64,000 nucleotides of DNA, from positions 1-64,000 of the forward strand of contig JAFLBB010000020.1 of the NCBI GenBank assembly GCA_017304135.1, in the 5' to 3' direction. Below are positions 1 to 64,000 of the stretch, piece after piece; positions within the stretch are counted from its first letter, which is position 1, and each line of letters opens with the position of its first letter. This DNA comes from Acidobacteriota bacterium. GTDB lineage: Bacteria > Acidobacteriota > Terriglobia > Bryobacterales > Bryobacteraceae. Below the pieces are notes generated by a model. That model saw only the letters and a program-made list of their open reading frames with translations, did no database searches and was not told the origin of the DNA. The position numbers and the translations under genes were made by a program.

Positions 1-1466
1 ACAGCGACACGGCCACCATCAACCCCGCTTCGCCTGACCTCACCATCACCAAAACCCACACCGGCAACCCGGCACGCGGCCAGAACGGCTTCACCTACAC
101 CCTCACCGTGAGCAACGTCGGCAACGCTCCCAGCTACGGCGCCATCACCGTCACCGAAAATCCCCCCGCCGGCATGACCATCACCGCCATCTCCGGCCAG
201 AACTGGGCCTGCGACCTGGCCTCACGCTCCTGCACCAACCTGCAGAACTTCATCATTGCCCACGGCTCCTCGGCTCAGCCCATCACCGTCACCGTGACTG
301 TGGCTTCCAACGCCGCATCGAACCTGATCAACTCCGCTACCGTCTCCGGCGGCGGCGACTCCACCCCAGCCAACAACACCGCCAACGACCCGACGCAAGT
401 CGTCGGCGCTGACCTGACCATTACCAAAACCCACACAGGCGACTTCACGCAGGGGCAGGTGGGCGCTCGCTACACACTCATCGTGGCCAACCGCGGAAGC
501 GTTTCCACTGCCGGCGCGGTGTATGTGGATGAGCAGCCGCCCGCCGGCGCTTTCACGAGCGTCGCCTTGTCGGGCACCGGATGGAATTGCGCCGCGCTGC
601 GCTGCACGCGAACTGACTCGCTCGCGGCGGGTGGCGCCTACCCGCCCATCAACGTCACCGTCACTGTGGCAGGCAGCGCGCCCCCCTTGGTGACCAACCG
701 GGCCACGGTCTCCGGCGGCGGGGACACCAACGCCGCCGACAACACCGCGAACGACCCCACCAACGTTCTGCCCGGCCTGCCTGACCTGCGCATCAACAAG
801 TCCCACATCAACGCCTTCATGCAAGGCCAGATCGGGGCCACGTACACGATCAGCGTCACCAATATCGGCCAGAGCCCCACGAGCGGGCTGGTGACGGTGA
901 TTGACCTCCTGCCGCCCTCGCTCAGCGCCACATCGATGAGCGGCGCCGGTTGGGCCTGCGTGCTGGCCACGCTCAGTTGCACTCGCTCGGATGCTCTCGC
1001 CGCCGGCGCCGGCTATCCGGCCATCACGCTGCGCGTGGACGTAGCCGCCAACGCCCCGCCGAACGTGGTCAACGTCGCTACCGTCAACGGCGGCGGCGAT
1101 GCCAACAACGCCAACAACACGGCCAACGACCCCACGGTGATCGGCCAGACCACGGTGAACGTCAGCCTCACGCTCGGCGCCATCACCTTTAACCGCGTCA
1201 CCAACCGCTTCCAGCAAACTGTGACGGTCCGCAACAACGGCGGCAACCTCACGTCGGCGGCGTTCGTGCTCGACGCGCTTTCGGCGGGCGCGAACCTGGT
1301 GGCCCCCGATGGCCTCACCGCCGCCACCACGCCCGCCGGCAGCCCGTACCGCGAGCTCGGCCCCATCCCGGCCGGTGGCGCCGCCGCCGTCACGCTGCAA
1401 TTCACCCGCGCCGGAAATGTACCGATCACTTACAACCCGCGCGTCCTTGGTCCAGGGCCGAGGTAG
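1..1466 (+). CDS. DUF11-repeat surface protein, 3' part
   Basis: The frame is open to the left edge, so the gene starts outside the window; about 487 residues are visible. They form three copies of a roughly 120-residue unit. Each copy opens with a variant of PDLTITKTHTG and contains YTLTVSNVG, then a W-x-C segment, and ends with ATVSGGGD...NNTANDPT. This is the DUF11 / conserved-repeat (Ig-like) domain seen in large bacterial surface or adhesin proteins. A diverged last unit starts near VNVSLTLGAITFNRV. No sortase or PEP-CTERM anchor follows the last repeat; the protein stops at GPGPR. A PEP-CTERM gene follows 34 nt downstream. Role inferred: extracellular scaffold or adhesin. Confidence 0.85.
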   Translation, partial: SDTATINPASPDLTITKTHTGNPARGQNGFTYTLTVSNVGNAPSYGAITVTENPPAGMTITAISGQNWACDLASRSCTNLQNFIIAHGSSAQPITVTVTVASNAASNLINSATVSGGGDSTPANNTANDPTQVVGADLTITKTHTGDFTQGQVGARYTLIVANRGSVSTAGAVYVDEQPPAGAFTSVALSGTGWNCAALRCTRTDSLAAGGAYPPINVTVTVAGSAPPLVTNRATVSGGGDTNAADNTANDPTNVLPGLPDLRINKSHINAFMQGQIGATYTISVTNIGQSPTSGLVTVIDLLPPSLSATSMSGAGWACVLATLSCTRSDALAAGAGYPAITLRVDVAANAPPNVVNVATVNGGGDANNANNTANDPTVIGQTTVNVSLTLGAITFNRVTNRFQQTVTVRNNGGNLTSAAFVLDALSAGANLVAPDGLTAATTPAGSPYRELGPIPAGGAAAVTLQFTRAGNVPITYNPRVLGPGPR

Positions 1467-1500
1467 AATCTATTCCTATATCCATCGGAGAAAACAACAG

Positions 1501-2160
1501 ATGAATCTCAAACAACTCCCCGCAGCGCTTGCCCTGTTTTCCGGGCTCACCTTCGCCACGGCCCAAGCCGCGATCGTCTATGACAACACGGTAAGTGACT
1601 CCGGCCAGACCATCTTCTTCGGCGAAGGGCCGTACTCCGAGATTGGCGACTCGATTGTGCTCGGAGGCTCCGAGCGGCGCCTCACCGACGCCACCGTGCA
1701 GTTCTACAACTCCGGCGGCGAGGGCACATTCGACGCAACGCTGCGCTTCTATCTGGCCGGCGTTCCGGTGGGGGCGCCGTGGGGCGGCGACTACACCGCG
1801 TTCGGAATCCTCGCCCCCGAGTTCGGCGTCTTCGACGTCACCTTCTCCAACCTCGCCCTCGATTTCCCGGCCAATGATCTGGTCTTCACGATCTCCATCG
1901 CCAACGCCGACTCGGTTCTGTATTTGGGATTGAATCTGTTTGATCCGCCCTTCAGCCCCGGTACGAGCGACACCGGCTTCCTGATCGTCGCTGACGACCA
2001 GGGGCAGTTTTCCGCCCCTTCCGCCGGCGACAACTCAAACCCGTACTTCCAGTTGCAGGCTGAGAGCGCGGGCACCTCGACCGTTCCCGAGCCCAACACC
2101 TGGGCATTGGCGGCCACCGGCGCGGCGCTGCTGGCTGCCTTGCGCGCCCGCCGCGGCTAA
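1501..2160 (+). CDS. PEP-CTERM sorting-domain secreted protein
   Basis: A 219-residue protein. The start is the ATG at 1501, because it follows a GGAG at about 10 nt and opens a clear signal peptide (MNLKQLPAALALFSGL, cleavage near AQAA). The C-terminus carries the PEP-CTERM signature: VPEPNTWALA, a hydrophobic stretch, then a basic tail RARRG. Proteins with this tail are processed by an exosortase and usually end up in extracellular matrix. The body (IVYDNTVSDSG..., later TVQFYNSGG) resembles the 'choice-of-anchor' beta-sandwich domains common in such proteins, but the exact family is uncertain. No exosortase gene is visible in the window. Confidence 0.85.
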   Translation: MNLKQLPAALALFSGLTFATAQAAIVYDNTVSDSGQTIFFGEGPYSEIGDSIVLGGSERRLTDATVQFYNSGGEGTFDATLRFYLAGVPVGAPWGGDYTAFGILAPEFGVFDVTFSNLALDFPANDLVFTISIANADSVLYLGLNLFDPPFSPGTSDTGFLIVADDQGQFSAPSAGDNSNPYFQLQAESAGTSTVPEPNTWALAATGAALLAALRARRG

Positions 2161-2211
2161 GCGCGTCCGGCGCTGATGGGTGGCGCAACCGTGGCGGGCG
2201 GCAGGCTCACC

Positions 2212-5200
2212 TCACCACACGAGGCGAAGGGCGAACTGGATGTCGCGAGCGTCGGTTACCGTTCGGATCGGCCTCGTGGCGCCTGGGTTGGGGCGTCCGC
2301 TGGTGTCGGTGAACAGGAAGCTCGCCGAGGTGGCGTTCTGCGCGCTGCCAGGCAGATCGAAGTTGGCGTGGTTGAGTGAATTGAACACTTCTGCGCGCAG
2401 TTGCAGGCGGACCGTCTCCGGCAGCCGGGGCAGCCGGAACTCCTTGCGCGCCGAAAGATCGAGCGAGGACAGCCCCGGCCCGCTGATCGTGTTGCGGCCC
2501 AGGTTTCCGAAGAAGCCCGCCTGCGGAAGCTCGAACGCGCTCGGGTCATACCACATGTCCGGACTCCCGATGCGCGGGTTGTTCGAGGCCCCGGGCTTCA
2601 GGTTCGGCCGGTCCACCGTGGTGGCCGTGGCCCCCGTCACTCCGCTGCGGGAGTGATTGAACGAGAGAAGCGGCGTGAACGGATGCCCGCCGGCGGCCGT
2701 GAGGAAGCCGCTGAGCGACCAGCCGCGCAACAACGGCATGCGGCCGCGATACGGAACCTCCCAAAGCACACTCGCCGAAAAGGCATGGCGGACATCGAAC
2801 GAGCCGAGTCCCTTGTCGCCGGCCAGGTTGCCGGAATCCATCCTGATTCTCGGCCCGCCCGAAACCTCGGTGAACGAGATGGCCGCCGGGGCCTGTTCGA
2901 GAGCCTTTGAGAAGGTGTAGCTGCCGAGGAGAGAGAAGCCGTTGCGCAGGCGGCGGTTCACGCTCATCTGCAGCCCGTCGTACCAGGCCTTGGAATCGGT
3001 GGCAAACAGCGTCATGCTGCCCACGCGCGGATTCTGGCGAGTGGTGTTGGCGGGGTAGAACTTCCGGCCGTCGGGGAGAGTCTGCGCAACGTTGCTGTTC
3101 AGCTCGCGCCGCGAAACGAGGTGAAATGCCCGCATGCCGTTGTAGGAAACCGTGAGTACCGTCTCAGGCAGAATCGCGCGTTGAATGGCCACGTGATACT
3201 GCAAGGCCGAGGGCCAGTTCAGGTTTTCATATTCCAGCAGCACGGCGGCCAGTTGCGGCGGATTGCCGCTGGCGCCCAGCAGGGCGTTGGGGAAGCCCGG
3301 ATTCCGCACCTCGACGTTTTGCACGAACGGCGGAGCGATGACAGCCGGGTCGAGCAGGTCGCCGTTGTAGGGCGTGTCGAAGAACAGCCCCACGCCTCCG
3401 CGGACGGAGGTTTTCCCGCTGGAGAAGGGATCCCAGGCAAACGAGAACCGGGGGGCCAGGTTCTTCCGCGCCGGATTGCGCGTGAACAGCCGCTCGGCGG
3501 TTTGAAAGGAGGCTGGCCCGGTGGCCGAGAGCGGGTTGAGCAGAACGGGCAACTTGCCGTTCACCTCCGTGATGTTGGACCAGGGCTCGTAGCGCAGCCC
3601 GAGGTTGACGGTCAGATTGGGCCGCGGTTGCACGTTGTCCTGCACGTAAAAGCCGGCGTGGGTGAAGCGCAGGCCGCGCGCGAAGTCCGACCCGTTGAGA
3701 ACGCCGCGGAACAGGGTCGGCGTATTGGTGAGAAACGTACGCAGGTTGGGAAAGGTCATCGCGCCGTTCTGGTCGATGATCAAGGTGTCGTTCAACTGAA
3801 CGCGGCGCAGGTCAACGCCGAATTTCACCTGGTGGCGGCCGCGCACGCCGCTGAGCTGATTGGAGAAGTGGAAAACGTTATTCACCAGGTCCGCCTCGGC
3901 TCGTCCGGAGTTCCCCATCGCGCCCACGCCGCCCACGCGCAACTGGCCGAAGGTGGCGCCGGGCACGAGGGAAAAGCTGAGGCCGCCTGGATTGGCGTTC
4001 TCCGGTCCCGTCAACCGGAGCCGCCGGTTGAAGCCGAGCCGCGCGGTGTTGAGCAGCGCCGGGGAGAAGATGTGCGTCTCCTCGATGCTGACGTTATGGT
4101 CGCGGCCTGTATTGAAGCGGGCAAAACCTGGGAAGGGCGCGTTGCCGCCGAACGGCAGCGAGGCGTGGCTGTAGTCGACCGTGTAGCGGCCATAAAGCGA
4201 GTCACGCTCGCCGAGGCGGTGATCGACCCGCGCCGTGAGATAGTCTTCCTTGATCCTGCGGTCGGCGTTGCCTTGCCAGAGGCCGGTCCCGTTGCCGAAA
4301 TCGGCGCCGTTGGGCAGGGGATACAGCGCCAGAAACGGCGCCACCGCCGGATTCACGCCGACGAATTCCAGGTTGCCCGCGGCGTTGGGCAGATAGCCCC
4401 GGCGCGCGTCGGCATTGGGGGTGACATCGCCCGAAGTCTCGCCCTTCAGCTCACGCAGGCTCTCCACGTTGACGAAGAAAAATGTCCGGTTGCGGATGAC
4501 AGGACCACCGGCGCTTGCGCCGAACTGGTGGCGGCGAAACTCCGGCAGCGGGCCGGGGTCAAAGAAGTTCCGCGCGTCCACCTGGTCGTTGCGGTGATAC
4601 CAGTAGGCGCTGCCATGCAGGCTGTTCGAGCCTGATTTGGAGACGACGTCGATCAGCCCGCCGCTTTTGCCGCCATACTCGGCGCTGAATCCGCTGGTGA
4701 CAATGCGGAACTCGCGCACCGCCTCAACACCCAGCACCAGCCCCTGGGCCACACTGCCCGGAGGGCGGGCCTGCGAATAGACGCTCACATCGATGCCGTC
4801 CAGGTAGAAGTTGGTCGCGTTCGGACGCTGGCCCGACACCGAGATGCGGCCATTCAGCGAATTGCTCGTATTGCCCGCGCCTGTGCTGCGCGCCTTGACC
4901 ACGCCCGGGTGCAGTTCGGCCAACTGCAGCCAGTCGCGCCCGTTCAGGGGCAGTTCCGATACGCGGCGCCCGTCGATGAGTCCGCCCACCTCGCCCGATC
5001 GCGTATCGACAGAGGTGACAGACGCGTCGACGGTGATCTGCTCGGCGCGCTCCCCCACGCTCAGTGTGAAATTCAGCACCCCCGGCAGGTCGAGCGAAAG
5101 GACGACTCCGGTGCGCACCTCTTTGCGGAATCCGTCGCGCTCGGCGGTGACCTCATAGCGCCCGGGGAGCACGGCCGCGAAGCTGTAGCGGCCGCCATCG

Positions 5201-5403
5201 TCAGTCAGCGCCGTGCGCGCGCCCCCTGTGTCCAACGCGATGAGCTTGAGGCGGACCTGTCCGGCCGAACGGCCCTGCGTGTCGATCACCACGCCGGCCA
5301 GCGAGGTGTGTTGGGCTTGGGCCAGGGAGCACGCGGCGGCCAGCCAGCAGGCGGCCGCCATCGTCAGCAGCGGGGCCCGGCGTTGGGGGGCGGGGTGGTT
5401 CAA
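2212..5403 (-). CDS. Oar-like TonB-dependent outer membrane receptor with carboxypeptidase-regulatory domain
   Basis: A 1063-residue protein. After a signal peptide (hydrophobic run ending CSLAQAQ) comes a CarboxypepD_reg Ig-like domain at about residues 32-112. A TonB plug follows, with the acidobacterial hallmark SELPLNGRDWLQLAELHPGV, and then a large beta-barrel with many aromatic strands ending FALRLVW. This is the Oar-type receptor typical of Acidobacteriota, energised by TonB and importing an unknown large ligand. The gene is last in the ABC-importer operon. Its TTG start (5403) overlaps the TGA of the binding-protein gene by 4 nt, so it is probably translated by coupling; an ATG at 5361 would lose the basic n-region of the signal peptide. 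Its position suggests it handles the outer-membrane step for the same substrate. Confidence 0.85.
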   Translation of the reverse strand: MNHPAPQRRAPLLTMAAACWLAAACSLAQAQHTSLAGVVIDTQGRSAGQVRLKLIALDTGGARTALTDDGGRYSFAAVLPGRYEVTAERDGFRKEVRTGVVLSLDLPGVLNFTLSVGERAEQITVDASVTSVDTRSGEVGGLIDGRRVSELPLNGRDWLQLAELHPGVVKARSTGAGNTSNSLNGRISVSGQRPNATNFYLDGIDVSVYSQARPPGSVAQGLVLGVEAVREFRIVTSGFSAEYGGKSGGLIDVVSKSGSNSLHGSAYWYHRNDQVDARNFFDPGPLPEFRRHQFGASAGGPVIRNRTFFFVNVESLRELKGETSGDVTPNADARRGYLPNAAGNLEFVGVNPAVAPFLALYPLPNGADFGNGTGLWQGNADRRIKEDYLTARVDHRLGERDSLYGRYTVDYSHASLPFGGNAPFPGFARFNTGRDHNVSIEETHIFSPALLNTARLGFNRRLRLTGPENANPGGLSFSLVPGATFGQLRVGGVGAMGNSGRAEADLVNNVFHFSNQLSGVRGRHQVKFGVDLRRVQLNDTLIIDQNGAMTFPNLRTFLTNTPTLFRGVLNGSDFARGLRFTHAGFYVQDNVQPRPNLTVNLGLRYEPWSNITEVNGKLPVLLNPLSATGPASFQTAERLFTRNPARKNLAPRFSFAWDPFSSGKTSVRGGVGLFFDTPYNGDLLDPAVIAPPFVQNVEVRNPGFPNALLGASGNPPQLAAVLLEYENLNWPSALQYHVAIQRAILPETVLTVSYNGMRAFHLVSRRELNSNVAQTLPDGRKFYPANTTRQNPRVGSMTLFATDSKAWYDGLQMSVNRRLRNGFSLLGSYTFSKALEQAPAAISFTEVSGGPRIRMDSGNLAGDKGLGSFDVRHAFSASVLWEVPYRGRMPLLRGWSLSGFLTAAGGHPFTPLLSFNHSRSGVTGATATTVDRPNLKPGASNNPRIGSPDMWYDPSAFELPQAGFFGNLGRNTISGPGLSSLDLSARKEFRLPRLPETVRLQLRAEVFNSLNHANFDLPGSAQNATSASFLFTDTSGRPNPGATRPIRTVTDARDIQFALRLVW

Positions 5404-6410
5404 AGTCCAGGCTCCTTCAAAATCGACTGCAGCGGTGCAAGGTCGGCCACATCCTCAGGGCGCAAGCTGGCGGGCACCAGTCCGAGGCCGGTCAGCAGCG
5501 CCAGGGTGTCCTCCACCTTGCGTGCCGTGAGGCCGCCATCGCGGTCCCAGATCTTCCCGGCCAAATGGCCCTCCACAATCTGCTTGGCCTCGGCGTGCGC
5601 AAGCGAGAGCCGTTTCATCGATTCCGCGATCAGCAGTTCCGGATCGGCGGCCACACGGCGGTGCGCACGCACGAGGGCGCGCAGAAAGTCCTCCACGGCG
5701 CCGGGATTGTCCTGCGCCCACTGCCGCCGCACATGCAGGCCGTCGATCAAAATGTGGGGAAACGCCGTGGAGTAAGAGAGCAGGACATGGAACTTGCGCG
5801 GTGCATCGCCTTCGATTCTCTGCAGTTCCTCACGCGGCATCAGCACGGCATCCACTTCACCGGCAAGCAGCGCGGCGGCGCGGCCGGCGCTTTCGGTGAT
5901 CACCAGAATTTCAGGTTTGGCTCCCCCGCATTCGCCTTGCAAGTAGGCGCTGAGCAGCGAGGGACTCATGCCCTTGGTGGCGGGCACGCCAAGGCGGCGC
6001 CCTTGGAGCCCGCGGCAGTTGGCGATTTCCCGCCGCGCGGCCACCACCGTGGTGGGGGCGGTGAAGGCGGACACGGTGCGGATCTGCGCCCCCTTGGAGG
6101 CTGCCACCCAGATCGTCTGCGTGTTCACCACGCCCAAGTCGGCCGAACCCCGCGCCAGCGCGTCGGCGATCAGCGCGCCCGAGGCGAGGTGAGTCCGCTC
6201 GATTCGATAGCCGCGGGCGGTTAACTCGTCGAAGGCCAGCATCAGCGGCACGTCGCGGACATCGACATTGATGAGGTCATGGAAGCGCAGCGTGCGCGCC
6301 GGTTGCGCCGGGCCCGGCGAGCGCCCGGCCCCACCATTGCCGCAGGAAAGCAGGGCTCCCGCCATCAACACCGGCGCCCAGACTGACAGGAGGTGTCCGC
6401 GTCTCTTCAT
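5400..6410 (-). CDS. ABC transporter substrate-binding lipoprotein (NMT1/SsuA-like)
   Basis: A 336-residue protein. The ATG at 6410 was chosen because it overlaps the upstream stop as ATGA and starts a lipoprotein signal with lipobox ALLSC (Cys23). The mature part has the two-lobed type II binding fold of the NMT1/TauA/SsuA family. Recognisable segments are ALARGSADLGVVNTQT, the second-lobe start LQGRRLGVPATKG, and AALLAGEVDAVLMP. Proteins of this family bind sulfonates, nitrate, thiamine precursors or similar small molecules, and the sequence alone does not decide which. It most likely delivers substrate to the two permeases encoded upstream in the same operon. Confidence 0.85.
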   Translation of the reverse strand: MKRRGHLLSVWAPVLMAGALLSCGNGGAGRSPGPAQPARTLRFHDLINVDVRDVPLMLAFDELTARGYRIERTHLASGALIADALARGSADLGVVNTQTIWVAASKGAQIRTVSAFTAPTTVVAARREIANCRGLQGRRLGVPATKGMSPSLLSAYLQGECGGAKPEILVITESAGRAAALLAGEVDAVLMPREELQRIEGDAPRKFHVLLSYSTAFPHILIDGLHVRRQWAQDNPGAVEDFLRALVRAHRRVAADPELLIAESMKRLSLAHAEAKQIVEGHLAGKIWDRDGGLTARKVEDTLALLTGLGLVPASLRPEDVADLAPLQSILKEPGL

Positions 6411-7999
6411 TCGCCACTGCCCGAGGGCCGCAACTGGAGCGGCAACAGCTTGCCGCGCGCCGTCCACACAGGCTTCATACGCCGCACGCGCATCGCCCCC
6501 GATTGCTGCCACACCCGGCCGGCCGCATCGCCCATCGGCGATGACCGGGCCAGGCGCTGGTGAACGAAGGCGATCATTTCGGCTTCGTCTGCGGCCGGCA
6601 CCGCCGGATCGACAATCAGCGATAGCCGCGTGAATCCGTGCGTGTCCTCTTCCTCCATCAACTGATAGTCCAGCGGCCCTCCTCCGAATCTTGCCGGCAG
6701 GTGCTGCTCCAAGATCTCCACCATGTCGTTCCCGATCAGGGTAACAGCCTCGCCGACGAGTTTGCTATAGCTGCGGATTCCGTGAAGATGGGTCGTGAAG
6801 CCCAACTCACCCAGCGGACAGCCGCAGCGCCGCTCGCTCACCTCGCCGTAGTCGTCGCTTTCATAGTTGAGCATCACCTTCGAGGCGGTGTCGAGCAGCG
6901 AGGTGAGGTTAAAGGCGGGCACGCTCGACTCGCCCACCGCATGGGGGTGCGTGATGAGGGCAAACGCGTCGGCGCAGAAGTGGAGGTCGTCGGTCGCCTC
7001 CGGCCGCGCGCACCCCAGGCCGATCGAGCCGGTATCAATGGCTCCGTAAGCGGGCAACACACGCGCGCCGCCGCGGCGCATCGCAGCCGCCTTGGCATCG
7101 GTCACCGGCTCGCCGCCCACACGGATCGTCAGCCCCGTCAGATCGAGGCCCTCTTCGACAGCCGCCAGGCACACCCGCAACCCGCGGCTGACACTGGTGT
7201 AGAGCAGGCACTGTTCGCGGCTCCGCAGCAGACCGTGCAGGTAGCGGGCAATCACCCGCGCCTCGTCCGTGCCCACCACCTCGGGCACATTCACGCGCAC
7301 ACCGAGCGCGCGCATCCAGAAGATCATGTACAGGCTGGCGGCTGAGTATTTGAGCCAGTATTTCGAGTCGCGCCAGGGATTGGGGGAAAACCAGCGCTCC
7401 GGGCTGCGGTCGAAATAGGCGCGCTGCAGCACAAAGCGCAGCCCGCCGCCGGGCAGGGTCTGCATCCAGTGCACGGCCGGCGGATCGAGCACGCCCCAGG
7501 CATCGAGCATCGCCATCTGGTGCGGCGCGCCCGCGGCAATGTGGTCGAGATCCTGGAACACCGCCGACGGCACGCCGGTGGAGCCGCCCGTGGTGAGGGC
7601 GAAATCGCGGCGCGCCGCCGGGTTGTCGAAATCCCGCGGCTTCACCTCGATCACCGTCCCGCCCCGCACGATCGGCTTGCGGCCTTTGAACTCCTCAAAG
7701 GAAACATACACGCCGGCCTGGCGCAACCGGCGCAGCGACGCCTCCAAACCGTGGCCGCTCACCTCGGCCCTCAGGTCGCCGTACTCGCAACCGGCCATGC
7801 GAAGCAGGCGCAGGTAGGGGCTGGCGGCGTGGCCATAGATGGTGGCGCGGGCCATCGCCAGGAAGCGCTCCTCACGGGATGCCAGGCGGCGCTGGATGAT
7901 GTCGCGCGCCTGCGCCAGGCTCAGCCCCGGCTTCAGAAAGCGTTGGAGGGCGATCGGGAACTGGGCAAACGACTTGAGAAACTCCCACGTATCGGTCAT
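6407..7999 (-). CDS. Adenylate-forming enzyme of the ANL superfamily (PaaK/F390-synthetase-like)
   Basis: A 530-residue protein. The start at 7999 (MTDTWEFLKS) overlaps the permease stop as ATGA. The nucleotide-binding P-loop of adenylate-forming enzymes is visible at residues 136-144 (TTGGSTGVP). Other ANL-like segments are LTIRVGGEPVTDAK, VLPAYGAIDTGSIG and VMLNYESDDYGEV, the last resembling the motif with the ATP-ribose-binding Asp. These features resemble phenylacetate-CoA ligase and coenzyme F390 synthetase relatives. A set of cysteines (RRCGCPLGE) sits where F390-synthetase-like proteins also have them. It probably activates a carboxylate with ATP. Its place inside an ABC-importer operon suggests that the imported molecule, or a product of it, is the substrate; that is inference. 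Confidence 0.7.
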   Translation of the reverse strand: MTDTWEFLKSFAQFPIALQRFLKPGLSLAQARDIIQRRLASREERFLAMARATIYGHAASPYLRLLRMAGCEYGDLRAEVSGHGLEASLRRLRQAGVYVSFEEFKGRKPIVRGGTVIEVKPRDFDNPAARRDFALTTGGSTGVPSAVFQDLDHIAAGAPHQMAMLDAWGVLDPPAVHWMQTLPGGGLRFVLQRAYFDRSPERWFSPNPWRDSKYWLKYSAASLYMIFWMRALGVRVNVPEVVGTDEARVIARYLHGLLRSREQCLLYTSVSRGLRVCLAAVEEGLDLTGLTIRVGGEPVTDAKAAAMRRGGARVLPAYGAIDTGSIGLGCARPEATDDLHFCADAFALITHPHAVGESSVPAFNLTSLLDTASKVMLNYESDDYGEVSERRCGCPLGELGFTTHLHGIRSYSKLVGEAVTLIGNDMVEILEQHLPARFGGGPLDYQLMEEEDTHGFTRLSLIVDPAVPAADEAEMIAFVHQRLARSSPMGDAAGRVWQQSGAMRVRRMKPVWTARGKLLPLQLRPSGSGE

Positions 8000-8799
8000 C
8001 GCGGTGTGCGGCTCCAGGCGGTCAGGTGACGGTCGAGCCGGGCCGCGGCCAGCGCACACACAAGCGCCACGGCCACCACCACCAGCAGCACCGCCAGCAG
8101 CCGTTCGGCATCGAAGCGTCCGCCATAGGTGCGCAGCAATGCGCCCAGGCCGAAGACGGCAATGAACATCTCAGCGGCAATCATCGCGCGAATGGCCTGG
8201 CCAATGCCGAGGCGCAAGCCGGCCAGTGTCAGCGGCAGCGCCGACGGCAGGAGGATCTTCCACATCACCTGCCGTTTGGTGGCCCCGAAGGCGCGGGCCA
8301 TCTCGACATGATCCCGGTCCGCCGAGCGCACACCGCGCATGGTGCTCCACACGATCACAAAAAAGGCCCCCAGGAACACCACCACGGCCTGCACGGCGCG
8401 GTTCAGCCCCAGCACGATGTAGAGAATGGGGACGAGTGCGATCCGCGGCGTGGCCATGAACGCGTTCAAATAGGGCGACAACACAAACTCCAGCCCGCGG
8501 CTCCGGCCCATCAGCAGGCCCAGCGTGACCCCGAGCCCGGCGGCAGGCAGGTAACCCGCCGCCAGGCTGAGCAGGCTGGCCCCCAGCGGGGCCATCAATT
8601 CGCCGCCCGCGATCATCCCCACCGCCGTCGCCAGCACACGCGAAAAGGGAGGCAGAAAGCGGAAGCCAAGCATCCAGCCGGCCAACTCCCACACGGCCAG
8701 GCCGGCCAGCAGCGGAACCGCCGCTACGAGTTCCCCTCCGGCCCAGCCGCCCAAACGCAGCAGGCCAGCCACTCGTGCGCGCCCCGCGCCGTCAGGCAT
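7996..8799 (-). CDS. ABC transporter permease (SsuC/TauC type)
   Basis: A 267-residue membrane protein of the BPD_transp_1 family with about six hydrophobic segments. The cytoplasmic EAA loop is clear (EMARAFGATKRQVMWKILLP), and the preceding stretch FLSPYLNAFMATPRIALVP is typical of nitrate/sulfonate/taurine importers. Two starts are possible, ATG at 8811 and at 8799. The second is preferred because a GAGGCGG lies just upstream; it overlaps the ATPase gene by 8 nt. A second, different permease is encoded upstream (9565-10356), so the transporter is probably a heterodimer in the membrane. Confidence 0.85.
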   Translation of the reverse strand: MPDGAGRARVAGLLRLGGWAGGELVAAVPLLAGLAVWELAGWMLGFRFLPPFSRVLATAVGMIAGGELMAPLGASLLSLAAGYLPAAGLGVTLGLLMGRSRGLEFVLSPYLNAFMATPRIALVPILYIVLGLNRAVQAVVVFLGAFFVIVWSTMRGVRSADRDHVEMARAFGATKRQVMWKILLPSALPLTLAGLRLGIGQAIRAMIAAEMFIAVFGLGALLRTYGGRFDAERLLAVLLVVVAVALVCALAAARLDRHLTAWSRTPR

Positions 8800-9568
8800 C
8801 GGCCGCCTCATCGCGCATCGCGCGCAAACGCTCCCACAGGTACTCTTTCAGCTCCGTGAAGCGTGGCTCGCGTTCGACACTGGCGGTGCGCGGCCGCGTC
8901 AGGCCCACCTCAATCACCTCGCGCACCCGCCCCGGACGCGGACTCATCAGCGCCACGCGGTCGCCCAACAGGACGGCCTCCTCCATGCTGTGGGTGACAA
9001 AGACGACGGTCTTTCCCGATCGCTGCATCAGGTCCAGCAGATCCTCCTGCAGCAGGCGGCGCGTCTGCGCGTCAACGGCTCCGAACGGCTCATCCATGAG
9101 CAGGATCTCCGGCTCCACGGCGAGCGCGCGTGCCAGCCCCACCCGCTGTTGCATGCCCCCGGAAAGCTGGCGCGGCAGATGATGCTCGAAGCCTCCCAGC
9201 CCGACCGCTTTGATCCAGTGAGCCGCCTGCCGGGCGCACTCCTCCCGGCTTGCGCCGCGCAGCTCCAGCCCAAAGGCGATGTTCGCTGTGACATCGGCCC
9301 AGGGCAGCAGCGCGTAGTTCTGAAACACCATGGCGCGGTCAGCCCCTGGCCCGGTCACGGCATGGGAACCAATGCGAATCTGGCCCGAGTCCAGCGGCAC
9401 CAGGCCCATCATGGCCTTCAGCAGCGTCGTCTTGCCGCAGCCGCTCGGACCCAGGATGCAGAGAAACTCCCCCCGCGCGATGGTCAGGCTGACATCGGCC
9501 AGCGCCACCATCGGAGCACCGCCCTCCGTGCTGGCAAACCGCACCCGCGCCGACTCAATCGTGATCAT
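8792..9568 (-). CDS. ABC transporter ATP-binding protein (SsuB/TauB type)
   Basis: A 258-residue ATPase. Walker A is at residues 40-48 (GPSGCGKTT), the Q-loop at VFQNYALLPW, the signature at 135-142 (LSGGMQQR), and Walker B at 155-160 (ILLMDE, followed by PFGAVD). The switch His is in FVTHSMEEA. These features match the nitrate/sulfonate/taurine importer family. Its start overlaps the stop of the first permease gene as ATGA, and its end overlaps the next permease gene. It powers the importer encoded by this operon. Confidence 0.92.
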   Translation of the reverse strand: MITIESARVRFASTEGGAPMVALADVSLTIARGEFLCILGPSGCGKTTLLKAMMGLVPLDSGQIRIGSHAVTGPGADRAMVFQNYALLPWADVTANIAFGLELRGASREECARQAAHWIKAVGLGGFEHHLPRQLSGGMQQRVGLARALAVEPEILLMDEPFGAVDAQTRRLLQEDLLDLMQRSGKTVVFVTHSMEEAVLLGDRVALMSPRPGRVREVIEVGLTRPRTASVEREPRFTELKEYLWERLRAMRDEAADA

Positions 9569-10356
9569 TCAGCGGCCATTCCCATCGCCGCCTGGCTGGC
9601 GTCCTGTTCAAAGCGCTGGAACAGGTGAGCCAGCAGGACCGACTCGGCCACGATCACCATCACCGAAGCGAACAGTCCAGCCGCGTCGAGGCTCCCCTGC
9701 GCATCCAGAATCAGACGGCCCATGCCCACGGCCACCAGCAGCAGTTCAATCGTCACCATCGCCGACACCGCGCGAATCGCCCCCAGCCGCACACCCAGCC
9801 AAATGCCCGGCGCGGCCCCCCGCAGCACCACCTTGCGCCACAGCTGCCACTCGCTGGCGCCAAACGCGGAACTCATCTCCAGCAACTCCCAGCCGACCAG
9901 CCTGAATCCGGCGCGCGCATGGAACACGATGGTGGCCAGCGCAAACAGGACCACCACCAGCACCCGCGCCGGCAGCCCCAGCCCGGCCACCATGATCACC
10001 ACCGGAATTGCCGCCGGCATCGGTGTCGCCAGCATCACGTTCAGGTAGGGATCGAAGAACCAGTCAGCGCTTGGCCACCGCCCCATGGCCAGGCCCAGCG
10101 GCACCCCAATCGCGCCGGCGAGTGCGAATCCAAGCAGCGCCGCGTGATTGCTCACCCACAGTGCGTGCCACAATTCGCCCGTGCCGGCCAGTTCGATCAG
10201 CCTCCACGCCGTCGCCTCCACCGTAGGCAGCAGAAGGCTGCCGGAGGTGAGGGCCGCCCCCTCCCAGGCCATCAGAATTCCCGTTAGAATCGCCAGCCGC
10301 GCTCCCCATGTTCGCCATGTCGCGCGCCTTCCTCGCTGAGGTCCAAGCAACGCCAT
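9565..10356 (-). CDS. ABC transporter permease, first gene of the operon
   Basis: A BPD_transp_1 permease of about 263 residues with roughly six membrane segments and an EAA loop (EMSSAFGASEWQLWRKVVL). It is paralogous to the permease at 7996-8799. The ATG at 10356 is chosen over a GTG at 10362. A -10-like TAGACT lies on the minus strand at 10369-10364, only 7 nt before this ATG, so the operon transcript may be leaderless. All the genes from here to 2212 are joined by overlaps of 4 or 8 nt. Confidence 0.82.
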   Translation of the reverse strand: MALLGPQRGRRATWRTWGARLAILTGILMAWEGAALTSGSLLLPTVEATAWRLIELAGTGELWHALWVSNHAALLGFALAGAIGVPLGLAMGRWPSADWFFDPYLNVMLATPMPAAIPVVIMVAGLGLPARVLVVVLFALATIVFHARAGFRLVGWELLEMSSAFGASEWQLWRKVVLRGAAPGIWLGVRLGAIRAVSAMVTIELLLVAVGMGRLILDAQGSLDAAGLFASVMVIVAESVLLAHLFQRFEQDASQAAMGMAAE

Positions 10357-10464
10357 TGGCACTAGTCTAACAAGGCAGGAAAGAAACGCCGCTGCGCCGT
10401 GCGTTGAATTTCGCCTAGAGCCCTATGTTCTTAGCAAAGTCTGGAATTGGGGTCTGCCCCCGTT

Positions 10465-10492
10465 GTTGGCGTAGAGCCGTTGGCGTAGAGCC
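10465..10492. repeat. Perfect 14-bp tandem duplication
   Basis: Two back-to-back copies of GTTGGCGTAGAGCC lie in the non-coding stretch between the ABC operon and the tRNA fragment. No function is evident; it may be a small replication-slippage scar near the tRNA-fragment junction. Confidence 0.6.
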
Positions 10493-10531
10493 AATTTCGC
10501 GGCGCGGAATCCCGACCCTGGAGCCGGAGAA

Positions 10532-10580
10532 TGGTGGGCGCGACAGGACTCGAACCTGTGACCTCCTGCGTGTGAAGCCA
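10532..10580 (-). tRNA. 3' fragment of a tRNA (Val-CAC-like)
   Basis: Read on the minus strand this ends in the CCA-containing sequence GTCGCGCCCACCA. It is preceded by a proper T-arm (stem ACAGG/CCTGT around loop TTCGAGT) and an anticodon-loop sequence TTCACAC, which would give anticodon CAC. The 5' acceptor strand (expected GGGCGCG) and the D-arm are missing, and the anticodon stem pairs poorly. It is therefore not an intact gene. Such 3' halves are what integrating elements leave at attachment sites. The short ORF over it on the plus strand (GGRDRTRTCDLL...) is the well-known artefact of translating antisense tRNA. Confidence 0.6.
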
Positions 10581-11553
10581 GCGGTAGGCTTCTTTCAGCT
10601 CCCAGCTTTCTATCCCGTTTCTTCGACTTTCAACAACTTGGGGAATCTGCTCTTCGCTCGATCAGCATCCTCAACCACTGCTTCAGATGGGGTTTTGATA
10701 CGGTTCTGATACGGTAGGCCGACGTGGAAACCGAGGGCAACGGTTGGTTGTCTGCGCCCGCCTCTGCTGCAGTGCGGCGAACCGCGCAGCCGCCTCCACA
10801 GCAGCGATGCATCCCGCGGCGCGATCGCATTCTCAGTTCCCCACTCGCGCAGCAAGTCCCCGCTCGCCAAGCTGTCGATGTTCCGGTCGCCCACCACCGT
10901 CTTCACCTCCCTCGCTCCCGGCCGCTCCAGGCTCCGCCGCACCAGCACCGTGTCATGCTCCGGATTGCCGCAGGCTGTCGATAGTGCAGGGTGACGTGCT
11001 GAACAAGAAGACGGCTCTTGACCGGGTATCCGAAAACGGCTGCTCGAAGGCTTCACCCAAGCAGATGGGCCCCGGAAAACCAAAACCCCCGGAACGGTTT
11101 GCTGACATGCCATGGCCCGGTTGACCGAGGGTTTGGTGCCGTCTGCTTCGGAGCCAGCCCCGTCGCAGCCGTCTTCGGATCTGCCCCGGGGAGCGCGATC
11201 TCCCCAAAACATCACACCCACACTAAACCCGCCTCCCGGATCTCATGCTCACAACCGGACATTTCTATTTGGCGTTGACATCCCAACTTGCCCAACTTGC
11301 CTGACGTCTGGAGCGGACACTCCGTGATGTTTTGAAATCAGCACCTTGCCAGTACAGAGCCGCTGGCCGCCACGGGCCACGTTCCGCGATGTGACACAGC
11401 GCACCCCCGCAGGTGTTGTTGGCAGAGGAGTCCTCCGATGACGCTGCCGCGGGCATCTGTCCGCACCGCTCGTAGCCTGGAATCCTGTGAGTCACGTTAA
11501 CGAGGTATCCGCGCTGCGGCGGATCCGGTTCTGGCTGCCTTACCTACACCAGG
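10581..11553. other. Non-coding / degraded stretch beside the tRNA fragment
   Basis: About 970 nt without a convincing gene. A minus-strand frame of about 200 codons (10610-11221) has no recognisable domain, shows biased low-complexity composition and lacks a clear start. Parts of it in other frames look equally protein-like, suggesting decayed coding sequence. It may be the worn remains of an element that integrated at the tRNA, but no integrase motif is readable. Confidence 0.4.
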
Positions 11554-11995
11554 TCAATTCAAACCCGCCCGCCAGTTGAGTAACACGTCGATGCGATTGT
11601 CGCGGCCCGTAGACGGAGTCGAACGCAGTACAACGAAGCGCTCCCCGTTGCCGAAGGGCTCCGAATAGATCGCGCCATTGTAGGAACTGCTTCCTCCCAG
11701 CGCGAACATCGCCTTCGGCTCTCCCGCCTCGATCCGGTCGCCGACAACCTTCAGCTTCACCGACGTCGGCCGATCGTCCGGCGAATTGTAGAAGAGCGTG
11801 TTGCCATCCGCGCTCCACGCCGGATTCGCGCCGCCCCCCGTGGAGACGCGGATTCTGGGACCGGCCGGCCGTTCGCCCTCCGGCATCGCCCGTACATAAA
11901 TCTTAATTTCTCCCGATGGCAACGGTCCAGTAGACGATGCCCGACGGGTTACGCATCCAGTCGCTAGCCATTTGGCTCTGATCGGAGGTTGAGAC
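11554..11995 (-). pseudogene. C-terminal fragment of a TolB/PD40 propeller protein
   Basis: The minus-strand frame 11922-11554 reads EIKIYVRAMPEGERP, then GGGANPAWSADGNTLFYNS, and ends FVVLRSTPS...VLLNWRAGLN. This is the usual last blade and tail of acidobacterial TolB-like propeller proteins or WD40-carrying protein kinases. Upstream of 11922 the related reading (SQMASDWMRNPSGIVYW) lies in a different frame, so there is probably a frameshift. The gene then stops at the IS630 insertion at 11996. It is a dead remnant without an N-terminus. Confidence 0.7.
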
Positions 11996-11997
11996 TA

Positions 11998-12021
11998 GCC
12001 AATTTTCATGGTTACTATAAG
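11998..12021 (+). repeat. IS630 left terminal inverted repeat
   Basis: Reads inward GCCAATTTTC...ACTATAAGG. It matches the opposite end in the first ten positions except one, and again at ACTATA. It is flanked outside by TA. Confidence 0.75.
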
Positions 12022-12991
12022 GCATAGCCGCAGTATCGGTAGCAAGCCTGTGCGTTCTCGGCGGTGAATGCGGGCAAGGCATCGGCCACCGCCTGCTCCA
12101 GTGCTTCCAGTGACCGCGCTTTGGCTGCCCGCAGCAACTGCTTCACCTGCGACCAACACTTCTCAATCGGGTTGAAGTCCGGCGAGTAGGGCGGCAGATA
12201 CCACAACTCCGCGCCAGCTTCTTCGATCAGCGCCCGCACGCCGTCCACTGTGTGCGCCGACAGGTTGTCCATCACCACGATCTCGCCTGGGCGCAGTTGC
12301 GGACACAACACCTGCTCCAGGTAGCTCAGAAAGACGTCGCCATCGGTGGCGGCCTCGATCGTCATCGTCGCCACCCAACCCGAGACGCGGATCGCTCCCA
12401 GAATCGTCAGCGTCCGCCAGTGGCCTGCCGGCGTGCCTTCTCTTACCCGCTCGCCGCGTGCACCGCGCCCATAACGCCGCGTCATCTCCGTGGTCACTCC
12501 GCTCTCATCCAGAAAGATCAGCCGCGTCGCATCGACCTGGCTGGCTTTCTCTTTCCACTTGCTCCTCCGGAGCCGGACTTCCGCCGTGTCCTGCTCGGCG
12601 GCGTGGAGTGACTTTTTTTCAGCCGCAGTCCCATCCTATCCAGCACCGTCCACAGGCGCGAGATACTCAGCTCCAATTTCCGTTCCTTGCTCAGCCGGGC
12701 CTTCAACTCAGCCAGAGTGAGATCGGGCTGCCTGCGAATCCAGTTCCCCAAGTCCGCCTCCACGGCCGCGGTCACTTTGCTGGCAGGCCCAGATCTGCTT
12801 CTGGCGGGCCGCTCCATCCGGCCAGTCTGCCGCAGGCTGCGCCAGATCTTTTCCGCCCATCCCAGGCTCACTCCAAAGCGGCCAGCCAATGCTTCCAGGC
12901 TGCCTTCCCCTCGTTGATACGCCTCCAAGAACTTTCGGCGTAGGTCATCTGAATAGGCTGCGCCCATATTCGGTCGCGAAAGATCAACCAC
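12015..12991 (-). CDS. IS630-family transposase, expressed by -1 frameshift
   Basis: Two overlapping frames make one transposase. The first (12991-12518; an inner start [13 protein letters not shown] at 12967 is likely) carries helix-turn-helix domains: [20 protein letters not shown], then the second helical unit around [10 protein letters not shown] and [19 protein letters not shown]. The second frame carries the DDE catalytic core: [18 protein letters not shown] and [13 protein letters not shown]. The frames join at a run of seven A (minus strand; T at 12613-12619) just after GLRLKK. A -1 slip there gives the normal family sequence [17 protein letters not shown]. Several IS630 members use such a slip, so the element may still be active; a plain inactivating mutation is the alternative. 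Confidence 0.8.
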
Positions 12992-12998
12992 CAGAGCA

Positions 12999-13022
12999 CC
13001 TATAGTGTCTCAGAAAATGGGC
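12999..13022 (-). repeat. IS630 right terminal inverted repeat
   Basis: On the minus strand it reads inward GCCCATTTTC...ACTATAGG, the partner of the left end. The TA at 13023-13024 completes the target duplication. Confidence 0.75.
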
Positions 13023-13024
13023 TA

Positions 13025-14534
13025 GCGACCACTCCACGGCCTGGTAGGAGTCATTCCCGCCAAGGTCCATGAGAAGGCCAACTCCCATCAGTCCTCCTCC
13101 GCACGACAGGTTCCCCCCACTGTAGCGGTCCTCACCGGCCCGATCGATTAGCACGCTCACGCCAAGCAACCCGCTGGCGGGGCCGGCCGCACCGTTCTCG
13201 CCGAGGTAGCGGTCGTTTCCTGCCCAATCGAGGATGAGTTGCACGCTGGGCCGCGCGTTGCCGGGATAGCGGTAGATGTCGTCTCCCGCCGGATCGATCA
13301 CCACGTCGATGAGCGACATGTCGTACTCGTTGGACCCGAATCCGCCGTAGACGAACCAGCCACCGTCGATGCGCTCTGCCGCGAGGATGTCGCCCTTCAC
13401 GGCGCTCTTGAGTTCGGAGGGAATGGCAGCGAGGGGCACCTTCTGCTGCTGAGGTGGCCCATCTGGCGCACTCCACGCCACCAGAGCATCGGCGGCAGCG
13501 AGGAGACTCCCATAGTCGATAGCCATGCTTGCCTGCCGTGCGCGAACTACCGGCTGTTCTCCAAATCTGTCCGGTTCCAACAGACCACGGGCGTAGGAGT
13601 GAAGGTTCTTGCGAGCAGCGGAGTCCAATTGTGAGAAAGCCCGATCGAGATGGGTGTGAGCCCGGCCGACCATGCCGGCTGCGTCGCGCAGTGCCTGCCG
13701 GGGATTGGCGATGTCGATTCGCTCTTGCTGGGCGGCGGTGAATCTCACATCCAGGTTCTTCGCGGCCTCTGCCAGCAGCGGTTGGGCGGCAGACAGAGGA
13801 TTGTCTTTGTGCCGATCCACGGCGCTTACCAGTGGATCGGTGATGATCGTTTGGAGTTCCGCCAACCTCGTTGGCCGATAGAAGCCATACGCCACACGCG
13901 ACAAAATGTTCGGAGAGTAGTTGGCCTCCATCGCGCCGAGGATGTGCTTGCGGGTCGCAGCCACCGCCGAATCCAACCGGTGCCGGCTGAACTGTTCTTC
14001 CATGAAGCGCTCAAACGAAGTAGGTCCCGCACCCGCGGGGACCACTTGCTCGGGCGCCAGCCGTACGCGCGGCGGGTGCGCGAAATCGATTGGAGCCGCC
14101 CAATCCGCCCAGGTAGCCACGCGCACGGCCAGGCTCGTCTCGGTCTCAGGTTTCGGGCTCGTGCGCAGAAACCGCAGCCGGACCTCGGATCCGGCCGACA
14201 CCCCTTCCATGAATTGCCGGAACTCGGCGGAGGTGTGAATCTCGCGTCCGTTCGCGGAAAGGAGGATGAAGCTCCCACGCGCCCCTGTCCCGAGAGCTTC
14301 GCGGACCGGCCCGGGCCGAAGGACAAACACAAGACATCTCGCTTCGCCGGATTCCGCCTTCTGATCCTGCAAGAGCAGCCCCAGATAGGGCCGCGATGCG
14401 GCGGGCAGACCCGCCTCCAGCATTGGTGTTCCATCCAGCGTCGAGATGACCTGCATGTGTGGCACAACCGGCCGCTGTCCCCAAGCCAGGATCGGCCACA
14501 GCGCGTACACGAGCTTCTTCTTCGTGTCCCTCAC
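13025..14534 (-). pseudogene. PDZ-like / D-repeat secreted protein, 3' end cut off by IS630
   Basis: The gene starts with GTG at 14534, overlapping the TGA of the gene before it as GTGA. It has a signal peptide (KKKLVYALWPILAWGQ). A PDZ-like domain follows at about residues 48-130 (YLGLLLQD..., GSFILLSANGREIHTSAEF), then a helical region of about 250 residues, then repeats of the pattern D-x-x-G-x-D-x-Y (DPAGDDIYRY, DWAGNDRY, DRAGEDRY, DLGGNDSY). The frame runs into the IS630 end directly after the last repeat (EWSLA). The paralogue at 14531-16951 continues for about 300 residues beyond this point, so roughly a third of the protein is lost. It is a close paralogue of its upstream neighbour. 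Confidence 0.75.
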
Positions 14535-16951
14535 CAAAGGCTCACCCTCCTTTTGGTGTCGATGAACAGCCCGTGGAGGGGGCTGTTCTCTGCCTGCGCA
14601 GCCGGTCTTCCGGGTGCAATGGATATCCCGTCGCCGCGGCCCGCCTGCGAATAGAAGTCACTGCTTCCGCCTGCGTCCAGCAGCACGGAAAGAGAGAAGC
14701 ATTGGCACTCCTTGTAGTAGTTGCCGTTCGGTTGCGACTCCCCCATGCCGACGTTATACTCGGGGGCATCGTAGGGCGCATGATCCCGCACGTAGCGGTC
14801 GTGACCATCCAGGTCCAACAATCACGCGATGCTTTGGTGCCCGGCACGACCGAGGCCCCCGATTCGATGGTCGCCTTGATAGCTGTCGTTGCCTCGTCTG
14901 TCGATCAACAACGCCAGTGAGAGATCCCAGGAGCCGGCGATACCGCCCCAGTACGTATCGTCACCGCCGTCATCAGCCAGTATCCCGACCCCGCCGTGTG
15001 CCGATGCTCCCTGACTGTAACGGGTGCCGTAGTAGATGTCGTTTCCACTCCGGTCGTAAAGAATCCCCATCCCGAGCAGCCAGCCGGCGCCCTGGCTCAC
15101 TTCTCCTGCTTCATACCGGTCGTCGCCGGAAAGATCGCAGAGCACACCAATACCACCGGTGTCGAAGAGGCCGTCTCCATACCCAACTCCTTGGCCCGCG
15201 GAATAGGAGACGGTGCGGTCTCCCCAGACCGGTGGCGGCCCACCCAGCCGGTATAGATCCCGCCCGGCTCCGTCCAGGATCAACCCGAAACCGCGTGGGC
15301 CTCCGTACGCTTGGCTTGCTTCCTGCGCCAAATACATATCCGATCCATCGGGATAGGCGTATTTCCCCTTGGTCCTGGCGCTGGGTGGGTCCTCAAGGTC
15401 GACGATCCCGCCGAACCCATAACGGCCGAAGCCCAAAGACCATTTCGTTCCTTTGTAGGTGTCGTTCCCCGCGTGATCCAGGATCAGGCCGACCCCCATC
15501 AGCCCGGCACCGCATGAGCGAAGGCCGCCCTCGTAGCGGTCATCCCCTTGATGATCCACGACGACACTGATGCCCAACATAGCGCTCGCCGGGCCCGGAA
15601 TCTCCCCCTCGGCCGAGTAGACGTCGTTGCCCGCCCAGTCGACAACCAGTTGTATCCGGGGCCTGGCCTTGTCTGAGTAGCGGTAGCGGTCATCCCCTCC
15701 CGCATCGATCACGACATCGATCTTGGACAGATCGTACTCATTGGGACCTGGCCCCCCATACACATACCATCGGCCGTCAATCCGCTCGACGGCGGCCACT
15801 TCACCCTTCACCGCGCCTTCGATCTCTTTCGGAATGGCGACGCTTTGTGCTGCCGCGGGTGGTTCACCGGCAGGGCTCCAAGACGCAATCGAATCGGCGG
15901 CGGCGAAAAGGCCGGAGTAGTCGATCGCCAGACTGGCCATCCGCGCACGCATCGCTGCCGGGGAGCGCCGGGCGGCATCGTCGAGGAGCGCCGGCAACGA
16001 CGTCTGCATCTCATCGAGTGGCGCCGCGCCGACCTTCTCGAAGGCGCGTTCCAGGTGCACGCCTGCCCGGCGGACTATCCCCGACGCGTCTTTCAGCGCC
16101 TGTGCCGGATGAGCCAGATCCATTTGTCCGAGCTTCCCGGCTGCAAAAGAGCTATCCAGATTCCTTGCAGCCTCGGAGAGGATCGGGCCGGCGACGGCCC
16201 AAGGGTTTCCCTTGTTCCGGTCCACTACGGCCGCCAAGGGGCTGGTGATGGATGCCTGAAGTTCAACCATTCGCGTTGGCCGGTGGAATGCGTAGGCAAC
16301 GCGAGCTAACATGTTTTCGCTATAGAAGCGCTCCACTACTCCTGCCAAAAACCGCCGGAGATCGCCGGCCGGCTGCTCGATGCGGAACCTGCTCAGATAC
16401 TTCCCCAGAAACTGCTCGAACCTGGATTGCCCAGGGTGCATCGGGACAATCTCGTCTGGCTTCACACCCAGTGCGGGACGACGAAGTACGTCCAGAGGCG
16501 TGGCCCATTCCGCCCGCGATGCTACACGCACAGAGACGTCAATTTCCTTGTCATCCCGCCTCAACTTCAGCCGCGCTTCGCTTCCAGGCTTGAGCCGGTC
16601 GAGTTCTTGTCCGAAGTGCTGCGCGGAGGTGACCACAGTGCCGTTGAGTGCAAGGATGAAGTCGCCTCTGCGGACTGCATCCGCCTGGAGCGCCGGTCCC
16701 GGCTGCCACATCTGCCGCGCGCGGCAGCGGGACACGCCTGCCTTGTCGAGCTCGTCACCGATGTACAGACCCAGATAGGGCTGCTCGTCCAGGGGCCTCC
16801 GGTCTTCCACTCGTTGGGTGCGGGTTCGGCCATCAACCTCATGCCAGGTAAGCACTTGGGCCAATCCCTGGCCGGTAACCAGAGCGCCGACCGCTGCGAT
16901 CAATAATCTGGTGGTCACCCCGTTCTTGACCCTCATTAGGTTCTTGTTCAT
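14531..16951 (-). pseudogene. PDZ-like protein with D-x-x-G-[DN]-D-x-Y repeats, interrupted by one in-frame TGA
   Basis: The frame opens at ATG 16951 (ATGA overlap with the protease gene) with a signal peptide (TRLLIAAVGALVTGQGLA). It has a PDZ-like domain (YLGLYIGDEL...GDFILALNGTVVTSAQHF), a helical middle, then at least nine repeats spaced about 20-60 residues (DAGGDDRY, DWAGNDVY, DHQGDDRY, DHAGNDTY, DGAGRDLY, DLSGDDRY, DRSGNDIY, DDGGDDTY, DRRGNDSY). After 709 codons a TGA appears at 14824-14822 (GHQSIA-stop). The same frame continues at once with LLDLDGHDRYVRD, another repeat, for 96 more codons to a TGA at 14531. This second stop overlaps the next gene as GTGA. The long form is therefore the ancestral one. 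The TGA may be a nonsense mutation, a sequence error or a readthrough site. A 709-residue product could still be made. Confidence 0.75.
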
Positions 16952-19900
16952 CTCCTCCGCTGATCCGGATACACCGGCCGCTTCGGCTTCGGAACAGGGT
17001 GCTTTGCCAAATCAGCCAGCACGACTTCGATCGCCTTGTCGAGTTGTGGGTCCTTGCCTTCACGCACCAGCTTCGGGTCCTGGTCCACTTCGAAATCCGG
17101 CGGCACACCGACATTCTCCAAGTCCCAAACGCCATCGGGATTCCAACTCAGGCCGCTCGGTACGACCACGAAGCCGCCATCCAGAAGCGCGGGAACGCTC
17201 GCCCACAGGCCCACGACACCGCCCCATGTCCGCGTCCCAACCAGTTTGCCGGCCTTCGCGCGCCGGAAGTACCAGGGGAGAAGGTCTCCGCCGGACCCGG
17301 AGAATTCATTGATGATCATCACCTTGGGACCGGGGATGGCCGACGGCTGTGGGAAATCCGCGCCGCTCCGGGTAGTGGTGAAATTCATCGGCTTGCGCAG
17401 CAGGTACTCGACAATGTCGGTGGCGTGCTCTCCTCCGCCGTTGAAGCGTTCGTCAATGATAGCGGCTTGCTTCTCCGCCTGTGCGTAGAATTCACGCATG
17501 AACCGCCGCGCGCCTTCCGCGGCCGTGTCAGGCAGGTAGATGTAGGCCACCCTGCCATTGGTCGATGAATCGACCTTCCTCCGGTTTACCTCCACCCATT
17601 CGGCATGGCGCAGACTCGCCTCGCTCGCAATAGGCACGGCAGTAGTCTCTCGCGCGTTCGCCCCATCCGGCGTCGCGGCCACTCGGATCTTCGTCGGCTT
17701 GCCTGCCTTGCCTTTGAAGAACTCGAAGAAGTTGTCCTCCGCCAGCAGTTCTCTTCCATCAACGGACAACAGGAAATCGCCGGCGGCCACATCGACAGCT
17801 GGCTGCGCCAGCGGCGCTACCACCTCCTGATTCCAATTCTCGCCACGCAAGATCCTCGCGAACCGGTAACGGCCCTCCTCGACGTGATAATCCGCACCAA
17901 GCAGCCCGGCCGCCGCCTCCCGGACTTCCGACCGTTGCTCACCTCCACCCACGCTGAGGTGTCCCACCGAAAGTTCCCCCAGCGCTTCGGCGAGCAGATA
18001 GTTCAAATCGCGCCGCGAGCCCAAGCCGTCCAGGAAAATCGCGTACCGCTCGCTCACGGCACCGGGTTCCAGCCCGTGGTAGTTCGGGTCATAGAAGAAA
18101 TCGCGAATCAGCCTCCACGCCTCACGATAGATCTGAGCCCACTCCTCCTTCGGTACGGAGCGAACCTCGACCCCATCGGTCTTCAGCACGCTTTCTTTCC
18201 CGCCCGCCCGCGCAATGGTCCAGAATCCGCTCTGCCGCCAGAGCAGCGTCTCCGTTTTCGCTTCGACGACGAATTCGCGCACGCCCGATGCGACCACCGT
18301 CGAAGATCGGCCCGCAACGGCGAGCCGCCTGATCGTCATCACCCTCGGACGACGGGGATCCTCGACTTCTTTCGCAAACAGGATCCCGGCCGCTCCCGTC
18401 TTCAATTCCGCGTACCGCCCGGCTGGAAACGGCAGCGAGACGATCCGGCGGCTGAGCCCTTCCACATCCACGCTTCCCGATAACGAGGAGGCTTGGCTCG
18501 ACAACACCGCCGCGTAGATCCGGTTATTCACTCCCCGCTCGAAATTGAGAACATCGATTTCGCGGCTCGGGCCTGACTCCGTGCTCGCCAGGAAATAGAG
18601 GCGGCTGCCATCACGGTCGAACACCGGATGAGATGCGTCCGCCATCGCGTCCGTCACCTGAGTGCTCTTGCCTGTGTCCAAGGAGTACAGATGGATGCCT
18701 CCGAGACGGCTCGGCTGCTGCCGGCGATAGGCGAGCCACTTGCCGTCGGGTGACCAGGAAGGCGCAAGACTGGTCTCCCACTGGTAGAGGTCGCGATCGA
18801 CCAGCACGGGCCTCTTCTGCTCAACATCCACGTACCAGAGCCCGAGATGATTGTCGACGTAGGCGATCCGCCGGCTGTCCGGAGACCACACCGGCGATTG
18901 ATAGAAGACCGGCCGGTCCGCCAGCCGGATCTTGTTTAGCTTGCTTCCATCCGGAGACCGGAGGTGCAGCTCGTATTCCCCGGATTCGTCCGAAAAGTAC
19001 GCAATCCACTCGCCGTTCGGCGACCACGCCGGGTCGCGTTCGGCAACGCCGGCCGTCTTGGTCAGCACTCTCGATTCGCCGGTTCCCGCGTTGAGCACCA
19101 GGATCTCTCCGCGCGCTTCTGCGACAACCTCCGCGCCATTCGGGGACAGTGAGGCGTGGACCAGCATGTCGCCGGCCTTAACCGTACCCGGCTTGATTTG
19201 AGACAGGTCCTCCGTGATTCGAATCGGCACGCGCCGCGGCTTGCCGCTCTTCAGGTCGAACAGGTGCAAAGAGCCGAACTGCTCATAGACAATCGCCCCG
19301 GGACCCGCCGAGGCCCACTTCACGTCGAAGCCCCTGTTGTCGACAACCTTCGTCACTTGCTTGCTGGTGGTCTCGTAGCGGAACAGCGTCGTTGGCCCAT
19401 CACGGTCCGAGAGGAAGTAGATGGAGTCGCCAACCCACATCGGGTGAACGTCGTTTGAGTTCTTTCGGGGAATCGGCGCGACGCTGGAGTCGCTTAGCTC
19501 AGCTAACAGGATTCCACGAGTCGAACCGCCTCGATACCTCTTCCAGGTGTTGAAGAAGACATGCCCGCGAGGTGTGTAAGCGAAGCGCCTTCCATCAGGC
19601 GAGTACGAACCATCACCTGCGATCGGCAGCGGGATCTCCTCTTCGAAGCCGCCCTCAATCGGGGCCGTGTAGAGTTTCATTGCCCCAAGATGAGCCTGCT
19701 CGCGTCCGCGCCCCGACGCTAGCACGACTCGCCGCCCGTCGGGAGTCCATCCGACAGGCACGTCGAGCTCAGGGTGAAAGGTCAGCCTGCGCCAGGAACC
19801 CCCGCTGGCTGGCATGACAAAGACGTCGAAGTTCCCGGCCTGGGCGGCGGCAAAGGCAATTTGTGTCCCGTCCGGCGAAAAGGCTGGAGCCGTTTCGAGG

Positions 19901-20097
19901 CCGGGAGCGCTCGTCAACCGCCGCGCTTCTCCCCCTTCGCGAGGGACGATCCATAGGTCGTCGGCAAAAACAAACGTGATGTGCGTGGCGCTCAGCGCCG
20001 GCCGCTGGAGCAGGAGCGGCTTCTCGTCACCGCGCGCTAGCGCAGCCGCGCAAACACAACCGAAGATCGTCAAGCTCAGAAGTCGAGCGCTTTGCAT
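16948..20097 (-). CDS. Tricorn-like secreted protease (PD40 propellers, PDZ, S41 peptidase)
   Basis: A 1049-residue protein with a signal peptide (LLSLTIFGCVCAAALARG). Two beta-propeller regions built from PD40/TolB blades (AFSPDGTQIAFAA, AWSPNGEWIAYFS, SWSPDGKWLAYRR) fill about residues 30-600. A helical cap follows (WRLIRDFFYDPNYHG), then a PDZ domain (VDVAAGDFLLSVDGREL) and an S41 protease core. Active-site-like elements are VGHLSV (His region), NEFSGSGGD around residues 932-938 (serine region; Ser935 is the likely nucleophile) and LENVGVPPD (acidic residue). Domain order and length match Tricorn protease homologues, which trim peptides. Here it is exported, probably periplasmic, and encoded with an amidohydrolase and two PDZ-like proteins. 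Confidence 0.88.
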   Translation of the reverse strand: MQSARLLSLTIFGCVCAAALARGDEKPLLLQRPALSATHITFVFADDLWIVPREGGEARRLTSAPGLETAPAFSPDGTQIAFAAAQAGNFDVFVMPASGGSWRRLTFHPELDVPVGWTPDGRRVVLASGRGREQAHLGAMKLYTAPIEGGFEEEIPLPIAGDGSYSPDGRRFAYTPRGHVFFNTWKRYRGGSTRGILLAELSDSSVAPIPRKNSNDVHPMWVGDSIYFLSDRDGPTTLFRYETTSKQVTKVVDNRGFDVKWASAGPGAIVYEQFGSLHLFDLKSGKPRRVPIRITEDLSQIKPGTVKAGDMLVHASLSPNGAEVVAEARGEILVLNAGTGESRVLTKTAGVAERDPAWSPNGEWIAYFSDESGEYELHLRSPDGSKLNKIRLADRPVFYQSPVWSPDSRRIAYVDNHLGLWYVDVEQKRPVLVDRDLYQWETSLAPSWSPDGKWLAYRRQQPSRLGGIHLYSLDTGKSTQVTDAMADASHPVFDRDGSRLYFLASTESGPSREIDVLNFERGVNNRIYAAVLSSQASSLSGSVDVEGLSRRIVSLPFPAGRYAELKTGAAGILFAKEVEDPRRPRVMTIRRLAVAGRSSTVVASGVREFVVEAKTETLLWRQSGFWTIARAGGKESVLKTDGVEVRSVPKEEWAQIYREAWRLIRDFFYDPNYHGLEPGAVSERYAIFLDGLGSRRDLNYLLAEALGELSVGHLSVGGGEQRSEVREAAAGLLGADYHVEEGRYRFARILRGENWNQEVVAPLAQPAVDVAAGDFLLSVDGRELLAEDNFFEFFKGKAGKPTKIRVAATPDGANARETTAVPIASEASLRHAEWVEVNRRKVDSSTNGRVAYIYLPDTAAEGARRFMREFYAQAEKQAAIIDERFNGGGEHATDIVEYLLRKPMNFTTTRSGADFPQPSAIPGPKVMIINEFSGSGGDLLPWYFRRAKAGKLVGTRTWGGVVGLWASVPALLDGGFVVVPSGLSWNPDGVWDLENVGVPPDFEVDQDPKLVREGKDPQLDKAIEVVLADLAKHPVPKPKRPVYPDQRRR

Positions 20098-20128
20098 CAG
20101 GAGCTACCTCGAAGAAGTCCGCGCAACC

Positions 20129-21403
20129 TCATGGCCTGCGGATCACCGCACCGCCCTTCATCACGAACCGCGCCCTGAGCAACTCGGCGGTGTCAACGAG
20201 CGGGTCGCCGGCGAATCCGATGATATCGGCGAGTTTTCCTGCTTCCAGGGATCCAATCTGTTTCTGCAGCCCCAGCAGCTCGGCGGCGTTCACGGTTGCG
20301 GAACGGATCACCTCGATAGGCGGCATACCCGCTTGGCTGTAAGACATCAGGCCCGACAACGCTGCCATGCCGCGGCTCCAGGTGGGATTCCGAGTATAGG
20401 CGTCGGAACCGAAGGCGACCCGTACACCTGCTTTCAAGGCTTGCTCCACGCGTCCATATCTACGTTTCCGCATCCGTTCGACCTCATCGGGAGTCATGCC
20501 AGATGCGCTCTTCCAAATGTCATCGCTCTCCATGTCGGGTTCCGTGAGCACCAAGAAGATTCTCTTCTCAGCCATCGACTTTAGTGTGGCTTCAGCAATG
20601 AAGTAGCCATGCTCGATCGAGTCGACACCGGCATCGACTGCCGCCTTGGCCGCCGGATCACCAACGGCATGCGCCGCGATTCTCTTGCCCGCCCGGTGCG
20701 CCTCGTCGGTGGCGACCTTCACTTCTTCCGGCGAGAGAACGCCCCCAAACAAACTCACGTAGATTTTGATGCAGTCGGCGCCATCGGACACAGCCTGTCT
20801 AACAGCCTTCCTGACCTCGTCCGGTCCAGAGGCGAATGCGAACTCTTCGCTATCGACGAGCGATTGCGCTTGTGGTGGCAGACCTCGGAAAAGAGTAAAG
20901 AGAGGGCTGATGGCCCGAGTGGAAACAACCATCCGCGGGCCGACCACCCAGCCTGACTTGATCGCGTCACGCAACGCCACGTCGCCGTTGCGGCCGGAGT
21001 TGCCAAGATCACGGACTGTGGTCACGCCCATCTCAAGCGCCTCGCGGGCTAGCTTCGCGCCCAGCAGTGCGCGGTGCGCGGTACTGAGTCGAGCGAGAGT
21101 GAGAATCGCGCTCGCCCCTTCACCCCCAGCCGCGGGGTCAAATTCCGAAAGGAGATGGCTATGACAGTCGATGAGCCCGGGCAGAAGGGTGAGAGAGCCG
21201 AAATCGATGATCTCCGCCCCCGCGACCACTTTGTCGCCGAACTCCACCGCCTTGATTCGGTCGCCCGAGATTACGATCGATGGCCGTTGAAGGTACTGCC
21301 CTGTTTTTGGATCGAGCATCCGGGCTGCACGAATTACCTTGAGAGCGGGTTGTGCAGCGGCAAATCCGCTCAGGGCCGCGAGGACAACAACAATTCGGAG
21401 CAT
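20129..21403 (-). CDS. Secreted amidohydrolase (prolidase/imidazolonepropionase-like)
   Basis: A 424-residue protein starting at ATG 21403, where a signal peptide begins (MLRIVVVLAALSGFAAAQ). An ATG at 21424 would add seven residues. The metal-dependent amidohydrolase fold is clear: the metal-binding HxH in PGLIDCHSHLL, the barrel strand lysine region ADCIKIYVS, the later histidines IAAHAVGD and SIEHG, and the catalytic Asp in VAFGSDAY. The C-terminal hydrolase tail is typical (LEAGKLADIIGFAGDPL). Relatives include Xaa-Pro dipeptidases and imidazolonepropionase-like proteins. It is 31 nt upstream of the Tricorn-like protease gene and probably acts on the peptides that enzyme releases. Confidence 0.85.
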   Translation of the reverse strand: MLRIVVVLAALSGFAAAQPALKVIRAARMLDPKTGQYLQRPSIVISGDRIKAVEFGDKVVAGAEIIDFGSLTLLPGLIDCHSHLLSEFDPAAGGEGASAILTLARLSTAHRALLGAKLAREALEMGVTTVRDLGNSGRNGDVALRDAIKSGWVVGPRMVVSTRAISPLFTLFRGLPPQAQSLVDSEEFAFASGPDEVRKAVRQAVSDGADCIKIYVSLFGGVLSPEEVKVATDEAHRAGKRIAAHAVGDPAAKAAVDAGVDSIEHGYFIAEATLKSMAEKRIFLVLTEPDMESDDIWKSASGMTPDEVERMRKRRYGRVEQALKAGVRVAFGSDAYTRNPTWSRGMAALSGLMSYSQAGMPPIEVIRSATVNAAELLGLQKQIGSLEAGKLADIIGFAGDPLVDTAELLRARFVMKGGAVIRRP

Positions 21404-21521
21404 GCTACCGCGCCAGCCTAACATGGCCGATAGTAGAAGCGCCAGAGGACCCCTTCGTGGTCCTGTACTGGCATTACTGGACATGTGGCTCCGTCCGCTC
21501 TGAACGTGTGCTCGCCGTTCT

Positions 21522-21886
21522 TCACGCCGCCATCCGACGACGAACCTGGCGCTGTACTCGGGCCTCTTCCAACTGCCCATCTCGCCGGGCATGGATCTCA
21601 GCCTGACGCCTGGCGAGCATGTCTCTCGGCGTGATGTAGCCGATGGCGCTGTTCAGGCGGACGTTGTTGTCATGCTCCACGTAGCCCGGCACAAGTCGTC
21701 GCGCGTCTTCCAGCGACAGCGGGGTCCCCGGTCGGATGCACTCTCCTTTGAGCGATTTGTGCCAACGTTCGATTTTCCCGTTCGATTGCGGATAGTACGG
21801 CGAGGTGCTGACGTGCGTCATGCCCGAGATCCGAATGAACTCCTTGAAGTCCTTAGCGATGAACTGCGGTCCGTTGTACTCTCCTG
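21522..21886 (-). pseudogene. IS3-family transposase (OrfB) C-terminal remnant
   Basis: The minus-strand frame reads NGPQFIAKDFKEFIRISGM, then HVSTSPYYPQSNGKIERWHK and CIRPGTPLSLEDARRL, the end of an IS3-type integrase core. The catalytic Glu is in GKIERW. Upstream of about 21886 the frame meets a stop and homology ends, so both other catalytic residues and the first ORF are missing. It is a dead fragment between the peptidase cluster and the respiratory operon. Confidence 0.75.
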
Positions 21887-22183
21887 CTCAACTATTCAGC
21901 TCTGGGCGCGGCCTATTTCAGGAGGGAGGCGCTACAATTCCAGTCTCCGAAGCGCCGGATCCGGTTGGGCTCGTTTGGCGAGCAGGTGGCCGGCGATCTA
22001 TAGTCGGAGGCCTTCTTCTGCCACTCAAGCTCCGTGTAGTGCGCGCATTCCCCGGAATTGAAACCCACGCGTGGAACGCGCATCGGGTGCTCGCTGGTGT
22101 GCCTCGCCACAGACAAGCGGGTCTTTGTATATCTGACGAACAAGTCCTGTATATGCCCTGCGACAACTATTGAGGCATTCGCG
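21887..22183. other. Intergenic stretch, no gene seen
   Basis: About 300 nt between the IS3 remnant and the end of the respiratory operon. No frame has a recognisable domain and no clear terminator hairpin was found. It may hold transposon debris. Confidence 0.4.
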
Positions 22184-23314
22184 CTAGTTACGGTAGCTGA
22201 GGCTCTCCTCCAAACGGGAGTCGGCCAGTGGAACCGGCTCGGCGTGACGGTAAGCGCGCTGAAAGAGGAGCACGAAAATTGTCGTGGCGGCGAGTGTGGC
22301 GCCAATGTCCCATGGAGCCAGACTGGGGTTGGCGGCTCCCAACGCAGGTTTGATCATCAGATAGAGGTCCAACCAGCGGCCTATGACCACCACAGCGGCC
22401 ACCCGCGCCAGCAGGTGAGGCGTCCGTTTCACCCGTTTGGGCATAAGGGCCAGGAACGGGAAGATCCAGTTGAGGATCACGTTCAGCAGGAACAGTGGCC
22501 CCCAATATCGCTGTGTCCGTTGAATATAGTAGACGCTCTCCTCCGTAATGTTCGCATACCAAATCAGCATGTACTGGCTAAACCAGATGTACATCCAGAA
22601 CGTCGTGAAGCCAAATAGCAACTTGCCCAGATCGTGAAAGTGCTCCGCGCTCACAAAGTCCCGCAGTGGCCCCGTGCGGCGCAGCCAAACGAGGAGCAAG
22701 ATGAGCGCTGCCAAGCCAGAGGAAAACATCCCGGCGAAATTGTAAATGGCGAAAATCGTGCTGTACCAGTGGGGCTCCAACGACATGATCCAATCGAAGC
22801 TGGCCAGGGAAAAGGTGATCGCGAAGATAACGAGAAAGCCCACCGACAGGCGTGTGACCCGGCTGGTGAGACCGAGGTCGCGAGTGGTCTCCTGAAGGCG
22901 GGAACAGCGCACGATGAGTCGCGCGAAGAACCACCAGAGCAACAGAAAGAGCGTGGCTCGGACGAGGGTGAAGGGAAGGTCAAGCCATATTCGCTTGAAG
23001 CCAACGAAGTGGTGATGTTCGTGAACCCAGGGATACAGCAGTGGTGCGAAGGCCAGTACCGCCGCGACCATGGCGGCGCCCGCGGGAAGTGTACAGGCCA
23101 TGGCTTCCGGTACCCGCCTGAACGCCACCGACCAACTTGCGCCGCTGGCGTACTGAACGGAAACGAAGAAGACTCCGAATAGTGCCATGCAGGTTAGCCA
23201 ATAGCCCGCCATAAGCACGCTGCCTAACGCGGCTCTTGGTGAGAGAACCATGCCAAGAGCCACCAGCGCCCCGCCGAAGGCGATGAGTCCCATTGCCCAA
23301 TTCCGCGGCTTCAT
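22184..23314 (-). CDS. actF: Alternative complex III subunit ActF
   Basis: A 376-residue integral membrane protein with about ten hydrophobic segments. It resembles the quinol-interacting subunit 2 of alternative complex III. Characteristic stretches are HHFVGFKRIWLDLPF, SFDWIMSLEPHWYSTIFAIY and FWMYIWFSQYMLIWYANI. It is the last gene of the operon, and its start overlaps actE as ATGA. ACIII oxidises quinol and passes electrons to periplasmic cytochrome c. No oxidase genes follow, unlike many act loci. Confidence 0.9.
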   Translation of the reverse strand: MKPRNWAMGLIAFGGALVALGMVLSPRAALGSVLMAGYWLTCMALFGVFFVSVQYASGASWSVAFRRVPEAMACTLPAGAAMVAAVLAFAPLLYPWVHEHHHFVGFKRIWLDLPFTLVRATLFLLLWWFFARLIVRCSRLQETTRDLGLTSRVTRLSVGFLVIFAITFSLASFDWIMSLEPHWYSTIFAIYNFAGMFSSGLAALILLLVWLRRTGPLRDFVSAEHFHDLGKLLFGFTTFWMYIWFSQYMLIWYANITEESVYYIQRTQRYWGPLFLLNVILNWIFPFLALMPKRVKRTPHLLARVAAVVVIGRWLDLYLMIKPALGAANPSLAPWDIGATLAATTIFVLLFQRAYRHAEPVPLADSRLEESLSYRN

Positions 23315-23925
23315 GGTTTACCCTCACTGGGAGCGCCGGCAGCCGCCGAGGCAGGCGGAGGGGCTTGGAGCCGACGTTGCAGCGTGCGTACGTAGAGCAC
23401 CGCCTTCCAGCGGTCCGAGGGGTCGATCTGCACCGCGTAGGCCGGCATGTTTTTCTGGCCGAAGGCAATGAGGTGGAAGATTTGGCCGTCCTTCATCGCG
23501 AGAGATTTTTCGCTGTTCAGGGGCGGGGGTGCTGGAAAGCCGCGCATGGCCACCGTTCCGTCACCACGCCCAGTGGCGCCGTGGCAGGGGGAGCAGTAGA
23601 TCCGGAAGATCTCTCCGCCGTGGGCGGCGGCCTCCAGATCCTCGCTGGAAATGGGATTCGTCAGGGTCGCCCCGGCTCGCAGCGCCTCGGCCTCGCCCGG
23701 CCTAAAGCCGATCTCCTGGCGGCCTCTCGCCAGCGTACCGGCCGGAGGGAGTTGCAGCGTCCTCCCTCCCGGAAGGTCAGGGTGGCTTGAGTAGGCCTTG
23801 TAGGCGCTGGTGCGCACCATTTCCGGTATGAACTCGAAGTTCGGCCCCGTCGCGGCGGGCCGGACGAGCAGGTTTGCAGCAATCGAGGCGAGGAATGCGG
23901 CCAGCAGGAACCCGTTGAGCCTCAT
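23311..23925 (-). CDS. actE: Alternative complex III cytochrome c subunit ActE
   Basis: A 204-residue protein. The start is ATG 23925, overlapping the actD stop as ATGA, with an N-terminal membrane anchor (LNGFLLAAFLASIAANLL). One c-type haem site, CSPCH, lies at residues 111-115, with a likely Met ligand in DGTVAMRGF or QKNMPAYA. It is the mono-haem subunit of alternative complex III, facing the periplasm and passing electrons out of the complex. Confidence 0.9.
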   Translation of the reverse strand: MRLNGFLLAAFLASIAANLLVRPAATGPNFEFIPEMVRTSAYKAYSSHPDLPGGRTLQLPPAGTLARGRQEIGFRPGEAEALRAGATLTNPISSEDLEAAAHGGEIFRIYCSPCHGATGRGDGTVAMRGFPAPPPLNSEKSLAMKDGQIFHLIAFGQKNMPAYAVQIDPSDRWKAVLYVRTLQRRLQAPPPASAAAGAPSEGKP

Positions 23926-24452
23926 ACAGCAGTCTCCTCGGCCCGTTCGAAGACCTCGACGGCTCCGTATGTCTCCAGCAAGCGTTTGATCGTCTGGGGG
24001 TCGAACGCCGCGTCGGCTTCCTCGATGACCAGGGCGAAGCGGTCGTTTGTAGTTCCCCGATCGGCGATCACGGCCGTCTTGCCGGGATACAACCGGCTGA
24101 CCAGCAAGAAGGCGAAGACCGTGCTCAAGCCAGCGAACAGGACCATGACCTCGAACGTGATGGGGACAAACGCCGGAAGTGAGTCCCAGGGTTTGCCGCC
24201 CACATTCACGGGCCAGTCGACGGAGGTCGTCCAGTATTCGAACCAGACCTTGAGCGCGGCGCCGGAGAGGCCAAGCGCGAAGCAGACCCAAGGCAGCCGC
24301 GACGGCGGTAACCCCATGGCCTCGTCCAAGCCATGGACGGCGTAAGGAGCATAGACGTCCATTATCCGCAGCCCCTGTTTCCGGACAGCCCTGGTCGCCT
24401 GCATGACCTGCTGTTCATCGGCGAAAATGCCGACCATGACCCTGCGTGTCAT
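23922..24452 (-). CDS. actD: Alternative complex III subunit ActD (DUF3341)
   Basis: A 176-residue protein starting at ATG 24452, which overlaps the actC stop as ATGA. It begins with a ferredoxin-like soluble part ([18 protein letters not shown]...[13 protein letters not shown]). Two membrane helices follow ([19 protein letters not shown] and [20 protein letters not shown]). This is the DUF3341 pattern of ActD, a small structural subunit of the complex. Confidence 0.9.
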
Positions 24453-25846
24453 TCCTGGTGGCTCCCTTCCTCGTGGCGTGGTTGTCCCCCGCCGGATGGG
24501 TGACCGTGCTGAAGAACACCCTTCACTTCGGCGATGGCGATCACCGGCAGGAGGCGGCAAAAGAGAAGGAAGAGTGTGAAGAACAATCCGAAGCTTCCCA
24601 GTAAGGTTGCCACCTCAATCGGGCTGGGCGTGTAACTGGCCCAACTGGACGGCAGGTAGTCGCGGTGGAGGCTTGTGACGATGATGACGAAGCGCTCAAA
24701 CCACATGCCAATGTTGATGAAGATTGTGATCACGAACACAGCAGGGAGCGAAGAGCGCACGCGTTTGAACCAGAGAAATTGAGGAGCCAGCACATTGCAG
24801 GAAACCATTGTCCAGTAAGACCATGCCATTGGCCCCATCGCCCTGTTCAGAAAAACGAACTGTTCGTATGAATTTCCCGAGTATTGGGCCATGAAGAATT
24901 CGGTCCCATAAGCGAGTGAAACGATTCCACTTGTCAGCAGGATGAGCTTGCACATCACGTCCACGTGCCGGTGCGTGATGTAGTGCTCCAGGTTCATCGC
25001 TTTTCTGGCGATGATCATCAGCGTCAGCACCATGGCCATGCCCGAGAAGATGGCGCCGGCGACGAAATAAGGGGGGAAAATGGTCGCATGCCAGCCGGGG
25101 ATGACGGAGGTGGCAAAGTCCCAACTGACGATGGTGTGCACGGAAACCACGAGGGGCGTGGCCAACCCGGCGAGGAGCGTGTAGACGGTTTCGTAGCGTT
25201 GCCAAGTGCGGTAGCTGCCGTCCCACCCCAGGCTGAGCAGGGAGAAGACGGCGCGCCGCGGCCCTGCGCGGCTGCGGTCACGGATGGTGGCCAGGTCAGG
25301 GATCAGTCCGATGTACCAAAAGGTGGCCGAGATAATGAAGTAAGTGGAGATGGCGAATGCGTCCCAAGCCAGAGGCGAACGGAAGTTCATCCAGAGCGGC
25401 CCGCGGTCGTTGGGGTAGGGGAAGACCCAGAAGCCCATCCAGGGCCTGCCCATGTGAATCAGGGGAAAGATGCCGGCGCACATGACAGCGAAGAGTGTCA
25501 TGGCTTCCGCGGAACGGTTGACGGAGGTCCTCCAACGCTGGCGGAACAGGAAGAGGATCGCGGAAATGAGCGTGCCGGCGTGGCCGATGCCAATCCAGAA
25601 CACGAAGTTCGTGATGTCGAAGGCCCATCCGACGGTGTTGTTCAGGCCCCAGGTTCCAATGCCGGTGGCGACTTGGTAGCTCACGGCGGCGGCACCCAAC
25701 GCGAGGAGCCCCAGCGCACCGGCAAACGCGATCCACCAGAGTAAACCTGGCCGTCGCTCCATGGGCGCCAGGACGTCGAGGGTCACCTGGGCCAGCGTTT
25801 TACCGCCCTGGATGAGGGGAAGACGGACGGTTCCTGCTTCACCCAT
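24449..25846 (-). CDS. actC: Alternative complex III membrane subunit ActC (NrfD/PsrC family)
   Basis: A 465-residue membrane protein with about ten helices of the NrfD/PsrC family. Typical ActC stretches are [50 protein letters not shown] and [18 protein letters not shown]. The ATG at 25846 is preceded by GGGGGTCACC and overlaps actB by 8 nt. It forms a quinol-binding site and contacts the iron-sulfur subunit ActB. Confidence 0.92.
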
Positions 25847-28800
25847 GGTGACCCCCTTCGTTTGCCTGCCCATCGCGCCGGATGATCTTTAAGTAATAGA
25901 CGGACGGGCGGACGTTAATTTCCTCGAGCACACGATATCCCCTGGGATGGTTGGCCCACATAGATATCCGGCTCTTGGAGTTGTTCAAATCCCCGAAGAC
26001 GATGGCCTGGGTCGGGCAGGATTGCTGGCAGGCTGGCACCACTTCGCCTTCGTCAATGGGCTTTCCGAGGCGCTTGGCCTCGATCTTGGCCTCCTGGATT
26101 CGCTGCACGCAGAAGCTGCACTTTTCCATCACGCCGCGCGAGCGGACCGTCACGTCGGGATTGAGGAGGAGGTTGACGAGGCGATCCTCACGCGGATACT
26201 CGAACCAATTGAACCTCCGCACCTTGTAGGGGCAGTTGTTGGCGCAGTAACGTGTGCCGACGCAGCGGTTGTACACCTGCTGGTTCAGCCCTTCGGAACT
26301 GTGCACGGTAGCCAGGACGGGACAGACGGTTTCGCACGGCGCGTGTTCGCAGTGCTGGCACATCATGGGCTGATGCGCGACGCGGGGATTCTCCGGCGGC
26401 CCGCTGTAGTAGCGGTCGACGCGCAGCCAATACATCTCCCTGTTGCGGACGACCTCATCGCGGCCGGCGACGGGAACATTGTTCTCGATCTGGCAGGAGA
26501 CGACGCAAGCCGAGCACCCTGTGCAGGCGTCCAGATCGATAGCCATGGCCCAGCGGCGGCCCGTATATTGATGGTCCCTGGGCCAGAGTTCGGGATGGGG
26601 TTCTGCATGGTGCGGCGGCGGAGTGGACAGAGCATCCAGACTGACTTCCTGAATAATGGGCCGCGGTGGGCCGCCCGGGTTGAGATCGGGGGGAACCGCC
26701 AGTGTATGGTGCGTCTGAGTGATCGCCAGTTCCCGTTTGCGGCCGGTCTTTTCGATCCGGACGACTCGCAGGTAGGAGAGGCCCTCCGGCGACCACTGCA
26801 AAAAGCACGATGCGTTGGCGCCGACCAATCCGTCCGCGCCTACGGACGGCCGGGCGTAGAGCCACTGCGGACCCACGCGCGAGAAGCGTTGTGAGACGCG
26901 GCGGCCATAGCCGAGCGCGATGGCCACGGCGCCGTCGTGCTGGCCGGGCTGCACCAGGACGGGCAGTTCGACGACGTGCCCATCCGCGGTGAGCCGCACC
27001 AGGTCCCCGTCGCCGACGTTGAGTGCGGCGGCCTTGGCCGGAGACAGGCATGCGTAATTGTCCCAGGTGGCTTTCGTGACCGGGTCGGGCAGTTCCTGCA
27101 GCCAAGGGTTGAAGGCGTGGCGGCCATCGGGGAGGGAGGTTTTGGCATACAGGACCGCGGTCAGGCCCTCGCCGTGAGCAACAGGGTCGAGGGATTCCAC
27201 TTCTTCAGCGCGGAACGGCTTGCGGGCTCGGCTCCGCGGGGTCACTTCGACGGCGCCGGTCTGGAGCGCGGTTCGCCAGAACTCATCGAATGAAAGTCCG
27301 CCCGTGTGGCGAGGATGAATCGAGTCCCGCCAATGGGCACGTATCAGGTCATGCGCGGCGGCGGGCTGGCTGCTCCAGGCGGCAAAGCTCTCGATGGCCG
27401 GACGGCTTTTGCCCACCAACTGGAAGACCGGCTGTTGGATGCTGACCGTTCCGGCCACCGGCTCCGCGTCGCCCCAGGATTCCAGGGCATCGGCGTCGGG
27501 GCAAACAAAACGCGCCATTTGTGCCGTCTCATCCATCTGGGCGCTTAAGCTCACGAACAACGGGATGTGCCGCAGCGCCTCCAGCGCGTGGTTGTCGAGC
27601 GGGAGATCCGCGGCGGGGTTGACGCCGTATACGATCAGCGCGTCCACCTGGCCGGCCGCGATCTCCTGGAGCAAGCCGGACATGGCTTTGTCGCTGCCCT
27701 GGCGCTGGAGCGAAGGCCGGTCCAGATCAAGCACCGTTCCGTAGTTGCCGAGCAGATGGTTGCAGTAGGCGCACAGCTTTTGCGCCTTGAGGTCGGCAAG
27801 GCCACAAACCACGAGGCTTCTTCCACGGGAGTTCCAGAGGCGCTCGGCGACGCCGTCAAGTTGACTTTCAGGAAGCCCGCTGGATTGGCCGCGTGCAGCC
27901 GGAAATTGCGCGCCGGTCCTCGCCGCTAGACGTGAGGCCAGAGCCTCCAGCGCCGGAGCGATCTGGCCGGGAGTGAGCCGGACGCGTTCGTCAGCCCTGG
28001 CTCCCGTCACCGACATTCGGGATTCAAAATGCGCGTGCCAGGCATGTTGGAAGGGGACGCCATCTTCCAGCCGCGCCTCCCGGTAGCCGCGGGCGAACTC
28101 AACAGGAGAGATCCACGAACCGAGGAAGTCGGCATCGAAGGCGGCCACGACGGGAGCTTTGTCAAACCGCATCCTGGGTAGGACACGGATTCCGAACAAT
28201 AGCTCATGCGCATCCAGCAGCGCGGAAACCGAAATCGGGTCAAAGACCACGTGCCGTGCTTTGTTGAAGCTCGCCGCGAATACGCGGATCCGTTCCAGTA
28301 GCGCCGGGCTGGTTGTGGTCCCTGTGAGAATCCTGATCGCACCCTTCTTCCGCCGGATGGAGTCGAAAGACGTGGCGATCGCCTTGTCGGTCTCTTCCCA
28401 CGACGACGGCTTGCCCGAGATCAGCGGTTGCCTTAGGCGGAGGCCGTCGTAAAGACTCAGAATGGAGGCTTGGCCAACCGCACATAGCCCGCCGCACGAG
28501 AGGGGGTGATCCGGATTGCCCTCCAACTTCACGGGGCGTCCGTCGCGGACCTTGGCCAGCACGCCGCAGGCGGATGCGCAACCTCCACATACCGTCGCGT
28601 ATTGGTCCGAACGGCCCGGCCAATAGCCCTCTGGCTGTGAAGGCAAGGGCGACGCGGTGCGCCCCGGCGCGCGGCTGCATCCGCCCATGGCCCCGGCGGC
28701 CACCACGAAACCGGTGGCGCGGAGGAAATCCCGCCTGCCAGGCGACGCAGCATGCCGGAGCGGCGTGTCGTCGAATTCAGCCTCTCCGTGCCGCTTGGAA

Positions 28801-28859
28801 TCGGGCTGGTCAGCATACTCATCGAGACTGCGCCAACGGGATGGATGCGGATCAATCAT
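25839..28859 (-). CDS. actB: Alternative complex III iron-sulfur subunit ActB
   Basis: A 1006-residue protein. A twin-arginine signal (RRDFLRATG, about residues 42-50) is followed by a molybdopterin-oxidoreductase-like domain of about 700 residues. Its N-terminal cysteines CGGCASACG...CGGLC suggest an additional cluster. A C-terminal ferredoxin domain has four cysteine groups: [37 protein letters not shown], and CSFCVQRI with CQQSCP. It is exported folded by Tat and relays electrons within the complex. In known ActB proteins the molybdenum-type domain carries no molybdenum cofactor. The gene starts 13 nt after actA with a GAGGAG before the ATG. Confidence 0.93.
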
Positions 28860-28872
28860 CGATGGAGACTCC

Positions 28873-29526
28873 TCAGTAATGGCAGGTGGCGCAGTCGATG
28901 GAGGCGTTCACCGTCCGGCCCTGGATTCCTTTCCGGTTTGCATCACGATGGCAGTTCACACACCATCCCATGCTGAGAGTGGAGAACTGCCGCATCCGCT
29001 CCATGGTTTCGACGGGTCCATGGCACACCTGGCAAGCGACGCCCGCCGTGACGTGCGCACGGTGGTCGAAGTACACAAAGTCGGGCAGGTTGTGGACCCG
29101 CGTCCAAGAGACGCCAGACCGAATCCCTTGGGGTTGGATTTCAGCCTCGGCATCAAGCCCCATGGCCTGATACAGGCGTAACAATGCGGCCGATGTCACC
29201 GGCCGCGGCTTCCGGTTCTCCTTTGCAGCCAACTCATCTTCCTGGCGGACCGCACCGAAGGAAGCTCTGACATGGGTATGGCAGTTCAGGCAGATGTTGC
29301 CGGACGGGATACCGGCATGCCTGCTTCGCATGGCGCCGGAGTGGCAATAGAGGCAATCGATCTTCAGTTCACCCGCGTGTAGGCGGTGCGAGTAAGCGAT
29401 TGGCTGCGCCGGTTCGTAGCCCTGATGGTTGCCTGGAAGCCGGGCCGACCCCAACCTGGAGGAGAACAGGTGCATGCTAAACGCCAAGCCGATCAACAAG
29501 ATAATGGTCAGGATGCGGTGGGTCAT
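28873..29526 (-). CDS. actA: Alternative complex III pentahaem cytochrome c ActA
   Basis: A 217-residue protein with an N-terminal membrane anchor (ILTIILLIGLAFSMHLF). Five haem-binding motifs are present in order: CLYCH, CLNCH, CQVCH, CVNCH, CATCH. This is the usual number for ActA. It faces the periplasm and collects electrons from the quinol-oxidising part of the complex. Its start overlaps the narK stop as ATGA, joining the act genes to the nar genes in one transcript. Confidence 0.93.
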   Translation of the reverse strand: MTHRILTIILLIGLAFSMHLFSSRLGSARLPGNHQGYEPAQPIAYSHRLHAGELKIDCLYCHSGAMRSRHAGIPSGNICLNCHTHVRASFGAVRQEDELAAKENRKPRPVTSAALLRLYQAMGLDAEAEIQPQGIRSGVSWTRVHNLPDFVYFDHRAHVTAGVACQVCHGPVETMERMRQFSTLSMGWCVNCHRDANRKGIQGRTVNASIDCATCHY

Positions 29527-30869
29527 GACGCAGGTTGGTCCCTCCTTCCCGGGATGGGCTGGCTATCGAGGAGGGCGAGTTCGGGGGCAGCCTTGCCGTC
29601 GACGTACTTGAGAATCCAAGCCGTTGTCATCGACGCAAGGCAGAGATAGATGAAGACAATAAAGCCGATCGCATAGCCGCGGCTGCCGAGGTCACTTACG
29701 GCGAACCCCATGGCCGGCGGGATCAGGAATCCTCCTAGTGCGCCCAATCCGCCCACCCAACCGACCGCTCCGCCTATCGCCTGAGGAACCGCTTGAGGAA
29801 CCAGCTTGAAGACCGCCGCGTTGCAGATTCCCATTCCGGAGCCGAGTAGAACGCAGCCGGGGATTGCCAGTTCATACTGGTCAGCGTTCACCATCACGAG
29901 CGCGCCGGCCATCATGATGAGAAGCCCTAGAACGGCGGTGTTCTCTCCGCCTTCCCGCAACCGGTCCGAAAGAATGCCGCCGGCGATTCGAATCGACGAA
30001 GTCAACAGCGAGAACAAAGCGGTCAGCAGACCAGCGTAAATGGGCGTAAGTCCAAAAAACTGAGTCCAGTAAGTCGGAAACCACGCCGTCAGTGCGATAA
30101 AACCACCGAACGTGGTGAAGTACATGAGAACCAGCGCCCAGGTTCGCCATGTGCGCGCGGAGGAGCGAAGGCTATGCTTTAAGTCCCCCTTTGGAAAGAG
30201 CTCTTGCCCCAATGCTTGCGCCTGCTGGCGGGATTCGGCGTCGCCCATGCCCGCGTGGCGCAACTGGAAGTACCACGCGTTGGAACCCGCCACCCAGTAA
30301 TAAGCAAGCCCAGCCAGCAGCAGCCCTAGCCAACAGGCATAGGACCAGGTAAGGCCAAGTGACTGCAAGGCGAAAGGGATCAGCATGGAGAAGATCCCCG
30401 GTGCGAGATTCCCAATGCCCGCGAATAGCGCCAGAGCCACCCCCTGCCCGGCTCTGGGGTACCAGTAAGCAACCTGCCCGGCGCCGACGGAGAACGTTGC
30501 GATGCCGCAACCGCTCAATAACGCAAGCAATAGGACCACCGGATACAAGTTCGCGCTCATCCGCGATGGGTAGAACGAGGCCAACAGCGCTAACAAGCCC
30601 GCCATGCCGATGCTCGACAGCGCCAGTAGTGTAAGAAACGGTTTGCGCCCTCCCGATGTGTCCACCCAAGCCGAGAACGGGATTCGGAGTAGAGCACCGG
30701 AGAGGGACGGCATGGCGATGAGAATCCCGACCTGGAATGGGCTGAGCCCCATCGCGGCCCGGAACGCCGCGGCAGTTGAGCCGAACAACGCCACCGCCGC
30801 AAAACCCACGAAGAAGCCCGCGGTTGCTCCAATCAGTCCTTTTCTTGGCGCTCCTTTTATCTGCGGCAT
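29523..30869 (-). CDS. narK: Nitrate/nitrite transporter NarK (MFS)
   Basis: A 448-residue protein with about 12 membrane helices. The ATG at 30869 was chosen, 19 nt after the narI stop. It belongs to the NNP branch of the major facilitator superfamily: the nitrate signature motifs appear as GIGNLAPGIFS and AVGWVGGLGALGGFLIPP, and the MFS loop as DTSGGRKPF. It probably brings nitrate in for the cytoplasmic nitrate reductase and may export nitrite. It is encoded between narI and actA. Confidence 0.9.
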   Translation of the reverse strand: MPQIKGAPRKGLIGATAGFFVGFAAVALFGSTAAAFRAAMGLSPFQVGILIAMPSLSGALLRIPFSAWVDTSGGRKPFLTLLALSSIGMAGLLALLASFYPSRMSANLYPVVLLLALLSGCGIATFSVGAGQVAYWYPRAGQGVALALFAGIGNLAPGIFSMLIPFALQSLGLTWSYACWLGLLLAGLAYYWVAGSNAWYFQLRHAGMGDAESRQQAQALGQELFPKGDLKHSLRSSARTWRTWALVLMYFTTFGGFIALTAWFPTYWTQFFGLTPIYAGLLTALFSLLTSSIRIAGGILSDRLREGGENTAVLGLLIMMAGALVMVNADQYELAIPGCVLLGSGMGICNAAVFKLVPQAVPQAIGGAVGWVGGLGALGGFLIPPAMGFAVSDLGSRGYAIGFIVFIYLCLASMTTAWILKYVDGKAAPELALLDSQPIPGRRDQPAS

Positions 30870-30888
30870 ACGGGATCTCGACGACGCT

Positions 30889-31584
30889 TCACGCTCCCAT
30901 CGGCGGCCGGTACCAACGCACAACCTGCGGTTTCCGCCACAAATAGGGGTTAGGAATCACAAGGATATGGACAAGCCTGGTGAACGGGAACAACAGAATC
31001 AGTAAGTAGGCGTTGATGATGTGAAACTTCACGTGCCAGGGAAGCGGGCTGACGTATGACAGGTCCGGGCTGAGCCAAGCCACCGACCAAAGGTATGGAG
31101 TCAGTGACGTAGCAAACCAGGATGAACCCCAAGGGTAGCGGATCGAAACCTCGATCCCGAGTAGGATCTGCAACAGGAGCAGCGCGAAGAGCAGCCAATC
31201 GACGGGACTGGTTACGCGGCGCAACTTCGACACGCTGACGCGTCGAATCATGGCGGCGACAAGTCCGACCGCGGCCAGAATGGCGAAAACCAGCGCCGTG
31301 CTTTCCAGGATGTACAGCCGGAGCGGCTTACTATTCCACCAAAGAACTTCGCGGGGGACAAGGAAGGCCACGATGTGTCCCGTGATCACGACGAGGATCC
31401 CATAATGAAAGGGAACAAGTCCCCAGAAGTGCTGCTGGTTTTCCAGAAACTGGGAGGAAAGGCTGGAGTAGGTAAATTTCCGGTTCCGGTACCGTTCGAT
31501 CGTCACGAAAAAAAATGTGAAGAAGGCAACGTAAGGCAAAGCCAGGAAAAAGAAGTGGTCCAGGTAGGTGCTAGCGCTATTCAT
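30889..31584 (-). CDS. narI: Respiratory nitrate reductase gamma subunit (cytochrome b) NarI
   Basis: A 231-residue membrane protein with five helices. The ATG at 31584 overlaps the narJ end by 8 nt. Candidate haem-b histidines are in HFWGLVPFHYGILVVITGHI and in the last helices (HVKFHIINAYLLILLFPFTRLVHI). It anchors NarGH to the membrane and passes electrons from quinol to NarH. Upstream in-frame codons belong to the narJ region and are not part of this gene. Confidence 0.92.
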   Translation of the reverse strand: MNSASTYLDHFFFLALPYVAFFTFFFVTIERYRNRKFTYSSLSSQFLENQQHFWGLVPFHYGILVVITGHIVAFLVPREVLWWNSKPLRLYILESTALVFAILAAVGLVAAMIRRVSVSKLRRVTSPVDWLLFALLLLQILLGIEVSIRYPWGSSWFATSLTPYLWSVAWLSPDLSYVSPLPWHVKFHIINAYLLILLFPFTRLVHILVIPNPYLWRKPQVVRWYRPPMGA

Positions 31585-32122
31585 GGAGAACCTCCTCCGC
31601 GGCGGGTGAATAGCCGGCGTCGACCAAGCAGACCGCCAGGGCGTCCAGCAGGCAAGCAAGAGGCTGTAGCGGCTCCTTGAAGTTGAAGCGTATTTTGGAG
31701 ACCGCAGGCGCGAGGAACTGCCGGGCAAGACGGCCGGCCTCCTCTTCCTCGGACATTGCCGCCAAAAGCCGCAAAACGGCTGGCAGGTGATCTGGCAGTT
31801 CGGAACGTTCATCGACCCCGTAGCGCCGGTGTTCGCCCTTCAACTTGATTAAGAACTCCCCGCGTGCGTAGTCTTCACCAAACAAATGCCAGCCGATGTC
31901 GAGGGCGCAATCGGGATTGAGGTCAAAAGCCTGGATGAAGGACTCCTCGAGGGCGGCGAGTGGGAGGCTGGCGACCTCGGATAGAAAGCGGGTCAACTGG
32001 TCGCGGGCGGCCTGGGGACAGCCCACAACCGCGTACCGGACATGCTCGTGATAGGCGGCGTCCGGATATTCGAACAGTGGAGCCAGAAGGAGGCACCATT
32101 GACGATTCTGACCCTCGGTCAT
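31577..32122 (-). CDS. narJ: Nitrate reductase assembly chaperone NarJ
   Basis: A 181-residue soluble protein of the NarJ/TorD chaperone family. It starts at ATG 32122 with an ATGA overlap to narH. Conserved segments are LAPLFEYPDAAYHE, LEESFIQAFDLNPDCALDIGWHLFGEDYARG and ELPDHLPAVLRLL. It guides insertion of the molybdenum cofactor into NarG and is not part of the final enzyme. Confidence 0.92.
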   Translation of the reverse strand: MTEGQNRQWCLLLAPLFEYPDAAYHEHVRYAVVGCPQAARDQLTRFLSEVASLPLAALEESFIQAFDLNPDCALDIGWHLFGEDYARGEFLIKLKGEHRRYGVDERSELPDHLPAVLRLLAAMSEEEEAGRLARQFLAPAVSKIRFNFKEPLQPLACLLDALAVCLVDAGYSPAAEEVLHE

Positions 32123-33612
32123 AGCCCCCTCCTGGGACCGGTCAGGAAACCGAAACCGGCGTTCTGCTTGTGCTCCAGCGGATCGACCAGCATCTCGATG
32201 GCTTCCTCGCGGTGCATGGGCGGGATGACGAAGCGGTCGTCGAACGTACACAGGGATGTGAGCCGGTAGATGGCCTCGGCTTCCTCTGGCGTGCAGTCGG
32301 CTTGCGCCAGCATTTCGGCGGCCTGTGCGTGCGATACGTCCCCGACGGTCAGCGCGCGGCGGTACCAGCGGACAGCCTTCTGCTTCCGCAATGCGTAGCG
32401 GACTTTTCCTTCATTGCCGGCTCCGAGCAGGTTCGCCAAAAAGCGCATCGGCACTCGTGCCTCCTCGATGTCGTGGAAGAGGTCGTCGCTGACGTTCTTT
32501 ACGGGCCCAGTTTCCTTGGCGGCCATGACGGGTGCCATAGGCGGCACGTAGAACAGCATCGGCAGCGTTCGAAATTCGATGTGAGGAGGCAGCGCGATTT
32601 TCCACTCCTTGACGAACTTGTACACAGGCGAGCGCCGCGCGGATTCAATCACTGAGTCGTGGATCCCATTCGCTCTCGCAGCGGCGGCCACCGCCGGATC
32701 GTGCGGATCGAGAATGATGGACCGCTGCGCTTCCACGAGTTCCTCGGCAGGACTCTTGGCGACTTCCTCGATCCGCGAAGCGTCGTAGAGGAGCACGCCG
32801 AGATAGCGGATGCGTCCCACGCAGGAGTGAAAACAAGCCGGGGCTTGCCCGGTCTCCAGCCTCGGATAACAAAGGATGCACTTTTCACTCTTGCCCGTAG
32901 ACCAGTTAAAGAACGTTTTCTTGTACGGACAGGCGGCAACGCAGGCGCGCCAAGCGCGGCAACGATTCTGATCCAGCAATACGATCCCGTCCTCGCCGCG
33001 CTTGTACAAGGCGCCGGAGGGGCAGGAGGCCACGCACGAGGGATTGAGACAGTGGTTGCAGATCCGGGGCAAGTAGAAGAACACTAACCGTTCGACCGCG
33101 AACAGTTGCTGTCGCTGTTCTTCGCTGAGTCCCTTCAGGTTGGGGTCATGCTCGGCGTAGATTGGCGAACCGCCCAGGTCGTCGTCCCAGTTCGGGCCGG
33201 ACTTGATATTGATCAATTCGCCAGTAACCATGGAAATGGGGACGGCCGTGGGCTGGTCGGGCCCTTCCGGTGCGTTGAAGAGGTGCTGGTAGTCGTACGT
33301 CCATGGCTCGTAGTAATCGTCCATGGTCGGCATGTTCGGGTGGTGAAAGATGTTGAAGACCGTCTTCGCCTTGCTGGTGGACTTCAGCCGCAATTGCCCG
33401 TCCTCGCAGGCCCAACCGCCGTTGTACTTGTCCTGGTCTTCCCACGCGGTGGGAAACCCGGTTCCGGGCTTGGTCTCCACGTTGTTCCACCACATATACT
33501 CGGCGCCTTTGCGGTCGGTCCAGATGTTCTTGCAGGCGATGCTGCAGGTATGGCAGCCGATGCACTTGTCGAGGTGAAACACCATCGAGACCTGGCTTCT
33601 GACATTCATCAT
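32119..33612 (-). CDS. narH: Respiratory nitrate reductase beta subunit NarH
   Basis: A 497-residue iron-sulfur protein. Four cysteine groups are visible: CIGCHTCSIAC at residues 17-27, CNHCLNPSCVASCP, CRAWRACVAACP, and CILCYPRLETGQAPACFHSC. The tryptophan in the third group replaces one cysteine and marks the [3Fe-4S] cluster of NarH. The start is ATG 33612 or 33609, about 10 nt after narG. It carries electrons from NarI to NarG on the cytoplasmic side. Confidence 0.95.
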   Translation of the reverse strand: MMNVRSQVSMVFHLDKCIGCHTCSIACKNIWTDRKGAEYMWWNNVETKPGTGFPTAWEDQDKYNGGWACEDGQLRLKSTSKAKTVFNIFHHPNMPTMDDYYEPWTYDYQHLFNAPEGPDQPTAVPISMVTGELINIKSGPNWDDDLGGSPIYAEHDPNLKGLSEEQRQQLFAVERLVFFYLPRICNHCLNPSCVASCPSGALYKRGEDGIVLLDQNRCRAWRACVAACPYKKTFFNWSTGKSEKCILCYPRLETGQAPACFHSCVGRIRYLGVLLYDASRIEEVAKSPAEELVEAQRSIILDPHDPAVAAAARANGIHDSVIESARRSPVYKFVKEWKIALPPHIEFRTLPMLFYVPPMAPVMAAKETGPVKNVSDDLFHDIEEARVPMRFLANLLGAGNEGKVRYALRKQKAVRWYRRALTVGDVSHAQAAEMLAQADCTPEEAEAIYRLTSLCTFDDRFVIPPMHREEAIEMLVDPLEHKQNAGFGFLTGPRRGL

Positions 33613-33622
33613 GGGCCTCCCT

Positions 33623-36600
33623 TTACCACTTCAGGTCGGGCAGTCGCCGCACCAGAACGTGCGTGTCCCGGTTGCAGCCCGTGGGACCCCAGTAGTTAAA
33701 GTGAAACGTAAACTGCCCGTATCCGCCCACCATCAGATTGGGTTTGAGGCGGATGCGCGTGAGACTGTTGTGGCCACCGGCACGGCGGTAGTTCCGCAGC
33801 GGCGACTTCGGCACCGAGTAGGTGCGCTCGGGTGAGTGGTACTGAATGCAAACGCCACGGGGGATGCGGGCGCTCACGGCTGCGCGCGTTACCACCACGC
33901 CGTGGTCGTTGTGAACCTCCACCCAATCGTTATCGGCGATTCCCACTTCGGCGGCGTCGTGATCGTTCATCCAGAAGGGCTCCACCCCGCGCGACAGCGT
34001 CGTCATTCGCTGGTTGTCGCCGTAGGTGGAGTGAATGTGCCACTTCCCATGCGGCGTCAGGTAATTCAGCATCTTGGTTGGGCCCGCCTCTTTGCTGACG
34101 CGCAGGTCGGCATAGTCTTTCGGCAGTGGGCGGGGCTTGTAGGTCACCAGGTGCTCACCAAACTGGATGTATCCGGGGTGGTCGAGGTAAAAATGCTGCC
34201 TGCCGGTGAGGGTCCGCCAGGGCACGAGCGCCTCGACGTTGTAAGTGAACGGCGAATACGCACGGCCGTCCTCGATCAGGCCGGACCACATGGGACTGTT
34301 GATAAATCGGTGAATGCGCGACTGAATATCCTTGTAGGAGACACGCACGCCCCGGTTCTTTTCGGCAAGCTGCACGAGTGGCAACCCAACGCGTTCCTGC
34401 ATCTCCTGGTAGGAGCGGTAAGCCATCTCCCCGTTTGTCACCGTGGCGAATCGCAGGATCGTATCGCACACCAATTCGTCATCCAGCAGAGAGGGATATC
34501 GCGCTCCGTCCCATTCGACGCATGGCTTGTTGCGCAGCGTTTCCTCGTATAGGTCGCCGACCTCGTAATGCGTTCCATGCGCGCCGAGGCCGTTCTTGGG
34601 CACCATCGGACCGAACGAGATGTACTGGTTGTGGAGGTTCTTGTAGTCGCGCCGCACCACGCGCAGGCCAGGCATTGTCTTGCCTGGGATGGCCTCCACT
34701 TCGCCGTTCATCCACTCCCGGATGGCCGGCTGCGCCACTTCGGCCGCTGTATCGTGCGCCAATGGCGTGGCAACAAGGTCTTCGACCGGGTCCGGGAAGT
34801 GGCGCTCGGCGAGTTCGGAGAATTTCTTGGCAATTGTGCGGAAGATCTGCCAGTCGCTCTTGGACTGCCAGCACGGTGGAACGGCGGCGGACAAGGGATG
34901 GATGAAACTGTGCATGTCCGTCGAGTTCAGGTCGGCCTTTTCATACCAGGAGGCCGCGGGCAGGACAATATCTGAGTACAGCGCGGACGTATCCATGCGG
35001 AAGTTCAGGTCGACGACGAGATCCATCTTGCCTTGCGGGGCGGTTTTGTGGAACTCAACATCGTGGACAGATCCCTCGGCGATGTCTGGGGCGATGGCGT
35101 TGTCGTGCGTGCCGAGGTAGTGGCGGAGGAAATACTCATGGCCCTTCGAACTGGCCATGAGGGCGTTGCCCCGCCAGATGAACCAGACACGCGGCCAGTT
35201 CTCGGGCGCGTCGGGGTCCTCGACGGAAAATCGTAGTTTGCGCTCCTGTAATTGCTTGACGGCGTGCCGCACCACATCCTCTTCCGTCTTGGCACCCTGT
35301 TCTCGGGCCTCCTTGGGCACGGAGAGGGGGTTCTTGTTGAACTGCGGATAAAATGGAAGCCAGCCGTTGCGGACGGCCTGCACCTGCACGTCGGCGGTGT
35401 GGGTACCGCGCAGATCCCGGATCAACGGATCCTGCGGCATGCTGTGATAGTCGGTGTAGTCGCGCTCGTAGCGCCATTGGTCGGTGTGGATATAGTGCCA
35501 GCTTGGCGCGTTTTGGAGCCTAGAAGGGGGATACCAGTCCTTACCGAACGCGATGGCCGACCAGGGCTCACCGGGAGCGAGCTTCTCCTGTCCCACATAG
35601 TGAGCCAGGCCGCCCCCGTTCACACCGACGCATCCGCACAGCATCAACGCGCTGATTGCCGCGCGGTACATGAGGTTGTTGTGATACCAGTGATTGATGC
35701 CGGCGCCGATGATAACGGTGCACTTGCCGTTGGTCAGCCGTGCTGTCTCGCCCCATTCGCGGGCGAACCGGATCAGCGTGTCCTTACTCATGCCGGTGTA
35801 CTTCTCTGACCAGGCAGGCGTGAACGGAGCGTGCTCGTCGTCGTAGTCAGCAGGGTAGTCCCCGGGCAGACCGCGCCCGACGCCATGTTGCGCCATGGTG
35901 AGGTCGTACACCGTGGCCACCAGAACCGCCGTTCCGTCCGCGGTCGTGATGCGCCGCGCCGGCACGCCCCGGCGCCGGATGGTGCCGGCTCCGAAGTCGT
36001 CAAACTTCACCTGCACGACGCAGTCGTGGGCCTCCAGGAAGGTAAGCGCCGGCCGGATGTCGCTGCCGGTGACGCCATCTTTCAGTTGCAGGTTCCACTT
36101 TCCCTTCTCCTTCGACCAGCGGTACCCCACGCTGCCTATGGGCATCTTCGGAGTCGAGTCCTCCTCATCCCACATGAGGAACTGCCAGTCGCCGTTTTCC
36201 ACTGCTGAATAAGGGGGGAACCTGTTGGCGCGAAGCAACTGGCCCGGTTGAAACCCGCTGTCGCGCTCCACGAGTTCCACCAGGAGCGGACTGTCGGTGA
36301 ATTTCTTCGAGTACTCGATGAAGTAAGGAGTCCGCTGTTCGTGATGGAACTCCTTGAGCAGCACGTGGGCGACAGCCATCCACCAGGCGCCGTCCTGGCC
36401 GGCGTTGATTGGAATCCACTCGTCGGCGTACTTGGCCACCTGGTTGAAATCCGGCGCGAAGACCCACATCTTCGTGCCGTTGTGCCGGGCTTCGGCGGCG
36501 AAGTGGCAATCCGGCGTGCGGGTCATGTTGAGGTTCGAACCCATCACGGCAAGCAGCTTGGCGTTGTACCAGTCCGCCGATTCCTGAACGTCAGTCTGCT

Positions 36601-37267
36601 CGCCCCATACCTCGGGCGAGGCCGGAGGAAGGTCGCAGTACCAGTCGTAAAAAGAGAGAGCGACACCACCCATCAATTGCAGCATCCGGGCGCCGGAGGC
36701 GTAGCTGATCATCGACATGGCGGGAATGGGGGAGAAGCCGGCGATCCGGTCGGGTCCGTGCTCCTGGATGGTGTGGATCATCGACGCTGAGATCAACTCC
36801 ACGGCAACGTCCCAATCCAAGCGGCGGAATCCACCCTTGCCGCGCGCCTTCTGCCAGCGGGCCCTCTTTTCGGGATTCGAAACCAGCGACTTCCAGGCGG
36901 CCACTGGATCTTCGTGCTCGGCGCGCGCTTCGCGCCACAGGTCCAGCAACGCGCCGCGGACATAGGGGTACTTGACGCGAAGCGGGCTGTAGAGATACCA
37001 GGAGTAGGAGATCCCCCGCTGGCATCCGCGGGGCTCGTAGGGCGGCAAGCCGCTCTCAAGGCTTGGATAGTCGAGCCCCTGCATCTCCCACGTCACGATG
37101 CCGTCCTTGACGTAGATCTGCCAGGTGCAGCCGCCCGTGCAGTTCACCCCGTGGGTGCTTCTTACGATCTTGTCGTGCTGCCAGCGGTTCCGGTAAAACT
37201 GCTCCCAACTGCGCGAGGCAGGGTTGACTTCATCCTTGATCCAGGTCAATGTACCGTTCGGCTTCAC
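33623..37267 (-). CDS. narG: Respiratory nitrate reductase alpha subunit NarG
   Basis: A 1214-residue molybdoenzyme subunit, the normal length for NarG. The FS0 [4Fe-4S] cluster ligands are His39, Cys43, Cys47 and Cys82 ([11 protein letters not shown]...GCQRG). The molybdenum-ligand Asp corresponds to Asp232 in ESADWYN. There is no twin-arginine signal, so the enzyme is the cytoplasm-facing type. The GTG start at 37267 overlaps the stop of the cytochrome gene (GTGA). The product reduces nitrate to nitrite. Confidence 0.95.
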
Positions 37268-38127
37268 TCTTCACCTCTCCCGGTGCTGCTGAGCACCAAT
37301 TGCTTCCGCACCGATCGGAAACGGGACCTCCAGGCCAGATCGAACACGACCAACATGAGGCCAGCGCCACCCAACCCGACGAGCAAGAACGTGAGCTTCC
37401 CGGCCGACAAATCTTCACCGCCGTCAGCCGCCTGATTTTCTAGAAATGCGATGATCGGCAGGATCTCCTCGGAATCAATGGGGTGCTTCTTGAAGACGGG
37501 GGCCATGGTGGGTGTCGCCGGGGCGCCCAACCAGGCGGCAAGTGTCTTCCTGCTCTCCATCCGCTCGAAGGCCCTGGTCAGGTCTGGACCCAGTTGCCCG
37601 CCGCTGAGCCCTCCCAGGTTCCGGGCAGTATGGCAGCTGAGACAGGCAGGCCCGTTGTTCTTGAGCGAACGTTCACCGCGGAAGATCTGGCGGCCGGTCT
37701 CGACCTCGGCCGCGGTGAACGGCCGGTCCGTAATCTGGACGCCGATGAATTGCGACTTCTCGAGTTTGGACTCGGCGTCAATGAGATCCACAAGAGCCTC
37801 GGCGCGCGCCGGATTCATGCCGGAGATCTGCGGCATCACGACGCCGCGGGATTCTTGCAGAAGCTTCTGAGAGTAGGCGTCGCCCCGATCAATCATGGCC
37901 TGCGGGTTGACCAGGAACCGTACCAGCCAGTCCCGTTCGGCGCGCTGGCTCACGCCCTTCAGATCCGGCCCGGTCAACCGGCCGCCTCCGATCGTGTGGC
38001 AACTGATGCAATTCTGGCGGAAGAAATCCGCCGCTTCCTGCCCGAAGAGTGCGGGGGCGGAGGCGAGCAGGCATAGGCCTTGGACCGCCGCGGCCGGCCA
38101 GCGTCTGAGCTGCCATGTACACCTCAT
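37264..38127 (-). CDS. narC: Dihaem cytochrome c, NarC-like
   Basis: A 287-residue protein starting at ATG 38127 (ATGA overlap with the regulator gene) with a signal peptide or anchor ([16 protein letters not shown]). Two c-type haem sites are CISCH at residues 40-44 and CLSCH at 162-166. A C-terminal membrane helix ([22 protein letters not shown]) anchors it. The position directly before narG matches the narC-narGHJIK order known from Thermus, where this cytochrome works with the nitrate reductase. With ACIII encoded downstream it could also accept electrons from ActE; that is inference. Confidence 0.82.
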
Positions 38128-38606
38128 CGAGGACCTGCTCCTTCCACCGGGTCGCATCCGGCGATGCTGATCAGACCTGTCCGTGTGGCGCAAGGAATGG
38201 CGAAGTCGGCAATGGTCGTCAGTTCGAGGAACTCGGTGTAGACGGCCCTGACCCTGCGCCAGGCATCGTGAGCGGGACACTGGTTGGCCTCGTCACAATC
38301 GTGCTCGCCGCTGAGGAAGCAGCGCTGCTTCCAGCGCTGCCGGTCGAACAGTTCCACCACCTCAAACAGCCGGATGTCCGAAGCATGACGGCGCATCCGA
38401 TACCCGCCGCCGCTCCCGCGAGTGGCGTCGATCAAACCCGCACTGCCCAAGGTCCAAAGGATCTTCGACAGGTAGTTCGAGGGAATCCCGGCGGCCTGCG
38501 CCAGTTGTTTGCCGCGGATAGTATTCCCGTCCGGTAGTGAAGCCATCTCCACAAGCGCTCGCAATGCATGTTCCGCCGTTGTCGAAACCATTGTCGAGTT
38601 GTTCAT
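38124..38606 (-). CDS. Rrf2-family regulator, NsrR-like
   Basis: A 160-residue winged-helix regulator. The ATG at 38606 is used; an inner ATG at 38591 (MVSTTAEHALRALVEM) matches the usual family start and is possible. The recognition region is KQLAQAAGIPSNYLSKILWTLGSAGLI, with the family's wing GSGGGYRM. Three cysteines (Cys96, Cys104, Cys110; spacing X7 and X5) could hold an iron-sulfur cluster, as in NsrR and IscR, which sense nitric oxide or cluster status. As the first gene of the nar-act operon it probably represses its own operon. The divergent ric gene supports NO sensing. Confidence 0.82.
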   Translation of the reverse strand: MNNSTMVSTTAEHALRALVEMASLPDGNTIRGKQLAQAAGIPSNYLSKILWTLGSAGLIDATRGSGGGYRMRRHASDIRLFEVVELFDRQRWKQRCFLSGEHDCDEANQCPAHDAWRRVRAVYTEFLELTTIADFAIPCATRTGLISIAGCDPVEGAGPR

Positions 38607-38639
38607 GAACAACTATAGTAATGTCGAAGTGAAAGTCAA
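38598..38639 (-). promoter_or_regulatory. Promoter and palindromic operator of the nar-act operon
   Basis: On the minus strand a -35 TTGACT (38639-38634) and a -10 TATAGT (38617-38612) are 16 nt apart. Overlapping the end of the -10 and the expected start point is a perfect 16-bp palindrome, GTTGTTCATGAACAAC (38613-38598). It contains the ATG at 38606. A repressor bound there would block transcription. The -10 lies so close to the ATG that the transcript would be leaderless or nearly so. Confidence 0.75.
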
Positions 38640-38799
38640 GCCATTTTTTTCGCCGTCTGGCGCCGGTCTCCTCATAGCACTAACCGTCGCCGGATCAACA
38701 TGATCCTCAGCCGCTGGCGGACAGGCCCTCCACTCGTTCCGCGGCCCTCCGGTGACTGGAGTCACAGCGGCGCCTCCAGGATTCGAATACCATCCCGCC

Positions 38800-39537
38800 A
38801 TGGATACCCACACGACCTCGTTGTCCGGCCAGACGATCTCCGAGATTGCCACCCGTTCCTTGGCTGCTGTTCGCGTGTTCGAGCGCCTCGGGATCGACTA
38901 TTGCTGCGGTGGCAACCGGCCGGTGGAGGAGGCCTGCCAGGAGCACGGCCTCGACGCCGCGGCGGTGCTTTCAGAACTGGACGCCGCCCTTGCGAACCGG
39001 CCGCCGGATGAGACCGATTGGAATCGGGCCACCTTGCGCGACCTGATCCGCCACATTGTAGGGAAGCACCACGAGTACCTCAAATCGGAAATGCCGAACC
39101 TGGCTCAGCGATTGGAGAAGGTGATGAAGGTTTACGGCGAGCAGGATCGGGCCACGCTGGGTGCGTTGCCTCGTATTTTCCATGACCTCCGCGCGGAAAT
39201 GGATCTCCACATGCATAAAGAGGAGATGGTGCTCTTTCCCTACATCGACAGACTGGAGGCGGATGTAAGTAGTGGGCGTCCTGTTTCTCCGCCTCCCTTC
39301 GGAAGCGTCAAGAATCCCATCGCGATGATGGAGCATGAGCACGACAGCGCCGGCGCCGCCCTTAAAGGTATGCGGGATAGCACGCACGGTTTCGCCGTTC
39401 CGGACCATGCGTGCACCACCTATCGCTCCCTGCTCGATGGACTTCGGGAACTGGAGGAGGACCTTCACGTACACATCCATCTGGAAAACAACATTCTCTT
39501 TCCCCGTGCGATCGCACTGGAGGCGGGAACCCAGTAA
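38800..39537 (+). CDS. ric: Iron-sulfur cluster repair protein Ric (YtfE/ScdA), di-iron
   Basis: A 245-residue protein starting at ATG 38800. The N-terminal ScdA_N (DUF542) domain has the CC pair at Cys35-Cys36 (GIDYCCGGNRPVEEAC). A hemerythrin-like domain follows with di-iron ligands HIVGKHHEYL, EMDLHMHKEEMVLFPYI, EHEHDSAG and HVHIHLENNILFPRA. Ric proteins repair iron-sulfur clusters damaged by nitric oxide. It is divergent from the nar-act operon, so the two are probably under the same NO-related control. Confidence 0.92.
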   Translation: MDTHTTSLSGQTISEIATRSLAAVRVFERLGIDYCCGGNRPVEEACQEHGLDAAAVLSELDAALANRPPDETDWNRATLRDLIRHIVGKHHEYLKSEMPNLAQRLEKVMKVYGEQDRATLGALPRIFHDLRAEMDLHMHKEEMVLFPYIDRLEADVSSGRPVSPPPFGSVKNPIAMMEHEHDSAGAALKGMRDSTHGFAVPDHACTTYRSLLDGLRELEEDLHVHIHLENNILFPRAIALEAGTQ

Positions 39538-39886
39538 GCTTGGCATCGGTTCCTTGCCGCCGAAAGAAAACTAGCAGTTAAGCGGCCTGGGGAAGGCCGC
39601 CGGCGTCTCCCGTCGTCGCCCTCGACAGTGGGTGGGCCAGCCGTATGGCGCGGACTCCATGTCCGCCACTCCAACATAACGCTCGAAAAATCCCAGGTTG
39701 GCTGCTGTTGCAGCGGGGTTCGTGTTCGCTCCAACTCGAACCATTCCTAGGAGCTTTGGGTAGCCAGACATCGGCTCTGAACACCGCCTACTGCCCACTC
39801 ACTCAGAGTGGCGTGGCAGTGCGAGCGTGCACCTTAAAGCAGGAGTGGCAGCACTCTGACCTGTGTGATCCGCCTTAACGGGGAAA
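39538..39886. other. Intergenic stretch between convergent genes, no gene seen
   Basis: About 350 nt between the ric gene and the converging hemerythrin-like gene. Short frames on both strands have no domain, no ribosome site and no plausible start. No strong hairpin was recognised. Confidence 0.4.
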
Positions 39887-40336
39887 TCACATCATGCGGA
39901 CACCCCGCCGGGAGGCCCATGCCAAACCGAGCTCCGTATGCGCAGGTTCGGGGATTTCACGTTCGGCTATGGCGAAGATCTTCGTCTCTTCCTTCTCGAA
40001 GTGCTTGTACGTATCCGTGACCGTTTGCTGCAGAAAACGGCGGGCCTCTTCCACGCTGGTGGCGGTGAGCGCCCCCGTCAGCAGGCGCCGAATCACCTGG
40101 TGATCCGTTGGCCCCGGCGTACCGTCCGGATTTGGGGGAGCAACCGGCAGGTGCTCCTCGATCGGCGGGCGCAGAATGGCATCTTCAATATCGGCGTGGG
40201 AGATCAGCACCGAATCCAGGCACCCAGCCAGCGCACGCACTTCTTCGATGGTCGCGTCCTCAGCCCGTGCCCGGATGAACGCCAGCAGCGGATACATGGC
40301 GCCGTGCTCGCCCTTTAGAGCGTCAGTTAGCCTCAT
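39887..40336 (-). CDS. Hemerythrin-domain protein
   Basis: A 149-residue protein of the hemerythrin HHE family, one four-helix bundle. Possible iron ligands are His11 (LKGEHGAMYPLL), the SHADIEDAILRP segment, the His in TDHQVIRRLL, and YKHFEKEETKIFAIAE. Such proteins bind oxygen or nitric oxide, or store iron. It converges with the ric gene and probably belongs to the same nitrosative-stress theme. The start ATG at 40336 is unambiguous. Confidence 0.8.
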   Translation of the reverse strand: MRLTDALKGEHGAMYPLLAFIRARAEDATIEEVRALAGCLDSVLISHADIEDAILRPPIEEHLPVAPPNPDGTPGPTDHQVIRRLLTGALTATSVEEARRFLQQTVTDTYKHFEKEETKIFAIAEREIPEPAHTELGLAWASRRGVRMM

Positions 40337-40573
40337 GTATCCAACCCTACCGTAGGACGGCCGAGTTGAAAAGACCCAAAGAGTATTGAACTCTTGTCAG
40401 GCAATCCTACCCAAGCCGCCCCACGGCGGCAGAGCGGATCAGCAGGCATGCGAGGCTCGCTTCCAGCAGAACGCTTCCGCCGGAGACCCTTCCCGCATCA
40501 GTCCTTATTTAGGGCTTTTTGTCGGAAATGCTGACCGCAGAGTCCATGCCCGCAAGGGCCGCCGATTTCCGCC

Positions 40574-40628
40574 ACGAAACAGAATCGTGAACATTGCAGC
40601 ACCAAAGCCTGACATCGGCGCCTAGAAT
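40574..40628 (+). promoter_or_regulatory. Module 1 kinase promoter with direct-repeat operator
   Basis: Two 11-bp units, CGAAACAGAAT and CGTGAACATTG (from 40575 and 40586), stand side by side. A -10-like TAGAAT (40623-40628) starts 37 nt after the start of the second unit. The ATG of the kinase gene is 11 nt further, so the transcript would be almost leaderless. This is a slightly looser copy of the site found in the other modules. The rest of 40337-40573 holds nothing recognisable. Confidence 0.55.
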
Positions 40629-40639
40629 GTAGTGTTGAG

Positions 40640-42523
40640 ATGTGCCAGGCACGCCGTATGCAAGGGCTATTTCTGGCCTTCACGTTGCTCACCGGAGCAA
40701 CGGTCGGATGGCTCGGGTGGCGGCTGCTCGCTCAGGACCGGGCTCTTGCGCGGCAGCGGAAGGTGGAGCAACTCGAAGCGGCGGCGGATCGTGTCACCGG
40801 CGCGCTCTACCGGCAGATGGCCGAGTTCGAGGAACTGTTGTTGGCAGGGGAACAAGGGCGGCTTCCGGTAGCAGCAGTCGTGCTTCGTTCCCAGAACCAG
40901 CAGATCGTAGTCTCGCCACCTGACGGCTTGCTCTTCCAGCCGGCGATCCCCCCGCCGCCGAAGATACCGGACGGGCTGTTCGCCAGCGCCGAGGCGCTGG
41001 AATTCCAGCGGATGGATTTCCTGGCGGCGGCATCGGCGCTCCGCCGCCTCGCGGCATCGGGCGACCGGTTTGTGAGGGCAGCGGCATTGGTTCGGCTCGC
41101 CCGCAATTTAAGAAGGGCAGGACAGCCGGAAGCGGCATTGGAGGTGTACGCTCAACTTGCCACTTTGGGCACAACCACGGTGGACGGCTTACCCGCGCAT
41201 TTGGTCGCGCTCGAGGGGAGGTGCACGTTGTTCCATGAGCTACGACGCATGGGCGAACTGGAGCGCGAAGCGGGAATCCTGCACAGCCGGCTCATGCGCG
41301 GCGAATGGGCCCTGGGAAGGTCCTCGTATGAGTTCCAAGTAGCGCAGGCGCGGCAATGGCTGCGGCGGACACCCGAGGCCGAGGGCGGAGGCAAGGAGGC
41401 GTTATCGGCCGCCGCTGAACTGCTGTGGCAAGCCTGGCGGAAGGGCTCACCGCCAAAAGGGCGCACACTACTCGGTGGCGACAGCCCCGTGCTGGCGGCA
41501 TGGTCCTCCGAAGGCGGGGAGTGGACGGCTGTTCTGGCTCCGGCGCTGGCGCTCGACGCGGCGCTGCTCGAGGCGGGATCGTTCGAGGCGGCGTTGATCG
41601 ATGATGAGGGCCGCCGCCTGCTCGGACGGATCAACAAGCTGGCAAGACTGCGCGTGGAGCGGAGCCAGGCCTCCACGAAGCTGCCGTGGACGGTCCTGTT
41701 GAGCAGCCCGGACGATGGAACGGCTGGACTGGCGAACCGCCACTGGTTTCTCGGCGGCGGTCTGGCGATGCTGGTGGCGCTGCTTGCAGCGGCAGGCTTC
41801 ATTGTGTCGCGGGCCGTGTCGAAGGAAATCGCGGTGGCTCAGCTCCAAACCGATTTCGTCGCCGCCGTCTCGCACGAGTTCCGCAGCCCGCTGGCTTCGA
41901 TTTCCCAAATCGCCGAACTGCTGGACGCCGACCGCTGGCCGACGCCAGATCACCGCGCGAAAGGACACGAAATCCTGACGAGGGAGACAGCCCGGTTGCG
42001 TCGCCTGGTGGAGGGACTTCTGGATTTCGCGAGGATGGAAGCGGGAACGGCCGGTTACCGGCTGGCGCCACTCGACGCGGCGGAGATGGTGCGGGCCGTG
42101 GTCGACGAGTTTCAAGCATCCGCGAATGGCGGCCAGATCGAGCTTTCCATCGCTACCGGCCTGCCTCACATTCGAGGTGACCGGGAAGCCCTCTCGCGCG
42201 CACTCTGGAACCTGCTCGAGAACGCCGTGAAGTACTCCGCGCCTCCGGCCCGGGTTTGGGTTGAAACCTCGGCGAGCGATGGCGGCCTTGCGATTCGCGT
42301 GCGTGATGAAGGGACAGGCATTCCCGGCGGTGAGCAGGCGCAGATATTCAACAAGTTCTACCGCGGCAGCGAGGCGAAAGCCCGTGGGGTGAAGGGGACC
42401 GGGCTTGGACTGGCCATGGTGCGGCACATCGCGGAAGGGCACGGTGGCGAGGTCCGTGTGGAGAGCGATCCCGGACGCGGGAGCACCTTCACGCTGGTCT
42501 TGCCCGGAGGCGATCCAGCATGA
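40640..42523 (+). CDS. Module 1 sensor histidine kinase with TPR-like ectodomain
   Basis: A 627-residue membrane kinase. Two helices (about residues 8-28 and 368-392) frame an extracytoplasmic domain of about 340 residues. Its middle carries a TPR-like helical pair (FVRAAALVRLARNLRRAGQP, then EAALEVYAQLATLG). After the second helix come the HisKA domain with the phospho-acceptor His412 (VSHEFRSPL) and an ATPase domain (N-box NLLENAVKYS, G1 DEGTGIP, F-box FNKFYRG, G2 GTGLGLAM). It phosphorylates the response regulator whose gene overlaps its own end (ATGA). An inner ATG at 40658 is an alternative start. The ectodomain resembles those of the other four kinases; its ligand is unknown. Confidence 0.88.
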   Translation: MCQARRMQGLFLAFTLLTGATVGWLGWRLLAQDRALARQRKVEQLEAAADRVTGALYRQMAEFEELLLAGEQGRLPVAAVVLRSQNQQIVVSPPDGLLFQPAIPPPPKIPDGLFASAEALEFQRMDFLAAASALRRLAASGDRFVRAAALVRLARNLRRAGQPEAALEVYAQLATLGTTTVDGLPAHLVALEGRCTLFHELRRMGELEREAGILHSRLMRGEWALGRSSYEFQVAQARQWLRRTPEAEGGGKEALSAAAELLWQAWRKGSPPKGRTLLGGDSPVLAAWSSEGGEWTAVLAPALALDAALLEAGSFEAALIDDEGRRLLGRINKLARLRVERSQASTKLPWTVLLSSPDDGTAGLANRHWFLGGGLAMLVALLAAAGFIVSRAVSKEIAVAQLQTDFVAAVSHEFRSPLASISQIAELLDADRWPTPDHRAKGHEILTRETARLRRLVEGLLDFARMEAGTAGYRLAPLDAAEMVRAVVDEFQASANGGQIELSIATGLPHIRGDREALSRALWNLLENAVKYSAPPARVWVETSASDGGLAIRVRDEGTGIPGGEQAQIFNKFYRGSEAKARGVKGTGLGLAMVRHIAEGHGGEVRVESDPGRGSTFTLVLPGGDPA

Positions 42524-43209
42524 GGCGCATTCTGGTGGTGGAAGACGAGCCTGGCATTGCGTTTGGGCTGGAGACCGACCTCCAAATGGAGGGCTACGAG
42601 GTCACGCTGGAGCAAAATGGAGCCGCGGCGGTGGAGAAGGCCCAAGCGTCGAGCTACGACATGATCCTCCTCGATATCATGCTGCCCGGGATGGACGGCT
42701 TCGAGGTGTGCCGCGCGCTGCGCCGCTCGGGTGTGCGCACTCCCATCATCCTCGTCACGGCGCGCACGCATGAGGCCGAAAAAGTGATGGGACTGGAGGT
42801 GGGCGCCGATGATTACGTGACGAAGCCCTTCAGTCTTCGTGAGCTGCGAGCACGCATCAAGGCTGTGTTGCGGCGGACCTCTGGAGAACTGCCGCAGACC
42901 TACCGGATGGGCGAGGTTGAGGTGGATTTTACGCGCGGCGAACTGCGGCGGAACGGCAGGCCCGTGGAGACCACGCAACTGGAGTTCAAGCTCCTGGAGG
43001 CGTTCATCCGGAACCAAGGCCGGTTGCTCAGCCGCGACCGGATTCTGGACCTGGTGTGGGGCGCTGGTGCCCACGTCACCGACCGCGTTGTGGATAACCA
43101 CGTCCTGACGCTGCGCCGAAAGATCGAGCCGGATCCGCAACGGCCCATCTTCCTGGTCAGCGTGCGCGGAGTGGGTTACCGGTTTGAGGGGTCGCAAACC
43201 GAATCATGA
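42520..43209 (+). CDS. Module 1 OmpR-family response regulator
   Basis: A 229-residue two-domain regulator. The receiver domain has the acidic pair (VEDE), the phosphorylation site Asp52 (LLDIMLPG), Thr in LVTARTHEAEK and Lys in VTKPFSLRELRAR. The winged-helix DNA-binding domain follows (LEFKLLEAFIRNQGRLLSRD, then VDNHVLTLRRKI, GVGYRFEG). It overlaps the kinase stop by 4 nt, so the two are translated together. It is the best candidate to bind the direct repeats before the kinase and propeller genes of module 1. Confidence 0.93.
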   Translation: MRRILVVEDEPGIAFGLETDLQMEGYEVTLEQNGAAAVEKAQASSYDMILLDIMLPGMDGFEVCRALRRSGVRTPIILVTARTHEAEKVMGLEVGADDYVTKPFSLRELRARIKAVLRRTSGELPQTYRMGEVEVDFTRGELRRNGRPVETTQLEFKLLEAFIRNQGRLLSRDRILDLVWGAGAHVTDRVVDNHVLTLRRKIEPDPQRPIFLVSVRGVGYRFEGSQTES

Positions 43210-43258
43210 CCGAACTGGACAACGGACCCTGACGATGGCACTTCATCCTGGCGATGAA
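43204..43258 (+). promoter_or_regulatory. Module 1 propeller-gene promoter with direct-repeat operator
   Basis: Units TCATGACCGAA (43204) and CTGGACAACGG (43215) are 11 nt apart, and a -10-like GATGAA (43253) lies 38 nt after the start of unit 2. The first unit overlaps the last codons of the regulator gene. It is the weakest match of the ten sites, recognised mainly by its spacing. Confidence 0.5.
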
Positions 43259-43268
43259 GGAGGCAAGA

Positions 43269-45293
43269 ATGCCAACAACCCTAAGGCGATGGACGGCGAT
43301 CCCAGGCGCGGCGCTGCTCATTGTGTGTTTTGCCGTGGCCCAGCAGGCGGAGCGGGCGGACTTGATGATGGAGGCCGCCGCGCGCAAGGAGCGGGTGGAC
43401 GGCGATCTGAAAGCGGCGATTGAGGAGTACCGGAAGATTGCCTTGCGGTTTGCGAAGCAGCCGGAGGTGGCGGCGAAGGCATTGCTACAGATGGGGCAGT
43501 GCCAGGAGAAGCTGGGACAGACCGAGGCGCGGAAGTCGTATGAGCGGATCGTCCGGGAATTTGGCGCCCAGCCGGCGGCCACACAGGCTCGGGCACGGCT
43601 GGCGGCAATGGGCGGTTCCGGCCTCGAAACCAGGCCGCGGCTGGTGTGGGACAACGCCGTCGACCTGTGGGGCACCGCTACCGCAGACGGCCGTTACCTC
43701 TCCTTCACTGATTGGGACACGGGCGACGTCGCGGTACGGGATCTGCGGACCGGGACCAATCGCCGGGTTACGAGCCAAGGCGGGTACATGAAGGCGCAGG
43801 CGGAGGCGGGCGGCTCTGCCATCTCTCCGGATGGAAGCCGGATCGCCTACACCTGGGAGCGCTTCGATGCCGAGTCGAAGGCGAACAAGGTCATCGAGCT
43901 ACGCGTGATCGGATTTGACGGTCAGGGTGACACCTTGCTCAAGCAGGTGCGCGGCTGGATCGAGCCGCAAGGCTGGTCGCCCGACGGGAAGAGGATCGCG
44001 GCCCTCTTCCAGGAGCCCGCCTTCGTGGAAACCGAAATTCTCGTTCTTTCCGCGGGCGATGGCAGCAGCCAGAAGGTCGCCCTCAAGAATAAGGGAATGA
44101 AGTACCGCGTCACATTCTCGCCCGATGGCCAGTGGCTCGCCTACTCGTCAGGCGGCATCGTCTACTCGGTCCGCGCGGATGGCTCAGCCGCCGCGGAGTC
44201 GCAGGTCGTCCTCGATGCTCAGATGCTTGCCTGGACTCCCGACGGCAAGGGCATCGTGTTCAGCCGGAAGCACGACGGCGTTAACCGTATCTTTCTCGTT
44301 CCGGTGTTCCAGGGTAAGCCGTCTGGCGAGCCGCGCATGCTGCGAACCGAAGCGCTCCCCGACGGCGGCTCTCTCGGGATGACAACCCAGGGGACCCTGC
44401 TTCTCGCCGCCCCCAACGTCAAGTCGGAAACCTGGATCCTGGAGTTCGATGGCACCACCGGCCGCCTGGGCCGAACGATCCGGCAGTTGGAGGCGGTCCC
44501 GATCGGCCCTCCCTACGTTAACAGTTCGGTGAAGTTCTCGCCGGACGGGAAGCTCCTTCTCTACCGCAGGGGCCCGGCGTTGCTCGTGCACAATGTTGCC
44601 ACGGGTGAGGAGCGGAAGCTCGCTGTCCAGATGAAGCAACTGGCCCGCGTGGAGTGGGCGACGGACGGTGCCTCCTTGCTGGCCGCGGGCGTGGGCAACG
44701 ACGACCGGGATGGCCTGCACCGGGTGGATGTCCGGACTGGCGCCGCCGACTTCCTGTCGCCGCGAGTTCCGGAGACCCGCATCGTCTCCGCGGCCGGTGG
44801 CGCGGCCATGATCTACTCCACTCGGGCCGGGACGATTGTCCACCGAGATCTGGCGACGAATGAGGAGAAGACACTCTGGCGCGCTCAACCGGAGTTGAAT
44901 CTAGATCAAGTTCCGGAAGCGGTCATTAACCGGGAAGCGAATCGGATGGCGGTCCGCGCGATCCACTATGTGGGCGTGGTGGACCTGGCGACCGGCGAGA
45001 CCCGGCGGCTGTTCTTCAAAACGCTGGGCGACGAGCCGGGCGGAATCTGGGCGGTCGACTGGAGCTCCGATGGCCAACGCCTGGTCGCAATCCAGAATGC
45101 GAACTCCTTGAAGGAGCGCAGTAGGGTGATGGTGTTCTCCATGCGCGGAGGGGAAATGGCAACGGCTGAGGCGCCGGCCCAGTTCCGCGGTTTCAGTCTG
45201 AGTCCGGATGGTAAACTTGCCGCGGCGTTGGCGTCGACGCGTCACTACCAGGTGCTGGCGCTCGAGAATTTCTTGCCCGTCGCTCAGGACTGA
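43269..45293 (+). CDS. Module 1 secreted TPR plus TolB/PD40 propeller protein
   Basis: A 674-residue protein. ATG 43269 is chosen over 43254 because an AAGGAGG precedes it and a signal peptide follows (WTAIPGAALLIVCFAVAQQ). Residues about 25-105 form a TPR-like helical domain (DGDLKAAIEEYRKIALRFAK, ALLQMGQCQEKLGQTEARKS). The rest is a propeller of PD40/TolB blades (AISPDGSRIAYTW, WSPDGKRIAALF, FSPDGQWLAYSS, FSPDGKLLLYRR). It ends with the tail LALENFLPVAQD; an L-x-N-F-L tail is shared with the other complete copies. No catalytic residues are apparent, so it probably binds something outside the cytoplasmic membrane. Its own promoter lies just upstream. Confidence 0.85.
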   Translation: MPTTLRRWTAIPGAALLIVCFAVAQQAERADLMMEAAARKERVDGDLKAAIEEYRKIALRFAKQPEVAAKALLQMGQCQEKLGQTEARKSYERIVREFGAQPAATQARARLAAMGGSGLETRPRLVWDNAVDLWGTATADGRYLSFTDWDTGDVAVRDLRTGTNRRVTSQGGYMKAQAEAGGSAISPDGSRIAYTWERFDAESKANKVIELRVIGFDGQGDTLLKQVRGWIEPQGWSPDGKRIAALFQEPAFVETEILVLSAGDGSSQKVALKNKGMKYRVTFSPDGQWLAYSSGGIVYSVRADGSAAAESQVVLDAQMLAWTPDGKGIVFSRKHDGVNRIFLVPVFQGKPSGEPRMLRTEALPDGGSLGMTTQGTLLLAAPNVKSETWILEFDGTTGRLGRTIRQLEAVPIGPPYVNSSVKFSPDGKLLLYRRGPALLVHNVATGEERKLAVQMKQLARVEWATDGASLLAAGVGNDDRDGLHRVDVRTGAADFLSPRVPETRIVSAAGGAAMIYSTRAGTIVHRDLATNEEKTLWRAQPELNLDQVPEAVINREANRMAVRAIHYVGVVDLATGETRRLFFKTLGDEPGGIWAVDWSSDGQRLVAIQNANSLKERSRVMVFSMRGGEMATAEAPAQFRGFSLSPDGKLAAALASTRHYQVLALENFLPVAQD

Positions 45294-45301
45294 CCAACTT
45301 C

Positions 45302-45329
45302 GAGGCGGCGGATGCGCATCCGCCGCCTC
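45302..45329. terminator. Perfect 28-bp palindrome after the module 1 propeller gene
   Basis: The left arm GAGGCGGCGGATGC is followed directly by its exact reverse complement. It starts 9 nt after the stop codon and is very GC-rich but has no T-run, so it is either a terminator or a stabilising hairpin. Its last bases overlap the first operator unit of the module 2 kinase promoter (45326), so folding and regulator binding could interfere. Confidence 0.6.
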
Positions 45330-45380
45330 ACCGTTTCCTCACATTCGCCTGACTCATTTCGAACGCCTCCGGCTTACACT
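45326..45380 (+). promoter_or_regulatory. Module 2 kinase promoter with direct-repeat operator
   Basis: Units CCTCACCGTTT (45326) and CCTCACATTCG (45337), then a -10-like TACACT (45375) exactly 38 nt after the start of unit 2. Both units carry CTCAC instead of the TGAC of other modules, as does the module 2 propeller promoter. Confidence 0.7.
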
Positions 45381-45392
45381 GGACCGGACAAC

Positions 45393-47207
45393 ATGTTGCG
45401 CCGCAAATGGACCTGGGTGCTGGCGGCGGTATTGTGTGTTCCGGCGCTGACCGTCGTTTGGCTGAGTGCGCGCTTAATGGAACAGGACCGCGCGCTGGAA
45501 GTTCAGCGGACCGCCGAGCGGAACGAGCAACGTGCCGCGAGCGCAGCTCAGGCGCTCATGTTGATTCTCGCCGACCCGTCCCTGCTCGAACGCGACCCTG
45601 GCCAGGGCGCACTGCTCGCGCGTTTACCTGGTGCAGATCTCCTGTACCGGAGTGGCCACGAACCGGTTCGAGAGGTCTCGACCGAACTCTTTCAGACCGG
45701 GGAACAGCTGGAGTTTCAGGCTACGGATCCGGCAGCGGCAATCGTATGGTACCGACGACTGGCAGTTTCCCCGAATCCGGACATCCGCGCTGGAGCGCTC
45801 ATGCGGCTCGGCAGGACTTTGAAGAACATGGGGCGAATTCGCGAGGCGCTGGCCGTGTACGATCAGCTAGCTTCAATGGAACCCGCACTCGTGAGCGGAT
45901 GGCCTGCACCCATCGCAGCGGTTTGGAGCCGCTGTCAGATCCTGCCGGGGGGCGCGCGGCAAGCAGAGGCCATCCGGCTCTGGGGCTTGCTGCTGGCCGG
46001 GAAGTTCGCACTGAACCGGGATACTTACGTATCATTCGCCGATGACGCCGCGAAGTGGAGTGGGCAGCCGCGTCCGGTGGAACTCGAAGCGCTGACCGAC
46101 GTGGTTCTGCGCGTGGAAGGCGATGTGAGGGCGGGATCGAGAACCTCCTCAGGGCGCGCGCTGATCGAGTCAAGTTCCGCCTTGCACACGGTGGTTTGGG
46201 AACGGCGAGGGGCGTCGCTTCATGTGCTGGCGGCTTCGCCGGCGTTCGTCACGCGCGAATGGCTTGGCCGGGTCGGTCCCGGCGTCTGGCTCCAGACGCT
46301 GACGGGCCAGATCATCGGTCCAGCCACCTCTGGCAAGGCGGCCGCGAAATACCCGGCCGAGTCCCGGCTACCCTGGACCGTCCTCGCGGTGGCTCCACAC
46401 TCCAACGGAGACTTCAGCGCCCGTCGGCGGATGTTGCTTCTTTTACTAGGCGCGGTGGGCGTCTTCACTCTCACCGGTGTCCTGCTGGCGCTCAGATCCA
46501 TGCGGCGCGAACTGGCGCTGGCGCGCATGCAGGAGGACTTTGTGGCGGCGGTGTCCCACGAGTTTCGCACGCCGCTCACGTCACTGCGCCAGATCAGCGA
46601 GGCTCTGGAGGATGGGCGGGTCGCGACCGAAGATCGCCGCCAGTCCTATTACCACTCGCTGTCGCGAGCCACACTGCGGCTGCACCACCTGGTGGAGGAT
46701 CTGCTCGACTTCCGCCGTATGCAGTCCGGCGCGCCAGAGTACCGGCGGGAGCGCGTCGAGGTGGGGGAGTTCACCGCGCAGGTGCTCGATGGTTTTCGAG
46801 CCGAAGTGTCGGAACTCGGCTTCGAAGTCGCTTCGAGCGACGTGCCGGAGGGCGCCTTCCGAGGGGATCGCGAAGCGCTGGGCCGCGCGCTGTGGAACCT
46901 GCTCGACAATGCCGTGAAGTACTCGGGCGACTCGCGCCTTGTGGAAGTGACCGTGGAGTGCGGCGGCGGCGAAGCGAGATGGGCCGTGCGCGACTTCGGA
47001 GCGGGCGTTCCGACGGCTGAGCGGGAACTCGTCTTCCACCAGTTCTACCGAGGCGAGGAGGCGCGGCGGGCTGGCATTCGGGGCACGGGAATCGGGTTGG
47101 CCATGGTTTCCCAAATCGTTCAGGCGCACGGCGGCCGAGTCGCGCTCGCCAACGCGCCGGGCGCGGGCAGTGTCTTTTCCATTTCCATTCCCCTGGAGGC
47201 CGACTGA
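45393..47207 (+). CDS. Module 2 sensor histidine kinase with TPR-like ectodomain
   Basis: A 604-residue kinase starting at ATG 45393 (MLRRKWTWVLAAVLCVPAL), 12 nt after the -10 element; upstream codons to 45312 lie over the hairpin and promoter. The first membrane helix leads to an ectodomain of about 320 residues with a TPR-like part (DIRAGALMRLGRTLKNMGRI, then EALAVYDQLASM). The second helix is MLLLLLGAVGVFTLTGVLLAL. Phospho-acceptor His389 is in VSHEFRTPL; the ATPase motifs are NLLDNAVKYS, DFGAGVP and GTGIGLAMV. The stop overlaps the ATG of the regulator gene by one base. Confidence 0.88.
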   Translation: MLRRKWTWVLAAVLCVPALTVVWLSARLMEQDRALEVQRTAERNEQRAASAAQALMLILADPSLLERDPGQGALLARLPGADLLYRSGHEPVREVSTELFQTGEQLEFQATDPAAAIVWYRRLAVSPNPDIRAGALMRLGRTLKNMGRIREALAVYDQLASMEPALVSGWPAPIAAVWSRCQILPGGARQAEAIRLWGLLLAGKFALNRDTYVSFADDAAKWSGQPRPVELEALTDVVLRVEGDVRAGSRTSSGRALIESSSALHTVVWERRGASLHVLAASPAFVTREWLGRVGPGVWLQTLTGQIIGPATSGKAAAKYPAESRLPWTVLAVAPHSNGDFSARRRMLLLLLGAVGVFTLTGVLLALRSMRRELALARMQEDFVAAVSHEFRTPLTSLRQISEALEDGRVATEDRRQSYYHSLSRATLRLHHLVEDLLDFRRMQSGAPEYRRERVEVGEFTAQVLDGFRAEVSELGFEVASSDVPEGAFRGDREALGRALWNLLDNAVKYSGDSRLVEVTVECGGGEARWAVRDFGAGVPTAERELVFHQFYRGEEARRAGIRGTGIGLAMVSQIVQAHGGRVALANAPGAGSVFSISIPLEAD

Positions 47208-47866
47208 TGCCACGGATCTTGATTGTCGAAGATGAGGCCGACATTGCACAGGCCCTGCGCGACGATCTGCAATTGGAAGGCTACGAGGTGGAGGTGGCGC
47301 GCGATGGCCACTCGGCGGTTTCGCTGGGAACCGCGCAAGCGTGGGACCTGATTCTGCTGGACGTGATGCTGCCCGGGCGTGACGGCTTTGAAGTGTGCCG
47401 CGAATTGCGCAGGGCCGGCGCCGAGGCGCCCATCGTTTTCCTTACGGCGCGCACGCACGAAGCGGAAAAGGTTCTCGGTCTCGATCTCGGCGCCGCCGAC
47501 TACATCACGAAGCCGTTTAGTCCGAGGGAACTGCGCGCCCGCATCCGGGCCCGCCTGCGTGACCGGCAGCGGGCCGAGCCCGAAGTGGAGCGGTTCGGGG
47601 AATTGGAGGTGGACCTCGCGCGGGGCGAGGTGCGCAAGGGAGGCTCGACGCTGGAAATCACACCGCTTGAATTCAAGCTGTTAGTCGTGTTCCTGCGGAA
47701 TCCAGGCAGGCTCTTGAGCCGCGACCGGCTCATTGACCTCGCCTGGGGCCGCGACACCTACGTGACCGAGCGCGCCGTGGATGCCCACATCGTGAACCTG
47801 CGGCGCAAGGTGGGCAGCAGTGCGATCGCCAGCGTCCGTGGCATGGGGTACCGGTTTGATGGCTGA
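47207..47866 (+). CDS. Module 2 OmpR-family response regulator
   Basis: A 219-residue regulator. The receiver has Asp52 (LLDVMLPG), the Thr switch in FLTARTHEAEK and Lys in ITKPFSPRELRAR. The C-terminal winged helix has LEFKLLVVFLRNPGRLLSRD and the recognition region AVDAHIVNLRRKV. It is about ten residues shorter than the module 1 copy and differs in the recognition helix, which fits the different operator sequence (CTCAC) of this module. Confidence 0.93.
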   Translation: MPRILIVEDEADIAQALRDDLQLEGYEVEVARDGHSAVSLGTAQAWDLILLDVMLPGRDGFEVCRELRRAGAEAPIVFLTARTHEAEKVLGLDLGAADYITKPFSPRELRARIRARLRDRQRAEPEVERFGELEVDLARGEVRKGGSTLEITPLEFKLLVVFLRNPGRLLSRDRLIDLAWGRDTYVTERAVDAHIVNLRRKVGSSAIASVRGMGYRFDG

Positions 47867-47868
47867 GT

Positions 47869-47923
47869 TCTCACGGATTCCTCACGGAACGCTCGATGCC
47901 GCCTTGCAGATGGCCCCTAGCCT
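47869..47923 (+). promoter_or_regulatory. Module 2 propeller-gene promoter with direct-repeat operator
   Basis: Units TCTCACGGATT (47869) and CCTCACGGAAC (47880), with -10-like TAGCCT (47918) 38 nt after the start of unit 2. The site begins 3 nt after the regulator stop codon. The two units are nearly identical (CTCACGGA). Confidence 0.75.
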
Positions 47924-47941
47924 GGGTGCATGGAGGTCAGC

Positions 47942-49969
47942 ATGAAGATCAAACAGCTCACACTGATTCTGGCGACGGCCACGGCGCTGCTCGCCCAACC
48001 CAACGTGCAACTGCAACGTGCGATGCGGATGGAGACGCTGGACGGCAACCTAAAAGGGGCCATCGCGCAATACGAGGCTTTGGCCCGCTCCTCTGATCGC
48101 ACGGTCGCCGCGAAGGCCCTGGTCCGCATGGGGTTGTGCTACGAGAAACTCGGCAGCGCGGAAGCCAGGAAGGCCTACGAACGGGCGCTGCGCGAGTTTC
48201 CCGGCGAGACCGAATCCGCGGCCACGGCACGGGCGCGACTGGCGCAACTGACCGGCGCCGCCAGCGAGTCCGGCGCGCTCTCGTCGCGGTTGTTGTTCAG
48301 CCAGCCCGAAGTCGGTGGCCTTCTCGGGCCGGTCTCCGAAGACGGCCGAATCTTCGCGTTCCTCACTGCCAACGGAAGTCTCGTCGTGCGCGACCTGCAG
48401 ACCGGGATCTCTCACGAGAGAGTCAATCGCGGTGGAGAGTCCAAACCGGCCAACATGGTTTGGGCTCCTGTCCCGAGCCGGGATGGCAGCAGGATCGCCT
48501 ATGCAAGCGGAGGCGGAGCTGCGGAACCGGGATATGAACTGCGTATCGGTCCTGCGACGGGTGGGGATTTCAGCGCCGTGCCGCTCAAGCTCGCCGGTCA
48601 CAGCTTCTTCCACCCGTGGGACTGGTCGCCGGACGGGAGAAACTTGGCAGGCTGGGTCTACATCCCGGCCCAAAACGTGTGGAACCTCGCGGTCGTTGAC
48701 ACCCAATCCGGTGAACTGAGGGGTCCTTCCTCCAGGCGTTCGCAGCGATGCGAAAGAGGCGTATTCTCGCCTGACGGCAAGCAGATCGCCGCGGCCTGCT
48801 ACGTCAACGAAAACGTAAACACGCCGCCGGACCGGGACATCGTCGTGTTCGACGTTGCGACGGGGCAAGAATCCACAATTCTCGGAGGCTTATACGATGA
48901 TCGCAGTCCCATATGGGCCCCCGCTGCAGGCAAGATCCTGTTCGTCAGCAACCGTCAGGGCAAGGACGGGCTCTGGATGGTGGAGTCCAAGCCCGATGGC
49001 TCCGCTGTTCCGGTACTCCTGCAAGGGGACCTCGGCGCGACAGAGTTGCTCGGCCTCACTAAGGACGGTACTTTGCATTACGGTCGCCGTACGCAGAGCC
49101 GGGATGTCTACCTGGCAAACCTCGATCCATCCTCGCTTCGCGTGCAAGGGCAGCCCAAGCGGTTCGTCGACACCTACCTGGGACACAATTCCTCGCCGGC
49201 GTGGTCCCCTTCCGGCGACTCTTTCGCCTATGCCTCATTCCGCGACATCAGCGGTGTGAGCCGGGTCGTGGTGCGCGGAAAGGGGGGCGCCGAAGTGGTA
49301 GTCGCCGACGGCAACATGTGGAACTACCAGACCCCCACGTGGTGCTCGGATTCGCGGCTGCTCATTTGGGGCACGCCTCATCCCGCCACCCGGCGCTTGT
49401 ATGACGCAGCCACCGGGGCCGTCGCCGGCGCGGACACCAAAATCACGGGTCTGCACGCAGCCTATCAACTCGGATACGCTCCCGACTGCCGGTCCGTTTA
49501 CGTGTCCGCCCGCCCCCACGGATCGGAACGCCGGCAGATCTTCCGGGTCGATCTGGAGACGCAACAGCGCACCGAGTTGTACAGCGATGACGCCGAGTGG
49601 TCACTGGCTCCGTCCGTCTCGCCCGACGGCAAGTGGCTCGCCATGATTGGGCGCATGGTGCGGGGTGGCCAGGTGGGGGTACTATTGATGCCCACTTCTG
49701 GCGGCGCCCCGCGGCTGTTGGCCACTGGCGCCGACGACAACATCCTACGCTGGTCGCCCGACAGCAAGCACCTCTTCTATATGAGACCGGAGGCCGGCCA
49801 GGAGGAGATCTTCGCCATCTCCATTGCGGGTGGTGCGCCGGTGGCCACTGGCATCCGGGGCCGCGGTCTGATTGGACCCAGTCTGCATCCCGACGGCAAA
49901 CGGGTACTCTTCTCCAGCCGGGAATCCAGCGCCGAGGTCTGGAGCCTGCGGAACTTCCTGCCGAAGTAA
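47942..49969 (+). CDS. Module 2 secreted TPR plus TolB/PD40 propeller protein
   Basis: A 675-residue protein. The ATG at 47942 has a GGAGGT 6 nt upstream and opens a signal peptide (KQLTLILATATALLAQ). The TPR-like domain reads DGNLKGAIAQYEALARSSDR and ALVRMGLCYEKLGSAEARKA, the variant shared with module 4. Propeller blades include WSPDGRNLAGWV, FSPDGKQIAAAC, SPSGDSFAYAS and WSPDSKHLFYMR. The tail is VWSLRNFLPK. Its propeller is the most diverged of the five. No enzymatic motif is visible. Confidence 0.85.
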   Translation: MKIKQLTLILATATALLAQPNVQLQRAMRMETLDGNLKGAIAQYEALARSSDRTVAAKALVRMGLCYEKLGSAEARKAYERALREFPGETESAATARARLAQLTGAASESGALSSRLLFSQPEVGGLLGPVSEDGRIFAFLTANGSLVVRDLQTGISHERVNRGGESKPANMVWAPVPSRDGSRIAYASGGGAAEPGYELRIGPATGGDFSAVPLKLAGHSFFHPWDWSPDGRNLAGWVYIPAQNVWNLAVVDTQSGELRGPSSRRSQRCERGVFSPDGKQIAAACYVNENVNTPPDRDIVVFDVATGQESTILGGLYDDRSPIWAPAAGKILFVSNRQGKDGLWMVESKPDGSAVPVLLQGDLGATELLGLTKDGTLHYGRRTQSRDVYLANLDPSSLRVQGQPKRFVDTYLGHNSSPAWSPSGDSFAYASFRDISGVSRVVVRGKGGAEVVVADGNMWNYQTPTWCSDSRLLIWGTPHPATRRLYDAATGAVAGADTKITGLHAAYQLGYAPDCRSVYVSARPHGSERRQIFRVDLETQQRTELYSDDAEWSLAPSVSPDGKWLAMIGRMVRGGQVGVLLMPTSGGAPRLLATGADDNILRWSPDSKHLFYMRPEAGQEEIFAISIAGGAPVATGIRGRGLIGPSLHPDGKRVLFSSRESSAEVWSLRNFLPK

Positions 49970-49996
49970 GCCAGGCAGGTCGGCCGGCTTCCGGGA

Positions 49997-50051
49997 GGTG
50001 ACAGAAACCTGACATTCGGCGGAGTTTCCCAGGAATCAGGGGCCCTAGAAT
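49997..50051 (+). promoter_or_regulatory. Module 3 kinase promoter with direct-repeat operator
   Basis: Units GGTGACAGAAA (49997) and CCTGACATTCG (50008), with -10-like TAGAAT (50046-50051) 38 nt after the start of unit 2. The -10 overlaps the first ATG of the kinase frame (50050), so that ATG can hardly be the start if this promoter is used. Confidence 0.75.
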
Positions 50052-51864
50052 GGAGTGGTCCGTGTGGCACGCGGTCAATCCCGTTCTGAGGGCCCTGCTG
50101 GCGACGGCCGCTGTCGTCACGGTCGCCCTGTGCTGGTTCGGCTGGCGGATGTGGACGCAGGAGCGGGCTGTCGCCCGGGAGCGGCAGCGTGAGCGGATCG
50201 AGAGCAGCGCTGAGGCGATGGCCTCCGGCGTCCGAGGCAAGTGGGCACAGACAGGGGAGGCGCTGAGCCGCTGGGTTGCAGACGATCGCGCGGCTCCACC
50301 CATGATTCCTGGGGCCGTCATCTTCGCGACGGCAGGGAACCGTGTGGAGGTGTCGCCGCGGGATGGACTTCCCTTCGTCCCGTGGCTCCCGAGCAAACCG
50401 GATCTTACGAGCGTATTCACCGAGGGTGAAGCAGCGGAGTTTGGCGGGGGAGGAGCAGCCCGCGCAGCGGCTGTCTACCGGGGCCTTACTGGGCATCCGA
50501 ATGCCAGGATCCGTGCGGAGGCGTTGCTGCGCCTGGCGCGGGTGCTGCTGCAATCGGGCGAACGGAAGGGAGCCCTGCGGGCGTATGAATCGCTCGCGCG
50601 GATGGAGGGAACACTTGTCGCCGGGCTGCCCGCCGGACTCGTCGGTTTGGATGGTCAGCGCAAACTGGGCTCCCACGGCAGCGGAGAACAGATCGCCGCC
50701 GGACTTGCCAGCGGGCGGTGGCTGCTGAGGAAAGGGCCAGCGGAGTACTACAAGGAGGCGGCCTCCCTTCGCTCCGCACCCGGCGAGTGGGCGGCGGCGG
50801 AGGCCATGTCGCTGCTCTGGCAGAAGCGCGGCGGACCCGTCATGGAGATCGATGGCGAGCCATGGATTGGGATGTGGCGGGGAAGCGAGAAACGGTGGGC
50901 TGGGCTGGTGGCGATGCCCGCGCGTTTTCTCGATATCAAGGCTCCAGCGGGGGTGCGCTTTCAGTTGACCGACGCGCGCGGCCGTTTGTTGGCGGGAACC
51001 CCAGACAAACCGCAGCCAGGCACGGCCCAGGTGCTGGGCGACGCAGAAAGCCCATGGGTGCTCCGGGTCTGGCAGGACGGCGGCGGCACAGCATACCGAA
51101 CGATGACTCCGGCTCTGGTCGGGCTGGTGACTGTCCTGCTCTGGGGGGCGGTGTATTTTATGACCCGGGCCATCCGGCGCGAATCCGAGGTGGCGAGGCT
51201 GCAATCTGATTTCGTGGCGGCGGTTTCGCATGAATTCCGTTCTCCGCTGACGACGGTGAGGCAGTTGTCGGAGATGCTGGAGATGGGGCAGGTGCCGAGC
51301 GAGGAGCGGCGGCAGAAATACTACAGCATGTTGGCGGCCGAGGCGCACAGGTTGCAGAGGCTGGTAGAGGGGTTGCTGCACTTGGGACGGATGGAAGCTG
51401 GAGCGCAGAGCTACCGGATGCAGCAAATGGAAGTGGGCAACCTCGTACGGCAAGCAGTCGAGGAGGTGGGGCCTGGTGGCGGTCGAGTAGCTGTTTCGGA
51501 GAGCGGTGAAGTCCACGCAAATGGGGACCCGGAGGCGCTGACCGCCGCCATTCGGAATCTCCTCGACAACGCCCTGAAGTACTCCCCCGCGGACTCACGC
51601 GTCGAAGCTGGCTGGCGGCAGGGCGGCCGGCAGATTCTCATCTTCGTGCGGGACCATGGACCGGGCATCCCGGTGGAAGAACAGCAGGCGGTGTTCGAGA
51701 AGTTCGTGCGGGGAAGGCGGGCAGTGAAGGAGAGCATCCAGGGGACCGGCGTGGGGTTGGCGATGGTGAAACACATCATGAAGGCGCATGGCGGCGATGT
51801 CCGGCTGGAGAGCACTCCGGGCCAGGGATCTACGTTCACGCTCGTGTTGCCGGAGAGCGAGTGA
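50050..51864 (+). CDS. Module 3 sensor histidine kinase with TPR-like ectodomain
   Basis: A kinase of 604 residues if ATG 50050 is used. The promoter -10 overlaps that codon, and a GTG at 50062 (10 nt after the -10, like the starts of the other kinase genes) is a better candidate, giving 600 residues. A first helix (VLRALLATAAVVTVALCWFG) is followed by an ectodomain with a TPR-like stretch (NARIRAEALLRLARVLLQSG, ALRAYESLARMEG). The second helix is LVGLVTVLLWGAVYFMT. Phospho-acceptor His is residue 394 from the ATG (VSHEFRSPL); ATPase motifs are NLLDNALKYS, DHGPGIP and GTGVGLAMV. Confidence 0.87.
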   Translation: MEWSVWHAVNPVLRALLATAAVVTVALCWFGWRMWTQERAVARERQRERIESSAEAMASGVRGKWAQTGEALSRWVADDRAAPPMIPGAVIFATAGNRVEVSPRDGLPFVPWLPSKPDLTSVFTEGEAAEFGGGGAARAAAVYRGLTGHPNARIRAEALLRLARVLLQSGERKGALRAYESLARMEGTLVAGLPAGLVGLDGQRKLGSHGSGEQIAAGLASGRWLLRKGPAEYYKEAASLRSAPGEWAAAEAMSLLWQKRGGPVMEIDGEPWIGMWRGSEKRWAGLVAMPARFLDIKAPAGVRFQLTDARGRLLAGTPDKPQPGTAQVLGDAESPWVLRVWQDGGGTAYRTMTPALVGLVTVLLWGAVYFMTRAIRRESEVARLQSDFVAAVSHEFRSPLTTVRQLSEMLEMGQVPSEERRQKYYSMLAAEAHRLQRLVEGLLHLGRMEAGAQSYRMQQMEVGNLVRQAVEEVGPGGGRVAVSESGEVHANGDPEALTAAIRNLLDNALKYSPADSRVEAGWRQGGRQILIFVRDHGPGIPVEEQQAVFEKFVRGRRAVKESIQGTGVGLAMVKHIMKAHGGDVRLESTPGQGSTFTLVLPESE

Positions 51865-51867
51865 GCG

Positions 51868-52545
51868 ATGGCGAGAATACTGATTGTGGAAGATGAGCCG
51901 GGGATTGCGCTGGCCCTGGAGGACGATCTCACGATGGAGGGTCACGAAGTGAAGGTCGCCAACGACGGCCCCTCGGGAGCGAAGGCGGCCCGTGACGCTA
52001 GCTTTGACCTGATTGTGCTCGACGTCATGCTGCCGGGGAAAGACGGATTCGAGGTGTGCCGTGAAGTGCGCCGCGCCGGGGTGCGGACGCCCATTCTCAT
52101 GCTCACGGCGCGCACGCAGGAAGCTGAGAAGGTGCTCGGCCTGGAACTAGGAGCGGACGACTATGTGACGAAGCCCTTCGGAGTGCGTGAATTGCGGGCC
52201 CGTATCATGGCGCTTCTGCGGCGAAGCCAGGGCGCAGGCGTGGAGCGCGTGCTGCGGTTTGGCGAAACGGAGGTGGACTTCGACCGGGCCGAGGTCCGGC
52301 GCGGCTCGGAGACGTGGACGCTGACGCAGACGGAGTTCAAGCTGCTGGAGGTGTTTGCGCGCAACCGCGGGAGAATCCTCACACGCGACCAGTTGGTGGA
52401 GGGAGCGTGGGGTGCGAGCACCTTCGTGACCGACCGTGTGGTGGACAACCACATCGGCAACCTCCGGAAGAAGATCGAGCCGGACCCGGATGAGCCGCGC
52501 CACCTGCTGAACGTGCGCGGGCTGGGATACCGCTTCGATGGTTGA
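51868..52545 (+). CDS. Module 3 OmpR-family response regulator
   Basis: A 225-residue regulator, 3 nt after the kinase stop. Receiver: VEDE, Asp52 (VLDVMLPG), MLTARTQEAEK, VTKPFGVRELRAR. DNA-binding domain: TEFKLLEVFARNRGRILTRD and VDNHIGNLRRK-type recognition helix (here NLRKKIEPD), GLGYRFDG. It probably controls the two module 3 promoters, whose units read TGAC. Confidence 0.93.
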   Translation: MARILIVEDEPGIALALEDDLTMEGHEVKVANDGPSGAKAARDASFDLIVLDVMLPGKDGFEVCREVRRAGVRTPILMLTARTQEAEKVLGLELGADDYVTKPFGVRELRARIMALLRRSQGAGVERVLRFGETEVDFDRAEVRRGSETWTLTQTEFKLLEVFARNRGRILTRDQLVEGAWGASTFVTDRVVDNHIGNLRKKIEPDPDEPRHLLNVRGLGYRFDG

Positions 52546-52547
52546 GA

Positions 52548-52603
52548 TCTGACGCAATTCTGACATTGGCCGGGAGGGAGATCTGAGAGTGGCTGGTTAG
52601 GCT
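52548..52603 (+). promoter_or_regulatory. Module 3 propeller-gene promoter with direct-repeat operator
   Basis: Units TCTGACGCAAT (52548) and TCTGACATTGG (52559) start 3 nt after the regulator stop. The -10-like TAGGCT (52598) begins 39 nt after the start of unit 2, one more than usual. Confidence 0.75.
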
Positions 52604-52623
52604 GCCATCAGGAGGCAAACAAC

Positions 52624-54681
52624 ATGTCGATGCCGATGATTCGAGTTTGGGTGCTGCTGGCGGCAATGGCCGGTTTGGCGTTTGGCCAGGCGGAGAAGAT
52701 GCTGGAAGCCGCACGGCAGAAGGAGGTTGTGGAAGGCGATCTGAAGGCGGCGGTTGAACAGTATAGAAAGATCGCGGCGCAGTTCGCCAAACAGCCCGCC
52801 GTGGCGGCGCAGGCTCTGGTGAAGATGGGCCAGTGCCAGGAAAAGCTAGGCCAGGCCGAGGCGCGCAAATCTTATGAGCGAGTGGTGAAGGAGTATGCCG
52901 GTGCCGGTGAGTATGCGGCGCAGGCTCGTGCCCGGCTGGCGGCGCTCGCCGGGCCGCGGCCGGTTCCAGGGGAGATGAGTCTGCGGGCGCTCGACAGCGG
53001 TCCGCAGTTCGAATCGTCCGGCGGGATGTCGTCCGATGGCAGGCTGATTGCTTTCACCGACTACTACCGCGGCGGAAGCCCCTCTGTCTACGAAACGGCT
53101 ACCAAGCGGACGCGCCGAGTGGTAAATCTCGAGTGGGACCAGCCCAAGACCGGTTTTGGCGCGCAGGTAGCGATTTCGCGCGACGGCAAATGGGTGGCAT
53201 TCCTTTGGTACACGACCGTCCCCGGGTATGCGGAACTGCGGCTGGTGGGCACTGATGGGACGGGCATGAGAACCGTGGTGCGGGGCCAAGGCTGGGGGGC
53301 GCCCCTGGACTGGAGTCCCGATGGGCGCTTCGTCCTGACGTCGCGGTGGAAAGGGGATCAGTCGAAGGGTGAGACTGAGGCGGAACTGACTCTCGTCGCC
53401 GTGGCGGATGGGAGCATTCGTACTGTGAAGAAGTTTCAGCGTGAGCCGTCAAATGCCCGGATCTCGCCCGATGGCCGGTGGATCGCCTACCGGGCCAGCG
53501 ACGGCGTCGCCCATGTAATGGCCACGGACGGAACTATGGACAGGCAGTTGTTCAGCAACGACCCGAAAGCACATCTGGTGGATTGGACGCCGGACGGGAG
53601 GGCCCTGGTGTTCTTGAGCGACAGGTCCGGAACGCGCGGTCTGTGGAGTGTGGAGATGGAAGGAGGCATGGCGGCGGGGGAGGCGCGCATCCTGCGCTCT
53701 GGGATGGCCAGCGAAATCTTTCCGGTGGGGATCGGCGCCGATGGCCGCTTGCTGTTTGTTGAGAACTCCGGACTGAACAACAGCTACGTCGTCGCGCTGG
53801 CGGGCGGCGCGCCGGCGCGGCTCACACGGCGCTTCGAAGGCGCCAACGGCTTTGCGGCCTACTCACCCGATGGCAAGCGACTTGCTTGGTTCGGACTGAA
53901 GGAGCAGTTCAGCGTGCGGGGCGGCACGTTGGTAGTGCAGGACCGGGCCAGCGGCAGCGAGAAGACTCTGCCCGCGCCGGGCGGAGTGGTGATGAACTTC
54001 GCGCCACAGTGGTTCGACGATAACCGCTCGCTGGTCTTCCAGGTGACCGAGTCGAACAAGGACACCCTCGTGAAACTCGACGTCGAGACGGGGCACACGT
54101 CGAAGATCCTCGATGCCCGGCAGATGATGTGGTCGCTCCTTTCCGCAGACGGGAAAACCCACTACTTCGCCAAGCGGGAGGAAGGCCACATTCTAGCATT
54201 GGATCTCACCACGGGCACCGAGAGAAAGATCGCCGACGTTACCCCGCGCAGGCTGGTCCGCGCCTTGGCGTTGAGCCCGGATGGCAAGACACTCGCCTTT
54301 GTGGTCGTGCACCCTCCGCACCTGCCGGACCCCACGGGCTTCGTGGGCTGGTCCCTAGAACTGTGCGACCTGGCCACCGGGAAGGTCAGCATCTTCAAGC
54401 GGGGCGACAATCAGAATCGGCTTGTCGGCTTCTACCGGCGGACACTCCAATTCACTCCCGACGGCAAGGCTCTGGTCGCCACGACCGGTGCAACGAAGCC
54501 CGTTCGCATCCGCCTGCTCCCGCTCGATGGCGGCCCCGACCGGATCCTGGTCCAAAGCACCGGACTGCTCTTCGATGCTTCCATCAGCCCGGACGGCAAG
54601 AGCCTTGTCTACACGGAGAGCACCACCAAGAACGACCTGTGGGTGCTGGAAAACTTCCTGGCCAAAACGTCGGCGAGATAG
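52624..54681 (+). CDS. Module 3 secreted TPR plus TolB/PD40 propeller protein
   Basis: A 685-residue protein; AGGAGG stands 8 nt before the ATG. Signal peptide MIRVWVLLAAMAGLAFGQ. The TPR-like domain (EGDLKAAVEQYRKIAAQFAK, ALVKMGQCQEKLGQAEARKS) is close to those of modules 1 and 5. The propeller (MSLRALDSGPQF..., WSPDGRFVLTSR, ISPDGRWIAYRA, YSPDGKRLAWFG) is most like that of module 5. Tail LWVLENFLAKTSAR. No catalytic residues seen. Confidence 0.86.
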   Translation: MSMPMIRVWVLLAAMAGLAFGQAEKMLEAARQKEVVEGDLKAAVEQYRKIAAQFAKQPAVAAQALVKMGQCQEKLGQAEARKSYERVVKEYAGAGEYAAQARARLAALAGPRPVPGEMSLRALDSGPQFESSGGMSSDGRLIAFTDYYRGGSPSVYETATKRTRRVVNLEWDQPKTGFGAQVAISRDGKWVAFLWYTTVPGYAELRLVGTDGTGMRTVVRGQGWGAPLDWSPDGRFVLTSRWKGDQSKGETEAELTLVAVADGSIRTVKKFQREPSNARISPDGRWIAYRASDGVAHVMATDGTMDRQLFSNDPKAHLVDWTPDGRALVFLSDRSGTRGLWSVEMEGGMAAGEARILRSGMASEIFPVGIGADGRLLFVENSGLNNSYVVALAGGAPARLTRRFEGANGFAAYSPDGKRLAWFGLKEQFSVRGGTLVVQDRASGSEKTLPAPGGVVMNFAPQWFDDNRSLVFQVTESNKDTLVKLDVETGHTSKILDARQMMWSLLSADGKTHYFAKREEGHILALDLTTGTERKIADVTPRRLVRALALSPDGKTLAFVVVHPPHLPDPTGFVGWSLELCDLATGKVSIFKRGDNQNRLVGFYRRTLQFTPDGKALVATTGATKPVRIRLLPLDGGPDRILVQSTGLLFDASISPDGKSLVYTESTTKNDLWVLENFLAKTSAR

Positions 54682-54690
54682 TGGACCGCA

Positions 54691-54725
54691 GAGGCGGGTG
54701 TGGGGAGGCATCCCCCGCCCGCCTC
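54691..54725. terminator. GC-rich hairpin after the module 3 propeller gene
   Basis: Arms GAGGCGGG and CCCGCCTC enclose an inner GGGG/CCCC stem and a short loop, starting 10 nt after the stop codon. There is no T-run. Its position just before the module 4 operator copies the arrangement of the palindrome between modules 1 and 2. Confidence 0.6.
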
Positions 54726-54735
54726 TCGACGCGAT

Positions 54736-54790
54736 CTCGACACAACCCTGATGGATTTGCGATGCGCCAGTGCGGGAATGGGTGGATGAT
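54736..54790 (+). promoter_or_regulatory. Module 4 kinase promoter with direct-repeat operator
   Basis: Units CTCGACACAAC (54736) and CCTGATGGATT (54747), with a -10-like GATGAT (54785) 38 nt after the start of unit 2. The second unit is degenerate (TGATGG for TGACAT). The kinase ATG is 11 nt after the -10. Confidence 0.55.
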
Positions 54791-54801
54791 GTACGCAGAG
54801 C

Positions 54802-56700
54802 ATGGCGAGGCTGTTGGCAGGTATGAGTTCGGGGCGCGGACTGGTGGCCCTGTTCCTGGTGGTCACAATCCTGCCCGCGCTGGCGCTGGTGGCGCTCGGA
54901 GTGCGACTGGCGGAGCAGGAGCGGATCGTGGCCGGGCAGAGACGCAGGCAGAGTCTGGAGAGCGCCGCCGATCTTGCTGTCAGGGTTCTGGAACAAGAGC
55001 TGGCCTTGCTTCGCCGCAAGGTTGCCGCTGAGGACTGGGACGATCTACCACTCCCAGGCGATTCGGCGGCCCTTACCATCCGGGGCCACTCGGTCCGCGC
55101 CTTCCCGGTGGGCCGCCTGCCGTATCTGCCCTCGCCCCCGCCGCTCGAAGAGATTCCGGAGGGCGCTTTTACCGAAGCCGAGTCATTCGAATTCGCGAAG
55201 CAGGATCCAGCTGAGGCGTTGCGGCGATACTCCGGCTTAGCCGCTTCGCACAACCCGGGTATCCGTGCCGGCGCGCTGCTGCGCGAGGCAAGGGTACTGC
55301 GGAAGTTTGGCCGCAGCGATGAAGCCCTCGCCGCGAACCAGCGACTTGCGGAGGTGCGAGGGGTTGCGTTCAATGGCATGCCGGTAGACCTGCTGGCACG
55401 AAGGAGCCGGTGCACCATCCTGGCTGACCTCTCCCGCCGGGCGGAGCTGGTCGACGAGGCGCAGCGAATCCGAGAGGATCTTGGGGCCGGGCGATGGGCG
55501 CTCGATCAGGCATCATATGAGCGCGTGGCGGAACAACTCCAGGCGTGGCTCGGCACCGGTATCGCGCCGGGGCCCGCGCAGGCCGCACTCGCCGAGGCCG
55601 CCGTATGGCTGCACCGACGTTGGACCACGACACCTGCAGGGGAGTTCCCCAGCGAAGGGACGCAGGTGCTTCGCGAGGTGTTTGTGCTCTGGCATTCCCA
55701 AGGGGATTCGGTGAACGCGCTTCTGGCCGGACCCGCACTCGTCGAGCGCCGGTTGATGAGGCAGGCCGCCGCCGCCGTGCGACCCATCCAGTTGGAGGCG
55801 GGCGTCAAGAGGCCCCCTGATGGGATGCGTGTGCAGCGATCCGCCGCCGAGAGTGGTTTGCCCTGGCATCTTGCGCTTGCTTCCGACCCGAATGAACCAC
55901 TGCAAGACCCCGTTCGAAACCAGCTCCTATTGGCCGGATTTGGGCTGCTGCTTCTGCTCATTACAGCGGGCAGCTATCTCGCCTGGCGCGCGGTGAGCCG
56001 GGAACTGGCCGTGGCGCGGCTGCAATCCGATTTCGTAGCCGCCGTCTCTCACGAGTTCCGGACTCCACTCACGACACTGGCTCATCTCAACGATCTACTC
56101 GCTAGTGGTAGCGAACCTCCCGCCGAGACGCGCCACGGGTACTACCAGGCCCAAGCACGCGCCACAAGCCGGTTGCGCGGGTTAGTGGAAACGTTGCTCG
56201 ACTTTGGCCGCATGGAGGCGGGCCGACAGCCATACCGATTTGAGCCGCTTGACGCCGGCGCGTTCGCCCGCGATGTCAGTGAAGCGTTCAGCGCGGAGGC
56301 CTCGGAGCGGGGGTTCGCGGTCGAGTTCCATGCCTACGATGGAGAACTGCCGGTGCTGGCCGATGCGGAAGCCCTCGAGCGGGCGATGTGGAACCTGCTT
56401 GACAACGCGGCCAAGTACTCGGGTGACAGCCGGCGCATTACCGTGGAGGTGCGAAACGCCGGTGGGTGTGCAGGCATCGAGGTGATCGACTATGGGCTGG
56501 GCATCGGTCCGGAAGACCAGTCGCGCATCTTCGAGAAATTCACACGAGGCGAAGCGGCGGGCGAACATGGCATCAAGGGGACAAGCATCGGGCTTACCAT
56601 GGTGCGGCACATTATCGAGGCCCACGGAGGAGAGGTGACAGTGAACAGCGCGAAGGGCCGCGGCAGCACGTTCGCAATCCTGTTGCCCTTGAAGAGGTAG
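54802..56700 (+). CDS. Module 4 sensor histidine kinase with TPR-like ectodomain
   Basis: A 632-residue kinase. Helix one is LVALFLVVTILPALALVALG. The ectodomain has TPR-like helices (NPGIRAGALLREARVLRKFG, EALAANQRLAEVRG). Helix two is LLLAGFGLLLLLITAGSYLA. Phospho-acceptor His417 is in VSHEFRTPL; ATPase motifs are NLLDNAAKYS, DYGLGIG and GTSIGLTMV. The last motif is a slightly altered G2 box (GTSIG for GTGIG), and DYGLGIG departs from the usual G-x-G-I-P. The fold looks intact, so activity is likely but less certain than for the others. Confidence 0.87.
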   Translation: MARLLAGMSSGRGLVALFLVVTILPALALVALGVRLAEQERIVAGQRRRQSLESAADLAVRVLEQELALLRRKVAAEDWDDLPLPGDSAALTIRGHSVRAFPVGRLPYLPSPPPLEEIPEGAFTEAESFEFAKQDPAEALRRYSGLAASHNPGIRAGALLREARVLRKFGRSDEALAANQRLAEVRGVAFNGMPVDLLARRSRCTILADLSRRAELVDEAQRIREDLGAGRWALDQASYERVAEQLQAWLGTGIAPGPAQAALAEAAVWLHRRWTTTPAGEFPSEGTQVLREVFVLWHSQGDSVNALLAGPALVERRLMRQAAAAVRPIQLEAGVKRPPDGMRVQRSAAESGLPWHLALASDPNEPLQDPVRNQLLLAGFGLLLLLITAGSYLAWRAVSRELAVARLQSDFVAAVSHEFRTPLTTLAHLNDLLASGSEPPAETRHGYYQAQARATSRLRGLVETLLDFGRMEAGRQPYRFEPLDAGAFARDVSEAFSAEASERGFAVEFHAYDGELPVLADAEALERAMWNLLDNAAKYSGDSRRITVEVRNAGGCAGIEVIDYGLGIGPEDQSRIFEKFTRGEAAGEHGIKGTSIGLTMVRHIIEAHGGEVTVNSAKGRGSTFAILLPLKR

Positions 56701-56703
56701 GGA

Positions 56704-57378
56704 ATGGCACGCATCCTGATTGTGGAAGACGAAGCGGACATCGCCCTGGGTCTGGTGGATGATCTGACGCGCGAGGGCTATCAGGTGGAGACGGCAGCCA
56801 CGGGGCCGGAGGGACTGAAGCGAGCTCGTGGCGAGGCCTGGGAACTTATCTTGCTCGATGTGATGCTACCCGGCATGGATGGCTTTGACGTGTGCCGGGA
56901 GCTACGGCGGGCACGCGTCCGGACACCTGTCATCATGCTGACCGCCAGGGCGCACGACGCCGAAAAGGTGATGGGCCTTGAATTGGGCGCTGACGACTAC
57001 GTCACGAAGCCCTTTAACCCGCGGGAACTCCGGGCGCGGGTCAAGGCGATGCTGCGGCGTCTCGACGATGGCTCCCCCGGTGTCTACTGTTTCGGAAGTG
57101 TGGAGGTGGACTTTGACCGGGCCGAGGTACGCTGTGGCGGCACGCCGATCGACCTCACGGCCCTTGAGTTCCGGCTGTTGAGGGTGCTGATCGAACGGCG
57201 CGGCCGGGTGCTCAGCCGCGCGCAATTGATCGAAGTCGCTTGGGAACCGGCCACTCATGTCAGCGACCGGGTGGTGGACACTCACATCCTGCACCTGCGG
57301 CAAAAAATCGAACGTGAGCCGAGTCGGCCGCAGTACCTGCACGGCGTGAGGGGAATCGGGTACCGCTTCGATGGCTAA
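56704..57378 (+). CDS. Module 4 OmpR-family response regulator
   Basis: A 224-residue regulator, 3 nt after the kinase gene. Receiver: VEDE, Asp52 (LLDVMLPG), MLTARAHDAEK, VTKPFNPRELRAR. Winged helix: LEFRLLRVLIERRGRVLSRA and VDTHILHLRQKIE, ending GIGYRFDG. It probably acts on the module 4 promoters, whose units share CGACA. Confidence 0.93.
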   Translation: MARILIVEDEADIALGLVDDLTREGYQVETAATGPEGLKRARGEAWELILLDVMLPGMDGFDVCRELRRARVRTPVIMLTARAHDAEKVMGLELGADDYVTKPFNPRELRARVKAMLRRLDDGSPGVYCFGSVEVDFDRAEVRCGGTPIDLTALEFRLLRVLIERRGRVLSRAQLIEVAWEPATHVSDRVVDTHILHLRQKIEREPSRPQYLHGVRGIGYRFDG

Positions 57379-57381
57379 AGA

Positions 57382-57436
57382 CTTGACGCACTCTCGACAT
57401 TCGCCGCGCGAGGACTCGATTCCGCGTCCCTAGAGT
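57382..57436 (+). promoter_or_regulatory. Module 4 propeller-gene promoter with direct-repeat operator
   Basis: Units CTTGACGCACT (57382) and CTCGACATTCG (57393), with -10-like TAGAGT (57431) 38 nt after the start of unit 2. The site begins 3 nt after the regulator stop codon. Confidence 0.75.
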
Positions 57437-57454
57437 GAGCAACAGGAGGTTCCC

Positions 57455-59500
57455 ATGAACTGGCTCACAATCAGCATTCTTTGTCTGGCGGCGTCGATGT
57501 GGCTCAACGCCGCCCCTCAATCGGCGGACAAGGCGGAGGTCGCCTACAAAGCCGCCCTGGAAAAGGAGGTGGCGGACGGCGATCTGAAATCCGCCATCGC
57601 ACAGTACGAACGGCTCGCCCGAGGCTCCAATCGCGCGGTGGCCGCCAATGCCCTGGTCCGGATGGGCCAGTGCTACGAGAAATTGGGCAGTGCGGAGGCG
57701 CGCAAGGCCTACGAACGGGCCATCCGGGAGTTCGCCGAACAGAAGGATGCGGCCTCGCAAGCGCGGGCGCGGCTGGCGGCGCTGGGGGGAGCGGCAGTTC
57801 CGGCGGCGGGCCCGCACATGCGCGTTGTGTGGGACGACGCCGTGGACACCTGGGGCACGGCGACATCCGACGGGCGGTACATTTCTCTGCCGGACTGGGT
57901 GACCAGCGACGTATCGATACGCGACATGGCAACCGGGGAGATCCGACGGCTGACCAACCGGGGTGGTTTCGAGAAATCAGGAGGGGAGACGGAGGGGACC
58001 GCGATTTCGCTGGACGGCACGAAAGTGGCATTTACTTGGCTGAAATTCACCAAACCGAAGACGACCAGCGAGTACGAGCTGCACGTCATCAATTCCAACG
58101 GGCAGGGTGAGCGAATTCTGCTTCAGGGAAAGCAATTCAGTAATCTGCAACCGCACGCATGGTCACCTGACGGAGCGCGGATCGCAGTCTCCGCGAGGGA
58201 GGGCACCCGGTACAAGTTGTTACTGGTGCCACATAACGGTGGAGCTGTTCAGACAGCTTGGGAAGTTCCAGAATCGGCCCAGATCAACATTTCTCCGGGC
58301 GCTCGAATGGAGTTTTCTCCCGATGGAAGGTGGTTGGCGGTCAGCGTGCGGAGCGAGGGACCTCAGGTGACGGCATCGGTCTTTGTACTCCCCGTTGCCG
58401 GGCAGGCGGGAAATCCCGTGGAGGTCGCCAAGCAAGCCAACCTTGCCGCGTGGGCTCGCGATGGGAAGAGCCTCTACATTACACACTGGCAGAACAACAC
58501 GGCGACCTTGCACGAACTGCCAATGCGAGATGGTAAAGCTGGTGGCCCGGAACGGATGCTGGCGGCGCTGCCTCCCAATCCCGATGGCGTGATCGGTCTC
58601 AGTTCGGGGGGCGTCCTCTATGTGCGCGCGATGTGGCTGGCCGGGGAGGTCCTCGGCGGCCCGTTCGACGCGAGTCTTGCCACCGTGGGTCCGCTGAACA
58701 AGGTGATGGCCGGTGGGAATGGGGGGCCCAGGGACCTCGTGGGCATGGGAGTCAGATATTCGCCCGACGGAAAGAAGATTCTGGCGATGGCGGACTGGAC
58801 GACCGCGAGAATTCGTACCGTCGCGACGGGTGATGAGCGCTCCTTGTTGATCCAGTTGCCGCGATTATCGCGTGTGGAGTGGAATGCGAATGGGTCGGCG
58901 CTGCTCGCCGGCGGAATGTCGAACGGGGGAGAGCGTGGGATCTTCGAAGTCCACTTACAGACTGGCGCGGCCCGAATGTTGGTGGCCGTCGAGCAGCCTT
59001 GGCTGTTCGCGATGTCCCCGGATGGAGGAGGACTCTACTACTTCAAACGCTCGTCGCTGTTCATCCGGGATCTCGCCTCCGGTTCCGAGCGGCAGATACC
59101 GATGAATGGACTTGGCGACGGCACGCTCCCATGGCAACTGCAGTTGTCTCCGGATGGCCAGCGCCTGGCGTGTTACCAACAGGGGACCCTATGGATCACC
59201 GATGTCTCCACTGGTCAGACGGCGATTAAGTATTCCAGAGAGGATGGTGAGTTCCGCGGCATCTCCTGGACGCCGGACAACCGCTTCGTCGTCGCGCTGG
59301 AGTCGAATTGGCGCAAGAAGCTGAAAGAGCAGGTTGTCCTCTACCCAGTAGACGGAGGCGACCCCATCCGCAAAGATGCACCGACGAACAAGCTTCAGGG
59401 ACTGTGGCTCAGTCCCGACGGCCGGCAGATGTTGACGGTGCGAAGGGAGTCGAAGCTCCAGGTATGGGCTCTCGAAAACTTTCTCGCACCGGGGAAATAG
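57455..59500 (+). CDS. Module 4 secreted TPR plus TolB/PD40 propeller protein
   Basis: A 681-residue protein; AGGAGG is 6 nt before the ATG. Signal peptide (WLTISILCLAASMWLNAA). The TPR-like domain (DGDLKSAIAQYERLARGSNR, ALVRMGQCYEKLGSAEARKA) belongs to the module 2 type. The start of the propeller (VVWDDAVDTWGTATSDGRYI) is close to module 1 (VWDNAVDLWGTATADGRYL), so the gene looks like a mosaic. Further blades: WSPDGARIAVSA, FSPDGRWLAVSV, YSPDGKKILAMA. Tail VWALENFLAPGK. Confidence 0.86.
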   Translation: MNWLTISILCLAASMWLNAAPQSADKAEVAYKAALEKEVADGDLKSAIAQYERLARGSNRAVAANALVRMGQCYEKLGSAEARKAYERAIREFAEQKDAASQARARLAALGGAAVPAAGPHMRVVWDDAVDTWGTATSDGRYISLPDWVTSDVSIRDMATGEIRRLTNRGGFEKSGGETEGTAISLDGTKVAFTWLKFTKPKTTSEYELHVINSNGQGERILLQGKQFSNLQPHAWSPDGARIAVSAREGTRYKLLLVPHNGGAVQTAWEVPESAQINISPGARMEFSPDGRWLAVSVRSEGPQVTASVFVLPVAGQAGNPVEVAKQANLAAWARDGKSLYITHWQNNTATLHELPMRDGKAGGPERMLAALPPNPDGVIGLSSGGVLYVRAMWLAGEVLGGPFDASLATVGPLNKVMAGGNGGPRDLVGMGVRYSPDGKKILAMADWTTARIRTVATGDERSLLIQLPRLSRVEWNANGSALLAGGMSNGGERGIFEVHLQTGAARMLVAVEQPWLFAMSPDGGGLYYFKRSSLFIRDLASGSERQIPMNGLGDGTLPWQLQLSPDGQRLACYQQGTLWITDVSTGQTAIKYSREDGEFRGISWTPDNRFVVALESNWRKKLKEQVVLYPVDGGDPIRKDAPTNKLQGLWLSPDGRQMLTVRRESKLQVWALENFLAPGK

Positions 59501-59505
59501 CCTGC

Positions 59506-59560
59506 CATTACACAATCGTGACAATTCCGAGGGCTCATGTGAGCAAACCGCTCCTATAAT
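59506..59560 (+). promoter_or_regulatory. Module 5 kinase promoter with direct-repeat operator
   Basis: Units CATTACACAAT (59506) and CGTGACAATTC (59517), then a consensus -10, TATAAT (59555-59560), exactly 38 nt after the start of unit 2. No TTGACA-like -35 is found 16-18 nt upstream, so the promoter probably needs its activator. The kinase ATG is 9 nt after the -10, leaving almost no leader. Confidence 0.8.
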
Positions 59561-59569
59561 GGACGCGGA

Positions 59570-61483
59570 ATGGGCATCCGGGAACGATGGCGGCCACCAT
59601 GGCCTCTGCTCGCCCTGCTGCTGGGTTGTTCTCTCTTGTCCGCGGTTGCACTCTCCTGGGCCGGATGGAGCCTCGTCCGCCAGGAGCGCGCCGCGGCGGA
59701 GACCGAGGCTCAGCAGCGGGCCGAAGCCTGGGCAGAACGCCTTCCCGCGCTGATGCGCGCCGACCTGGCGGCGTGGGAAACGCGGCTCTCCGGTTGGCTC
59801 GCTCGGCCGCCGCAACCCAGCGCTCTCCCACCGGCCGACCTGTTGCTCCTTGGCGACGGTATCCGCATCGAAGCGCATCCTCACGGCCGTCTGCTCTACG
59901 ATCCCGCCGCAAAGGCTGCTCTGGAGGTGACGCCGCCGGATTTGGGCGCGGCGGAGTTGCTCGAGTTTCAGCCCGGCAAGGCCGCTGAGGCGGTCGCCGC
60001 CTACCGGCGTCTGGCGGACAGCCCCCGCCTTACGACGCGCGCCGGGGCACTACTGCGGCTGGGACGTATCTTTCGTAATCAGGGTCAAGATGACCAGGCT
60101 CTCCAAGCCTACAGGCAGCTCGCCGAGATGCAGGATGAACGGGTGGCCGGCGCTCCAGCCGAAGTGGTTGCCCGCTTAGCCATGGCCGAGATCTTGATGC
60201 GTCGGGACCGCGGGCCCGAGGCGAAAGAACAGGCCTTGCGCCTGCGCCGCGGACTGGAAGCGGCTAAGTGGCGGCTCTCGCGTGGCCAGTTCTTGTTCTA
60301 CTGGCAGGAGGTGGGCCGGCTGTTGAACGATGGAGCGGTGCTGCCCCCCGCGGCCGCGCTTTCGGAGGCGGCGTCGGAAGTCGGAGCCCGTCTCCGCGAG
60401 TCTGATGAGGGTCGCGAGACGATGATTGTCCGCGCGGCCGGAGCGGTTTGGTTCGTGCTGTGGGCGCACTCCGGCACACGTACCGCCGCGCTCTTTCTGC
60501 CCCCCGCAACCCTGCTCTTGCCGCACGAAAGCGACCGGCGCTTTCACGTCGGATTGCTAGACACCGAGGGCAAAGCGCTCGCCGGGGAGGCCGGCTCCAC
60601 AGCGCGGTCAGCCATCCGCCTGGTGGCCCACACCGGTTTGCCGTGGTCGTTCTCGGTCACTCCGGCGCGCTACGATTCCGCGCAGGCCGCCGGCAGGGAG
60701 AGGTTTCTCACAATGATTCTGTGCGCGGCGATTGGGTTCATCGCGCTTGCTACCTGGCTCATGGCGCGATTGATTCTGCGGGAGGCGGCCGTGGCGCGAC
60801 TCCAATCCGATTTCGTCTCCGCTGTCTCCCATGAGTTTCGTTCGCCATTGGCGGCCATGCGCCACCTTTCGGAGTTGCTGGCCGTGGGCCGCGTGCCCGA
60901 AGAGAGCCGGCGCCAAAGATACTACGAGACCCTCACCTCCGAAGCGCTTCGACTGCAAAGGCTTGTCGAGACGCTGCTGAACTTCGGGCGCATGGAGGCC
61001 GGTGTGCAGCCATATCACTTCCAGCGCATCGATGCCTCCTCGCTGGCCACGCAAGTGGCCGGTGAGTTTGAACCCCTGGCGAAAGCTGGTGGCCGGAAGC
61101 TCGACGTATCGGGAGAGCCGGAGTTGTGGGTGGACGCCGACGCCGAGGCGCTGTCGCTGGCTGTCCGCAACCTCATCGACAACGCGCTGAAATATTCCCC
61201 TGGCTGTCCTACGGTTTGGGTGGCGTGTTCCGGCGACGGAAAGCAGGTCACCATCCGGGTGCGGGACGAGGGTGTGGGAATTCCGCCGCGTGAACAAAAC
61301 ATGGTCTTCCGCCGTTTCGTGCGCGGCAGCTCCGCCAGGGATCTGTCGGCGCCAGGGACAGGCGTGGGTTTAGCCATGGTTCAGCACATCGTCCGTGCGC
61401 ATGGGGGAAAGATCGAGTTGCGAAGTCAGTCCGGTGGAGGAAGCACATTCTCCATGGTGCTGCCCGCTTCCAAATTGCCATGA
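59570..61483 (+). CDS. Module 5 sensor histidine kinase with TPR-like ectodomain
   Basis: A 637-residue kinase. Helix one is PLLALLLGCSLLSAVALSWAG. The ectodomain has a TPR-like region (RLTTRAGALLRLGRIFRNQG, ALQAYRQLAEMQD). Helix two is LTMILCAAIGFIALATWLMA. Phospho-acceptor His421 is in VSHEFRSPL; ATPase motifs are NLIDNALKYS, DEGVGIP and GTGVGLAMV. The stop overlaps the regulator start as ATGA. Confidence 0.88.
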   Translation: MGIRERWRPPWPLLALLLGCSLLSAVALSWAGWSLVRQERAAAETEAQQRAEAWAERLPALMRADLAAWETRLSGWLARPPQPSALPPADLLLLGDGIRIEAHPHGRLLYDPAAKAALEVTPPDLGAAELLEFQPGKAAEAVAAYRRLADSPRLTTRAGALLRLGRIFRNQGQDDQALQAYRQLAEMQDERVAGAPAEVVARLAMAEILMRRDRGPEAKEQALRLRRGLEAAKWRLSRGQFLFYWQEVGRLLNDGAVLPPAAALSEAASEVGARLRESDEGRETMIVRAAGAVWFVLWAHSGTRTAALFLPPATLLLPHESDRRFHVGLLDTEGKALAGEAGSTARSAIRLVAHTGLPWSFSVTPARYDSAQAAGRERFLTMILCAAIGFIALATWLMARLILREAAVARLQSDFVSAVSHEFRSPLAAMRHLSELLAVGRVPEESRRQRYYETLTSEALRLQRLVETLLNFGRMEAGVQPYHFQRIDASSLATQVAGEFEPLAKAGGRKLDVSGEPELWVDADAEALSLAVRNLIDNALKYSPGCPTVWVACSGDGKQVTIRVRDEGVGIPPREQNMVFRRFVRGSSARDLSAPGTGVGLAMVQHIVRAHGGKIELRSQSGGGSTFSMVLPASKLP

Positions 61484-62157
61484 CGAGAATCCTCATCGTG
61501 GAAGACGAACCGGCCATCGCTCTCGGGCTGGAAGACGACCTGCGTCTGGAAGGCTACGAAGTGGAGGTGGCCCCCGACGGAACGGCAGGCGCGCGTCTGG
61601 CCCTGGAGCGCCACTACGATCTGATTCTCCTGGACATCATGCTGCCGGGCCGGGATGGTCTCCAGATCTGCCGCGAAGTGCGGCGCGCCGGTATCGGCAC
61701 GCCGATTTTGATGCTCACCGCCAAGGCGCAAGAGGCCGACAAGGTGCGCGGCCTTGAACTCGGCGCCGACGACTACCTCACCAAGCCCTACGGCACGCTC
61801 GAACTGCGCGCCCGGGTCAAAGCACTGCTGCGGAGGACGGGCGCGGCACCTGCCTCCGAGTGGTTCCGCTTCGGGGAGATCGAGGTGAGCTTCGCCCGAG
61901 GTGAACTGAGGCGCGGTGGCCAACCGGTGGACCTCACTCCGTTGGAGTTTAAGATCCTCGATTGCTTCATTCGCGCCCGTGGCCGAGTGCTGAGCCGCAC
62001 TCAATTGCTGGAGGTCGCCTGGGGTCCGAATACCTTCGCCAGCGACCGCATTGTCGACAACCACATTGCCAACCTGCGCCGCAAGATCGAGCCCGACCCC
62101 GCCGACCCCACATATATCGTCAACGTTCGCGGTTTGGGATACCGCTTCGACTCATGA
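61480..62157 (+). CDS. Module 5 OmpR-family response regulator
   Basis: A 225-residue regulator. Receiver: VEDE, Asp52 (LLDIMLPG), MLTAKAQEADK, LTKPYGTLELRAR. DNA-binding domain: LEFKILDCFIRARGRVLSRT and VDNHIANLRRKIE, ending GLGYRFDS. It is the probable partner of the two module 5 promoters, which share the string CAATCGTGACA almost exactly. Confidence 0.93.
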   Translation: MTRILIVEDEPAIALGLEDDLRLEGYEVEVAPDGTAGARLALERHYDLILLDIMLPGRDGLQICREVRRAGIGTPILMLTAKAQEADKVRGLELGADDYLTKPYGTLELRARVKALLRRTGAAPASEWFRFGEIEVSFARGELRRGGQPVDLTPLEFKILDCFIRARGRVLSRTQLLEVAWGPNTFASDRIVDNHIANLRRKIEPDPADPTYIVNVRGLGYRFDS

Positions 62158-62159
62158 GG

Positions 62160-62214
62160 TCTTACGCAATCGTGACACTTCCTGCGGAGCTTCCCCGCAT
62201 TGGGCAGGTAGGCT
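62160..62214 (+). promoter_or_regulatory. Module 5 propeller-gene promoter with direct-repeat operator
   Basis: Units TCTTACGCAAT (62160) and CGTGACACTTC (62171), -10-like TAGGCT (62209) 38 nt after the start of unit 2. It is very similar to the module 5 kinase site. A run of eight T (from 62214 in GGCTTTTTTTTC, within the leader) follows the -10. Confidence 0.78.
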
Positions 62215-62236
62215 TTTTTTCGGGAGGTTCTCCATC

Positions 62237-64000
62237 ATGAACGGAATGGCTCATTGGATCATGGCTGCGGCGTTCGCCGCGCAGATTGCGCATGGCGCGG
62301 CCCAGCAGTCGGCTGCCGGGAGAGAACTAGAAGCGGCGATATACAAAGAGGTGGTACAGGGCGATCTGAAGGGCGCGGCTGAACAATACCGCCGCATCGC
62401 GGCTCAATACGCCAAGCAGCCCGAGGTGGCCGCGCGCGCTCTTTATCAACTCGGCCGGTGCCAGGAAAAGCTCGGCCAAGCCGAGGCCCGCAGATCGTAT
62501 GAGCGGGTCGTGAAGGAGTACAGCGCGTCTGGCCAGTACGCCTCCGCCGCGCGGGCGCGGCTGGCGGCGCTGGCTTCCGGAACCACGCCTGCGGGAGGGA
62601 TGAGCCTGCAGCGTGTTGATTCCGGCGAGCGTTTCCGCCTGGTGAAAGGCGTGTCGTCGGACGGACGACTGATCGGCTTCTCCTACTCCGATTCGGGAGG
62701 TAGCCAGGGTTTGTACGACACGGTGACGCGGGAAGAGAAGATTCTCGTAAAACTGGACTGGAATGGCGATACCTACGGCGGCACGCCACTCTTGTCGAGA
62801 GACGGTAAATGGCTGGTCTTCGCCACCTACAAAGCCCGCGCCCAGGACGCTGAACTCCGAGTGATTCGCGCGGATGGCTCTGGGATGCGGACGCTGTTCA
62901 AGCTGACCGGGAATAGCTGGGTGATTCCGAAAGACTGGACTCCGGATCAGCGGCATGCATTGGTGCAGGTTTCCAGCCAAGGGACAACCCATCTGTGTCT
63001 GGTCAACATAGTCGATGGCGAGGTGAGGCGACTGAAGCAGGTGTCCAGTAGCGATCATCATGCCTTTGTCTCCCCCGACGGTACACATGTCGTGTACGTG
63101 GCGGGTGCTGCAGTGCGCTCCGGACCGCCTGCGCCCGAAGAAGTCGACCCCGACTTGCTGGGGACCCATGTTCGTCTCATGGCGGTGGACGGCTCCTCCG
63201 ACCAGGAACTTCTGCCGGGCGGGCCGGTGGCGCGCCCCATGGGTTGGGCGCCGGACGGCAGCGGAGTCCTGCTCTGGAGCAGGAAGGGTGGCGACCCAGG
63301 TGTATGGTTCGTCCCCGTGGCGAACGGAAAGGCTTCCGGGGAGCCGAAGTTGCTGCGCGCAGGGATGCCGGCGCACACCTGGCCTGCGGGCCTGACGGCC
63401 GACGGCAAGTTCTATTTCGTTGAGGAAGCCCGGAAGCTTGACAGCTACCTGGTGAGGCTGGATGCCGGCTCGGGCGAACCCGGGAAAGCGGAGAGAGTGA
63501 CGGCGCGGTTTGAGGGCGGCAACGGGTACGCCACGTGGTCACCCGATGGCAAGAAACTGGCCTGGTTTGGATTCACTTACAGCGGCACGCTGGTGCATAT
63601 CCGCGATCTCGCAACCGGCCGTGAAAGGACGCTCTCCTTTCCCGTGTCGCCCGGTCCCTTCTCGCCGCAGTGGCTGTCGGACAGCCGCACCATTCTCTAC
63701 AGGAGCGGCTCAGCGACAGGCCTGTACGAGCCTCAGAGCCTCCGTGGATTTGACACTGAAACCGGCGAGAGCCGTCTGGTGGCGGAGGGCGTGAACGGCT
63801 TCCCGGCTGTGGCAAAGGACGCGAGCATCATCTACATGACCGGAGGCGGTTCGGATTTTCGCACGATCACAGCGTTCGACACGCGAGCAAAGGCAAAACG
63901 TCAACTCGTCACCCTGGACGGGTCCACCTTCCATCTGGCGGTGTCGCCGGATGGCAAGAGCCTGGCATGCGTGGTCATAGGGAAGTGGACGTCCCGGCGG
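62237..64000 (+). CDS. Module 5 secreted TPR plus TolB/PD40 propeller protein, 5' part
   Basis: The gene runs off the window; 588 residues are visible and about 90 are missing by comparison with the other copies. GGGAGG precedes the ATG at 62237. Signal peptide (MAHWIMAAAFAAQIAHGAAQ). TPR-like domain QGDLKGAAEQYRRIAAQYAK and ALYQLGRCQEKLGQAEARRS. The propeller begins MSLQRVDSGERF, like module 3, with blades WAPDGSGVLLWS, WSPDGKKLAWFG and VSPDGKSLACVV. Confidence 0.85.
   Translation, partial: MNGMAHWIMAAAFAAQIAHGAAQQSAAGRELEAAIYKEVVQGDLKGAAEQYRRIAAQYAKQPEVAARALYQLGRCQEKLGQAEARRSYERVVKEYSASGQYASAARARLAALASGTTPAGGMSLQRVDSGERFRLVKGVSSDGRLIGFSYSDSGGSQGLYDTVTREEKILVKLDWNGDTYGGTPLLSRDGKWLVFATYKARAQDAELRVIRADGSGMRTLFKLTGNSWVIPKDWTPDQRHALVQVSSQGTTHLCLVNIVDGEVRRLKQVSSSDHHAFVSPDGTHVVYVAGAAVRSGPPAPEEVDPDLLGTHVRLMAVDGSSDQELLPGGPVARPMGWAPDGSGVLLWSRKGGDPGVWFVPVANGKASGEPKLLRAGMPAHTWPAGLTADGKFYFVEEARKLDSYLVRLDAGSGEPGKAERVTARFEGGNGYATWSPDGKKLAWFGFTYSGTLVHIRDLATGRERTLSFPVSPGPFSPQWLSDSRTILYRSGSATGLYEPQSLRGFDTETGESRLVAEGVNGFPAVAKDASIIYMTGGGSDFRTITAFDTRAKAKRQLVTLDGSTFHLAVSPDGKSLACVVIGKWTSRR

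Follow-up and report, generated by a model that had tools for sequence, protein, structure and literature searches.

A repeat domain predicted to form a beta-helix of about twelve turns, with a conserved site in turns 6-9, from an acidobacterial locus and its relatives

Genes and damage at the locus

The DNA analysed here (the window) is a stretch of 64,000 nt from contig JAFLBB010000020.1 of an Acidobacteriota bacterium (GCA_017304135.1). It carries two neighbouring paralogues with many copies of a short motif, in the following context.

11960-13029, minus strand: IS630-type insertion element with transposase frames 12015-12497 and 12518-12991; terminates paralogue 2
13030-14537, minus strand: native part of paralogue 2 (P0002), with PDZ-like part, helical domain and first 4 repeat motifs; interrupted by the insertion element
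14534-14821, minus strand: in-frame run-on of 96 codons past the TGA of paralogue 1, resembling the final turns of a 910-aa paralogue
14822-16951, minus strand: paralogue 1 (P0001, 709 aa), with signal-like N-terminus, PDZ domain, helical domain and predicted beta-helix turns 1-10; its stop is an in-frame TGA
14825-15826, minus strand: repeat domain of paralogue 1 (residues 376-709), predicted beta-helix turns 1-10
14924-15022, minus strand: conserved-site segment of paralogue 1 (R644, Y645, H652, W675, D676)
15881-16501, minus strand: all-helical domain of paralogue 1 (residues ~151-357), from DSSP on the AF2 model
16502-16816, minus strand: PDZ domain of paralogue 1 (residues 46-150), from Pfam PDZ_2 and HtrA PDZ structures; bounds are the structure-match span
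16948-20097, minus strand: Tricorn-like S41 protease, whose stop codon shares the letters ATGA with the start codon of paralogue 1
20129-21592, minus strand: amidohydrolase; top NCBIfam match is an Xaa-Pro dipeptidase model, under its cut-off

The initial annotation had named a Tricorn-like protease and an amidohydrolase as neighbours, and both identifications were borne out. It had also placed a PDZ-like domain ahead of the repeats, which holds for paralogue 1, where Pfam PDZ_2 matches residues 84-143 over its curated cut-off (E 5.6e-9) and HtrA PDZ structures match residues 46-150 at Z up to 13.9 (VIA-align); in paralogue 2, PDZ_2 stays under the cut-off (E 0.0054).

Both window copies are damaged. 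Paralogue 1 ends at an in-frame TGA (14822-14824), beyond which the frame stays open, and a family profile match (14612-15829) runs straight through this one TGA. The open reading frame of paralogue 2 (517 aa, 12984-14537, minus strand) is interrupted by the IS630-type element, identified by Pfam DDE_3 (E 4.2e-34) and weaker HTH matches, with inverted ends at 11960-11969 and 13020-13029. The longest copy in this genome, the 910-aa paralogue, lies 10 kb beyond the window, and both copies inside it give the impression of duplicates in decay. Neither the insertion nor the in-frame TGA had been mentioned in the initial annotation.

Repeat architecture and predicted fold

The motif DxxGxDxY occurs nine times in paralogue 1 (eight with [DN] at position 5) and four times in paralogue 2 (three with [DN]), against means of 0.022 (maximum 2) and 0.0036 (maximum 1), respectively, in 5000 shuffles per protein. 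It is preceded by G-x-G-x-[LIV]-x-D, the glycine-rich stretch described at the outset, and the spacing first estimated at about 20-60 residues is 22-28 in regular turns; the wider gaps of paralogue 1, of 46 and 68 residues, represent one conserved insert and one turn with a deviant motif. Motif spacing is almost invariant across 83 open reading frames from 80 loci, with one motif per turn of 26-27 residues, and in every one of turns 1-10 each of the two motif Asp reaches a conservation of 92% or more (79 rows). The repeats are thus a single fixed-length domain of about twelve turns and not an open-ended array: eleven turns are regular, the twelfth is divergent, and one conserved insert follows turn 6. 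In the predicted fold, each turn consists of a strand (GxGxLxD), a tight loop (xxG[ND]D), a short strand (xYx) and a third short segment near a Gln. Additional PDZ, HEAT or endonuclease/phosphatase-type modules vary among members. The family alignments comprise 78 of 82 plus-strand family frames with the window protein (A4; L103, L112, L116 and L121 omitted), 77 of these 82 with the window segment (A6; the same four and L104 omitted) and 57 of the 82 family frames (A5). A family tree contains 78 of 80 intended sequences; the first copies in L105 and L117 are absent from it and the second copies kept. Of 78 family frames, 63 have a hydrophobic segment within their first 70 residues, as against 215 of 569 neighbouring frames, a statistical enrichment that suggests export by the Sec route.

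AF2 predicts a parallel beta-helix both for the window protein (mean pLDDT 92.0, pTM 0.91) and for the complete domain of a planctomycete relative (mean pLDDT 95.4, pTM 0.94), so the solenoid proposed initially is reproduced by confident models. The top match of both models is 3p4g (window protein: Z 16.1, rmsd 3.9, 241 aligned residues; planctomycete domain: Z 22.1, rmsd 3.3, 270 aligned residues), which in the latter case leads the next of 40 compared chains by Z 4.5. This match rests on VIA-align, a second-look aligner, and Foldseek gives 3p4g at E 1.2. Foldseek searches with the domain returned no match at E 0.001 among PDB structures (best E 0.28) or viral models, and the 50 matches listed for the whole protein against the PDB are HtrA-type only. 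Since 3p4g shows the antifreeze domain of Marinomonas primoryensis with Ca2+ bound, a calcium-binding solenoid is the best reading of the domain. The solenoid with perhaps bound calcium of the initial annotation thereby gains support, 3p4g being a beta-solenoid of RTX type; the metal itself we infer.

The repeats match no Pfam, NCBIfam or PHROGs model in the two window proteins; matches of paralogue 1 to these libraries are confined to its PDZ part, and paralogue 2 has few, sub-threshold matches. The RTX model PF00353 was found neither in the window proteins (E up to 1) nor among the Pfam matches listed for 57 relatives (E up to 0.01). Likewise, pectin-lyase-type families gave no Pfam or NCBIfam match in the window proteins and none among the Pfam matches listed for the 57 relatives. 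With paralogue 1, sequence searches of the PDB found PDZ domains and, weakly, ribosomal protein S5 (E 0.7-1, residues 549-578); with two family profiles they found nothing. No characterised repeat family was clearly matched by sequence, in keeping with the first impression that no named family was recognisable, and the absent Foldseek, Pfam, NCBIfam, PHROGs and PDB-sequence matches exclude no family. Open-access literature yielded no paper on the motif, on a calcium-binding beta-solenoid or on beta-helix/PDZ proteins of Planctomycetes. Within these libraries and this literature the domain family is unnamed and undescribed; its fold class is already known.

Conserved residues, distribution and gene neighbours

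At a weighted conservation cut-off of 0.80, eleven columns of turns 1-11 that are neither motif nor Gly positions are conserved, and all eleven fall in turns 5-9 (11 of 106 such columns, compared with 0 of 67 in turns 1-4 and 0 of 40 in turns 10-11). Seven of them are not the recurrent Gln, and these strongly conserved non-repeat residues (R, F, Y, R, Y, H and D) are all in turns 6-9. The His is present in 79 of 79 rows and the Asp in 99%, at equivalent register in adjacent turns; the Asp is preceded by Trp or His (W675-D676 in paralogue 1). Conservation is not absolute, as the two longer copies in this genome carry substitutions (R594 to G, F618 to V or Y, Y624 to W or F) and, in a wider set of 12 rows, two (L026 and L029) have no His. 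The clustering in turns 6-9 points to a single ligand or catalytic site; that the residues would form one patch is deduced only from their register in neighbouring turns.

Profile searches detected the repeat domain in 114 of the 294 genomes sampled from one planctomycete phylum and, with the same profile, in 14 of 396 of the host phylum. Among 61 genomes of relatives searched, the source genome is the sole carrier. According to the names in the records, carriers include anammox bacteria (Brocadia, Kuenenia), Nitrospirae, rumen Thermoguttaceae, a Thermotogota bin and others. A carrier available in culture is Amphritea balenae (L092). Viral contigs gave 72 pattern matches, none of which was confirmed, and plasmids gave no match to the repeat domain. 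A domain carried by 114 of 294 genomes of a planctomycete phylum has yet no entry in the family libraries searched.

It was initially suggested that the repeat proteins may present or bind peptides, and a check for the same gene neighbours in other Acidobacteriota was advised. A peptide-handling partnership with the Tricorn-like protease could account for the overlapping stop and start codons on the same strand and for the PDZ domain, and a Tricorn relative does adjoin the repeat gene at one other locus (L116). This is, however, the only such case among 76 other loci, where two further weak Tricorn matches lie two genes off (L087, L093), no amidohydrolase adjoins the repeat gene and one weak amidohydrolase match lies eight genes off (L044). 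These 76 neighbourhoods come from 80 loci, of which L056, L062, L068 and L075 were not anchored, and many loci are on short contigs. Tricorn relatives turned up in 15 of 31 genomes, the source genome included, and are frequent among genomes that gave no hit for the repeat domain; by eye, no Tricorn-like frame is seen beside the third copy in the source genome. Linkage between repeat protein and Tricorn is not conserved, and no other partner gene recurs across the 76 loci, where neighbour clusters span at most 10 loci. A role in peptide presentation is not supported, and we regard a Tricorn partnership as very improbable.

Interpretation and comparison with known systems

We propose, with a probability of roughly 0.6, that the domain is a Ca2+-ladder beta-helix rod with one conserved ligand-binding, possibly acting, site outside the cytoplasm. 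The paired loop Asp of each turn would stack along one edge of the helix. There they most likely hold Ca2+ ions in a row, and these ions would, as in the antifreeze domain of Marinomonas, lock the domain outside the cytoplasm. The site in turns 6-9 (Arg, Phe, Tyr, Arg-Tyr, His, Trp/His-Asp) may bind, and maybe act on, an extracellular or envelope ligand, for which a polysaccharide is our best guess. More speculatively, and only as a tentative extension, these proteins could form a new family of extracellular enzymes or receptors, present in about 17 bacterial phyla and more than one third of sampled planctomycete genomes. Their Ca2+-ladder beta-helix, fixed at about twelve turns and bearing in turns 6-9 a near-invariant His-Asp pair together with Arg, Tyr and aromatic residues, would then act on a polymer of the envelope or the environment.

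It is conceivable, though we would not favour it, that the domain is no more than a structural rod stabilised by Ca2+, acting as a spacer in the envelope, as an adhesin or as a scaffold. Its residues in turns 6-9 would then keep a partner protein, the turn-6 insert or the helical domain in position, with no small ligand bound. Almost every aligned member does have a helical domain ahead of the rod, the positions listed being filled in 88-96% of weighted family rows; the pTM of the full-length model (0.91) implies a defined arrangement of domains, and PDZ and HEAT are protein-binding module types. The helical domain, however, offers no conserved mating surface, as P225 alone is highly conserved (97%), and a His in every row with an Asp in 99% at equivalent register seems beyond what packing needs. 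If the conserved Arg, Tyr, His and Asp instead formed an active site, the domain might be a beta-helix enzyme of the polysaccharide lyase or epimerase type, a parallel beta-helix being common to the AlgE6 epimerase module (5lw3, Z 16.1) and polygalacturonase (7e56, Z 12.4). We consider this rather unlikely: Pfam, NCBIfam and PDB sequence searches gave no match to such families, no gene neighbourhood recurs, R594 and Y624 are substituted in copies of the same genome and the His is missing from two wider members. Ice binding, to which only the identity of the top fold match would lead, is close to negligible, since the Thr array of the Marinomonas domain has no counterpart in the repeat domain, where at the corresponding loop position Thr ranks below the three most frequent residues in every one of turns 1-10; carriers recorded from the rumen and from Thermotogota also speak against it. 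This candidate was rejected.

Other proteins share the general fold of the proposed Ca2+-ladder rod. Besides the AlgE6 module and polygalacturonase, right-handed beta-helix proteins such as Cthe_2159 (4phb, Z 10.4) are similar in structure, but none of the three matches the family in sequence. Right-handed beta-helix enzymes and binders do not typically show a regular ladder of Asp residues running through every turn. TpsA secretion domains are also parallel beta-helices (HMW1 2odl, Z 17.4; EtpA 8cpk, Z 17.6), again with no sequence match to the family.

With RTX repeats (PF00353) the family shares a GxD half-site and Asp stacked on successive turns. The RTX nonapeptide is given as XUXGGXGXD in PMC6891781, with two motifs per 18 residues as opposed to one per 26-27 here. 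Because the RTX Gly4 and Gly5 positions are occupied by Asp and a variable residue in the family, coordination in its loops would be non-canonical. Type I secretion with a C-terminal signal is an RTX trait, whereas most relatives carry the N-terminal hydrophobic stretch. As far as sequence can tell, the domain does not belong to RTX by Pfam model or nonapeptide pattern.

The closest known system is region IV of the Marinomonas antifreeze protein (MpAFP, 3p4g). The predicted domain resembles it in being a parallel beta-helix of about twelve turns with an acidic loop, G-[ND]-D-x-hydrophobic, once in every turn along one edge; the Ca2+ row of MpAFP is described as lying on one side only (PMC6891781). 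The MpAFP repeat, xGTGNDxuxuGGxuxGxux in PMC3492233, has its Thr in the ice-binding array and spans 19 (19-21) residues, as against 26-27 in the family, whose alignment indicates neither turns of 19-21 residues nor a Thr/Asx ice-binding array. Instead, the family has an extra near-invariant Asp at the start of the loop, a fixed insert after turn 6, the conserved site and the common N-terminal hydrophobic segment, and PDB sequence searches with its profiles did not match MpAFP. If the Ca2+ ladder and the site are real, the family would represent a new build of metal-locked extracellular beta-helices with defined length, and turns 6-9 would offer a concrete site from which to trace the ligand or reaction.

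Repeat domain and state of its copies in this genome

Here, we describe a widespread domain of fixed length with one conserved candidate site, which is probably a Ca2+-binding solenoid without a named family. Three genes on the contig encode it:

Window 14822-16951, minus strand: 709-aa repeat protein
Window 12984-14537, minus strand: 517-aa repeat protein, related neighbour of the 709-aa gene
L005 (fetched locus) 10102-12834, same contig, start about 10 kb beyond the window end: 910-aa third copy

The motif DxxGxDxY occurs nine times in the 709-aa and four times in the 517-aa protein, as compared to shuffled means of 0.022 and 0.0036 (5000 shuffles per protein), and the repeated D-x-x-G-[DN]-D-x-Y-type motif reported for two paralogues in the initial annotation is thus genuine. 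A PDZ-like domain ahead of the repeats, also proposed there, holds for the 709-aa protein (Pfam PDZ_2, E 5.6e-9); the PDZ_2 match of the 517-aa protein is sub-threshold. The repeats of both proteins are matched by no Pfam, NCBIfam or PHROGs model, in line with the initial failure to recognise a named family. A search of the own genome (E up to 10) returned, besides the three copies, a single match that covers only the PDZ part (E 0.08). In L005:3203-9684, upstream of the 910-aa copy, lie what we take to be transposase-like genes and a DUF1800/DUF1501-like pair, and a near-identical copy in locus L043 is also preceded by a fragment resembling the second transposase of L005.

Motif spacing is near-constant in 83 ORFs of 80 loci (about 22, 27, 26, 26, 27, 47, 27, 27, 28, 27, then 33-39), except that some ORFs have skipped or variant motifs and some another insert length; several distant members from the host phylum follow this plan too, and their insert behind turn 6 is longer. 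The best profile matches listed for the planctomycete phylum mostly cover nearly all 395 positions. Judged from these data, the repeats are a domain of fixed length rather than an array that grows. The 709-aa protein carries a 14-residue insert within its fifth acidic loop (residues 521-534, window 15350-15391, minus strand), which is modelled with low confidence and common to at most two of 79 aligned rows.

Both window genes are damaged. The 517-aa gene is interrupted by an IS630-type element with transposase pieces at 12015-12991 (DDE_3, 4.2e-34) and a perfect 10-nt inverted repeat at its ends (11960-11969 and 13020-13029). Repeat length alone is weak evidence for these ends, as two further perfect 10-nt inverted pairs are present in the same stretch; they were picked because they flank the transposase and their agreement extends a few more bases. 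What follows on the far side is a short frame, matched by PD40 below threshold, and not the remainder of the repeat gene, so that the element marks a rearrangement. The minus-strand stretch at 11554-13029, with the transposase in two frames, connects the broken gene to this short frame. The 709-aa gene stops at a TGA (14822-14824), beyond which the frame stays open for 96 more codons resembling the 910-aa copy, and the family profile spans this codon (positions 4 to 386 of 395 aligned, one TGA inside). Either a recent nonsense change or an error in the assembly may account for the TGA.

Distribution, gene neighbours and domain partners

At least 515 of 585 stretches from a pattern scan of genome contigs were confirmed as family; 80 loci were returned, and 73 of the 78 tree rows are assigned to 17 phylum-level groups. 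A single 78-row profile was used for three genome counts. Among 61 genomes from the window's kin, it found the domain in one, the own genome. Of 396 sampled host-phylum genomes, 14 have it, own included; one of these, G207, was picked up only by a 68-residue match (E 3e-4). In the phylum of L044, a locus recorded as 'uncultured planctomycete', 114 of the 294 genomes sampled have the domain. A smaller profile found 13 of the same 396. Six genomes inspected singly have one or two matches each, and up to six per genome were among the matches listed for the 294 genomes. All three copies from this genome group in a single starred clade of the 78-row tree with a Bryobacterales sequence that shares 98% identity with the third copy; the clade is nested in a starred set with planctomycete, then pseudomonadote rows. 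This placement suggests, but does not prove, a single acquisition followed by duplication. Judging by the Bryobacterales relative, the window itself probably also derives from this order.

Upstream of the 709-aa copy are genes for a Tricorn-like S41 protease and an amidohydrolase, as first annotated and now confirmed by Pfam scan. The Tricorn gene and the 709-aa copy overlap by ATGA and may be co-transcribed here. Peptide presentation, proposed from these neighbours, is not supported: a Tricorn relative adjoins the repeat gene in one of the 76 other loci, with two weak matches at a distance of two genes, an adjacent amidohydrolase was found in none of the 76, and 15 of 31 kin-group genomes, own included, have a Tricorn relative (E 1e-100). 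Elsewhere in the window (40640-62157, plus strand) are five tandem cassettes with similar gene sizes of about 630, 225 and 680 aa; the two scanned encode a histidine kinase, an OmpR-type regulator and a PD40 propeller protein with TPR, and the third gene of the fifth is absent among the ORFs listed.

Additional modules differ among 57 members (Pfam: PDZ_2 25, HEAT_2 3, Exo_endo_phos 3), with HEAT C-terminal in members scanned singly and Exo_endo_phos N-terminal in both members so scanned. Two Phycisphaerales proteins (L052:8678-11206 and L055:1477-4080) have N-terminal Exo_endo_phos and no PDZ match. The helical domain ahead of the repeats is weakly conserved, with P225 alone at 97%. Export of the family proteins is likely, as 63 of 78 family ORFs, versus 215 of 569 neighbouring ORFs, have a hydrophobic segment among their first 70 residues, with start codons assigned by rule.

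Conserved residues in turns 6-9

Among columns of turns 1-11 that are neither motif nor Gly, 11 are at least 80% conserved (weighted over 78 rows; numbering of the planctomycete relative L045): Q161 in turn 5, Q202 and R209 in turn 6, F233, Q235 and Y239 in turn 7, R259, Y260, Q262 and H267 in turn 8, and D295 in turn 9. Turns 5-9 hold 106 such columns; none passes among the 67 of turns 1-4 or the 40 of turns 10-11. With the recurrent Gln excluded, the seven conserved columns left are all within turns 6-9. H267 and D295, which in the 709-aa protein are H652 and D676, occupy equivalent places in consecutive turns. We read this cluster as a candidate ligand or catalytic site. The main rival explanation is that the conserved residues form a domain interface, and some substitutions speak against a site: this genome's copies carry replacements at R594, F618 and Y624, and two rows of a broader 12-row set (L026 and L029) lack the His, with the Asp kept in 12 of 12.

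Predicted fold and comparison with known calcium-binding repeats

The suggested solenoid proved right in kind. AlphaFold2 modelled the 709-aa protein with pLDDT 92.0 and pTM 0.91 and the complete domain of the planctomycete relative with pLDDT 95.4 and pTM 0.94. In each turn, a six-residue strand runs up to the first Asp and is followed by a tight loop; a short strand at the Tyr and, near a Gln, a third short segment complete the turn. For the domain alone, Foldseek gave no significant match (best E 0.28); 3p4g, which is the antifreeze region of Marinomonas primoryensis with bound Ca2+, scored E 1.2. The 50 matches listed for the whole window protein were HtrA-type PDZ proteins. A second structural aligner ranked 3p4g first in both runs, with Z 16.1, rmsd 3.9 and 241 aligned residues for the window protein and Z 22.1, rmsd 3.3 and 270 aligned for the planctomycete domain (40 chains compared), for which other parallel beta-helices reached Z 17.6 and below.

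Over 79 rows, conservation of either motif Asp does not fall below 92% in any of turns 1-10. Without a cation, carboxylates lined up on a single edge of a beta-helix would repel each other, and the loop core, G-[ND]-D-x-hydrophobic, is the same as in 3p4g; Ca2+ in the loops is therefore the best inference, and the calcium binding initially suggested is probable. RTX membership was rejected by the tests made. The canonical Gly4 and Gly5 positions of RTX loops are an Asp and a variable residue in this family, so that the coordination geometry must differ. For the M. primoryensis antifreeze region, PMC3492233 gives the repeat as xGTGNDxuxuGGxuxGxux, and PMC6891781 places the Ca2+ row on one side only. 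On present evidence, the repeat domain would work like this region IV beta-solenoid.
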